This document shows positions 1 through 35,925 of a stretch of DNA of 35,925 nt, piece after piece; position 1 is the stretch's first letter; every line of letters starts with the position of its first letter. The stretch lies in the IMG/VR virus record IMGVR_UViG_3300032282_000325, positions 1 through 35,925 of that record; one strand, written 5' to 3'. Both the position numbers and the translations under genes were made by a program. Source of the stretch: a virus. The notes beneath the pieces are model-generated. The model was not told where the DNA came from, made no database searches, and was given only the letters and a program-made list of their open reading frames with translations.

Positions 1-123
1 ACATCGGACGCGAGTCAATCAGCAATTCGCTGTTTGAGTATCAGACCGACACGCTGGCCGCCGCCGCAGCTAACAAGCAGATCGAGGGTGACGATGTCGC
101 CTCTTTTGACGCTGTTACCGCAA
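1..123. repeat. Terminal direct repeat, left copy (assembly overlap of a circular map)
   Basis: These 123 bases are identical to the last 123 bases of the window. The repeat lies inside one reading frame, the major capsid protein, and joining the two ends through it gives one continuous 320-codon gene. A real packaged terminal repeat can also look like this, but the placement inside a capsid gene with no regulatory or packaging signal favours an assembler overlap of a circular or circularly permuted genome. Confidence 0.95.
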
Positions 124-854
124 CTGTTCGCCTGCAAAACTATGCTCAGATTTCGCGCAAGACCATCATCTTGTCCGCGACTGAAGAGGTGGTTAATAAG
201 GCCGGCCGTCGCAGCGAACTGGCTTACCAGATCGCCAAGCGCAGCGCAGAACTGAAACGTGATCAAGAGTTCACTATGCTGAACAACGCTGTGGCTGCTG
301 CTGGTAGCACTAGCACCGCACGCGGTACAGCATCTCTGGGCGCGTTTATCAAGACCAACGTGGATATGCAGACCAACGGTGCAAACCCGTCCTATACCAC
401 GCTGCCATCCAGCGCCCGTACCGACGGCAATGTCCGCACTTTCACTGAGACCATTCTCAAGAATGTGATTCAGCAAGTGTGGACTTCCGGTGGTGTTCCA
501 AAGATCCTGATGACCGGCCCTGTTAACAAACAGCGCGTCAGCGGTTTCTCTGGTATCGCATCCAGCCGTTACAACATCAATGGCGGTGATCGTCCTGCTA
601 CCTTGATCGGTGCTGTTGACATTTATGTCAGCGATTTCGGCCAAGTTAGCGTGATTGCAAACCGTTTCCAGCGTGAACGTGACGCCTGGGTGCTCGATCC
701 TGAGTACGCAAAGATGACTGTGCTGCGTCCTTACCAGCAAATTGAACTCGCTAAGACCGGAGACGCTGAGAAGCGTATGCTGTTGGTCGAGTGGGGTCAC
801 AAGGTACTGGCTGAGAACGCCCACGGCCTGGCTGCTGACCTGATTACGTCGTAA
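1..854 (+). CDS. Major capsid protein, SU10-like (3' part; 5' part is at the other end of the window)
   Basis: This is the C-terminal 283 codons of the main head-shell protein; the first 37 residues are encoded from 35694 and the gene joins across the 123-base terminal overlap to give 320 residues. In-frame codons begin at position 3. The sequence reads like the SU10 major-head-protein family (HK97-fold capsids of short-tailed phages): an N-terminal part with EETPYMSNIG, then QISRKTIILSATEEVVNKAG, a long helix rich in K/R/E, the segment PKILMTGPVNKQRVSGFSG, and a C-terminal VIANRFQRERDAWVLDPEYA region. The fold assignment rests on recalled family features, not on a search. It lies directly downstream of the scaffold gene and is followed by a strong terminator, as expected for a very highly expressed gene. 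Confidence 0.93.
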   Translation, partial: IGRESISNSLFEYQTDTLAAAAANKQIEGDDVASFDAVTATVRLQNYAQISRKTIILSATEEVVNKAGRRSELAYQIAKRSAELKRDQEFTMLNNAVAAAGSTSTARGTASLGAFIKTNVDMQTNGANPSYTTLPSSARTDGNVRTFTETILKNVIQQVWTSGGVPKILMTGPVNKQRVSGFSGIASSRYNINGGDRPATLIGAVDIYVSDFGQVSVIANRFQRERDAWVLDPEYAKMTVLRPYQQIELAKTGDAEKRMLLVEWGHKVLAENAHGLAADLITS

Positions 855-862
855 TCAAGTAG

Positions 863-893
863 AAGGGATCAGGGTAACCTGGTCCCTTTTTTT
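863..893 (+). terminator. Rho-independent terminator after the capsid gene
   Basis: An 11-bp stem (AAGGGATCAGG with CCTGGTCCCTT, one G-T pair) has a GTAA loop and runs into seven T residues ending at 893, nine bases after the capsid stop codon. It probably lowers read-through from the abundant capsid message into the connector and fibre genes. No separate promoter was recognised before the next gene at 899, so that operon may live on read-through. Confidence 0.88.
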
Positions 894-898
894 AACGC

Positions 899-1213
899 AT
901 GAACAATCAAATATTTGACGAAAACAAGGAAACGGGTATTACCCGTTTTTGGCATTACAACGATGAAACCGGCCAGGCAACAATTCAGACTCAGCAGGAT
1001 GTCACAGCAGTTGTTGAAGCAAACAAGGCAGATTTCAATAAGGTAGATGAGCGCGCAAATTGGAGTGGCGAGTGGCATCACGTTGCCAGCATCCCCGAGG
1101 GCGTCTACTACAAACTCAAGGCCGAGGGCAAGCTAGACGATCAGGCGTACATGAAACGCTGGCTCAATGACCCCGACAACAGATTTTTTAGAACGAGACC
1201 TGGACAAGTATGA
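899..1213 (+). CDS. Conserved phage protein next to the capsid gene, 104 aa
   Basis: A 104-residue acidic soluble protein with no signal peptide or membrane segment. The C-terminus, WLNDPDNRFFRTRPGQV, is a wording I recall from many uncharacterised phage proteins encoded between the capsid and connector genes, so a head-completion or structural accessory role is possible; the function is not known. The ATG sits six bases after the terminator T-run with no good ribosome binding site in view, so expression is likely to be low or to depend on read-through. The stop overlaps the next start as ATGA. Confidence 0.8.
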   Translation: MNNQIFDENKETGITRFWHYNDETGQATIQTQQDVTAVVEANKADFNKVDERANWSGEWHHVASIPEGVYYKLKAEGKLDDQAYMKRWLNDPDNRFFRTRPGQV

Positions 1214-1887
1214 ATAACTACATTGCAGTCTGCACTCCAGCCCGTGACATGGTTCACGCCAACTTCACCTATTGCCTGGTGAATATGGTCTGCTACCACA
1301 CGCTGAACACGACAGATGCAGTGAGTTTGAAGATCATGCAGGGCACGCTGATACAGAACCAGCGTGCTGACTTGGCGCTGGATGCGATGGCCGAGGGCTG
1401 CACCCACATCCTATTTATCGACTCAGACATGACGTTCCCGCAGGATATGGTCGAGCGCCTGCTCAAGCACGACCTGGACATTGTGGCGACCAACTGCGCC
1501 AGACGTAGAATTCCTACCGGTCCGACTGCCCAGAAGTATGGTCCGGACGGTGAGCGCGAACTGGTCTACACCATGCCAGAGTCAACCGGCATTGAGGAAG
1601 TTGGCAGCATCGGAATGGGCGTGATGCTAATCAAGCGCAACGTCTTTGAGAAGCTGACAGAGCCGTGGTTCGAAACACCCTGGCGCACCGACAAGCGTGG
1701 CTACATCGGTGAGGACATTTTCTTCTGTCGGAAGGCGCAGGCGGCAGGGTATAAAATCTACATAGACCACGACGTGAGCAAAGAGATCGGCCACATTGGG
1801 ACGTTTGAGTTTAAACACGATCACACCTGGATGATGCGCGACATCGAAAAGGAAAAGGCAGAAAATGGCATTGAGCACCTACAGTGA
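1210..1887 (+). CDS. Glycosyltransferase, GT-A fold (family 2-like)
   Basis: A 225-residue protein that looks like a small GT-A glycosyltransferase, transferring a sugar from a nucleotide-sugar donor. The metal-binding DxD motif is DSD at residues 71-73 in the hydrophobic context HILFIDSDM. The N-terminus has the usual short beta-strand (YIAVCTPARDMV), and a later GEDIFFCRKAQAAGYKIYID segment (about residues 170-190) resembles the acceptor-side ED motif of such enzymes. It starts in an ATGA overlap with the upstream stop and runs 23 bases into the adaptor gene, so it is translated with virion structural genes. A second such protein is at 31162. The target could be a virion protein or host surface glycan; the sequence does not say which. 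Confidence 0.85.
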   Translation: MNNYIAVCTPARDMVHANFTYCLVNMVCYHTLNTTDAVSLKIMQGTLIQNQRADLALDAMAEGCTHILFIDSDMTFPQDMVERLLKHDLDIVATNCARRRIPTGPTAQKYGPDGERELVYTMPESTGIEEVGSIGMGVMLIKRNVFEKLTEPWFETPWRTDKRGYIGEDIFFCRKAQAAGYKIYIDHDVSKEIGHIGTFEFKHDHTWMMRDIEKEKAENGIEHLQ

Positions 1888-2485
1888 ACTGAAAGCCTCG
1901 GTTGCCGACTGGCTCAACCGTAGCGATCTCACGTCTGCCATCACCGACTTTGTCTCTTTGGCTGAAGCGCAGATGGAGCGCACACTGCGCACAACTCAGA
2001 TGATTACTAGAGCCACGGCCACTATCGATGCGGAATACAACGCAACACCAGGCGACTTTCTGGAGGCGCGGACGTTCAAGATGGACACCAACCCCGTAAC
2101 GCCTTTGCAGTTTGAGACCATTGACAGTCTTGATGAGTTGTTGACTGTTTACACATCCAGCGGAAAGCCTAAGTTCTTTGGCGTTGTAGGTTCTCAGATC
2201 CGCGTTGTCCCTATCCCTGACTCTAGTTACACCGGCGAGTTGATCTACTACAGCAAACTCGCCAAGCTGTCCACATCCAACACTACCAACTGGCTGCTTA
2301 CTAAAGCGCCTGACGTGTACCTGTATGGCTCTTTACTACAGGCTGCACCATATTTACAGGATGATGCAAGAATTCAAGTGTGGGCCAGCCTGTACCAGCG
2401 AGGTATTGAGGAACTGCAAGTTGCAGATGAGCGCGGAGCGACTAGCGGCGGTAAGTTGAAGTCACGCGCCAAGTCTTTCGGTTAA
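1865..2485 (+). CDS. Head-tail adaptor protein, SU10/gp6-like
   Basis: A 206-residue protein beginning MALSTYSELKASVADWLNR, typical of the phage adaptor family that forms the ring beneath the portal in SU10-like and P22-like podoviruses. The N-terminal half is helical (DFVSLAEAQMERTLRTTQM), the middle carries PGDFLEARTFKMD and strands with Q-I-R-V-V-P-I-P, and the C-terminal helix holds YLYGSLLQAAPYLQDDARIQVWASLY. It overlaps the glycosyltransferase gene by 23 bases. Gene order (capsid, small protein, adaptor, fibres) fits a connector role. Assignment is by family features and position. Confidence 0.85.
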   Translation: MALSTYSELKASVADWLNRSDLTSAITDFVSLAEAQMERTLRTTQMITRATATIDAEYNATPGDFLEARTFKMDTNPVTPLQFETIDSLDELLTVYTSSGKPKFFGVVGSQIRVVPIPDSSYTGELIYYSKLAKLSTSNTTNWLLTKAPDVYLYGSLLQAAPYLQDDARIQVWASLYQRGIEELQVADERGATSGGKLKSRAKSFG

Positions 2486-2510
2486 AATTTTCCCAGTTTT
2501 GGAGAACAAA

Positions 2511-3065
2511 ATGCAATCAGAGCGTATCAATGGTCAAGACTCCTCAAGCGTAGCAATTTCACGTCAATCCTCTATGGATGAAGGAATCAGTATTACTGGC
2601 TCTTACGAGTTGACTTGCTTTGATAAGAACGGCAATTTGAAGTGGTCAGAGCCAATCAAAAACCTGGTGGTTACGGTTGGTAAGAACGACCTTTTGGATA
2701 AATATTTTGCTGGTTCAGCATACACCGCTGCCTGGTACGTTGCCTTAGTTGATGGAGCCTCTACTCCTACCTATGCGGCTGGTGACACCATGTCATCTCA
2801 CGCTGGCTGGAGCGAGACAGTGCCTTATTCCAATGCAACCCGCCCATCGGTAGCTTGGAACTCAGCGTCTGCTGGTTCCAAGGCATCCACCGCAACATCT
2901 TTCACGATCAACGCCACCGCTACAGTGGCCGGTGCATTCCTTACCACAAGCAGCACTAAATCAGGCACTACTGGCACTTTGTACTCTGCCGGTAGCTTTA
3001 CCGGTGGAAACCGTTCTATCGCCTCTGGCGACACTCTGAACGTCACCTATACCGCGTCGGTCTAA
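2511..3065 (+). CDS. Putative virion decoration or fibre-like protein, 184 aa
   Basis: The ATG at 2511 is preceded by GGAG at 2501-2504, which selects it over an in-frame TTG at 2499. The 184-residue product has an N-terminal linker, then SITGSYELTCFDKNGNLKWSE and KNLVVTVGKNDLLDKYFAG, followed by a Ser/Thr/Ala/Gly-rich beta domain ending in ASGDTLNVTYTASV. It has no signal peptide or membrane segment. The composition and the place between adaptor and fibre genes indicate a surface virion protein, perhaps a capsid fibre or decoration protein. The exact role is not known. Confidence 0.75.
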   Translation: MQSERINGQDSSSVAISRQSSMDEGISITGSYELTCFDKNGNLKWSEPIKNLVVTVGKNDLLDKYFAGSAYTAAWYVALVDGASTPTYAAGDTMSSHAGWSETVPYSNATRPSVAWNSASAGSKASTATSFTINATATVAGAFLTTSSTKSGTTGTLYSAGSFTGGNRSIASGDTLNVTYTASV

Positions 3066-3075
3066 GGGGTCAAAT

Positions 3076-3252
3076 ATGGCGTTCAAGACAGGCGATAGTG
3101 TTACTATTAGCGGCACATCTATGACCGGTACAATTGTGTCCGGCGCAGTAGTGGATGATGAGTCCACCTTGCTGTTAAAGGTCCAATACACCGATCAATC
3201 CAACCAGGTACAAGAGCGTTTCTTCAAAGAAAACGAACTTGTTGCAATCTGA
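3076..3252 (+). CDS. Small SH3/KOW-like phage protein, 58 aa
   Basis: A 58-codon gene starting MAFKTGDSVTISGTSMTGTI and ending KENELVAI, preceded by AAGGGG at 3064-3069. The pattern 'K-x-G-D-x-V-x-I-x-G...G-T-I' followed by strands with LLLKVQYTD and a 'RFF-KENEL' end is that of a small five-stranded beta barrel of SH3/KOW type, seen in many small phage proteins next to tail fibre genes. It could bind nucleic acid or act as a structural adaptor. It lies in the same orientation, 10 bases after the preceding gene and 16 bases before the next. Confidence 0.75.
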   Translation: MAFKTGDSVTISGTSMTGTIVSGAVVDDESTLLLKVQYTDQSNQVQERFFKENELVAI

Positions 3253-3268
3253 CCTATAGGAGTCTTTA

Positions 3269-4081
3269 ATGGCTCTAGTCATAGATGATCGCGTACAGGA
3301 GACCACTACCACAACAGGTACTGGTACTGTAACTCTTGCCGGTGCTGTAACCGGCTATCAGTCTTTTTCTGTAATTGGTAATGGCAATACCACCTATTAC
3401 TGCATCACTGACGGAACAAATTGGGAAACCGGACTAGGAACGTACACCGCGTCTGGTACAACGCTTGCCAGAACGACTGTATTGCAATCAAGTAATTCAG
3501 ATGCACTTGTAAATTTTCCAGCAGGAAGCAAAAATGTCTTTGTGACGTACCCAGCAAGTCAAGCAACGCTGCTTGATGCAACCCAGACGCTGACGAACAA
3601 GACGATTCAAGGTGGGGCTATTACTTCAGGTACATTAGTCAATACAACTAGCGGTACATCAGTAGATTACACAGGAATACCAAGCTGGGTTAAGCGCATT
3701 AGCATTCTGATGAATGGCGTTAGTACCAATGGTTCCGATAATCTATTTTTGCAACTTGGGACATCGTCTGGAATAGATAGCACTAGTTACGTTGCATCTC
3801 TTGGGGTTATAAACTCAACTGCGGTTTCTACATCATCAACAACAGCAGGATTCCAATTAGCTAGTCTAACTGCTACTAGAACAACATCGGGAATAGCAAC
3901 ACTGGCACATTTAGGTTCTAATGTTTGGGCCTTAAGTGGTGTAACAAAAGCAGACACCACAATATTAAATATGTTTGGCGGGAATAAAACTCTAGGTGCG
4001 GTTTTAGATAGAGTGCGTATTACTACTACAGGTGGAGTAAATACGTTTGATGCAGGTTCAGTAAACATCTTGTATGAGTAA
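3269..4081 (+). CDS. Tail fibre / receptor-binding protein A
   Basis: A 270-residue fibre protein with AGGAG ahead of the ATG. The N-terminal part (about 1-100) is a beta-rich attachment domain with LAGAVTGYQSFSVIG and a KNVFVTYPAS end, wording common at the N-termini of podovirus side fibres. A short TLTNKTIQ linker (about 107-114) leads to a C-terminal domain (about 128-270) that is clearly homologous to the C-terminal domain of fibre B (5271-6167): SGTSVDY, VKRISILMNGVSTNG, LGSNVWALSG, LDRVRITTTGG and TFDAGSVNILYE. The last domain is likely to touch the receptor. It is followed after three bases by a tiny gene (4085) that is also duplicated after fibre B. Confidence 0.85.
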   Translation: MALVIDDRVQETTTTTGTGTVTLAGAVTGYQSFSVIGNGNTTYYCITDGTNWETGLGTYTASGTTLARTTVLQSSNSDALVNFPAGSKNVFVTYPASQATLLDATQTLTNKTIQGGAITSGTLVNTTSGTSVDYTGIPSWVKRISILMNGVSTNGSDNLFLQLGTSSGIDSTSYVASLGVINSTAVSTSSTTAGFQLASLTATRTTSGIATLAHLGSNVWALSGVTKADTTILNMFGGNKTLGAVLDRVRITTTGGVNTFDAGSVNILYE

Positions 4082-4084
4082 GCC

Positions 4085-4222
4085 ATGACCACACCCACAC
4101 GAATTGAAGTTAACGTCCAGACCGGCGAGGTCAAGGAAATTGAACTGGAAGGCGAAGAACTCGCTGCGTACGAAGCCGCATTAGCCGCTCAGGCTGAAGG
4201 TAGCGTTCCACCGGCTGATTAA
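4085..4222 (+). CDS. Small fibre-partner protein A, 45 aa
   Basis: A 45-codon gene, MTTPTRIEVNVQTGEVKEIE and then an acidic Ala/Glu tail, three bases after fibre A. It is a paralogue of the 64-residue product at 6172: TRIEVNVQTGEVKEIEL aligns with IRIEVNAQTGEQAIIQL, and both continue with EELA and an alanine-rich helix. Two copies placed identically behind two related fibres point to a fibre-specific partner, such as a folding or trimerisation chaperone or a cap protein. That role is inferred from position; no known assembly-protein domain was recognised. Confidence 0.75.
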   Translation: MTTPTRIEVNVQTGEVKEIELEGEELAAYEAALAAQAEGSVPPAD

Positions 4223-4224
4223 CC

Positions 4225-5262
4225 ATGTTCGGTCTTGCGCCATTCGGTACACCATTCAGCGCACCAGGGAATTCGTACTCTGTTTATGCTATCGCGGGTG
4301 GCTACGGCGGCAACTTCTACGGGTATGGACCGTATGGCGTCAGCATCACTACCGATTCTTTAATAGGTGGCTTTGCATACGACAAGTCATTGTCTGAGTC
4401 AGGATCAGCAGCAGATTCCGAGTTAGCAACTACAACGCTTGGCCTGACCATATCGGAATCCCTGTCAGCATCTGACGTTATAACCAATATTGCCACGATG
4501 GTGGTAAGCATTGCGGAGTCAGGCTCTGCATCTGATTCAATCAGCAATAACCTGGTGGCAGTCGCCTTTGCCAGCGAGTCTGTAACGGCATCCGACTCAC
4601 TCAGCAGCACCATCGTCTTCTTGGCGCTTGTCTCTGAAGCTACAAGCGCAACAGACGCGCAAGTCTGCATCTTGACGATACCGGTCCAGGTATCAGAGAC
4701 ACTGAGCGTATCGGACGCTATTTCCAATGTCCTGCAAGCAGTTGCGTCCGTCTCTGAAACGCTGACAGCATCAGATTCCAGAGTTGCAACATTAGATATT
4801 TCTGTTGCTGTGGCTGAGACACTGACAGCTACAGAGTCAATAGTTCCGACGTTTACATATCAAGTATTCAATACTGAGTCTGTAACGGCATCTGATTTGT
4901 CAACCATGACAGCTACATTCCTGGTGGATGTTGCCGAATCTTTGGCCGCCATAGATTCCTACGAAAACATCGGGATATTTGTAGCGAACATCTTCGAATC
5001 AGGATCGGCGCTGGACGATTACCTGTCAGGCCTGGAGTTCTTGGCGTCAATTGCCGAGGCTGCAAACGCACTGGACCTCATCACGCAGCGGCTGAAGTGG
5101 GAGCCGGAGCCAATCAATTCAGACACCTGGACAGACTCTGGAACGTCAACCACGACATGGACTACGCAGTCACCAAATACGGATAGCTGGACTATAATTT
5201 CTGACAACACCGACACCTGGACACCAGTAGGCACAACGTCCAAGGATTGGACAACCCAATGA
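4225..5262 (+). CDS. Repeat-built fibre-like virion protein (12 x 20-residue repeats)
   Basis: A 345-residue protein with three parts. Residues 1-50 are Gly/Tyr-rich (GGYGGNFYGYGPYG). Residues about 55-300 are twelve tandem 20-residue repeats with the core S/A-E-S/T-L/V-x-A-S-D (SESLSASD, SESVTASD, SETLTASD and so on), separated by a hydrophobic alternating stretch. The last 50 residues hold five Trp-Thr units (DTWTDSG, TTTWTTQ, DSWTI, DTWTPVG, KDWTTQ). The 20-residue period with alternating hydrophobics fits an elongated beta-solenoid or beta-roll rod. It sits between the two fibre cassettes and is probably a rod or spacer of the adhesion device. No family name is claimed. Confidence 0.8.
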   Translation: MFGLAPFGTPFSAPGNSYSVYAIAGGYGGNFYGYGPYGVSITTDSLIGGFAYDKSLSESGSAADSELATTTLGLTISESLSASDVITNIATMVVSIAESGSASDSISNNLVAVAFASESVTASDSLSSTIVFLALVSEATSATDAQVCILTIPVQVSETLSVSDAISNVLQAVASVSETLTASDSRVATLDISVAVAETLTATESIVPTFTYQVFNTESVTASDLSTMTATFLVDVAESLAAIDSYENIGIFVANIFESGSALDDYLSGLEFLASIAEAANALDLITQRLKWEPEPINSDTWTDSGTSTTTWTTQSPNTDSWTIISDNTDTWTPVGTTSKDWTTQ

Positions 5263-5270
5263 GGTAAATC

Positions 5271-6167
5271 ATGGCTGATACCACCACCACAAACCTACTT
5301 CTTACCAAGCCAGAGGTAGGCGCAAGTACCGACACCTGGGGTACAAAGATCAATACTGATCTAGACTCGCTTGACGCGGTGTTTGCTGCGGCTGGCAATG
5401 GAACCAGCGTAGGTCTGAATGTTGGTACTGGAAAGACCATAACGTTTGCTGGTACGACTAAGTTTGCAGGATCAACATCAGGCACTACCACGTTGCAGGC
5501 TACTGCTGTTGCTGGCACTACAGTTCTCACGCTTCCAGCGGCTACAGATACTTTGGTTGGTAAGGCTACTACCGACACGCTGACTAATAAGACACTTCAA
5601 TCAGCAAATATCACTACTGCTCTTACTTTGACAGGTGCATCTGGTACATCTGGACAAGTATTGACATCTGCTGGGTCTGGAAATGCACCTACTTGGGCAA
5701 CGCCTGCATCTATTACTTCTGGAACTGCTGTTGCATCTACTAGTGGAACAAGTATTGACTTTACCAGTTTGCCATCCACAGTAAAGCGCATCACAGTAAT
5801 GTTTGATGGCGTATCTACTAATGGTACATCTATACCTATGATTCAGCTTGGTGATTCTGGAGGTATAGAAAATACTGGATATGCTGGATATTCATTCACT
5901 CCAAATACTCCTGCAACTAGTACAGTAGGAGCCACTTTGACTGGTGAATGGAATGCTAGTGCTAAATTACACGGATCAGGCACTATTTGCCTATTAGGAA
6001 GTAATGGATGGACCTTGTCTTTTGCTGGTTCTGCTCCAGGTATTAACACAATTTTTGTTAGTGGGTATAGCAAAACATTATCCGCGACTCTTGATCGCAT
6101 TCGCATCACTACTGTAAATGGTACAGACACTTTTGATGCTGGTTCCATAAACATACTTTACGAGTAA
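5271..6167 (+). CDS. Tail fibre / receptor-binding protein B
   Basis: A 298-residue fibre with GAGG ahead of the start. The N-terminus, [19 protein letters not shown] then [13 protein letters not shown], is the attachment module widely shared by podovirus and cyanophage tail fibres. A middle beta-rich shaft includes [19 protein letters not shown] and TLTNKTLQ. The C-terminal domain (about 158-298) is homologous to that of fibre A and ends in the same way, [12 protein letters not shown]. The N-terminal domains of the two fibres are unrelated, so the receptor domain was copied and joined to a different anchor. It is followed by a paralogue of the small fibre partner. Confidence 0.88.
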
Positions 6168-6171
6168 CGCC

Positions 6172-6366
6172 ATGACCATACGAATTGAAGTGAATGCCCA
6201 AACTGGTGAGCAAGCAATCATCCAGCTCACTGCTGAAGAATTAGCAGAGGCGGCCGCTATGAAAGCAGCATGGGACTCAGAACAGGCGGCCAAACAGGCA
6301 CAGCCTACACAAGATGAAATAATTACTGCGCTAATTGCGCGTATCGCGGCGCTGGAGTCAAAATAA
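6172..6366 (+). CDS. Small fibre-partner protein B, 64 aa
   Basis: A 64-residue protein, four bases after fibre B. The first 20 residues (IRIEVNAQTGEQAIIQL) match those of the 45-residue product after fibre A, and the rest is an Ala/Glu/Gln-rich helix ending in a short coiled-coil segment, IITALIARIAALESK. The helix suggests a trimer-forming or fibre-capping partner. Its stop codon overlaps the next start (TAATG), so it is translated together with a small membrane protein. Confidence 0.78.
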   Translation: MTIRIEVNAQTGEQAIIQLTAEELAEAAAMKAAWDSEQAAKQAQPTQDEIITALIARIAALESK

Positions 6367-6599
6367 TGGAATTCCAGCCAATGTTCAACTTCATTGGAGG
6401 CGCTATCCTGGTCGCGGTTGGCTGGTGGTGCAAAGAGATATGGGACTCTGTCAAGGCATTGAAGAATGACATTAAGGCCATTGAGATTGATCTGCCAAAA
6501 AACTACGTCAGCAAGGCCGACATTGAGAGCCGCCTGGACAAGATAGATGCAACCTTGGAGCGCATATTCGACAAGCTGGAAAACAAGGCCGATAAGTGA
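6366..6599 (+). CDS. Small single-span membrane protein (lysis region), 77 aa
   Basis: A 77-residue protein with one hydrophobic segment near the N-terminus (about residues 8-22, FNFIGGAILVAVGWW) followed by a long charged amphipathic helix (VKALKNDIKAIEIDLPKNY, then DIESRLDKIDATLERIFDKLE). Such N-anchored coiled-coil proteins are common beside holin genes. It could be an inner-membrane lysis accessory protein, holin partner or spanin-like protein; no lipobox or cleavable signal is seen. Start and stop both overlap neighbours by one to a few bases, showing tight translational coupling. Confidence 0.72.
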   Translation: MEFQPMFNFIGGAILVAVGWWCKEIWDSVKALKNDIKAIEIDLPKNYVSKADIESRLDKIDATLERIFDKLENKADK

Positions 6600-6763
6600 T
6601 GGATCAGATTGTCTCAGCGGAAAGCCCTTGGCCGAACACTGAGACAAAGACGGTTTTGGTTTGTCGTATCCCTAAGAAAGATGAGGACAAGAAGATGGGT
6701 GCTAATGAATTCATGGACAAAGATGGACGCATCTGCCGGTGGGCGGTTGTGAACAAGAAGTGA
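6599..6763 (+). CDS. Small hypothetical protein, 54 aa
   Basis: A 54-codon gene whose ATG begins on the last base of the preceding TGA stop. The product is soluble, with a TVLVCRIPKKDEDKK middle and a C-terminal DGRICRWAVVNKK. Its stop overlaps the GTG start of the next gene (GTGA). I do not recognise a family. Codon choice and exact overlaps at both ends support it as real. Confidence 0.6.
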   Translation: MDQIVSAESPWPNTETKTVLVCRIPKKDEDKKMGANEFMDKDGRICRWAVVNKK

Positions 6764-7250
6764 TTGATCCTTTCACCGCGTTTGCTATTGCCCAGGGTGC
6801 GGTGGCTGGCATAAAAAAGCAGTAGCCCTTGGTAAAGATATACATGGCCTATACAAAGAATTCAGCAGTTTCTATCAAGCGGCAGACACGGTTCATCTAG
6901 CAAGCAGCAAGGCCAGGATTGCAAGCATAGGAAAGACAGATGCGCAGATCAGTTCTCAGGCACTCCAGATAGCGCTGGCATCCAAGGCACTGCGAGAGCA
7001 TGAGAAGGAACTGAAGGACATTCTTTTCTATTCGGGAAATGCTCCGGTCTGGGAAGAGATGATGGCAGAGCGCACCAGGATGATAAAGGAGCGCAACACG
7101 ATGGAGAGAGAAGAGTCGGAAAGAAAGCAGAAGGACAAAGAGATGAAGGTTGCGATAATTATGAACACACTCTGGATATCCGGTGCATCCGCTATCGTTG
7201 TCCCACTGGTCAGCATCACGTTTCACGTTATCACTAACAGAGGTCTCTAA
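6760..7250 (+). CDS. Coiled-coil membrane protein requiring a -1 frameshift (163 aa)
   Basis: The GTG at 6760 overlaps the previous stop (GTGA) and encodes 20 residues, MIDPFTAFAIAQGAVAGIKK. The zero frame then hits TAG after one more codon, while the -1 frame opens exactly there and continues AVALGKDIHGLYKEFSSFY to 7250 with no start codon of its own before the ATG pair at 7056-7061. At the joint is A_AAA_AAG (6813-6819) in the correct phase for tandem slippage, which gives a 163-residue protein. It has a long charged helix (EHEKELKDILFY, RTRMIKERNTMEREE) and a C-terminal membrane segment (AIIMNTLWISGASAIVVPLVSI). The neighbours are holin and endolysin, so a lysis or membrane role is likely. 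A one-base deletion in an A-run would look the same. Confidence 0.72.
6813..6819 (+). promoter_or_regulatory. Candidate -1 ribosomal frameshift slippery site, A_AAA_AAG
   Basis: The seven bases A_AAA_AAG lie in frame with the GTG start at 6760, as in the classic E. coli dnaX site. The zero-frame stop TAG follows one codon later. A GGTGG stretch eight bases upstream could act as a weak Shine-Dalgarno-like stimulator. I see no strong downstream stem-loop, only a weak bulged pairing of TAGCC with GGCTA-like bases. Confidence 0.6.
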
Positions 7251-7762
7251 TGATTCCAATTCTTGGCGCACTACTCGGTACTCTTGCAGAAAGCGGCCTG
7301 GGACTGCTTTCTTCTGCTATCCAGGCCAAAGGTAAGGAGGTGGTCGAGAACACGCTTGGCGTCAAGATCCCAGATAACCCGACACCGGCAGACGTTGAGA
7401 AGCTGCGCGAGTTGCAGTTCCATCATGAGGAGCGCCTGATTGAGTTGGGCATCGAGAAGGCCAAGCTGGAGATGGCCGAGTTGGAATTGTTTGCAAAAGC
7501 CGCACAGAGTGATGCGGATAACGTCACAGACCGCTGGCAGGCAGATATGAACTCTGACTCCTGGCTCTCAAAGAACATCCGACCCATGAGCCTGATTGCT
7601 ATCTTCATGGGCTATTTCCTGTTTGCCATGATGAGTGCCTACGGCCTCAACGCCAACGAGTCCTATGTGACTCTGCTGGGTAACTGGGGGATGCTGATTA
7701 TGGGCGCTTACTTTGGTGGCCGCACTGTTGAAAAACTGGCAGAGATGAGGAGTTCAAAATGA
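7250..7762 (+). CDS. Holin, 3-TM superfamily (GTA/phage holin type)
   Basis: A 170-residue protein that makes holes in the inner membrane at lysis. The N-terminus (ILGALLGTLAESGLGLLSSAI) is hydrophobic to amphipathic, then a charged helical stretch (VEKLRELQFHHEERLIELG, KAKLEMAELELFAKAAQSD), then DSWLSKNIRPMSLIAIFMG with two membrane spans at about 110-132 and 139-157 and the end NWGMLIMGAYFGGRTVEKL. The R-P-M/x-x-x-I then G-x-Y-F-G-G-R-x-x-E-K pattern is that of the 3-TM holin family. It overlaps the upstream stop as TAATG and the endolysin start as ATGA. Confidence 0.88.
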   Translation: MIPILGALLGTLAESGLGLLSSAIQAKGKEVVENTLGVKIPDNPTPADVEKLRELQFHHEERLIELGIEKAKLEMAELELFAKAAQSDADNVTDRWQADMNSDSWLSKNIRPMSLIAIFMGYFLFAMMSAYGLNANESYVTLLGNWGMLIMGAYFGGRTVEKLAEMRSSK

Positions 7763-8097
7763 GCCTAAGTCAAGAGCAAGCAGCGTTTCTGTTGGATATG
7801 TGCAAGCTAATCCAGCACGCCACAGATCTGGGTTTTATGGTCACTGGTGGCGAGTTGGCGCGTACACCCGAACAGCAGGCCATTTACGTCAAAACAGGCC
7901 GGTCTAAGACCATGAACAGCATCCACCTCAAGCGGTGCGCGATGGACTTGAACTTTTTCAAGGACGGGAAGATCATCTGGGACAAGGCTATCCTGGCTCC
8001 GGTTGGTGCGTACTGGGAGAGCCTGCACCCTAAGAATCGGTGGGGTGGAAACTTCAAGTCGTTGCTAGACTGCCCGCACTTTGAACGAAACATATGA
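7759..8097 (+). CDS. Endolysin, M15-type peptidoglycan peptidase
   Basis: A 112-residue zinc peptidase of the M15 (VanY / L-alanyl-D-glutamate endopeptidase) group. The hallmark S-x-H-x4-A-x-D is seen as SIHLKRCAMD, with zinc ligands H56 and D63, and the third ligand is H107 in CPHFE. The first part, RTPEQQAIYVKTGRSKT, matches the family's R-x-x-x-x-Q segment. There is no signal peptide, so it depends on the holin encoded just upstream. The length is usual for the compact single-domain phage enzymes. It starts in an ATGA overlap with the holin gene and ends in another with the next gene. Confidence 0.93.
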   Translation: MSLSQEQAAFLLDMCKLIQHATDLGFMVTGGELARTPEQQAIYVKTGRSKTMNSIHLKRCAMDLNFFKDGKIIWDKAILAPVGAYWESLHPKNRWGGNFKSLLDCPHFERNI

Positions 8098-8747
8098 CAG
8101 ACTACAGCGGCCAGATCACAACGCCAGCGCAGCCGAATCTCGGCAATCCTGGCGAGGTGTATGACCGCCTGTACTTTAGCCAAACATTCAGCAACATCGG
8201 GAATTACGCAGGCCGCGTCACAAACGCCCTGGCAGCGTTATTCGGACCGCGTGGTGGCAAGTACATCAACGTCCCTCACGGCGCATTTCAGGACTCCACA
8301 GACCAGGTTGCGGCTAACACTACTACGGCCTACGCCGTCACGTTTGACACAACCGACTTCAGCAACGGCGTCACGCTCTCAAACTCATCCAGACTGAACG
8401 TATCGCAGGCTGGCATTTACAACATACAGTTCAGCATCCAATTTACGAACACGACAAACGCATCCCAGGACGTTGACGTTTGGTTTAGGAAGAATGGCAC
8501 TAACGCTGACAAGTCAAACTCAAGGTTTGGGTTTGCACCAAGGAAAGGCGTTGGTGACCCGTTCCACACAATTGCCGCGATGAACTTTTTTCTAAGCCTC
8601 AACGCAAACGACTATGTAGAAATAATGTGGCGACCTACCGATGTCGGCGTGACGATTGAGCAGTATCCGGCAGGCACTTCTCCGACCAGGCCAGCAGTAC
8701 CGTCTGCCATCGTTACACTGTCGTTTGTCTCCAACCTTTCGGTTTAA
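8094..8747 (+). CDS. Jelly-roll (C1q/TNF-like) virion protein
   Basis: A 217-residue protein. After an N-terminal helix with a structural-protein look (NPGEVYDRLYFSQTFSNIG), residues 58-215 match the C1q-like jelly-roll pattern often found in phage tail proteins: GAFQDSTDQVAANTTTAYAV, FDTTDFSNGVTLSN, SQAGIYNIQFSIQFTNTT, VDVWFRKNG, and DYVEIMWRPTDVGVTIEQYP. Such domains form trimers and are used for binding or capping. It stands between the endolysin and the nozzle-like gene, suggesting a tail-associated head-binding or receptor-binding part. Confidence 0.8.
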   Translation: MTDYSGQITTPAQPNLGNPGEVYDRLYFSQTFSNIGNYAGRVTNALAALFGPRGGKYINVPHGAFQDSTDQVAANTTTAYAVTFDTTDFSNGVTLSNSSRLNVSQAGIYNIQFSIQFTNTTNASQDVDVWFRKNGTNADKSNSRFGFAPRKGVGDPFHTIAAMNFFLSLNANDYVEIMWRPTDVGVTIEQYPAGTSPTRPAVPSAIVTLSFVSNLSV

Positions 8748-8749
8748 TC

Positions 8750-10231
8750 ATGGCACTCATTCCCCTCAAGATTCCCCCAGGCGTCTACCGCAACGGGACT
8801 GAATATCAGTCAATGGGTCGCTGGTACGACTCCAACCTAGTACGCTGGTTTGAGAACACACTGCGACCCATTGGCGGGTGGCAGAAGCATTCCACGTCGC
8901 AGATGACGGGTATGTGCCGAAGTCTTATAACTTGGCATGATAACGGTGGAGATCGCTGGATCGGAGCCGGAACGCACTCCAAGCTATACGCTATGTCTGC
9001 TGCTGGAGTTTTGAAAGACATCACGCCCACAGGATTTACAGTAGGAAGTGCTGATTCAGTTATCAAGACGGGTTACGGCAATGCAGCCTATGGCTTGTAC
9101 GCCTACGGAACCCAACGTCCTGACACCGGCTTGGCTACACCGGCAACCACCTGGAGCCTCGACACTTGGGGCGAGTACTTGGTCGGATGCAGCAGCACAG
9201 ACGGTAAGCTGTACGAGTGGCAGTTAGGTTTCACGACGCCAACGCTTGCAGCTGCAATCACCAATGCGCCTACAAGCTGCGCGGCTTTGATGGTCACCAG
9301 TGAGCGCATCATGTTTGCTTTGGGCGCGTCGGGTAACCCGCGCCTGGTGAAGTGGTCGGACCAGGAGAACAATACTGTCTGGACGGCGGCAGCCACTAAC
9401 CAGGCTGGTGACTTTGAGATTGCTACTGTTGGCGCTCTGAAGTGCGGCAAGCGAGTGCGCGGTGTCAACATCCTGTTTACTGACGTAGACGCGCACGTTG
9501 CCAGCTACATCGGCCTGCCATATGTCTACAGTTTTGAGAAGATTGGTAGCGGTTGCGGGGTCATCTCCGCGCAGGCGGTGGCTGCCATTGACACGTCCGC
9601 TATGTGGATGAGCAAGTCGGGATTCTGGTCCTACGACGGGTTTGTCAAGCCCATGCAGTGCGATGTTGGAGACTACGTCTTCAACAACATCAACCTGTCT
9701 CAGGCATCCAAGGTTTACGCCGTCCATAACTCGCAGTATGGCGAGGTTACCTGGTTCTACCCGTCCATCTCCTCCAACGAGAATGACTCATATGTCACCT
9801 ACAACTACCGAGAGGGGCACTGGTCTATCGGATTGTTGGCGCGGACAGCGGGAACTGACAGGGCGGTGTTTGCCAACCCGATGTTTGTTAGCACTGACGG
9901 ATACATCTACGACCACGAGATCGGCTACACCTACGACTCTGTGGCTCCCTACGCACAGTCAGGACCGATTGAACTCGGTAACGGCGACAACGTGATGGCT
10001 GTCAGGTCAGTGATTCCTGACGAGCAGACGTTGGGCGAGGTTGCCATCTCTTTCACGGCCAGGCTCTACCCGACATCGGCAGAGGTCAGCTACGGCCCAT
10101 TCAGCGCGAAAGCGCCAACCGACACCAGGTTCTCAGGCCGGTCAGTCAAAATGAAGGTAACCGGTAACGTCCTAGAAGATTGGCGGGTCGGCGTGATGCG
10201 GCTGGAGGCCACGTCAGCAGGGAAACGGTAA
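8750..10231 (+). CDS. Tail nozzle-like protein (beta-propeller type)
   Basis: A 493-residue protein beginning LIPLKIPPGVYRNGTEYQS, then GRWYDSNLVRWFENTLRPIGGW, wording typical of a large family of podovirus tail proteins described as nozzle, tail-tube B-like or DNA-stabilisation proteins. The repeated short strand pattern (DGKLYEWQ, ERIMFALG, RLVKWSDQEN, GFWSYDGF, HNSQYGEVTWFY, YNYREGHWSIG) fits a multi-bladed propeller that closes the tail channel. It has no membrane segment. The spacing is two bases from the previous gene, and the stop overlaps the next start (TAATG). The position before internal proteins supports a tail role. Exact name uncertain. Confidence 0.78.
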   Translation: MALIPLKIPPGVYRNGTEYQSMGRWYDSNLVRWFENTLRPIGGWQKHSTSQMTGMCRSLITWHDNGGDRWIGAGTHSKLYAMSAAGVLKDITPTGFTVGSADSVIKTGYGNAAYGLYAYGTQRPDTGLATPATTWSLDTWGEYLVGCSSTDGKLYEWQLGFTTPTLAAAITNAPTSCAALMVTSERIMFALGASGNPRLVKWSDQENNTVWTAAATNQAGDFEIATVGALKCGKRVRGVNILFTDVDAHVASYIGLPYVYSFEKIGSGCGVISAQAVAAIDTSAMWMSKSGFWSYDGFVKPMQCDVGDYVFNNINLSQASKVYAVHNSQYGEVTWFYPSISSNENDSYVTYNYREGHWSIGLLARTAGTDRAVFANPMFVSTDGYIYDHEIGYTYDSVAPYAQSGPIELGNGDNVMAVRSVIPDEQTLGEVAISFTARLYPTSAEVSYGPFSAKAPTDTRFSGRSVKMKVTGNVLEDWRVGVMRLEATSAGKR

Positions 10232-10590
10232 TGGAGGATTTCTGGCGGCTGGCACAACACGTCCAAGCGGCTTTAGAATACTCAGCAGGAACCCACACTC
10301 TTGAAGATGTTGCGCAGGGTGTAGAGGAAGGACGGTTTCAGCTATGGCCTGGAACTAAAAGCGCAGTCATCACAGAGATCATTGTCTATCCGCGACTCAA
10401 GAATCTGCACTATTTTCTTGCTGGCGGCGACCTAGATGAACTCAAGCGGATGCGACCACACATCGAGGCTTGGGGTAAGCAGATTGGTTGCACGCGAGTT
10501 ACCTTGGCTGGCCGTAAGGGTTGGGCAAGGACGTTTTTAGCAGATGAGGGATATGAGCCTAGATGGCATATTCTGAGCAAGGAGTTGTAG
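10231..10590 (+). CDS. GNAT-like small protein, 119 aa
   Basis: The ATG at 10231 overlaps the stop of the nozzle-like gene (TAATG) and is preferred to upstream in-frame codons. The 119-residue product has EIIVYPRLKNLHYFLAGGDL then EAWGKQIGCTRVTLAGRKGW and a C-terminal WHILSKEL. The 'GC-x-x-V/I-x-L-x-GRKGW' segment is shared by small phage proteins related to GNAT acyltransferases found beside internal virion proteins of podoviruses. The protein is short for an active acetyltransferase. It may be a structural version inside the virion. Confidence 0.7.
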   Translation: MEDFWRLAQHVQAALEYSAGTHTLEDVAQGVEEGRFQLWPGTKSAVITEIIVYPRLKNLHYFLAGGDLDELKRMRPHIEAWGKQIGCTRVTLAGRKGWARTFLADEGYEPRWHILSKEL

Positions 10591-11730
10591 ATGGACCCCT
10601 GGGATTTCAGACAACAAGTCATGATGGCTGGTGGATATGTTCCTATCTTGGGTAACTATGACCCGACTAAAGGACAGCAGGCCGCTGCATCTATACCTGA
10701 CACTTCAGCTACTTGGAGTTCTTCATACCCGACAACAACGGCAGCACCAGCGGCATCTGCTGCCACAAGCTACCGCTACAGCCCACGCACTTCTACTGGT
10801 AAACGCAACCGTTACGCTGAGATCATGTCCCAGTATGATCAGGCGCAACCGTACTCATTTACGAGTATGCCGTCTAGCTACACCGGCGGGTATGACGCTA
10901 CAGCGTACACGCCAGCCTCTACACCCGTGAATCGATACGCCAACATAATGGCGCAAGGTGCTACTAGTGGTGGTGGACGCGGTGTGCCAGAGGCTCCAAG
11001 CGCATGGTCGCAGATGACACCAGCAGAGCGTGCTGCTTACTACGCGCAACATCCAATTGAAGGTAGTTTGGCACTTGGTGCGCAGGATGCAATTGGTTGG
11101 ACTACTTTGGGTGGTTTTGCAAAATTAGTCGGTAAGGATGGATGGTACGACTCCAGATTAGAAAAGATGGGAGTAAATCCGACAATTAGCCTTGACACTC
11201 AGAATCAGCTTGCTGGTAATGCATGGCAACGAGCATTAGATTCTCAATCTCAATCAGCAGCATATCAAGCCGCTATAGCAGCGGCCAATGAAGCGGGTGG
11301 AGGTTTTACCGCCAACCCTATGAGTTCTGATCCTGCGCAGCAAGCAGCAGCTATTCGTCAAGCAGAAGCAGATTCAGCAGCACAACGCGCTAATGAAGCT
11401 GCAGCAGCACAAGCAAGTGGCGGTAATGGAAGCGGTGGACATGATTGGGGTGGCGGTGGTCAGACTGCTGCCACTGGTGGCAATAACGGTGACGCATCAG
11501 GCGGTGGTGACCGTGGAACACGTGGTGGATTTGCTCAAGGAGGTCACGTCTCCATGATGCACTTGCAAGGACCTAACCCAATGGGTCCTGATGACGGTTA
11601 TGGCGCTCTGAAGGATGGCGAGTACGTCATCAACGACAAGGCGGTGAAGAAGTACGGGATCGAGTTGATGGATGCCATTAACTCGGGCAAGATTTCAAAG
11701 GGCAAGCTACGCGGCTTGCTCGAAATGTAA
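10591..11730 (+). CDS. Putative internal virion / ejection protein, low-complexity, 379 aa
   Basis: A 379-residue protein immediately after the previous stop. The first 300 residues are rich in Ala, Ser, Thr, Gln and Gly, with two copies of an NRYA-E/N-IM segment and a run of Gly-rich turns (GSGGHDWGGGGQ, GGGDRGTRGG). The last 60 residues, GPDDGYGALKDGEYVINDKA then VKKYGIELMDAINSG, form a motif common at the C-termini of phage internal, ejection or tape-measure-like proteins. It is probably ejected with the DNA or located in the portal tunnel. No catalytic motif is seen. Confidence 0.75.
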   Translation: MDPWDFRQQVMMAGGYVPILGNYDPTKGQQAAASIPDTSATWSSSYPTTTAAPAASAATSYRYSPRTSTGKRNRYAEIMSQYDQAQPYSFTSMPSSYTGGYDATAYTPASTPVNRYANIMAQGATSGGGRGVPEAPSAWSQMTPAERAAYYAQHPIEGSLALGAQDAIGWTTLGGFAKLVGKDGWYDSRLEKMGVNPTISLDTQNQLAGNAWQRALDSQSQSAAYQAAIAAANEAGGGFTANPMSSDPAQQAAAIRQAEADSAAQRANEAAAAQASGGNGSGGHDWGGGGQTAATGGNNGDASGGGDRGTRGGFAQGGHVSMMHLQGPNPMGPDDGYGALKDGEYVINDKAVKKYGIELMDAINSGKISKGKLRGLLEM

Positions 11731-11741
11731 GGAGAAACGAT

Positions 11742-12479
11742 ATGTCTAAAGGCGGCGGCAGCACTACTGCAACAACATCCATTGATCCTGATCTGAAGGC
11801 GGCTTACCTCCGCAATGTCAGTCAGGCTCAGAGCGTAGCCGGTGCGTTGCCTGTACGGCAATTCGCTGGATTTAACCCGCTGTACACGGCAGGCGAGCAA
11901 CAGGTCACCAACGAGGCTCTGACACCGTTCACTGGCGAGTCAATCCAGCAGTTCATGAACCCTTACGAGAACGAGGTGGTTCAGCGTTCACTGGCTGATG
12001 TCGGCGGCGCACTGGACGTTCAGCGTCTCAAGGACCGGCAGGCGGCTACTGCTGCCAAGGCATTTGGTGGATCACGCCAGGGCGTCGCAGAGTCACTCAC
12101 AAACGCTGCTGCCATCAAGCAGGCGGCTGACACCGCTGCGCAGATGCGTGCCGCTGGTTACGGCCAAGCTGCTGGGCTAGCACAGTACGCCAAGGGTGCG
12201 AACATCTCCGGCGGCCAGGCAGTGATGGGCCTGGGCGGTGCGCGTCAGGCGCTTGAGCAGGCTCAGTTGGATGCACTGCGCAACATCGGCATGGAAAAGC
12301 TAGGTATTACCACTGGTGGACTCAGCGCCCAGCTACCGAATCTCGGGATGACCCAGACGCAGCCGTATTACCAGAACCGCGCATCAGGCGGTTTGGGCGG
12401 TGCGTTGGCCGGTTACCAGTTGGGTGGTGGTAGCGGATTGGGCGCGACACTCGGCGGTCTGCTTGGATATTTTGGATAA
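11742..12479 (+). CDS. Internal virion protein, 245 aa
   Basis: A 245-residue Ala/Gly/Gln-rich protein starting SKGGGSTTATTSIDPDLKAA. The conserved core is FMNPYENEVVQRSLADVGG, then KAFGGSRQGVAESLTNAAA, wording shared by a broad family of podovirus virion proteins thought to be ejected into the host. The C-terminus is Gly-rich (LGGALAGYQLGGGSG). A purine-rich AAGGAG lies 6 to 11 bases before the ATG. It is the second of a run of five large structural genes with short spacing. Confidence 0.78.
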   Translation: MSKGGGSTTATTSIDPDLKAAYLRNVSQAQSVAGALPVRQFAGFNPLYTAGEQQVTNEALTPFTGESIQQFMNPYENEVVQRSLADVGGALDVQRLKDRQAATAAKAFGGSRQGVAESLTNAAAIKQAADTAAQMRAAGYGQAAGLAQYAKGANISGGQAVMGLGGARQALEQAQLDALRNIGMEKLGITTGGLSAQLPNLGMTQTQPYYQNRASGGLGGALAGYQLGGGSGLGATLGGLLGYFG

Positions 12480-12489
12480 GGGGAACAGA

Positions 12490-14637
12490 ATGGCAACACC
12501 ATTTGATTTGAGCCGGTACTACCTTGGAGGATTAACTGGGACTGGTACATACACTGGTCCAAGTTACATCAATCAGCAATATAGCCCTACCATTAACCAG
12601 ATACTGGCACGCAGATATCGTCCAGAGATCACTGGAATGCCTGATCAGGGTGTCTATATCGATCAGATGTCAGATAACTATCGGCCTAAACTTGGTACTA
12701 CAGTAGGTCCTGAGATTTTCTATAAGAAACAGATTGATCCATTAGGCGTTAATCTAAAAGCTGATTATCCTGGTTTAGGTTTCATTCCTCCCGCTGGTCT
12801 GATTGATACAAGTGAGATGCAGCTGCTGCCAAGTCAAACAGAACAAGGTCAAATCGATGCTGCTGCTGCAAGAGTAAAAACAGCCAATGAACTAGGTTTC
12901 CAACCTGGTGGGTCAATGATGCCAACTGCGCAGAATGTTGACGTTGTTGACATGATGGCGCAAGACAATCCAGACTATCGTGCTGGTGCTGCATCAGAGG
13001 TTGCACCACAAGGAGCAGCACCACAGCGCACACTCGGCCTGCTGGGTGATATGTTTGTCGCGCCATCCGCACTTGACGAGTACATGACTCCGGAGCAAAG
13101 AGCGCAGATGCAGAACCAGGGCGTCATGGCAGCGGCCATGCAACTGCTTGCGGCATCAGGCCCGAGCCGGACACCTATTGGACTCGGACAGGCGCTTGGT
13201 CAGGCTTATGGTGCAGGCCAGCAGGGCTACCAAGGTGCGCAACAGAATCTGATGCAGAGCATTGCGATGAAGCAGAAGATGGATGAGTACAAGCGTGCGC
13301 GTACTATTGAGGCGCTTATTAGTGGAGCATTGACAGGAGAAGCTGCAGCGCCTGGTGCTGCTGCACCACAGCAAGTAGCCCCAACATCGGTTACAGGATT
13401 ACAAGAGCCACCTCAAGAGGCTCCTGCTGGTGCTGCTGCACCTATGAATGCAGCAGATATTCAATATGATCGATACATGAGAGCATCAAGTATCGCGGCG
13501 CGAGTTGGAGATACTGCAAAAGCCAAAGCATATGCTGATTTAGCAAAGCAGATTCGTCCTATTGATGAGGTGATAGGTGAGCCATTCAGAGGAAGTGATG
13601 GCCTTATGTATTCGCGTCTGAAGTCTGGTGCAACAATTCCATTCAAGGGCGTATCTCCAATGGATAAGCCAGTGGGTGAGCCATTTAGAGGCGCAGATGG
13701 TAATGTTTATCAACGCACTGAGTCAGGAGATGTTAAGTTGTTTGCTGGAGGAACAGTAAAGCCAGCAGCCAAACCTAGCGGTCAACCACAGCAGCAGTTG
13801 GTTGATGGTAAGGTCCAAATGGTTCAGTACTATGATGATGGGACATATAAAGTGGTGTCAGGCATTGGTCAAGTCGCTAAACCGCAAGGCGAGCCAAGAA
13901 TGCAAATGATTGGTGGCGCTCCTAAGATGGTCCAGTATTACGATGATGGAACAAGCAAAATACTTGAAGGTGTATCGCAATTTAATGCACCATCTACATC
14001 AATCACTGATGTTGAATTTTTAACTGGTAAGCCATTGGCTGGATCCGGTGCTGCTGGAATTGCAAAAGTTCAAGATTATCGTAAGTCTGGAGCAACTAGC
14101 GTATCCATCAACACTGGCGAAAAAGGATTTAAGAACGAATTTGACTTGAAAAAGGAATTCACTAACGAGCCTGTATACAAAGAATTCCAGAGCATGAGTA
14201 GTGCATTCAAGCAAGTTCAAGAATCACTCAAGAAAGAGAATCCAATTGGTGATGTTGCGGCTGCAACTAAGATTATGAAATTGCTCGATCCTGGATCAGT
14301 AGTGCGTGAGTCTGAGTTAGGTATCGCTATGGCAGCAAGCGGGAAGATGGACCGTCTGACTAACTACGTTGATATGTGGAAAAAAGGCACTCTGCTTACG
14401 CCTAGCCAACGCACTGACTTTGGTTCTCTTGCGAATGAACTCTATAACGCAGCTGCTAATTCATACAATGCAAAACGCGGTGAGTACGCTGCATTCGGTG
14501 CTAAGTACGAGATCGATGCCACTACGGCACTAGGAGGAAATGCTCCAGTGTTTACATTCGCTCCACCAACAGGAGCAGCCGGTGGTGCTGGTAGACCACC
14601 ATTGAGTTCAATCATCCGACCACGAGGAGCACCATAA
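12490..14637 (+). CDS. Large internal virion / ejection protein, 715 aa
   Basis: The start at 12490 follows AAGGGGA at 12478-12484; an in-frame ATG at 12400 would overlap the upstream gene by 80 bases and lacks a binding site. The 715-residue product is disordered or helical, rich in Ala, Gln and Gly. Internal repeats stand out: GEPFRGSDGLMYSRLKSG with GEPFRGADGNVYQRTESGD, and two copies of MVQYYDDGT-Y/S-K. A C-terminal helical domain (about 560-680) has EFQSMSSAFKQVQESLKKEN and PGSVVRESELGIAMAASG, the latter typical of phage proteins linked to ejection. Stop and next start overlap (TAATG). Confidence 0.78.
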   Translation: MATPFDLSRYYLGGLTGTGTYTGPSYINQQYSPTINQILARRYRPEITGMPDQGVYIDQMSDNYRPKLGTTVGPEIFYKKQIDPLGVNLKADYPGLGFIPPAGLIDTSEMQLLPSQTEQGQIDAAAARVKTANELGFQPGGSMMPTAQNVDVVDMMAQDNPDYRAGAASEVAPQGAAPQRTLGLLGDMFVAPSALDEYMTPEQRAQMQNQGVMAAAMQLLAASGPSRTPIGLGQALGQAYGAGQQGYQGAQQNLMQSIAMKQKMDEYKRARTIEALISGALTGEAAAPGAAAPQQVAPTSVTGLQEPPQEAPAGAAAPMNAADIQYDRYMRASSIAARVGDTAKAKAYADLAKQIRPIDEVIGEPFRGSDGLMYSRLKSGATIPFKGVSPMDKPVGEPFRGADGNVYQRTESGDVKLFAGGTVKPAAKPSGQPQQQLVDGKVQMVQYYDDGTYKVVSGIGQVAKPQGEPRMQMIGGAPKMVQYYDDGTSKILEGVSQFNAPSTSITDVEFLTGKPLAGSGAAGIAKVQDYRKSGATSVSINTGEKGFKNEFDLKKEFTNEPVYKEFQSMSSAFKQVQESLKKENPIGDVAAATKIMKLLDPGSVVRESELGIAMAASGKMDRLTNYVDMWKKGTLLTPSQRTDFGSLANELYNAAANSYNAKRGEYAAFGAKYEIDATTALGGNAPVFTFAPPTGAAGGAGRPPLSSIIRPRGAP

Positions 14638-16784
14638 TGGCTGGAGAAAAATCAGGATGGGATGAGTGGAAAGACCTAAACGCTCAGATCTTGGAGGCCA
14701 AGAAGGCTAACTACACTGACGAGGAAATTGCTCAGTTCTTGCAGACTCAGCCTACTGTTGGGCCGCAAGTAAAAACTGCACTTGAAAACAATTACGCTGC
14801 ACCTGACATCATAAAATCTATCATGGAACGTAAGTCTCCATCGTATGAGCAGGGTGCTCAGAAGTCCACTACAGAGAGGGCGGCTCTTACTGCTTTGCAA
14901 GGACCTACTCTAGGTTTTTACGATGAGTTGGCTGGTGCAGTTGCTGCACCTTTGCTTGCGTACCAGCAGAATATCCCATTAAGCCAGGCATACCAGCAGC
15001 AGCGCGACGTTGTGCGCGGTGCAACTGAATCCTACATGAAGGAAAGTCCCTGGTTATCTGCTGGATTGCAGGGTGCAGCATCTTTACCATTGGCAATGTC
15101 CAACCTAACAAGCAGAGCAATTGGTGCGGCCGCACGTCCAATTGTGTCTGGCGTTGAGGCAATGGCTCCACGAGTAGCAGCCAATATACAAGGCATAGGC
15201 AGATACCTAGCTGGTGCTCCTGCCGCTGGTCAGACTATGGGTATGGGTCAGCGCATGGTGCAGGCTGGTACTTCTGGCGTTGGATATGGCCTGGTAGGTG
15301 GTGTAGGATCTTCAACTGGCGAGGATATGGGACAGATCACCCAGGACGCGCTAAAGAGTGCAGCCATTGGTGGCGTACTTGGCCCTGTAAGCCAGCCGGT
15401 TATGGCTGTACTTGGAGCTGGCGGTAGGCAAGTCATGGCGCGGGTATCTGACACGGCAGCATCACGCTACGCCCAGCAGAAGGTCGCCGAGGCGCTGCTG
15501 CGCGATACGCCACCAGACCTATTGCAAAGCGCACTCACCATGTCGCAGGCGCGGATGGGTAAGCTAGGACCAGAGGCGCGTATTGCTGACGTTGGAGGAG
15601 CTAACGTGCGTGGCTTGCTAGATACCCTGGCGACCCTACCTGGTGAGACTAAGCAGGCGCTGGAGCGTGCTATCCGCGAGCGCCAAGCAGGCCGTGCAGG
15701 ACGCTTGGTATCTGCCGCTGACGAGGCTTTGGGAACGCAAGGCGCTCAGTTCCAGCAGAGTCTGGACGCATTTAATACCATGCGTAGGAACCAGGCGCAA
15801 CCTTTCTACGATGCCATCAAAAACGCCAGCGTTACGGTTGATGACAATCTGCTCACGCTGCTGCAAAAATCTAAAGACTTGCAGGGCGGTGCTGAGACAT
15901 TGTTCCGCAGGCAGACGGGTAATGAGATCAACCTGGGGAACCTTAAAAAAGGCGATGTCGTACCCATGACGGTGCTGGACTCTGTCAAGCAGTCTCTGTA
16001 CGACGCAGCACAATCAGCAAAGCAATCAGGCAGCGGAAACCAGGCAAAGGCCATTGACGATATTCGCGTCAACCTGACCAGTTTCCTTGTAGACAAGTCG
16101 CCAAAGCTAGGCGGTCAGTCGGCCTATAGGCAAGCGCTGGATAAGTGGGCAGGCCCATCACAGATGATGGATGCAGCAGAACTCGGTCGCAAGGCCATGA
16201 CCGGCGACATTGTCAACTTCAAACAGGAACTTGGTGCGTTGTCTGGATCAGAGATTGATGCATTCCGCATTGGTGCGTTGCAGTCCTTGCGCCAAAAGAC
16301 AGGCACAGAGGCCGGTCAAACGTCACTGCTGAAGATGTGGAAGGAACCAGCTACTCAGGAACGTCTGAAAGCTGTATTTGAAGGCGACTATCGTAAGTTT
16401 GCTGCTGCTGTAGCCCAAGAGGCACGACTGAAAGGTCTGGAGTCTGCTGGCCGTGGATCGCAGACTGCAGCACGCTTGGCTGGTATGTCTGACCTAGATA
16501 TTGCTCCTGCTATGGCCGCCGGTCAGTCTGTGGTAAGTGGCAATGTGCCAGGCATGATTACTTCAGCGGTTGGCCTGGCTAACAGGATCAGCACGCCGGA
16601 GCCGGTGCGCAATCAGATGGGACAGATCCTGCTATCGCGTGAACCACAAGCGCTAAACGATTTGATAATGCAACTACGCCGTCAAGGTGAGGCTCGATCA
16701 CGAGCCGCTGGTCTTGGTGGATTCACTGGTGGAGGTATCGGTAGCAATCTGCAACCATATGGTTCTGGACTACTTGGGGAATAG
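14637..16784 (+). CDS. Large internal virion / ejection protein, 715 aa, membrane-active regions
   Basis: A 715-residue protein with a coupled start. The N-terminal 60 residues carry an HTH-like or GA-module pattern (NYTDEEIAQFLQTQPTVG). A region of about residues 95-280 is Gly/Ala-rich and weakly hydrophobic (GAASLPLAMSNLTSRAIGAA, GVGYGLVGGVGSS, IGGVLGPVSQPVMAVLGAGG), which suggests membrane insertion during DNA ejection. The rest is helical with LLDTLATLPGETKQALERAI and long charged helices. By place and composition it is one of the ejectosome proteins, comparable in role, not in sequence, to the large internal proteins of T7 or P22. No peptidoglycan hydrolase motif was found. Confidence 0.75.
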   Translation: MAGEKSGWDEWKDLNAQILEAKKANYTDEEIAQFLQTQPTVGPQVKTALENNYAAPDIIKSIMERKSPSYEQGAQKSTTERAALTALQGPTLGFYDELAGAVAAPLLAYQQNIPLSQAYQQQRDVVRGATESYMKESPWLSAGLQGAASLPLAMSNLTSRAIGAAARPIVSGVEAMAPRVAANIQGIGRYLAGAPAAGQTMGMGQRMVQAGTSGVGYGLVGGVGSSTGEDMGQITQDALKSAAIGGVLGPVSQPVMAVLGAGGRQVMARVSDTAASRYAQQKVAEALLRDTPPDLLQSALTMSQARMGKLGPEARIADVGGANVRGLLDTLATLPGETKQALERAIRERQAGRAGRLVSAADEALGTQGAQFQQSLDAFNTMRRNQAQPFYDAIKNASVTVDDNLLTLLQKSKDLQGGAETLFRRQTGNEINLGNLKKGDVVPMTVLDSVKQSLYDAAQSAKQSGSGNQAKAIDDIRVNLTSFLVDKSPKLGGQSAYRQALDKWAGPSQMMDAAELGRKAMTGDIVNFKQELGALSGSEIDAFRIGALQSLRQKTGTEAGQTSLLKMWKEPATQERLKAVFEGDYRKFAAAVAQEARLKGLESAGRGSQTAARLAGMSDLDIAPAMAAGQSVVSGNVPGMITSAVGLANRISTPEPVRNQMGQILLSREPQALNDLIMQLRRQGEARSRAAGLGGFTGGGIGSNLQPYGSGLLGE

Positions 16785-16787
16785 AAG

Positions 16788-18326
16788 ATGGCCGGACTGC
16801 TCGACTACTTAAACGCTTTTGGCGAGACAGGCGCAATGCTTGGCACTGGTGCTGTCTCTGGGGCTGTAGGGATGCCATACGGCATCTATAAGGGCATTAG
16901 AAGCGGCAAGTACGGTACGCCAGAAGGTGTCCGCATTGCCGAGGAAGAGGCCCGTAGGTTCATGGAGCGCAACACCTACCAGCCGCGCAGCCAGATGGCG
17001 CAAAATGCTCTTAACTACGCTGGTGGACTGCTATCAGATGCGCGGATACCTCCAATCATTCCAGAGGCTGCAGCACTCAGCGCGATACCCATCAGGCAGT
17101 CCGCGGCACGCATGGTAGAGAATGCTGCAGCCGGTCCTGCTATGGGTTCTATGGAAGCCCAAATGGGTGGCATACGCCTTGGTAAAAAAGACCAGACAGT
17201 TATGCGACCGCAACGCATGGCATACCCTGACATCTACAAAAACCCGAAAGAGTTGGTGGCCGAGGCTACATCTCGAGTGGCTCCGGAAGACCCACTACTA
17301 AAGCAGTTGTTTGACGTGAACCGTGAGGATCTTTGGAATATCTCTCAACAAGGAACACGCCAGGGTAACATCACAGATCGCCCATTCAAAGCAGCCGCAA
17401 AAGCTAAAGGCGCCGGCCATGCTGGTGAGGTAATGAATCCTCGGAATACCCAGCGAGTACAGGACATTATTGGAGAGGCCGCACAGCAACCAGAACTGTA
17501 CAAAGGCATGGCATCTTGGTACACGATGGATCCACTATTTCAGCGTTTTGTAGACATTTATGGTCCAGAGCAGGCGATTGCTGAATACAGTAGATTCAAT
17601 ACCTTAACTGGTATGGCGTCACCTGGATCGGAAGTGTTGACAGAGTTGAACCGTGGAAGTGCAGCCAACTGGCTATCGAAAGAGGGACGTTTTGGAGACT
17701 TCCAAAAGTATGGTGGATTGGCCGGTAGCGGTCCAGCAGATATGGCCGCCGTGATGGGTCACCCGTACCACAGCACAGCACAAAGTGGTCCGATGTCTAA
17801 GTACCTAACTGGCGGCGCTTTGGATATGGCATCTGCAAAAGTGCCAAGCTACATTGCAGCATCTGGCGTACCAGAAACTGGATTCCAAACACAATGGCCG
17901 GTTGGTGACGCTCACTGGTCTCGGATTGTTGGATTGCCTGACGTGCGCGGAGCAACTACGAAAAAAGGCAAAGAGACAGTTCCAAACGCAAGCGCCAGCG
18001 TGCCTGAGATGACTGCACTAGGGCCTTGGTGGAAGAATGAAGTGGCTGCACCAATGGGGCTAGAGGCAGTTCCAGCTCAGGCAGTTATATGGGGTGCTGG
18101 GTCTGGTGCAACTGGTGTCACTTCACCAATTGGAGCAGGAAAACTGGAGCTACTTGCGCAACAAATTGGAAAGACTTCCCAACGATTGAACGTATCACCG
18201 GAAACGGCCAGAGATATGATTATTCGAGGTCAGACCCATGCTGGATACATTGATCCTAAACTGGCTGCTGCAATGGGATTGACGATTGGTGGTGGTCTGC
18301 TTGCTGACCAGTATTACGGTCAATAG
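16788..18326 (+). CDS. Large phage virion-associated protein, unknown function, 512 aa
   Basis: A 512-residue protein three bases after the previous gene. The N-terminus has a Gly-rich hydrophobic stretch (GAMLGTGAVSGAVGMPYGIY). The C-terminal two thirds is a distinct globular domain with SWYTMDPLFQRFVDIYGPEQ, NTLTGMASPGSEVLTELNRG, MGHPYHSTAQSGPM, PSYIAASGVPETGFQTQWPV and GLEAVPAQAVIWGAGSGATG. I recall this domain as an uncharacterised family in podovirus internal or toxin-like structural proteins, sometimes labelled a DUF; I cannot confirm the number. It could be an enzyme delivered into the host. It is the last gene of the rightward structural operon and converges on the leftward cluster. 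Confidence 0.75.
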   Translation: MAGLLDYLNAFGETGAMLGTGAVSGAVGMPYGIYKGIRSGKYGTPEGVRIAEEEARRFMERNTYQPRSQMAQNALNYAGGLLSDARIPPIIPEAAALSAIPIRQSAARMVENAAAGPAMGSMEAQMGGIRLGKKDQTVMRPQRMAYPDIYKNPKELVAEATSRVAPEDPLLKQLFDVNREDLWNISQQGTRQGNITDRPFKAAAKAKGAGHAGEVMNPRNTQRVQDIIGEAAQQPELYKGMASWYTMDPLFQRFVDIYGPEQAIAEYSRFNTLTGMASPGSEVLTELNRGSAANWLSKEGRFGDFQKYGGLAGSGPADMAAVMGHPYHSTAQSGPMSKYLTGGALDMASAKVPSYIAASGVPETGFQTQWPVGDAHWSRIVGLPDVRGATTKKGKETVPNASASVPEMTALGPWWKNEVAAPMGLEAVPAQAVIWGAGSGATGVTSPIGAGKLELLAQQIGKTSQRLNVSPETARDMIIRGQTHAGYIDPKLAAAMGLTIGGGLLADQYYGQ

Positions 18327-18456
18327 AGCCAACGAAATCCTGCATCCAGGTTAGTGCCTCCTCTGCTGTTGGCACTAATCCTGTTGATGCAGTGATCTCA
18401 TCTGCAAGTTCTAAAAGTTCTTGTAGTTTGTCTTTAATGCGTTGTATATCGCTCAT
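18256..18456 (-). CDS. Small coiled-coil protein at the end of the leftward cluster, 66 aa
   Basis: The last gene of the leftward cluster. The ATG at 18456 overlaps the stop of the winged-helix gene (TGATG); an upstream GTG at 18459 is also possible. The first 40 residues form a charged helix (DIQRIKDKLQELLELADEI) followed by AEEALTWMQDFVGS; the tail (QQADHHQSSIPLQQPV) looks unstructured. The 3' 71 bases are antisense to the end of the convergent 512-aa gene, so the two messages can pair. No family recognised. Confidence 0.62.
   Translation of the reverse strand: MSDIQRIKDKLQELLELADEITASTGLVPTAEEALTWMQDFVGSIDRNTGQQADHHQSSIPLQQPV
18341..18391. repeat. Long bulged inverted repeat between convergent operons
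   Basis: An 18-bp stem: TGCATC, CAGG and TTAGTGCC pair with GGCACTAA, CCTG and GATGCA, with small T and TT bulges and a 12-base loop. It lies 15 bases beyond the stop of the rightward operon and inside the coding part of the last leftward gene. Neither side carries a T-run, so it is not a standard terminator. It may still stop or pause transcripts from both directions. Confidence 0.7.
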
Positions 18457-18824
18457 CACTTCACTCCATAAAAAGCCGCCATCAGCGGATCAACCTTGAT
18501 CTTTCTGCGCTTGCCACGCTCACGCGCCAGACGGAAGTCCTTGTCCTCCTGGGACTCACGCTCACGCACCCGCTGCACTCGCTCATACCCCGAGTAAGCC
18601 GGTGGACGTGGAGCGTCAGTGCCTATCCCCCAGGCGTAGACCCTGGCAATCCTCCCGCTGGTGCGGGACCAGCCTGCGACGTACACCTGGCCACGCTCAT
18701 GCATCTTCTTCATGTTGTACTCGGTGGCACGCTCGGACAGGAACACTGTGGCAGCTAACTCCTTGCGCGTCATGGGGCGCTTTCTGAGGGCGATTTCAAT
18801 CTGCTTTAGTCTTGTTGGCTGCAC
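18456..18824 (-). CDS. Winged-helix DNA-binding protein, 122 aa
   Basis: A 122-residue basic protein. Residues 1-65 form a winged-helix pattern: RLKQIEIALRKRPMTRKELA (helix 1 and 2), TVFLSERATEYNMKKMHERG (recognition helix region), then a wing, QVYVAGWSRTSGRIARVYAW. The remaining half is charged (VRERESQEDKDFRLARERGK), likely a helical tail. The start is a GTG at 18824, overlapping the zinc-ribbon gene by 29 bases; an ATG at residue 18 is an alternative but would remove helix 1. It could regulate the cluster or the host. Confidence 0.78.
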   Translation of the reverse strand: MQPTRLKQIEIALRKRPMTRKELAATVFLSERATEYNMKKMHERGQVYVAGWSRTSGRIARVYAWGIGTDAPRPPAYSGYERVQRVRERESQEDKDFRLARERGKRRKIKVDPLMAAFYGVK

Positions 18825-18963
18825 GTTCTACTTTCACTTTCTCCATCGTTGAGAACCGGTGGCCGTTCGCGCACTCATAGCGCCGGTAGACTTCATTGTC
18901 GTACTTGTGCCGCGTCTCAAGCACGCGGGTCCAGGATTTGCACTGTTCTTTAGGGCAGATCAT
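18796..18963 (-). CDS. Small zinc-ribbon protein, 55 aa
   Basis: A 55-residue protein with potential zinc ligands C3, C8, C31 and H35 in CPKEQC and CANGH, and a spacing and sequence (RVLETRHKYDNEVYRRYECA) resembling the zinc ribbon of NrdR or Ogr/Delta-type regulators. The ATG at 18963 forms an ATGA overlap with the previous stop. The tail (KVKVERAANKTKAD) is basic. Zinc ribbons of this size often bind DNA or RNA polymerase; here a regulatory or host-interacting role is inferred. Confidence 0.75.
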   Translation of the reverse strand: MICPKEQCKSWTRVLETRHKYDNEVYRRYECANGHRFSTMEKVKVERAANKTKAD

Positions 18964-19304
18964 GCGGCCCCCTGTGGTGGTGTGCAAGTGTGGATGATTG
19001 TCAGGTCAGCAGTGCGCTTGCCGCAGCGTTCGCAAAAGTTCCATTCCCGTCCAGCTAGTGCTGCTTGTTTGCCATCGTGGTAACCGCTTTGATATGCAAT
19101 GGTCAGCATCTCAGGCTCCTGCGCTGGCTGTGCCAAGGCTGCTTTGATGGCGGTGATGGCTTTGCTTTTTCTGTCCCAAAACTCCATCGTGTCATTGTCG
19201 GTTTGTGATTCTTCCAACGCCACCAGCGCCAGCTTTAATGCTTCACGTTTAGACTCCTGCAACTTGTCCGCAGCCGCCTCACGCTTTGAATTGAATCCGG
19301 TCAT
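18960..19304 (-). CDS. Accessory protein with C-terminal Cys/His cluster, 114 aa
   Basis: The ATG at 19304 is chosen because it overlaps the previous stop (ATGA) and follows AGGTGG at good distance. Residues 1-65 form a helix with the phrase ALKLALVALEESQTDNDTME, then AITAIKAALAQPAQEPE, common in accessory proteins of Burkholderiales phages and prophages. Residues 91-107 hold CERC...HTC, a probable zinc site (C91, C94, H105, C107). The function is unknown. The Burkholderiales-like wording is the best host hint in the window. Confidence 0.78.
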   Translation of the reverse strand: MTGFNSKREAAADKLQESKREALKLALVALEESQTDNDTMEFWDRKSKAITAIKAALAQPAQEPEMLTIAYQSGYHDGKQAALAGREWNFCERCGKRTADLTIIHTCTPPQGAA

Positions 19305-19513
19305 AGCATTCCACCTTTCAAAGTTATACAAGTGCCCTCAATCATGGTGATCATCTGACCACCTTTGAGCGCCATCTTTTGCAGATTTTCTTTCTGCACT
19401 TCTACTGATGCGCGGCATTGCTGCTCTGACTTGTACGAGGTAAGCGCCTGCATGAACTCGCAGTTTCCATTCATGCAGACAAACAGGACGGGTATGTAAA
19501 GGATAGAAATCAT
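19301..19513 (-). CDS. Small exported or membrane protein, 70 aa
   Basis: The ATG at 19513 overlaps the previous stop (ATGA). The 70-residue product starts with a short hydrophobic stretch (MISILYIPVLFVCMNG) that could be a signal peptide or anchor, followed by a domain with Cys residues (C19, C34 region, C65 region), and SYKSEQQCRASVEVQKENLQ. It resembles small periplasmic proteins of phage accessory regions. A role at the cell envelope, such as exclusion, is possible. Confidence 0.68.
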   Translation of the reverse strand: MISILYIPVLFVCMNGNCEFMQALTSYKSEQQCRASVEVQKENLQKMALKGGQMITMIEGTCITLKGGML

Positions 19514-19692
19514 GGTAGTTTGCACTCCTGAGTAAACAAAGCTGCGACAGTGCCGCACATAGGCTCATAGCTGTAGTATCCCCAGGCCATGCAAACTGCA
19601 GCTATGACTGCAGCGACACCTATGAAGAAGAACACGCTGGCTATTAGGCCAAGGGCAACGCTTGCCCAGGACTCAATCTCATTGTCATCCAT
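19510..19692 (-). CDS. Small single-span membrane protein, 60 aa
   Basis: A 60-residue protein: acidic start (MDDNEIESW), one long hydrophobic segment (ASVALGLIASVFFFIGVAAV and on to CMAWGYY, about residues 10-40), then a short tail with Cys residues. GGAG lies about nine bases upstream of the ATG. The stop overlaps the next start. No family is recognised. The position among micro-proteins suggests an envelope-directed accessory function. Confidence 0.65.
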   Translation of the reverse strand: MDDNEIESWASVALGLIASVFFFIGVAAVIAAVCMAWGYYSYEPMCGTVAALFTQECKLP

Positions 19693-19769
19693 GATTTGTA
19701 CTCCGGTGAATCAAACACAAACAGCATGGCGCAGAGCGCCAGCACGATTAGGCTAATTGGCCTTGGCAT
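19644..19769 (-). CDS. Possible membrane micro-protein, 41 aa (uncertain)
   Basis: An ORF of 41 codons starting within the end of the 82-aa gene and overlapping the 60-aa gene in another frame. Its first 20 residues, MPRPISLIVLALCAMLFVFD, look like a real membrane anchor or signal peptide and fill a gap of 60 bases that otherwise has no gene. The overlapping tail and the lack of a clear ribosome binding site make it doubtful. Confidence 0.35.
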   Translation of the reverse strand: MPRPISLIVLALCAMLFVFDSPEYKSWMTMRLSPGQALPLA

Positions 19770-20001
19770 ACGCCAGTTCAGTCTGTATGGACTTCAACTC
19801 CTGGCGCAGGATTTCCATCTCCTGGTCCAGACGTTTCTGTGCGGTCTCAGCACCACGTGCCCAACCGGCGAGTGCAGCCTCGGTGCAGGCCGTATGCAGG
19901 ACCGTGGCCAGGTCACCGCGGGATAGGATTCCGAAGTCTCCGACGGCGGGTAGGTGCGCGAACACTGTGCGCTTGATCTCGATTTCTAGCGGGTTCATCA
20001 T
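19753..20001 (-). CDS. Coiled-coil accessory protein, 82 aa
   Basis: An 82-residue protein preceded by GAGGAG nine bases before the first of two consecutive ATG codons. The N-terminal half is globular (NPLEIEIKRTVFAHLPAVGD), and the C-terminal half is a long charged helix (GAETAQKRLDQEMEILRQEL, then KSIQTELAYAKAN). The pattern suggests an oligomer. The function is unknown. Confidence 0.7.
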   Translation of the reverse strand: MMNPLEIEIKRTVFAHLPAVGDFGILSRGDLATVLHTACTEAALAGWARGAETAQKRLDQEMEILRQELKSIQTELAYAKAN

Positions 20002-20005
20002 TTTT

Positions 20006-20215
20006 TTACTCCTCGTCAGGTGTGAATTCTTCAGCGTCCACAGTCCCTGCTGCTTTCAGTACTTGGTAGCGGACAACATCAACGCGGCATGTCTTTGATC
20101 GTGAGAACAACCCCCACGCTACAGCGCATTTTGCGATGTCGTCGTAGTTGATGCCACCGCCGTTGTCGTCACCCTCCCAGCGGGCTTTGAATTCTTCCTT
20201 GGTCATTGCGCTCAT
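20006..20215 (-). CDS. Small accessory protein, 69 aa
   Basis: The ATG at 20215 is selected because it overlaps the stop of the upstream 28-codon gene (ATGA); a longer in-frame start at 20227 has no support. The product, MSAMTKEEFKARWEGDDNGG then GINYDDIAKCAVAWGLFSRS, has no known domain for me. The acidic C-terminus (VDAEEFTPDEE) and the DDIAKCAVAWG helix give a small soluble fold. Similar small proteins are seen in early or accessory regions of beta-proteobacterial phages. Confidence 0.68.
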   Translation of the reverse strand: MSAMTKEEFKARWEGDDNGGGINYDDIAKCAVAWGLFSRSKTCRVDVVRYQVLKAAGTVDAEEFTPDEE

Positions 20216-20298
20216 GCGAACCACCATTGAGTTAGGACATAGGAAAGTGCGGCAAGGATGGCGACAGAGAGCGCCGCGTCAAGGATTAAGGATTTCAT
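20212..20298 (-). CDS. Membrane micro-protein, 28 aa
   Basis: A 28-codon gene whose start overlaps the stop of the gene at 20295-20594 (ATGA) and whose stop overlaps the start of the next gene (ATGA). The peptide is a single hydrophobic helix, LILDAALSVAILAALSYVLT, followed by QWWFA, a tryptophan-rich end typical of membrane micro-proteins. Exact overlap at both ends is strong evidence that it is translated. The function is unknown. Confidence 0.68.
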   Translation of the reverse strand: MKSLILDAALSVAILAALSYVLTQWWFA

Positions 20299-20594
20299 GC
20301 TCCGACTCCGATCTGGTAGGTGGTGGTTAGGTAGTGGTTCTGCTCCATGATCTGGCGTTGCTCATTGTCCTGCTCACGGCGGCGAACCACCAGGCGTTGA
20401 ACGTAGGAACGGTGGGGTACGGGTGACCCGTAACTCTTTGGCTCATGGTAGAAGTTGCGTTGGTGCAATTCGTTGTCACGCAAAAAGGCTTCTGGGTTCT
20501 CGCGTTGCAAGGAGGCGGCGACCTTGTCAATCTGGTCGCCTCCGAAGCAAGCGGCAGCCTTTAGCTGGCTGCGCTGGTACTCGGTGAGTTTCAT
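20295..20594 (-). CDS. First gene of the leftward cluster, 99 aa, unknown
   Basis: The ATG at 20594 follows GGAG with normal spacing; longer in-frame starts up to 20684 would lie inside the promoter region. The 99-residue product starts MKLTEYQRSQLKAAACFGGD and is charged and helical, with an Arg/Gln-rich middle (VQRLVVRRREQDNEQRQIME) and no membrane segment. It is the first gene after the leftward promoter, so likely among the earliest leftward products. No family recognised. Confidence 0.72.
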   Translation of the reverse strand: MKLTEYQRSQLKAAACFGGDQIDKVAASLQRENPEAFLRDNELHQRNFYHEPKSYGSPVPHRSYVQRLVVRRREQDNEQRQIMEQNHYLTTTYQIGVGA

Positions 20595-20622
20595 ATTTAC
20601 TCCGGTTGTTGATGACAGGCGC

Positions 20623-20652
20623 ATCATATATCGGTTGACTACTACATCACAA
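20623..20652 (-). promoter_or_regulatory. Candidate leftward sigma-70 promoter
   Basis: On the minus strand, TTGTGA (20652-20647) and TATGAT (20628-20623) are separated by 18 bases and lie about 30 bases upstream of the first leftward gene. The spacer contains the 10-mer GGTTGACTAC (plus strand, 20633-20642), which also occurs in the iteron region at 27059-27068, so a repressor could sit directly on this promoter. Confidence 0.55.
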
Positions 20653-20670
20653 ACAGCAGTTGCGAAATGC

Positions 20671-20690
20671 ACTAGGGAAAACACCTAGTC
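20671..20690. promoter_or_regulatory. Operator-like inverted repeat in the divergent promoter region
   Basis: ACTAGG and CCTAGT form a perfect inverted repeat with a 7-base A-rich centre. It overlaps the place where a -35 box would lie for a rightward -10 box TAGAAT at 20700-20705. A near-copy (TAGGTAAAAACCTAGTC) occurs at 27001-27017. It is a likely binding site for the HTH regulator encoded 44 bases downstream. Confidence 0.65.
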
Positions 20691-20733
20691 TTTTCGGTGT
20701 AGAATGCGTCAACAAGGAGATGATAATCTAATC

Positions 20734-20964
20734 ATGGAATCCACTACACAACAAGCAATCAGAACGATTCGCGAGAAAGCGGAGAGGTCAGGCTTTACTC
20801 TGAGCGATGTCGCCTACGCGGCAGGCATTGACAAGGCCCAGGTCTCGCGCTGGAGCACCGGCAAGGTGGTTCCACTGTACTCGGCGGTCATCAAGCTGCA
20901 GGAGGCTTGCGATGCCCTGGTGGAAGCCAGGCTGCTGACGCTACAGAAGGAGAGCCAGCAGTGA
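20734..20964 (+). CDS. Small HTH regulator (Cro/CI-like), 76 aa
   Basis: A 76-residue DNA-binding protein with a helix-turn-helix at about residues 19-50: SGFTLSDVAYAAGIDKAQVS followed by RWSTGKVVPL, where the A-G-I-D-x-x-x-V-S-R-W core is typical of the lambda-repressor-like class. It is the first gene of the rightward early operon and faces a leftward operon, the arrangement of a phage control switch. AAGGAG at 20714-20719 is somewhat far from the ATG at 20734; an in-frame ATG at 20704 falls within the -10 box and is unlikely. The shared operator sequences suggest it acts here and near 27000. Confidence 0.85.
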   Translation: MESTTQQAIRTIREKAERSGFTLSDVAYAAGIDKAQVSRWSTGKVVPLYSAVIKLQEACDALVEARLLTLQKESQQ

Positions 20965-21449
20965 ACTACGTCATAGGAATTGACCCAGGCATCAGCGGAG
21001 CCATTGCCATCTTTGAGGATGGCCAACTTGACACAATCCTTGATATGCCTACGCTCAAGATAGCATCAGGTAAGACCATGAAGAGCCACATAAGCGCCAT
21101 TGGCCTGGTGCGGATACTGGAGACCTGGACGCTGGTGAGTGACGGCCAGGCGCATATCGTCATCGAAAAGGTTGGCGCGATGCCTGGTCAGGGCGTCACC
21201 AGTATGTTTAACTTTGGGCGCAGCGCAGGCATCATAGAGGGCGTTGTAGCCGCGTTGCAGCGTCCATATACCTATGTCACCCCTGCCACCTGGACAAAGG
21301 CTGTAGGCCGCGCTGCGGGTAAGGATGCCAGCCGGATGCGTGCGATGGAACTGTTCCCAAGCAAAGCCGAATTGTTCAAGCGTGCAAAGGACGATGGCCG
21401 CGCAGATGCTGCCCTGATTGCCTACTGGTATCTGACTAAAAATGCTTGA
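20961..21449 (+). CDS. RuvC-like Holliday junction resolvase
   Basis: A 162-residue RNase-H-fold nuclease. The start is a GTG that overlaps the previous stop (GTGA), with AAGGAG eight bases upstream. Catalytic acids expected for RuvC are visible: D8 in GIDPGISGAIAI, E69 in HIVIEKVGAMPGQG, and D145 or D149 in KDDGRADA. The MPGQGVTSMFNFGRSAGIIE segment is typical of RuvC-type phage enzymes. It likely resolves branched DNA from replication or recombination before packaging. Neighbours are regulator and nuclease genes of the early operon. Confidence 0.92.
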   Translation: MNYVIGIDPGISGAIAIFEDGQLDTILDMPTLKIASGKTMKSHISAIGLVRILETWTLVSDGQAHIVIEKVGAMPGQGVTSMFNFGRSAGIIEGVVAALQRPYTYVTPATWTKAVGRAAGKDASRMRAMELFPSKAELFKRAKDDGRADAALIAYWYLTKNA

Positions 21450-21663
21450 CCAACTACGCACCATGCGCGAACACATTATCTGGCTGGGCACTCAACTAGA
21501 GAAGGAGCGCGAATCATCACGCGATAAGACTGTCCTGCTCAAGCGCCTGCTGGACCCAGATGACCTGGGGCACGCCGTCACCAACGAAGTACGCAAACAA
21601 GCCTACGCAATCATTTCAAACGACCACGAAAGAGAGAGAGAAAAATGGAACGTATCAAACTAA
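21442..21663 (+). CDS. Small coiled-coil protein, 73 aa
   Basis: A 73-residue helical protein that overlaps the end of the resolvase gene by 8 bases and the start of the nuclease gene by 19 bases. The whole length is charged helix (TMREHIIWLGTQLEKERESS, RDKTVLLKRLLDPDDLGHAV). No domain is recognised. Overlaps on both sides support translation and co-regulation with the recombination genes. Confidence 0.62.
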   Translation: MLDQLRTMREHIIWLGTQLEKERESSRDKTVLLKRLLDPDDLGHAVTNEVRKQAYAIISNDHEREREKWNVSN

Positions 21664-22700
21664 GGCCGAGCGCAGCGTCACGCTGGATGGCGTGCCCCGC
21701 AAGTGTTCACCTGTCAGTAGGAATTCCCGAGTCACCGAGTGGTGAAGCTGCGCAGATAGGCACTGCCATCCACGCGTTGGCCGAGACGTGCTGGCAGACA
21801 GAGGATGACCCGAAGAATTACATCGACAAGCTGGTGGAGGGTATCCGCATCACCGAGCAGAACGCGGAGTTCGCGCAGTTGCACCTGGACACCATTAAGC
21901 GGCTGGAGAAAGACCTAGGCCGTGTCCTGGTGGAGCAACACGGTACGGTGCTGAACACCATGCAGATTCAGCTATCAGGGACGTGCGACGTTGTCGGCTA
22001 CAGCGTGAAGGACAGCATCATCGAGATTGTGGACCTCAAGACGGGCCGCAACTACGTTGACGCTGACTCGGCGCAGTTGAAGATTTACGCTCTCGCCATG
22101 ATGCGTGAGTTAGGTGACTTCCAGACCATTAGGCTGACCATTGTGCAGCCCCAGGTTGGCGCAAATCGGACTCACCAAATGACGCTGGCCGAATTGAACG
22201 AGTGGCGCAGCAAGGAGCTGATGAAGGCAATTGAAGATATCAGCTATGGCAACGCTTACCCCATACCGTCACGCGATGCCTGCAAGTATTGCCCTGCCAA
22301 GCTACACTGCCCAGCCCTGCGCGAGAAGGCTTACGAGTTGCCATTGGCTCCGACTAAGGAACTCAGCGATTTAGAGATCGCCACCTGGTTGGAGCAGGGC
22401 GAACTGGTGGAGGCGTTCTACGAGGAACTGAAGAAGGTTGCGACCAAGCGCCTGGAGGACGGCGCGGCAGTGCCAGGTTGGAACTTAGTGCCAAAACGCG
22501 CAATTCGCAAGTGGAAGGCAGACATCGACATCAGCAAATTGCCGATTGAGACTGCCAAGCTGTACAAGAGCGAGCCAATCACGCCAGCGCAAGCTGAGAA
22601 ATTACTGAGCAAAGATGACCGGCATCTGCTCGACGATTTGACAGAGAAGGTCTCAAGCGGACTGACTCTGGCAAAGATGTTGGAATCCTCCGACATCTAA
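21645..22700 (+). CDS. Cas4/RecB-like PD-(D/E)XK nuclease with Fe-S-type Cys cluster (DUF2800-like)
   Basis: A 351-residue nuclease. The PD-(D/E)XK core is visible: H43 in GTAIHALAE, D115 in SGTCDVVGY, then D130 and K132 in EIVDLKTG, and Q144 with Y148 in QLKIYAL. One cysteine near the N-terminus (C17, RWMACPAS) and three in CKYCPAKLHCPAL (C213, C216, C222) could hold a 4Fe-4S cluster as in Cas4 and AddB. The C-terminal 100 residues (KSEPITPAQAEKLLSKDDRH) are helical. In phages these enzymes are thought to work with single-strand-binding and recombination proteins; here the SSB gene is next. Confidence 0.9.
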   Translation: MERIKLRPSAASRWMACPASVHLSVGIPESPSGEAAQIGTAIHALAETCWQTEDDPKNYIDKLVEGIRITEQNAEFAQLHLDTIKRLEKDLGRVLVEQHGTVLNTMQIQLSGTCDVVGYSVKDSIIEIVDLKTGRNYVDADSAQLKIYALAMMRELGDFQTIRLTIVQPQVGANRTHQMTLAELNEWRSKELMKAIEDISYGNAYPIPSRDACKYCPAKLHCPALREKAYELPLAPTKELSDLEIATWLEQGELVEAFYEELKKVATKRLEDGAAVPGWNLVPKRAIRKWKADIDISKLPIETAKLYKSEPITPAQAEKLLSKDDRHLLDDLTEKVSSGLTLAKMLESSDI

Positions 22701-22704
22701 CTTT

Positions 22705-22716
22705 GGGCGCAAGCCC
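22705..22716 (+). other. Short GNRA-type hairpin before the SSB gene
   Basis: GGGC-GCAA-GCCC forms a 4-bp G/C stem with a GNRA tetraloop between the nuclease and SSB genes. It has no T-run, so it is not a terminator. It may protect or pause the message for the SSB gene. Confidence 0.4.
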
Positions 22717-22735
22717 GTTAACTTAGGAAACTGAA

Positions 22736-23305
22736 ATGCTAAATCTTTCAAACAACAACGGTAGTGGAAACAGCTACATCCGCTTTGCTCCTCAGGCTAA
22801 CGCCTGGACGAACCGCGACGGTGAGGAAATCCAACTCAAGAAGGTGGTCATGGACCTGGACACTGTTCAAACAGGCTGGCTGATGATTGGTGCTGGTGTA
22901 CGCGATTGGCAGCCTGATGAGGTTCTGGGCGCTAAAAGCCAATCTCCAGGGGAAGGGTACAAGCGCGGGTTTGTCGTGACGTTGTACTCAAAGGAACTTG
23001 GCCTGGTCGATTGGTCGGCGAATGCGTATGGGCCTTGTAAAGGATTCGAGAAGATCTACAACGAGTGCGAGAAAGCTGCTGGCGATAACGGCGGCAAGGT
23101 GCCGGTCATTGAGTACGTTAACTCGACGCCTGAGAAGGTTGGCAAGGGCAACACGCGAGTCCCGAACTTTAAGCTGGTGTCGTGGGTGGCGCGTCCCGCT
23201 GGGATGAACGCGGATGGTGAGGACTTTGTTGAGCCAGCACCAGCGCCTGTGCGCAAGGCCAAGCCAGCGCCTGCACCTGTGATGGACGATGAAGAGTTTT
23301 TCTAA
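22736..23305 (+). CDS. Phage single-stranded DNA-binding protein
   Basis: A 189-residue protein with AGGAAA before the ATG. The central beta-rich domain (about 12-150) fits the OB-fold phage SSB pattern, with SYIRFAPQANAWTNRDGEEI, KKVVMDLDTVQTGWLMIGAG, YKRGFVVTLYSKELGLVDWS and NFKLVSWVARPAG. A Pro/Ala/Lys linker (PAPAPVRKAKPAPAPV) leads to an acidic and aromatic end, MDDEEFF, the classic protein-recruiting tail of SSBs. It is the last gene before a terminator and is likely to be made in quantity to cover replication intermediates. Confidence 0.87.
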   Translation: MLNLSNNNGSGNSYIRFAPQANAWTNRDGEEIQLKKVVMDLDTVQTGWLMIGAGVRDWQPDEVLGAKSQSPGEGYKRGFVVTLYSKELGLVDWSANAYGPCKGFEKIYNECEKAAGDNGGKVPVIEYVNSTPEKVGKGNTRVPNFKLVSWVARPAGMNADGEDFVEPAPAPVRKAKPAPAPVMDDEEFF

Positions 23306-23318
23306 CCAGTAGTCTGGT

Positions 23319-23350
23319 GGCCGCTGGGTTGATCTCCAGCGGCTTTTTTT
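23319..23350 (+). terminator. Rho-independent terminator after the SSB gene
   Basis: GCCGCTGG pairs perfectly with CCAGCGGC across an 8-base loop, and seven T residues follow directly (23344-23350). It divides the early operon: regulator, resolvase, nuclease and SSB before it; methyltransferase and primase-helicase after it. Confidence 0.92.
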
Positions 23351-23369
23351 CCTCTAAAAAAGTACAAGT

Positions 23370-24827
23370 ATGAAATTTCTATCAGTTTGCAGTGGGATTG
23401 AGGCGGCAAGCGTCGCCTGGCATCCATTGGGATGGGAATCGGTGGCGTATTCGGAGATTGAGCCGTTCCCTTGCAAGGTTTTGCAACACCATTACCCAAA
23501 TGTGCCCAACTTGGGCGATATGACCAAATTTAAGGAGTGGGCTGATGCAGATGTCGATGTTTTCGTTGGAGGAACACCATGTCAATCTTTCTCAGTCGCA
23601 GGACTTAGAAGGGGATTGGATGACCCTCGTGGTAACCTCATGCTTACCTATCTTGCCATTGCTAAACAATATCGCCCCAACTGGTTGGTCTGGGAAAACG
23701 TCCCCGGCGTTTTGTCCTCCGCTGACGGACGGGACTTTGGTTCCTTCCTCGGAGGGTTGGCAATCCTCGGGTATGGGTTCGCATACAGGGTGCTTGACGC
23801 TCAATATTTCGGAGTGGCACAGCGACGCAAACGTGTGTTCGTTGTCGGATACCTTGGAGATTGGCGACCTGCCGCAGCGGTTCTTTTTGAGCGCCACAGC
23901 TTGCAAGGGCATCCTGCGCCGAGCCGAGAAAAGAGGAAAACAGTTGCCGCCAGCACTAGCACAAACCCTGTCTATGGCGGCTCAGACCCAAACACCTCAG
24001 ATACCGTGACAAGCAAATGGGCTAAAGGTAGTGGCGGCCCAGCTGGTAATGAATGCGGATTGTTTGTAGCGCAACCAATTGCTTTTGATGCTTATAACAA
24101 TGATGTTACTGGCGATGTGACCAAAACATTAGATACAGGACAGGATTACCACCATGTTCCGAATGTGATGCAACCAATCCCGCTGAACAGTATGAATGTT
24201 TTTAGAAGCCCCGATGCTGATGCAAGCACAGGGTGCGGAATTGGCGAAGCGGGTGAAGCTATGTTTACCATCACCAAAGGGAACAGCCATGCGGTGGCGC
24301 AACCCGTTTACGAAATGCATGGGCAGGACAGCCGTGTGCGGGAATTAAAAGATGTATGCACAACCGTGTCAGCTACTTATGGCGCTGGCGGTGGTAATGT
24401 GCCAGTAACATTGCAACCCATTGCATTTAGCGGCCAAATGTCAAACCCGCAGACTGATGTGGACATAACTCAAACATTGGGAGCCAAGAATCCAATGGCG
24501 GTGGCGCAAGCAGTAGGCACAGACCTATACAACTGCTCAATTACTGGCGATGTCAGCATGACGCTAAAACGCGGAGATGGTAATCCTGCCATCAATCAAC
24601 CGACAGTCATGCAAGCGATGGCAGTACGCCGTTTGACTCCCGTGGAGTGTGAGCGTCTGCAAGGGTTCCCTGATAACTACACCGACATCCAGCCCAAGGG
24701 CAAGGCGACCCCTGACGGGCCAAGGTACAAGGCGCTGGGCAACTCAATGGCTGTGCCTGTGATGGCATGGATCGGCAAAAGAATTCAAGAGGTGGACGCG
24801 ATATGCAAGACTCAACAGAACAAATAG
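23370..24827 (+). CDS. DNA cytosine-5 methyltransferase (Dcm type)
   Basis: A 485-residue enzyme that methylates the C5 position of cytosine in phage DNA. Motif I is FLSVCSGIEAAS (3-14), motif IV has the catalytic Cys71 in GGTPCQSFS, motif VI is ENVPG (109-113), motif VIII is QRRKRVF (151-157) and motif X contains ALGNSMAVPV near the end. The target-recognition region between VIII and IX (about 165-410) is long and built from related segments with a QPI-x-F then D-V-x-x-T-L-x pattern, a layout I recall from phage methyltransferases. No restriction enzyme gene is near, so a solitary protective or regulatory function is likely. Confidence 0.95.
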   Translation: MKFLSVCSGIEAASVAWHPLGWESVAYSEIEPFPCKVLQHHYPNVPNLGDMTKFKEWADADVDVFVGGTPCQSFSVAGLRRGLDDPRGNLMLTYLAIAKQYRPNWLVWENVPGVLSSADGRDFGSFLGGLAILGYGFAYRVLDAQYFGVAQRRKRVFVVGYLGDWRPAAAVLFERHSLQGHPAPSREKRKTVAASTSTNPVYGGSDPNTSDTVTSKWAKGSGGPAGNECGLFVAQPIAFDAYNNDVTGDVTKTLDTGQDYHHVPNVMQPIPLNSMNVFRSPDADASTGCGIGEAGEAMFTITKGNSHAVAQPVYEMHGQDSRVRELKDVCTTVSATYGAGGGNVPVTLQPIAFSGQMSNPQTDVDITQTLGAKNPMAVAQAVGTDLYNCSITGDVSMTLKRGDGNPAINQPTVMQAMAVRRLTPVECERLQGFPDNYTDIQPKGKATPDGPRYKALGNSMAVPVMAWIGKRIQEVDAICKTQQNK

Positions 24828-26881
24828 CCAAAGCCCTGGGCAACGCCAAGCAAGTCAACGGGAACTGGCTTGCGAGTTGCCCTGTAGCTGGGCATGGACG
24901 CGGAAACGGTGACAAGAACCCGAGTCTTAGCATCAAGGAAGACAATGGCAAGCTGCTGTTCCATTGCCACGGTGGATGCGACCAGCACTCTGTATTCGAC
25001 GCGGTCAGGGAACGCAACCTATTGCCAGCACTCCAGCGCCAGGAGTACAGTCTCGCGCTCATTAAAGGTGAATTGATGACTATGCCAACGCTGGAGCAGG
25101 AGTGGGAGTACAAGGACGAGCAAGGCGAGACCCTATTCGTAAAGCGCCGGTTCAAGACGAACACCGAGAAGGGTAAGACTTACTCTCTCCACAAGGTAGA
25201 TGCCGCGGGAAGACGCCAGGGCAGCATGACAGGTGCGCGGATAGTTCCTTACCGCCTGCCGGAACTTATCAACGCAAGGGAAGCTGGACGCGCCATCTAC
25301 CTGGTGGAAGGCGAGAAGGCAGCGGATGCATTGGTCAGCATAGGAGCCATTGCCACTACGTCCCACGCTGGTGCAAGCCACTGGCCGGCAGACATTACCC
25401 AATACTTCACCAACGCCGTGGTGATTGTGGTTCCGGACTGCGACGCGCCTGGCTGGAAGTACGCAAAGCGCGTAGTGCAGGCTTTGTTGCCAGTCGCCAA
25501 GGCGGTCAGAGTCTTGGACCTGAACCTACCCGAACTCGGGGATGACGCCTATGAGTGGGTTGCGGATGGCGGTGACCGCGCCAAACTGGCAGAACTCGCC
25601 AAGGCATTACCCGTCATCACCGACATCAACCAGGTGGTGACGCCAAAGTGGATTGTTCCACGGGAAACTACCGAAGTTACTGTAGAACCCGATAACTTTG
25701 ATAGAACTGAGCCGCCCATACTAGTACCGCGGCAATTGCTCAACATTGAGGCTTGGGATGACATCGAGGACGAGCCGGTGGAGTGGCTGATAGATAACGT
25801 GCTGCCGAAGCGTGCATTCTGCGCCCTATATGGGCCGCCAGGCAGCTACAAGTCATTCGTTGCATTGGACATTGCCGAGGCGGTGGCAACGGGCAGGACG
25901 TGGATGGGGCGCAAGGTGCAGTCGGCAGGCGCGGTGCTGTACATCTGCGGAGAGGGATTCGGCGGCATCGGAGCCAGGATCAAAGCCTGCAAGATGCACA
26001 ACCGCACGCAATCTGGAGCCGAGATCTACGTCATTCGCGCCGCGATAAACATGAGATCGAGCGCCGAGGACTTCGACTTGCTGGTGGCCTCGATTAAGGA
26101 CCTGATGGAGAAGTCAGGCGTCCAGTTCGAACTGGTGCAGATTGATACATTAGCTAGAGCATTCGGCGGTGGAAACGAGAACAACAGCGAAGATATGGGA
26201 GCGTTTATCCACAATGCTGGACGGATTCAGCGGATGCTGGGGTGCGCCATGATGGTGTTGCACCACAGCGGAAAGGATGCCACTAAGGGATTGCGGGGAC
26301 ATTCCAGCTTACTCGGAGCCGTGGACACCCAGCTGGAACTGCTGAAGGTTGACGCAACGCCCAACCCGTCCAGCCCGATAGCGGGGTCAGGAATCCTCAC
26401 GATCAGCAAGCAGAAGGATGGCCAGGATGGCGTCAAGATAGGCTTTGAGATGGTAAAGGTGGAGATCAAGGCCAGCGCACTAGGCATCAGCGACGCCCAG
26501 ATCAGCCTGGCTGTGAGGGCTAGTGATGAGGCGCTGAAGCAGGAGATGCAGAGCCAAGCAGTCGAGCGCCAGGCCAAGCCCAGAAAGCTGCAGGAGAACC
26601 AGCAGGCAGCGCTGGACTCGATCCACGATGCATTAAAGAAGAATGGGCATATGACAAACGTCGGTGAGGAGCGCCATAAGACCGTGTCGGTGTCCGAATG
26701 GAAGGAGGCATTCGCCAAGCTGAAGGGTGACAGCAAGTCAATCGACAGCGACTTTTACCGTGGCAAGAAGGCGATGTTCGCCAAGAAGCTGGTCGGGTAT
26801 CACGAGACGGATGTAGCGAATTACTGCTGGGTGATCTACCGCGATGGTGACAAAGATGAGCCGTTTGTGGCATCAGTTTGA
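24803..26881 (+). CDS. Primase-helicase (CHC2 zinc finger, TOPRIM, RepA-like helicase)
   Basis: The ATG at 24803 follows GAGGTGG and overlaps the methyltransferase by 25 bases; an upstream in-frame ATG at 24767 is less likely. The 692-residue protein has an N-terminal zinc finger (C26, H31, C55, C59 in SCPVAGH and FHCHGGC), a TOPRIM domain with VEGEK (168-172) and PDCDAPG (D212, D214), and a RepA-like AAA helicase with Walker A GPPGSYKS (344-351), Walker B VQIDT (D448) and LHHSGKDATKGLRGHSS. The C-terminal 100 residues look like a winged-helix end. It unwinds and primes phage DNA. No polymerase gene accompanies it. Confidence 0.94.
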   Translation: MQDSTEQIAKALGNAKQVNGNWLASCPVAGHGRGNGDKNPSLSIKEDNGKLLFHCHGGCDQHSVFDAVRERNLLPALQRQEYSLALIKGELMTMPTLEQEWEYKDEQGETLFVKRRFKTNTEKGKTYSLHKVDAAGRRQGSMTGARIVPYRLPELINAREAGRAIYLVEGEKAADALVSIGAIATTSHAGASHWPADITQYFTNAVVIVVPDCDAPGWKYAKRVVQALLPVAKAVRVLDLNLPELGDDAYEWVADGGDRAKLAELAKALPVITDINQVVTPKWIVPRETTEVTVEPDNFDRTEPPILVPRQLLNIEAWDDIEDEPVEWLIDNVLPKRAFCALYGPPGSYKSFVALDIAEAVATGRTWMGRKVQSAGAVLYICGEGFGGIGARIKACKMHNRTQSGAEIYVIRAAINMRSSAEDFDLLVASIKDLMEKSGVQFELVQIDTLARAFGGGNENNSEDMGAFIHNAGRIQRMLGCAMMVLHHSGKDATKGLRGHSSLLGAVDTQLELLKVDATPNPSSPIAGSGILTISKQKDGQDGVKIGFEMVKVEIKASALGISDAQISLAVRASDEALKQEMQSQAVERQAKPRKLQENQQAALDSIHDALKKNGHMTNVGEERHKTVSVSEWKEAFAKLKGDSKSIDSDFYRGKKAMFAKKLVGYHETDVANYCWVIYRDGDKDEPFVASV

Positions 26882-27000
26882 TAGGCAACTTGCGAAGTTG
26901 ACTATGAAAATATAGGCAGTTGCCTATGTACTTATGTTTGAGAAATATAGGCAACTCAATGAAATATAGGCAGTTGCCTATGCTGCAAGTTGCACAGGAA
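26882..27000. repeat. Iteron and palindrome array, possible replication origin or operator
   Basis: Four ATAGGCA units start at 26881, 26912, 26947 and 26966. Two are complete 16-bp palindromes, ATAGGCA-GT-TGCCTAT (26912-26927, 26966-26981); two are half-sites, ATAGGCAACT. Three are preceded by an AAAAT/AAATAT stretch. GCAACTTGC (26885-26893) and its inverse GCAAGTTGC (26985-26993) bracket the array exactly 100 bases apart. The segment is A/T-rich and lies directly after the primase-helicase gene, a usual place for a phage origin. Confidence 0.75.
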
Positions 27001-27017
27001 TAGGTAAAAACCTAGTC
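27001..27017. promoter_or_regulatory. Second copy of the operator-like element
   Basis: TAGGTAAAAACCTAGTC corresponds to TAGGGAAAACACCTAGTC at 20673-20690, differing by one base change and one base of length. The match suggests that one DNA-binding protein, probably the HTH regulator at 20734, acts at both places. Confidence 0.6.
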
Positions 27018-27060
27018 AACTTACAACTTCTTGCTTAATGCAAGAAGTAAGTTAACTAGG
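27011..27060. repeat. 50-base nested inverted repeat
   Basis: The outer arms CCTAGTCAACTT and AAGTTAACTAGG pair with one mismatch; the inner arms ACTTCTTGC and GCAAGAAGT pair perfectly around a TTAAT loop, with a 3-base ACA bulge on the left. The total stem is 21 bp with one mismatch. No T-run follows, so it is not a standard terminator. It may be extruded as a cruciform at an origin or act as a control element for the next gene. Confidence 0.8.
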
Positions 27061-27098
27061 TTGACTACCTCGGAAAGTTGGTATGGTGAAGTTGACTA
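27061..27098 (+). promoter_or_regulatory. Possible promoter and TTGACTA repeats before the terminase operon
   Basis: TTGACT (27061-27066) and TATGGT (27082-27087) form a weak promoter with a short 15-base spacer. TTGACTA occurs at 26898, 27061 and 27092 and, inverted, at 27013; GAAGTTGACTA is repeated exactly at 26894-26904 and 27088-27098. These repeats look like binding sites that could block or activate this promoter. Confidence 0.4.
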
Positions 27099-27113
27099 GA
27101 TGAGGAGTTGATG

Positions 27114-27761
27114 ATGGCAACGAAGAAATTACTGGAGACTGATGTGTATCCGAGCGACCGTTTCAAAGTCTTTGAGCATTCGCTCATGGTTGAGATGGAG
27201 ACCGCAAAGATGGAGCATGAACGGGTTTATGGCATTGATCGAGTGATTGACCTGGTGGATGCAGAGTTCCGCAGAAAGTTCAACGCGCAGCGGGAACGCA
27301 TCTGGGAGGCCAGCCAGGCGCGTGATGAGGAACGGTTGGAGAAGGCCATCAAGGGAATGGTCGCGGCGTACAGAGCGCTCACCAGGTGGGCGACTGAGTC
27401 AGGCATTGAGCAGATGCCTAAAATCGATTGCATGGAACACCGGATGGCCGACGGGAGCCTGATGGTGATCGTCAGGGACAAGCAGATGGCGACCTGGTAC
27501 GAGCAGTTCCGCAAAGCGCCAGGCGCGAGGTCGATCTGGACACTCGCGGAATTGGAAGTGGTGATGACGGGTCCGACGCTAAAGCAAGTGAGAGACATCA
27601 AGGCGGCGATTCCAGGCACGAGAATGGTTCCCGTGACGCCGCAAGGCAGCAGCGGGTTTGAGGAGATGGAGAACGACATCGACATCAGCAAACCGTTTAA
27701 AGGTGGCAAGTTATTCGACACAAAGGCAGCAGAAAGGGCTAGGAATGAGCGCAGGACGTGA
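27114..27761 (+). CDS. Hypothetical protein before the small terminase, 215 aa
   Basis: GAGGAG at 27102-27107 fits the ATG at 27114 (27111 is also possible). The 215-residue soluble protein starts TKKLLETDVYPSDRFKVFEH, has a long helical middle (RRKFNAQRERIWEASQARDE, ERLEKAIKGMVAAYRALTRW) and a C-terminal domain with DCMEHRMADGSLMVIVRDKQ and IWTLAELEVVMTG. I recall similar uncharacterised proteins beside terminase genes in other phages. A role in packaging or in late switching is possible but not shown. It is the first gene after the structured repeat region. Confidence 0.75.
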   Translation: MATKKLLETDVYPSDRFKVFEHSLMVEMETAKMEHERVYGIDRVIDLVDAEFRRKFNAQRERIWEASQARDEERLEKAIKGMVAAYRALTRWATESGIEQMPKIDCMEHRMADGSLMVIVRDKQMATWYEQFRKAPGARSIWTLAELEVVMTGPTLKQVRDIKAAIPGTRMVPVTPQGSSGFEEMENDIDISKPFKGGKLFDTKAAERARNERRT

Positions 27762-27825
27762 TTTATGGGATGAGGTGGTACGCAGGGTGCTTGCGGTAAC
27801 GAAAAACGCTTGGAGGGTCATCTAA
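27745..27825 (+). CDS. Possible 26-aa micro-protein coupled to the small terminase
   Basis: A 26-codon ORF with AGGA directly before its ATG, overlapping the 215-aa gene by 17 bases and ending in a TAATG overlap with the small-terminase start. The peptide starts MSAGRDLWDEVVRRVLAVTK, an amphipathic helix. It may only serve to couple translation. Confidence 0.45.
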   Translation: MSAGRDLWDEVVRRVLAVTKNAWRVI

Positions 27826-28271
27826 TGCCTGGGAATCCGAAAGTGAGAGCCGATATCGCGCTGCTGGAGGACATCGATGACGAGTTGATCCTGTCGATGT
27901 TTGAGGAAGGGCGTAGCAAGGCAGACATATGCCGTGGCCTAGGCGTCGGACGGCGTGCGCTCGATACGTGGATATCGGATAACGACTACGAACCTATAAT
28001 TACGCGCGCGCGGGTGGAAGCGGCCTCGCATTTAGCCTGCGAGACACTCACCATAGCGGACAGCATGGACGTCGACAACGGCCAGCGCGACGTGCAGCGC
28101 ATCAAAACGCGCCAGTGGCTGGCCGAGAGGTGGGACCGGAAGACGTACGGCGTCGAGAAGGGCAACCAGATCAACGTCAGCATCCAGGGTTTGCGCATGG
28201 AGGCGCTGCGCCACGTCGAAGTGGTTGAGCAGTTATCCACAGACCAGATGCCAAAGTTATCCACAGATTGA
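27825..28271 (+). CDS. Terminase small subunit
   Basis: A 148-residue DNA-recognition subunit of the packaging motor. GGAGG lies eight bases before the ATG, which overlaps an upstream stop (TAATG). Residues 10-60 form a helix-turn-helix: LILSMFEEGRSKADICRGLG, VGRRALDTWISDNDYEPI. The middle helices end in RIKTRQWLAERWDRKTYG, a phrase typical of Sf6/P22-like small terminases. The last 15 residues contain two QLSTD or KLSTD copies, encoded by two perfect DnaA boxes. The large subunit follows after a 344-base gap. Confidence 0.88.
   Translation: MPGNPKVRADIALLEDIDDELILSMFEEGRSKADICRGLGVGRRALDTWISDNDYEPIITRARVEAASHLACETLTIADSMDVDNGQRDVQRIKTRQWLAERWDRKTYGVEKGNQINVSIQGLRMEALRHVEVVEQLSTDQMPKLSTD
28233..28265 (+). 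promoter_or_regulatory. Two perfect DnaA boxes inside the small terminase gene
   Basis: TTATCCACA occurs at 28233-28241 and 28257-28265, each preceded by G and followed by G, in the same orientation, 24 bases apart. This is the consensus high-affinity DnaA box. They are translated as LSTD in the small terminase C-terminus. A third lies at 28452-28460. Confidence 0.8.
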
Positions 28272-28360
28272 GTGCATTTGCTTAAAGATTAAGCAGAAAC
28301 ACGCATAAACACCCGTTCTAACTTCACATAATGGACACTGTATCAAATACACATTATGGG

Positions 28361-28384
28361 ATTAGTGCTGACGATCAGCATAAT
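28361..28384. repeat. Hairpin in the terminase gap
   Basis: ATTA, then TGCTGA, pairs with TCAGCA and TAAT around a CGA loop, with one bulged G; ten base pairs in total. It has no T-run. It lies between the DnaA boxes and could be part of an origin or packaging site. Confidence 0.6.
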
Positions 28385-28451
28385 CATCAATGGAATCAAC
28401 GGGTTACGCGCACCATAGCCAAGCGCCATAGGCAGAGCAGCCCGTGCTGAG

Positions 28452-28460
28452 TTATCCACA
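28452..28460 (+). promoter_or_regulatory. Third perfect DnaA box
   Basis: TTATCCACA followed by G, in the same orientation as the two boxes at 28233 and 28257, and 187 bases downstream of the second. It lies in non-coding DNA, so it is not forced by a protein sequence. Confidence 0.8.
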
Positions 28461-28615
28461 GGCTGCAGATCGTTTGTTCGATGCACGAACTAACCTGGCC
28501 GGTGGCCGCTCCCCCCCCCCGTCTGGCCGTGGCGGCGGGGCGGTTGTGGCAGCACCTAAACACCTACCGAACCCACGTTTCCTCTGACCCCCTACCCACA
28601 ACCTGATTGCGCACT

Positions 28616-30043
28616 ATGGTTACAAAAAAAAATTTGGAAGTTCCCGCGAACCCGTTTATCGAGTTCGCCCTGCGCTACCGAAACGACCCTGTGCTGTTTG
28701 TGCGCGAGGTGCTGAATACCGATCCTGATACTTGGCAAGTAGAGTTTCTGAATCACATCGCGGTAGGAAACCGACGCATTAGCGTACGCTCCGGCCACGG
28801 CGTAGGAAAGTCAACCGCTAGCGCCTGGGCAATGCTCTGGTATCTGTTCCTGCGGTTCCCTGTAAAGATTGTCGTTACAGCGCCAACGTCAAGCCAGCTT
28901 TACGACGCTTTGTTCGCGGAACTGAAGCGGTGGGTTAAGCAGCTACCGCCGATGCTGGCCGACCAGTTGGACGTCAAGCAGGACAGGGTCGAGGTCAAAG
29001 AAGCGCCAAACGAGGCGTTCATCTCGGCCAGGACCAGCCGCGCAGAGCAGCCCGAAGCATTGCAAGGAGTCCACAGCGACAACGTCATGCTGGTGGCAGA
29101 CGAGGCATCCGGCATCCCAGAGGCGGTGTTCGAAGCTGCAGCTGGTTCCATGTCGGGTCACAAGGCAGTGACGCTATTGCTGGGTAATCCGGTGCGCAGT
29201 ACGGGTTTCTTCTACGACACCCACAACCGGCTGAAAGATGACTGGATCACCATGAAGGTGTCCTGCTCCGACTCTCCCCGCGTCTCAGAGGCGTACCTGG
29301 GCGAGATGGCGGCACGCTACGGCGAGGAGAGCAACGCCTACAGGATCCGCGTGCTTGGAGAGTTCCCGCGCTCAGATGACGATACTGTCATCCCTATGGA
29401 GTTGCTGGAGATGGCGCAGCAAAGGGATGTTGAGCCGAGCCAGTCAGCGCCAATGGTCTGGGGTCTGGACGTTGCGCGGTTTGGAAGTGATAGGTCGGCA
29501 CTCTGCAAGCGCAAGGGTAACGCGGTGACCGAGCCAATCAAGACCTGGAAGAATCTGGACCTGATGCAACTTACTGGCGCAGTGGTCTCCGAGTACGAGG
29601 CTCTGCCGCCGTCCGAGCGCCCTATGGAGATCCTGGTGGATTCGATTGGCCTGGGCGCGGGAGTGGTTGACAGGCTCAAAGAGTTGAATCTTCCCTGTCG
29701 CGGCATCAATGTCTCAGAGTCGCCGGCGATGGGCGCGACTTACCGGAACCTGAAGGCCGAGTTGTGGCACAAGGCCAAAGCCTGGCTGGAGGGACGTGAC
29801 TGCAAGATGCCTAAGGACGAGGCTTTGGTGGCAGAGTTGGCCATCGTGCGGTATTCGTTCACGTCCAGCGGGAAGATTCAGATCGAGGGCAAGGACGAGA
29901 TCAGGAAACGCGGATTCCCGAGTCCGGACAGGGCAGACGCCTTTTGCCTGACGTTTGCCTCAGACGCGGTTATAGGAGCATTCGGCGGTGCTAAAGTATC
30001 CTGGAACAAGCCACTGCGCAGAAATCTTCCGCGAGTAGCATAA
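28616..30043 (+). CDS. Terminase large subunit
   Basis: A 475-residue packaging ATPase and nuclease. Walker A is SGHGVGKST (59-67), a TAPTSSQLYDALFAEL segment follows, and Walker B with the catalytic acid is VMLVADEASG (D162, E163). The C-terminal RNase-H-like nuclease shows GLDVARFGSD (D285, D292), VDSIGLGAG (D342) and SPDRADAF (D438, D441). The length is normal. The ATG at 28616 is followed by a run of nine A residues; a TTG at 28607 is an alternative start. No ribosome binding site is visible. It cuts and translocates the DNA into the prohead through the portal encoded at 32362. Confidence 0.95.
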   Translation: MVTKKNLEVPANPFIEFALRYRNDPVLFVREVLNTDPDTWQVEFLNHIAVGNRRISVRSGHGVGKSTASAWAMLWYLFLRFPVKIVVTAPTSSQLYDALFAELKRWVKQLPPMLADQLDVKQDRVEVKEAPNEAFISARTSRAEQPEALQGVHSDNVMLVADEASGIPEAVFEAAAGSMSGHKAVTLLLGNPVRSTGFFYDTHNRLKDDWITMKVSCSDSPRVSEAYLGEMAARYGEESNAYRIRVLGEFPRSDDDTVIPMELLEMAQQRDVEPSQSAPMVWGLDVARFGSDRSALCKRKGNAVTEPIKTWKNLDLMQLTGAVVSEYEALPPSERPMEILVDSIGLGAGVVDRLKELNLPCRGINVSESPAMGATYRNLKAELWHKAKAWLEGRDCKMPKDEALVAELAIVRYSFTSSGKIQIEGKDEIRKRGFPSPDRADAFCLTFASDAVIGAFGGAKVSWNKPLRRNLPRVA

Positions 30044-30071
30044 TTGCGCATCCAACCTAAGGAGTGAAACC

Positions 30072-30242
30072 ATGAAGATTACGAAGGCCGCCAAAAAGAT
30101 TGCCAAGGTGATGGGCGAGTACAAGTCTGGCAAGCTGCACTCGGGCATGACCAAGCGCGTGGTGAAGAATCCCAAGCAGGCGATTGCTATCGCGCTGTCC
30201 GAGGCTGGCAAGTCCAAGCCTATTCCGAAGGGAAAGATGTAA
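30072..30242 (+). CDS. Small basic phage protein (DUF6496-like), 56 aa
   Basis: A 56-residue Lys-rich protein with AAGGAG before the ATG. The phrase VMGEYKSGKLHSGMTKRVVK, then NPKQAIAIALSEAGKS, matches a small domain (DUF6496 as I recall) found in many phages and bacteria. The basic charge suggests nucleic-acid binding. It is the first of four small proteins between large terminase and portal and ends in a TAATG overlap. Confidence 0.82.
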   Translation: MKITKAAKKIAKVMGEYKSGKLHSGMTKRVVKNPKQAIAIALSEAGKSKPIPKGKM

Positions 30243-30715
30243 TGGCAACGCAAACCCGCGACGTACCAGCCAAGTACCAGGCGGCCATGAACCAGATGAT
30301 GACGCCGTCCAGCGAAGTGGCGAAGTGTCCTACGCCTACCCAGGACGTGGTGCTGAATCTCAAGAACCGGGCGAAGGCGATCACTACTGCCGCCTACGGC
30401 CCTGAGAATCCAGCGTTGCCGAACACGGCCTACTGGAAGAAGAAGGCTGACACCTGGGACGTGAGCGTGGATGACGCGAAGAAAAGCGTCTGCGGTAACT
30501 GCGCGGCATTCAACGTGCAGGACTCAATCAAGCAATGCATTGCGAAAGGAATTGGAAATGAAGCAGACCCCTGGGGAACGATTGCATTGGCTGATCTCGG
30601 ATACTGCGAGATCTTTGACTTCAAGTGCGCGGCGAGCCGCACTTGCGATGCGTGGGTGGTGGGCGGGCCTAATGACGGCGATACGGAATCGGTAGACACT
30701 AACTTGGGGCAATGA
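30242..30715 (+). CDS. Cys-rich phage protein, 157 aa
   Basis: A 157-residue protein in the packaging operon. The C-terminal half holds six Cys in the pattern C-G-N-C-A-A-F, C-I-A-K, G-Y-C-E-I-F-D-F-K-C-A-A and C-D-A-W, followed by an acidic end. The C-x-x-C...GYC...C...C-D-A-W arrangement recalls small metal or Fe-S proteins (HiPIP-like) and recurs in uncharacterised proteins of podoviruses and cyanophages. A structural metal site in a virion-associated protein is likely. No enzyme assignment is made. Confidence 0.72.
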   Translation: MATQTRDVPAKYQAAMNQMMTPSSEVAKCPTPTQDVVLNLKNRAKAITTAAYGPENPALPNTAYWKKKADTWDVSVDDAKKSVCGNCAAFNVQDSIKQCIAKGIGNEADPWGTIALADLGYCEIFDFKCAASRTCDAWVVGGPNDGDTESVDTNLGQ

Positions 30716-30716
30716 C

Positions 30717-30878
30717 ATGAAGATGGCAAAACCTGGACTTTATGCAAATATCAATGCCAAGCAGAAGCGCATTAAGGCTGGATCTGGCGAGAAGATGAAC
30801 AAGCCTGGCACAAAGGCAGCGCCTAGCGCGGCCGACTTTCGCAAGGCGGCTAAGACGGCCAAGCCGGTGAAGAAGTGA
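30717..30878 (+). CDS. Small basic phage protein, 53 aa
   Basis: A 53-codon gene: MAKPGLYANINAKQKRIKAG, then SGEKMNKPGTKAAPSAADF and a basic Ala/Lys tail. This wording is widespread in tiny proteins near the portal gene of many phages, where it is annotated as hypothetical. The ATG at 30717 is 1 base after the previous stop; a second ATG at 30723 is possible. The product is very basic, so DNA or nucleoprotein binding is plausible. Its TGA overlaps the next GTG start. Confidence 0.78.
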   Translation: MKMAKPGLYANINAKQKRIKAGSGEKMNKPGTKAAPSAADFRKAAKTAKPVKK

Positions 30879-31165
30879 CCGCGGCCTGGCAACGCAAGGA
30901 GGGGCAGAACCCCAAAGGCGGGTTGAATGCCAAGGGCCGCGCCAGTTTGAAAGCTGCAGGCCAGGACATTAAGCCACCAGTGAAGTCAGGCGATAACCCG
31001 CGACGGGCGAGTTTCTTAGCGCGGATGGCAGGCAACTCTGGCCCTGAGATGAAGGACGGGAAACCGACCAGGTTGCTGTTGAGTCTGAATGCCTGGGGCG
31101 CGTCATCCAAGGCAGACGCCAAGGCCAAGGCGAAGGCCATCTCCGCGAGGAACAAGGCGAAGTGA
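30875..31165 (+). CDS. DUF6321-like basic protein, 96 aa
   Basis: The start is a GTG overlapping the previous stop (GTGA). The 96-residue product has the pattern AWQRKEGQNPKGGLNAKGRA, then NPRRASFLARMAGNSGPEM, and a Lys/Ala-rich C-terminus (KADAKAKAKAISARNKAK). This KEG-x-NPKGGLN signature belongs to a small family (DUF6321 as I recall) in phages and some bacteria. The function is unknown; the charge and the company of packaging genes suggest DNA association. Confidence 0.8.
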   Translation: MTAAWQRKEGQNPKGGLNAKGRASLKAAGQDIKPPVKSGDNPRRASFLARMAGNSGPEMKDGKPTRLLLSLNAWGASSKADAKAKAKAISARNKAK

Positions 31166-31854
31166 TAGCGCCCATTGCCATCAGCACCGTCCACGGCAAG
31201 AACCTGGCGGTGATGCTGGCATCTATCCGCGAGTATTGCCCAGAGATTCCCGTGTACTTGCGCGGTCCGGCATCAGTCCTGGAGCGTTTTGATGCCGACG
31301 TGAAGATGATCGGCCAACCCCGCAACTTTGGCGAGGACTACAACGACATCATTAACTGCGCACTCAAGGATTTTGATTCTGTCGTGGTGGCGAATGACGA
31401 TATTGTCCTGACTCCCACCAGCTATCGCGTCCTGATGGATGACGTGGACATCGTCAGCGATCTGAGTCTAAACCCTGGGTGGGTGGCCGCAAGGTGCGAT
31501 TCAGCGCGCGCGGTGCAGAATATCCGGTGGAATCCGGAGGGCGAGGCCATCGATATGTGCCGATTCACGTCCGAGTCCAAGATTCGGCGTGCTGATGTCA
31601 TCTCGCCCATATTTGCCTGGATTTGTGCGGATGCCTTTGCTAAATGCCCATTTCCACCACTGAACTGGTACTCGGATGACGTGCAATGCACTGACCTGGA
31701 GGAACTTGGGTATGAGAATTTCGTTTCAGCGTCCTATGTCCACCACGTCGGGAGCCAAACTGTTGGCGTAAACGCCGAGTCCTTAACCAACCAGGCTCTG
31801 CCCTGGCTAATGAAGCACCGACCAAAATATGTCCAACGCTGGTTTGACTCTTAA
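31162..31854 (+). CDS. Glycosyltransferase-like protein, 230 aa
   Basis: A 230-residue protein starting with GTG in a GTGA overlap. The N-terminal strand (IAPIAISTVHGKNLAVMLAS) and NFGEDYNDIINCALKDFDSV, then VVANDDIVLTP with the NDD acid cluster (78-80), give a GT-A glycosyltransferase look, with a YSDDVQCTDLEELGYENFVS segment and a VHHVGSQTV end. It may be shortened compared with full family-2 enzymes. It is translated with the methyltransferase next to it (26-base overlap), inside the packaging/portal operon. A role in decorating a virion or host molecule is inferred. Confidence 0.8.
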   Translation: MIAPIAISTVHGKNLAVMLASIREYCPEIPVYLRGPASVLERFDADVKMIGQPRNFGEDYNDIINCALKDFDSVVVANDDIVLTPTSYRVLMDDVDIVSDLSLNPGWVAARCDSARAVQNIRWNPEGEAIDMCRFTSESKIRRADVISPIFAWICADAFAKCPFPPLNWYSDDVQCTDLEELGYENFVSASYVHHVGSQTVGVNAESLTNQALPWLMKHRPKYVQRWFDS

Positions 31855-32365
31855 CCTGGGGTCCGGAAGGGACTACAAGGATGACGCCATCAACGCGGAC
31901 ATCCGGCCGGACGTTGGCGCTGATTGGGTGATGGATATCTCCGATATGCACATTGGAGGAATCGTTCGCTGGAAGGATAGGTTTGTAACCATCAAGCGCG
32001 GAGGCTTTGAACGCATCATTGCCTTTGACGTTTTGGAGCATATTCCCAATTTGGTGCAGGCCATGACCAACTGCCGCGATCTGTTGGCCGAAGGTGGTGA
32101 GATGCATATTGTCGTGCCTTACGAGTTGGGCCTAGGCGCTTGGCAGGACCCGACGCACGTCCGAGCATTCAACGAAAATTCGTGGGTGTACTACTGCGCC
32201 TGGCACTGGTACTTGGGCTGGAAGGATTACCGGTTTGAGATGACTCACCTGGATTACCGTCTCTCAGAGTATGGGAAGACCCTAGAATTGGAACAAGACG
32301 AGTTGCTACGCACGCCTCGGGCAGTGGATAGTATGTACGTCGTACTTAGAAAGATACTCGTATGA
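31829..32365 (+). CDS. SAM-dependent methyltransferase, class I-like, 178 aa
   Basis: A 178-residue protein with the SAM-binding glycine loop LNLGSGRDYK (8-17), an acidic residue at the end of strand 2 (NADIRPD), and FDVLEHIPN, the typical post-II/III motif of small-molecule or sugar methyltransferases. The later HIVVPYELGLGAWQDPTHVR, then HWYLGWKDY, resembles enzymes that methylate sugars or related groups in surface-polysaccharide clusters. It follows a glycosyltransferase-like gene, and the two may act on the same target. The stop overlaps the portal start (ATGA). Confidence 0.85.
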   Translation: MSNAGLTLNLGSGRDYKDDAINADIRPDVGADWVMDISDMHIGGIVRWKDRFVTIKRGGFERIIAFDVLEHIPNLVQAMTNCRDLLAEGGEMHIVVPYELGLGAWQDPTHVRAFNENSWVYYCAWHWYLGWKDYRFEMTHLDYRLSEYGKTLELEQDELLRTPRAVDSMYVVLRKILV

Positions 32366-34485
32366 ACATGAACGATATGCCAGTGACCACCGACGTGGCC
32401 GCACAAGAGCCAATGGATGACACCGAACTGGAGGCGATCATCGGGCAGGACCTGACTGACGCCGTCAGTTATATCGATTCCGATATATCTCCTGTACGGG
32501 CTATGGGGACCGCCTACTACCGTGGAGATCCATTCGGGAATGAGGAAGATGGGCGCTCCCAAGTGGTGGCGATGGAGGTGCGCGACACCGTAAGCGCCAT
32601 GATGCCAAGCCTGATGCGAGTATTTTTTTCCAGCGAGAACACTGTCGAGTACGTCCCAGAGACACCGGCAGATGTGGAGTACGCCAAGCAGGCCACAGAC
32701 TACGCGAACTTCATATTTAACCGTGACAACAATGGTTTTATGACCACCTACGCCATCTTCAAGGACTCGCTGGTCCGGAAGTGCGGAATTGCAAAATTCT
32801 GGTGGGAGGACTCCGAAAAGGTGGAGATCACCGACTTCAGTGGCCTGGATGATCAGACCCTGCAAATACTGATGCAGGAGCAGGCCGAGGTCAAGATTGT
32901 GGTTTCGTACCCTGATCCCGACGCGCCACCCATGCAGCCAATGATTGACCCTATGACGGGTCAGATGATGCCGCCCCCACCGCCACCCATGCTGCACGAC
33001 GTGCAGATTAAGCGCGTAACCAAGGACGGTCGCATCAAGATCATGGCAGTGCCGCCCGAGGAATTGCTGATCGACCGTCGTGCGCGGTCTTTTGATGATT
33101 GCAGCCTGATAGCGCACCGCAAGATGGCGACAGTCGCTGAACTAATTGCGATGGGCTACGACGAGGACGAGGTGCTGGACAACGTCACCGCCTCTGACTT
33201 GGACGATAACGAGGAGTATCTGGCACGCCAGCCGCTGGCGACTGCCATCGGGCAGACAGACAGCGCCAACCCCATGCAGCGCCGCGTCCTATACATCGAG
33301 GCGTATGAGCGCATCGACTACGACGGCGACGGCATCCCCGAATTGCGCAAAATCTGCTGCATGGGTTCCAGCTACAAGGTCGTGCGCAACCTACCGGCGA
33401 GTTACATCCCGTTTGTGGACTTCCCCTGCGATCCCGAGCCACATACATCCCCCATCGAGGCGATGTCCATATTCGACATCACGCACGACATCCAAGAGAT
33501 CAAGTCCGAAATCCTGCGCAACACGCTGGATAGCCTGGCTCAGTCCATCCACCCCCGCACCGCGGTGGTCGAGGGCCAGGTCAACATGGATGACGTGCTT
33601 AACAATGAAACGGGCGCGATTATTCGTATGCGTGCCCCTGGCATGGTGCAGCCGTTCTCCAGCCCGTTTGTAGGGCAGGCCGCGTTCCCCATGCTGGACT
33701 ACATCGACCAGATCAAGGAAGACCGCACCGGCATGAGCAAGGCCGCTATGGGTCTGAACGCCGACGCCTTGCAGTCAAGCACCAAGGCCGCGGTGGCCGC
33801 CACCATCAGCGCGTCCCAGGGCCGCATTGAACTGACGGCGCGGATGATGGCCGAGGGCATGAAAAAATTATTCAAGGGCATCCTGTTCCTGATGGTGACC
33901 CATCAGGACAAGCCCCGCATGATTCGTCTGCGCGACCAATTTGTGGAGATCGATCCACGCGCCTGGAACGCCAACATGGACGTGAGCATCAACATCGGCC
34001 TGGGCAACGGCGACACCAACGAGCGCCTGCAGGCTCTGATGATGATTAGTGCCAAGCAGCAGGAGGCGCTGACCCAGCTCGGCCCACAGAACCCGCTGGT
34101 AAGCCCGTCCATGTACGCCAGCACCCTGCGCAAGATTGTGGAATTAAGCGGGTTCAAGGACTCCAGCCAGTTCTTTAACGACATCCCAGCCGACTACCAG
34201 CCGCCAGCGCCACCACCTGAGAAACCGACTCCAGAGCAAGTGCTGGCCGAGGTCCAGGCCAAGTCTATTGAGGCTGATATCCAGAAGAAGGCCGCCGAGT
34301 TGGAACTCAAGCGCGAGCAGATGATCCGCGACGATGATTTTCGGCGTGACCAGTTGGCGCAGGATGGACTACTAAAGAAATATGAAATTGAGTTAAAGTA
34401 CAACGCACAGATTAGCAACGCTGAGATTCAAGCTGTCACCAGCATGAATCGAGAGGCAACCATCAACCAACCTGGAATGGCATGA
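32362..34485 (+). CDS. Portal protein, P22-type
   Basis: A 707-residue portal subunit, the dodecameric ring through which DNA enters and leaves the head. Recognisable parts: EVRDTVSAMMPSLMRVFFSS, YANFIFNRDNNGFMTTYAIF, KDSLVRKCGIAKFWWED, MAVPPEELLIDRRARSFDD, SIFDITHDIQEIKSEILRNT, then LDSLAQSIHPRTAVVEG and a C-terminal barrel-type coiled coil (AKSIEADIQKKAAELELKRE). A Pro-rich loop (PPPPPPM) lies near residue 210. The length is in the usual range for P22-like portals. The start overlaps the methyltransferase stop, and its own stop overlaps the next start. Confidence 0.94.
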   Translation: MNMNDMPVTTDVAAQEPMDDTELEAIIGQDLTDAVSYIDSDISPVRAMGTAYYRGDPFGNEEDGRSQVVAMEVRDTVSAMMPSLMRVFFSSENTVEYVPETPADVEYAKQATDYANFIFNRDNNGFMTTYAIFKDSLVRKCGIAKFWWEDSEKVEITDFSGLDDQTLQILMQEQAEVKIVVSYPDPDAPPMQPMIDPMTGQMMPPPPPPMLHDVQIKRVTKDGRIKIMAVPPEELLIDRRARSFDDCSLIAHRKMATVAELIAMGYDEDEVLDNVTASDLDDNEEYLARQPLATAIGQTDSANPMQRRVLYIEAYERIDYDGDGIPELRKICCMGSSYKVVRNLPASYIPFVDFPCDPEPHTSPIEAMSIFDITHDIQEIKSEILRNTLDSLAQSIHPRTAVVEGQVNMDDVLNNETGAIIRMRAPGMVQPFSSPFVGQAAFPMLDYIDQIKEDRTGMSKAAMGLNADALQSSTKAAVAATISASQGRIELTARMMAEGMKKLFKGILFLMVTHQDKPRMIRLRDQFVEIDPRAWNANMDVSINIGLGNGDTNERLQALMMISAKQQEALTQLGPQNPLVSPSMYASTLRKIVELSGFKDSSQFFNDIPADYQPPAPPPEKPTPEQVLAEVQAKSIEADIQKKAAELELKREQMIRDDDFRRDQLAQDGLLKKYEIELKYNAQISNAEIQAVTSMNREATINQPGMA

Positions 34486-34733
34486 CAGATCAAGTAATTC
34501 GCGCTGGCCGCAAGGCACAGGAACTCTTAGAGGACGAGACGTTCAATACGGCAATCACCAAGATTGAGAACGACCAACTTTGGATTTTCAAGAGCAGCAA
34601 ACCCGAGGAATCCGCAAAACGCGAGATGGCCTGGTCCATATTGAGGGCAATTGAGAACCTCAAGAATGAACTGACAAAGACCATAGACAACGCAAAAGTG
34701 GCGCAACGCGCTGCGGAACGGGTTAATAAATGA
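34482..34733 (+). CDS. Small helical protein between portal and scaffold, 83 aa
   Basis: An 83-residue helical protein starting in an ATGA overlap with the portal stop and ending in an ATGA overlap with the scaffold start. It reads TDQVIRAGRKAQELLEDETF, then AKREMAWSILRAIENLKNEL. Proteins of this wording occur between portal and scaffold in many podoviruses and are uncharacterised. A role in head assembly is likely from position. Confidence 0.78.
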   Translation: MTDQVIRAGRKAQELLEDETFNTAITKIENDQLWIFKSSKPEESAKREMAWSILRAIENLKNELTKTIDNAKVAQRAAERVNK

Positions 34734-35686
34734 CAGAATCACTTAACATGGACGCAGCAGTCCAGGCACTCACGGCCATACTTCCCGACGAGGGAGAAAA
34801 GTTACCCGACGAGGCGTTATCTCAGGAAACTGAGGCGGCGGTGGATGAGGAATTGTCCGGTGATGCAGACGCATCGGACGATGAAACGCCTACCGAACAG
34901 TCAGAGGAAGATGAGGAATCGGAGGAGAGCGAAGAGCCGCAGACTTTCACCGTCAAAGTAGACGGTAAGGAAGTTACTGTAACGCTTGACGAACTCCAAC
35001 AAGGTTACTCACGCACTCAAGACTACACGCGGAAGACCCAGCAGATTGCCGAGGTGCGAAAGCAAGTCGAGCAAGAGAGCCAGGCCATCCGCGCCGAGCG
35101 TGCGCAGTACGCTCAATTGTTAGGAGCATTGGAGCAGCAAGTTCAGCAGGCGGCAGAGCCTCAGATTGATTGGGACCGTCTTTATCAAGAAGACCCCATC
35201 GAGTGGGTGAGGCAGAAGGAGTTGGTGCGAGAGAACCAGACCAAGTACGCGGCTATTCAGAGCGAACAGCAGCGTCTTGCAGAAATCTCCCGCCAGGAAC
35301 AGGCGCAGTCTATGCAGGCGTTTCTTGCTCAAGAGCAGGAACGATTGATGGAAGTCCTACCCGAGTGGAAGGACCCAGCTAAAGCCAAGGCAGAGAAAGC
35401 GCTACTCATTGAATTCGGCCAGAAGGCAGGATTCCAACCTGATGAACTGAAGAACATTTTTGACCACCGCGTCGTGAACGTGTTGCGTAAAGCGGCACTG
35501 TACGAGCAGATGATGTCCAAGCGGGGCAACATCAAGCCGGTAGTCAACAATGGCCCAAGACCAGCCAAGCCAGGTGCAGCGGGTCGAGTCTCTACGACAA
35601 GCGAGTCAACGCGCGCAAAACAACGTCTTGCAAAAACTGGCCGCGTACAAGACGCGGTCTCCGCAATTGAACTTTTATTAAAGTGA
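34730..35686 (+). CDS. Scaffolding protein
   Basis: A 318-residue scaffold that guides capsid assembly and then leaves the head. The N-terminal 70 residues are strongly acidic (SEEDEESEESEEPQ). QTFTVKVDGKEVTVTLDELQ, then QGYSRTQDYTRKTQQIAEVR, is the signature of podovirus scaffolds, followed by long coiled coils (about 100-215). The C-terminal 60 residues are basic (RPAKPGAAGRVSTTSESTRA, KQRLAKTGRVQDAVSAIELL), as expected for the capsid-binding hook. It lies directly before the capsid gene. Confidence 0.9.
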   Translation: MTESLNMDAAVQALTAILPDEGEKLPDEALSQETEAAVDEELSGDADASDDETPTEQSEEDEESEESEEPQTFTVKVDGKEVTVTLDELQQGYSRTQDYTRKTQQIAEVRKQVEQESQAIRAERAQYAQLLGALEQQVQQAAEPQIDWDRLYQEDPIEWVRQKELVRENQTKYAAIQSEQQRLAEISRQEQAQSMQAFLAQEQERLMEVLPEWKDPAKAKAEKALLIEFGQKAGFQPDELKNIFDHRVVNVLRKAALYEQMMSKRGNIKPVVNNGPRPAKPGAAGRVSTTSESTRAKQRLAKTGRVQDAVSAIELLLK

Positions 35687-35693
35687 GTACACC

Positions 35694-35925
35694 ATGAGTA
35701 TCGTTACCAATACTTTCACCACCTTTGACGCCAAAGGTATTCGTGAAGACCTGTCCAATATCATCACCAATATCGCTCCCGAAGAAACTCCTTACATGAG
35801 CAACATCGGACGCGAGTCAATCAGCAATTCGCTGTTTGAGTATCAGACCGACACGCTGGCCGCCGCCGCAGCTAACAAGCAGATCGAGGGTGACGATGTC
35901 GCCTCTTTTGACGCTGTTACCGCAA
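35694..35925 (+). CDS. Major capsid protein, SU10-like (5' part)
   Basis: The first 77 codons of the capsid gene, from the ATG at 35694. The reading frame at 35805 matches that at position 3 of the window exactly, so the complete product is 320 residues. It starts SIVTNTFTTFDAKGIREDLS, then NIITNIAPEETPYMSNIG, the typical N-terminus of the family. The upstream scaffold gene ends seven bases earlier. A GTGAG near the scaffold stop may act as ribosome binding site. Confidence 0.93.
   Translation, partial: MSIVTNTFTTFDAKGIREDLSNIITNIAPEETPYMSNIGRESISNSLFEYQTDTLAAAAANKQIEGDDVASFDAVTA
35803..35925. repeat. Terminal direct repeat, right copy
   Basis: Identical to positions 1-123. Removing one copy gives a 35,802-bp circle. 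The point of opening lies inside the capsid gene. Confidence 0.95.

Follow-up and report, generated by a model that had tools for sequence, protein, structure and literature searches.

The helicase of the P4 alpha protein belongs to the SF3 class. Alpha is described as a single polypeptide that joins a Toprim-type primase, a helicase and a winged helix that binds the origin repeats (PMC4234260). In the available account of SaPI Rep and SCC Cch2, a C-terminal domain binds iterons that lie directly downstream of the gene (PMC7581432), and the RSF1010 oriV is described as combining iterons, a RepA-family helicase and the ssi hairpins at which the primase starts (PMC4434180; PMC4234260). For pRN1, the same review reports a stem-loop origin 3′ of the primase-helicase gene that is conserved in shape and not in sequence, together with a C-terminal winged helix, and phage BIP-1 has a similar stem-loop (PMC4234260). 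In the RepA-ori modules of the PLE satellites of Vibrio, the DNA-binding domain of the initiator and the origin covary and are swapped together, with cognate specificity shown (PMC8263062).

Here we analysed a phage record of 35,925 nt (the window), the ends of which carry an identical 123-nt direct repeat (1–123 and 35803–35925); the genome is therefore probably complete or circular, unless the repeat is an assembly overlap. The locus of interest comprises, in order, a primase-helicase gene, a gap of 226 nt, the gene for a conserved protein that we call P217, and the gene for the terminase small subunit (TerS), which begins ~700 nt downstream of the gap. The primase-helicase (24767..26881, + strand; 704 aa) was assigned from PHROG primase/helicase matches, Pfam, a profile match and motifs. 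Its N-terminal part matches phage DNA primase families and shows Zn-ribbon/Toprim-like motifs, including EGEKAADAL and DCDAPG, seen by eye in the primase consensus. A RepA-type RecA-fold helicase follows, with Pfam AAA_25 at residues 329–505 and a match to RSF1010 RepA (1g8y; E 1.6e-6, residues 321–487) that was the sole PDB profile match, and a predicted winged helix forms the C terminus. P217 (27108..27761, + strand) had no PHROG match and no Pfam match above the cut-off, and its predicted structure (mean pLDDT 73) gave no convincing fold match.

This fusion of primase, helicase and (predicted) winged helix resembles P4 alpha; by contrast with alpha, the helicase is RepA-type, a conserved hairpin lies inside the array, and the array lies directly downstream of the gene. 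Iterons directly downstream of a helicase gene and a predicted C-terminal dsDNA-binding domain are also found with SaPI Rep and Cch2, although these, as described, belong to other helicase families and Cch2 lacks a fused primase. The SF3/D5-type or DUF927 core of such self-loading initiators was not found here; AAA_25 and the RSF1010 RepA match stood in its place. With RSF1010 the locus shares a RepA-family helicase and iterons; its hairpin, kept by compensation, may be a counterpart of the ssi hairpins. Compared with published descriptions of that plasmid, however, one fused protein seemingly replaces three (RepA, RepB′ and RepC), and there is one hairpin rather than ssiA and ssiB. We found no separate RepC iteron binder and no RepB′ archaeo-eukaryotic primase; the phage primase resembles the bacterial type, and the covarying domain is within the same protein. 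As for pRN1 and BIP-1, the stem-loop lies 3′ of the replication gene and is kept in shape and not in sequence. In its description pRN1 differs in having no iterons, no specific binding found and a primase and helicase of other families; neither a prim-pol plus SF3 replication protein nor an absence of iterons was seen in our phage. The covariation and joint swapping of a predicted reader domain and its origin parallel the PLE modules, although PLE RepA is not described in that source as a primase-helicase and its three ~30-bp repeats lie in a separate noncoding region. Thus, as these systems are described, none combines all of the features seen here; the parts are combined differently.

The iteron array and its nested hairpin

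The gap (26882..27107, + strand) is intergenic and is the putative replication origin; its length is kept in relatives, and it is exchanged together with the C-terminal domain (see below). It contains ~10 copies of the word AGTTGMCTA in both orientations. When up to one mismatch was allowed, AAGTTGACTA had 7 matches in the window, of which 6 were inside the gap, compared with 1.5 expected window-wide. The cluster is confined to this one gap, with one near match elsewhere in the window, and these counts confirm that the hairpin arms and the surrounding sites have words in common, as the first-pass annotation had proposed.

Word searches together with offset comparisons placed single iterons at 26895..26904 (+; AAGTTGACTA), 26947..26956 (−; ATAGGCAACT), 27058..27067 (+; AGGTTGACTA) and 27089..27098 (+; AAGTTGACTA), the last adjoining the P217 start. 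Two overlapping head-to-head iterons (ATAGGCAGTTGCCTAT, assigned to neither strand) occupy 26912..26927 and again 26966..26981, and a further iteron at 26882..26891 (−; TAGGCAACTT) has counterparts at the same offset in other word types. The outer arms of the hairpin are iterons as well, identified by word, offset and arm pairing: AACCTAGTCAACTT on the 5′ side (27009..27022, −) and AAGTTAACTAGGTT on the 3′ side (27049..27062, +), the latter also by likeness of the pair. Between them lies the non-iteron inner hairpin ACTTCTTGC-TTAAT-GCAAGAAGT (27026..27048, assigned to neither strand), recognised by pairing with changes on both sides and by covariation; its perfect 9-bp arms (27026–27034 and 27040–27048) enclose the 5-nt loop TTAAT.

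The 50-nt nested repeat reported in the first pass was thus confirmed, with arms at 27009–27029 and 27042–27062 (21 nt each, 86% complementary) that include the reported 12-bp outer arms with one mismatch (27011–27022 and 27049–27060). RNA folding of both strands, the check suggested at that time, yielded z values of −8.3 (+) and −9.7 (−), with 0 of 200 shuffles in each case. The stem had been judged too long for chance. When folding energy was corrected for GC, 27007–27066 (z −5.99) took the top rank among 5978 windows of 60 nt covering the whole 36-kb phage genome. A second perfect 9-bp stem is present at 33887–33908, so the inner stem alone is not unique, and the special feature is the nested whole. 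The next strongest folds in the genome, at 18337–18396 and 829–900, lie directly past gene ends and are probably terminators.

An intrinsic terminator at the hairpin itself was not supported. On the + strand the stem has no T-run behind it; read on the − strand, it leads into a T5 run (27006–27010, read backwards) that is absent in type B relatives. The earlier remark that the repeat lacks a terminator tail therefore holds for one strand only. A scan for terminators and promoters returned nothing useful at the hairpin site, the gap had no Rfam match, and a comparison of the gap DNA with named phages found no similarity.

Layout and pairing among relatives

Two scans of IMG/VR, one of which considered the best 80 of 109 candidates, recovered at least 132 loci. 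A filter that required both genes, a P217 match starting within the first 10 residues and a gap below 1500 nt passed 97 of the 132. As many contigs were present as two loci, we counted distinct gaps, of which there were 53, with lengths of 221–239 nt; 14 distant loci removed by the filter were analysed separately. After inspection of the gaps, word types were assigned by pattern: type A, GTTGMCTA (34 loci, window included); type B, GTYGGCTA (26 loci); type C, GTTGGGTA or GTTGACCA (6 loci); type D, GTTGCGTA (16 loci); type E, ACTGCATA (4 loci); type F, ATTACATA (4 loci); and type G, GCGTATA-like (8 loci). The words of each type are frequent in its own gaps; those of type B are absent from the gaps of other types, and some words occur at low frequency in more than one of several remaining types.

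The arrangement of the words is retained. Relative to the loop, they recur at about −150 (−), −136 (+), −114 (+), −85 (−), −60 (+), −20 (−), +17 (+) and +25 (+), with a match in position and orientation that is partial for type C (for which one word was tried) and least exact for type G. Of these iterons, those near −20 (−) and +17 (+) form the outer hairpin arms. The layout is therefore constant while the word is replaced wholesale between types. By eye, the non-iteron stretch GTACTTATGTTTG at 26928–26940 is kept, or nearly so, in types A to D while adjacent words change, and it is possibly an extra protein site or a melting element.

The DNA methyltransferase gene directly upstream of the primase-helicase gene (23370–24827) is patchy among relatives, being matched in 37 loci at low mean coverage, compared with 93 loci for its neighbour p189. 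Close relatives that have the same replication genes differ widely in the terminase large subunit (28607–30043; identity ~31% to 99%), which suggests that the packaging module is exchanged. Two scans of genome contigs for a host recovered no true relative, and the weak partial matches obtained were mostly to the primase region.

We then examined the pairing of the arms. Inner pairs 1–6 are Watson–Crick in all 54 distinct gaps (window included) and pair 8 is so in 35 of them. Ten distinct inner hairpins occur, with bases differing on both sides; types A, B, C, D and F share the loop TTAAT, type E has CTAAT, and type G has TTAA or TTTA. Pairs were counted on eight of the ten, leaving out the two type G hairpins with their 4-nt loop: 94.4% of cells were paired, compared with 72.5% in shuffles and 33–45% when the arms were slid, and 15 cells were changed on both sides, compared with 4.6 in shuffles. 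The search for compensatory changes in related phages, proposed in the first pass, was thus positive. Covariation of the inner stem was 0.639, against 0.198 when shuffled (0 of 500). The outer arms pair at 10 to 12 of 12 positions in 54 of 54 distinct gaps, in the best register within a small range, and a bulge of 3–4 nt on the 5′ side is likewise kept in all 54. Relatives in which arm changes freely break the pairing, the outcome named as contrary to a structural role, were not found for either the inner or the outer arms. As the arms pair through their changes, it is pairing, and not the word alone, that seems to be kept, which makes the suggested cruciform, or a structure in single-stranded DNA, plausible. 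In the first family the deepest 60-nt window has z < −3 in 53 of 53 distinct gaps.

The 14 distant loci, at 48–50% primase identity, have the same gene order with the words GGACAAATGG and another stem. After a further scan, covering the best 80 of 188 candidates, and re-examination, 92 of 93 loci proved to have the primase, the gap and P217 together, giving 60 distinct gaps with words that include GAGACGAATGG, GATAGATAG and GTCTACATATGG. In this second family (~48% identical), the deepest fold has z < −3 in 60 of 60 distinct gaps and begins 48–69 nt into the gap in 55 of them and further along in 5. In each family the conserved P217 gene follows the gap. Among other phages, a more distant, uncultured spring phage (L220, MW202711) has a GC-rich inverted repeat following repA (4319–4354); its gap after repA contains no iterons, which counts against the origin reading. 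There is no gap following repA in MW202879; in Sinorhizobium phage phiM5, whose terminase is related, a primase/polymerase is annotated and the helicase is separate. Finally, a search of IMG/VR with the hairpin pattern for contigs without the gene pair, as expected of origin-stealing satellites, found none: the type A pattern matched 31 stretches and the type B pattern 17, one per contig, and all of these contigs were among those already recovered in the first two scans (names compared by eye).

These data also bear on whether the hairpin forms. The gap could be an origin in which the inverted repeat is only a paired protein site and never folds, a variant that we consider unlikely, although it deserves weight; its share of probability overlaps that of the origin reading because it is a version of the same reading. 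The outer arms are indeed an inverted iteron pair, and when pair likeness was computed (types A, B, D, E and F; 46 of 54 gaps), types B and D gave a flanking pair whose likeness was barely, if at all, above that of other iteron pairs. For types A, E and F, however, the flanking pair is alike over 15 of 16 nt, compared with ~11 for other pairs. A paired protein site also does not readily explain an inner 9-bp stem that is non-iteron, varies by type and still pairs around a nearly constant loop, the invariable 5′ bulge, or the strong fold in every distinct gap of the distant family.

The protein domain that tracks the word

To relate the words to a protein, we examined how well each residue column of eight proteins agrees with word type: the primase-helicase, HTH86, RuvC, p73, an exonuclease, p189, P217 and TerS. 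The primase-helicase had 14 top columns of residue-versus-type information, all within residues 595–695, and none of the other seven proteins showed anything comparable. Expressed relative to variation, shared information rose from ~0.15–0.58 over residues 1–580 to 0.65–0.83 over residues 601–700. We also used 46 distinct rows with primase coverage above 90% for tree and distance tests. Word type changed 7 times on the tree of the C-terminal domain, where the minimum is 6, compared with 17 times for residues 301–585, 23 for residues 20–300 and 17 for P217. In a test that makes no use of types, gap word distance correlated with C-terminal domain distance at r 0.764, compared with 0.261 for the rest of the primase and 0.157 for P217; the partial r between gap words and domain was 0.759 (0 of 2000 permutations) in the first family and 0.801 in the second. 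Gap distance also correlates, less strongly, with the flanks (partial r 0.157 and 0.225 in the first family, 0.450 and 0.488 in the second), and as the C-terminal domain adjoins the gap, the covariation is partly linkage; P217 and primase residues 301–585, which are equally near, show no comparable covariation.

The exchange is visible in individual pairs of loci. With positions counted from the primase stop codon, nucleotide identity between loci L009 and L034 is 0.39–0.60 from about −375 to +225, mostly 0.67–0.93 further upstream and 0.95 immediately afterwards, at the P217 start; the pair L041 and L066 shows the reverse pattern. Judged by these identity profiles, the C-terminal domain and the gap are exchanged as one putative specificity cassette.

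The iteron reader is probably the C-terminal stretch of ~110 residues in the primase-helicase, for which we predict binding as a winged helix (~residues 596–704; 26552..26878, + strand) from the AlphaFold2 model, the fold match and the tracking of type. The model, built from 44 sequences, has pLDDT block means of 84–93 over model residues 51–130 and the element order helix, two strands, helix, helix, two strands, and it matches winged-helix domains, including archaeal Cdc6, at Z 9–10. Foldseek gave no match to the PDB with E < 0.001, and P4 alpha was absent from the list, an absence that carries no weight; against predicted viral proteins, the best two matches were other phage primase-helicase-like proteins. 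In the model, mean information is higher in the predicted recognition helix (residues 659–672; 26741–26782, + strand) than in any other element of the domain (1.02, compared with 0.68 for the rest). This enrichment was not significant: among all contiguous stretches of 14 residues in the domain, 6.5% equal it, and the helix is therefore not significantly distinct.

The first-pass annotation likened the words to operators and saw the hairpin as a possible protein target. The protein target is well supported, whereas the words are better read as origin iterons than as repressor operators. That they might be sites for a Cro/CI-like repressor or a late-gene switch controlling P217 and the terminase genes is suggested by the operator-like look of the palindromic paired words, by their position upstream of these genes and by a small HTH protein encoded in the window (HTH86, 86 aa; 20704–20964). 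We nevertheless find it improbable: this Cro/CI-like protein does not covary with word type (no listed column exceeds 0.63 in information, and none separates the types cleanly over 37 rows), the words are limited to one gap apart from the single near match, and a scan for sigma70-like promoters near the array found 0. The hairpin had also been placed before the terminase operon; TerS does start ~750 nt past it, but the immediate next gene is that for P217.

High RNA stability on both strands, a position ~45 nt upstream of P217 and the compensatory changes in the stem could equally describe an RNA element, either a hairpin in the P217 leader or a processing or attenuation signal. We hold this to be quite improbable, as the outer arms are iterons that track a predicted DNA-binding domain, no Rfam family matches, and the T-run is missing on the + strand and not kept on the − strand in type B. 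The RNA switch suggested earlier finds no support, given the missing Rfam match, the fixed repeats on both strands and the covariation with that predicted domain. Iteron arrays also act as centromeres and the gap is close to the terminase small subunit gene, but a packaging (pac/cos) or partition site is most improbable of all, with TerS not tracking word type (largest listed information 0.46) and no partition gene recognised among 25 window proteins (PHROGs, Pfam).

A candidate origin with a putative exchangeable reader

From the sequence comparisons, we consider it likely that the hairpin forms the structural centre of an iteron replication origin of the phage, recognised by the C-terminal domain of the primase-helicase. 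The cumulative GC skew was uninformative, with no turn at 27 kb to support an origin. In the mechanism that we propose, the ~10 iterons in the gap would be bound by the C-terminal winged helix of the primase-helicase encoded upstream, and this binding would load the RepA-type helicase ring on its own origin, at the adjacent hairpin. The hairpin, flanked by the inverted iteron pair of its outer arms, would contribute the inner 9-bp stem and YTAAT loop. Supercoiling or melting would allow it to form in DNA, and the formed hairpin may then be the entry point of the helicase or a template structure for the first primer of the fused primase, the latter by analogy with the ssi hairpins of RSF1010. 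We give about even chances to the hairpin acting as a cruciform or single-stranded hairpin. The sequence comparisons show the anatomy, the constant layout, the compensated pairing, the covariation of word with domain and the cassette exchange; from these we infer physical binding, loading, priming and origin activity, as well as whether the hairpin is extruded or forms after melting.

More tentatively, and short of an even chance, this large, uncultured phage group may have a switchable origin, in which one polypeptide reads the array and opens a shape-conserved hairpin, the phages repeatedly trading the reader domain together with the matching origin. By such an exchange a phage would probably evade decoys of its origin, nucleases that cut it, or replication interference and competition from co-infecting relatives. 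Extra copies of the origin are reported to block growth of lambda (PMC4488673), and for the PLE satellites the source describes module swapping under such pressure and documents origin-cutting nucleases (PMC8263062).

We found no report of this phage group or origin in the open-access PMC literature. The locus would be an iteron-plus-hairpin origin for which one fused protein, its helicase being of the RepA type, apparently suffices. It offers seven natural pairs of word and domain in one phage group with the rest of the origin constant, and more words in the second family. These pairs are suited to testing how the DNA specificity of an initiator changes, and whether origin identity is used to avoid other phages, satellites or origin-targeting defences.
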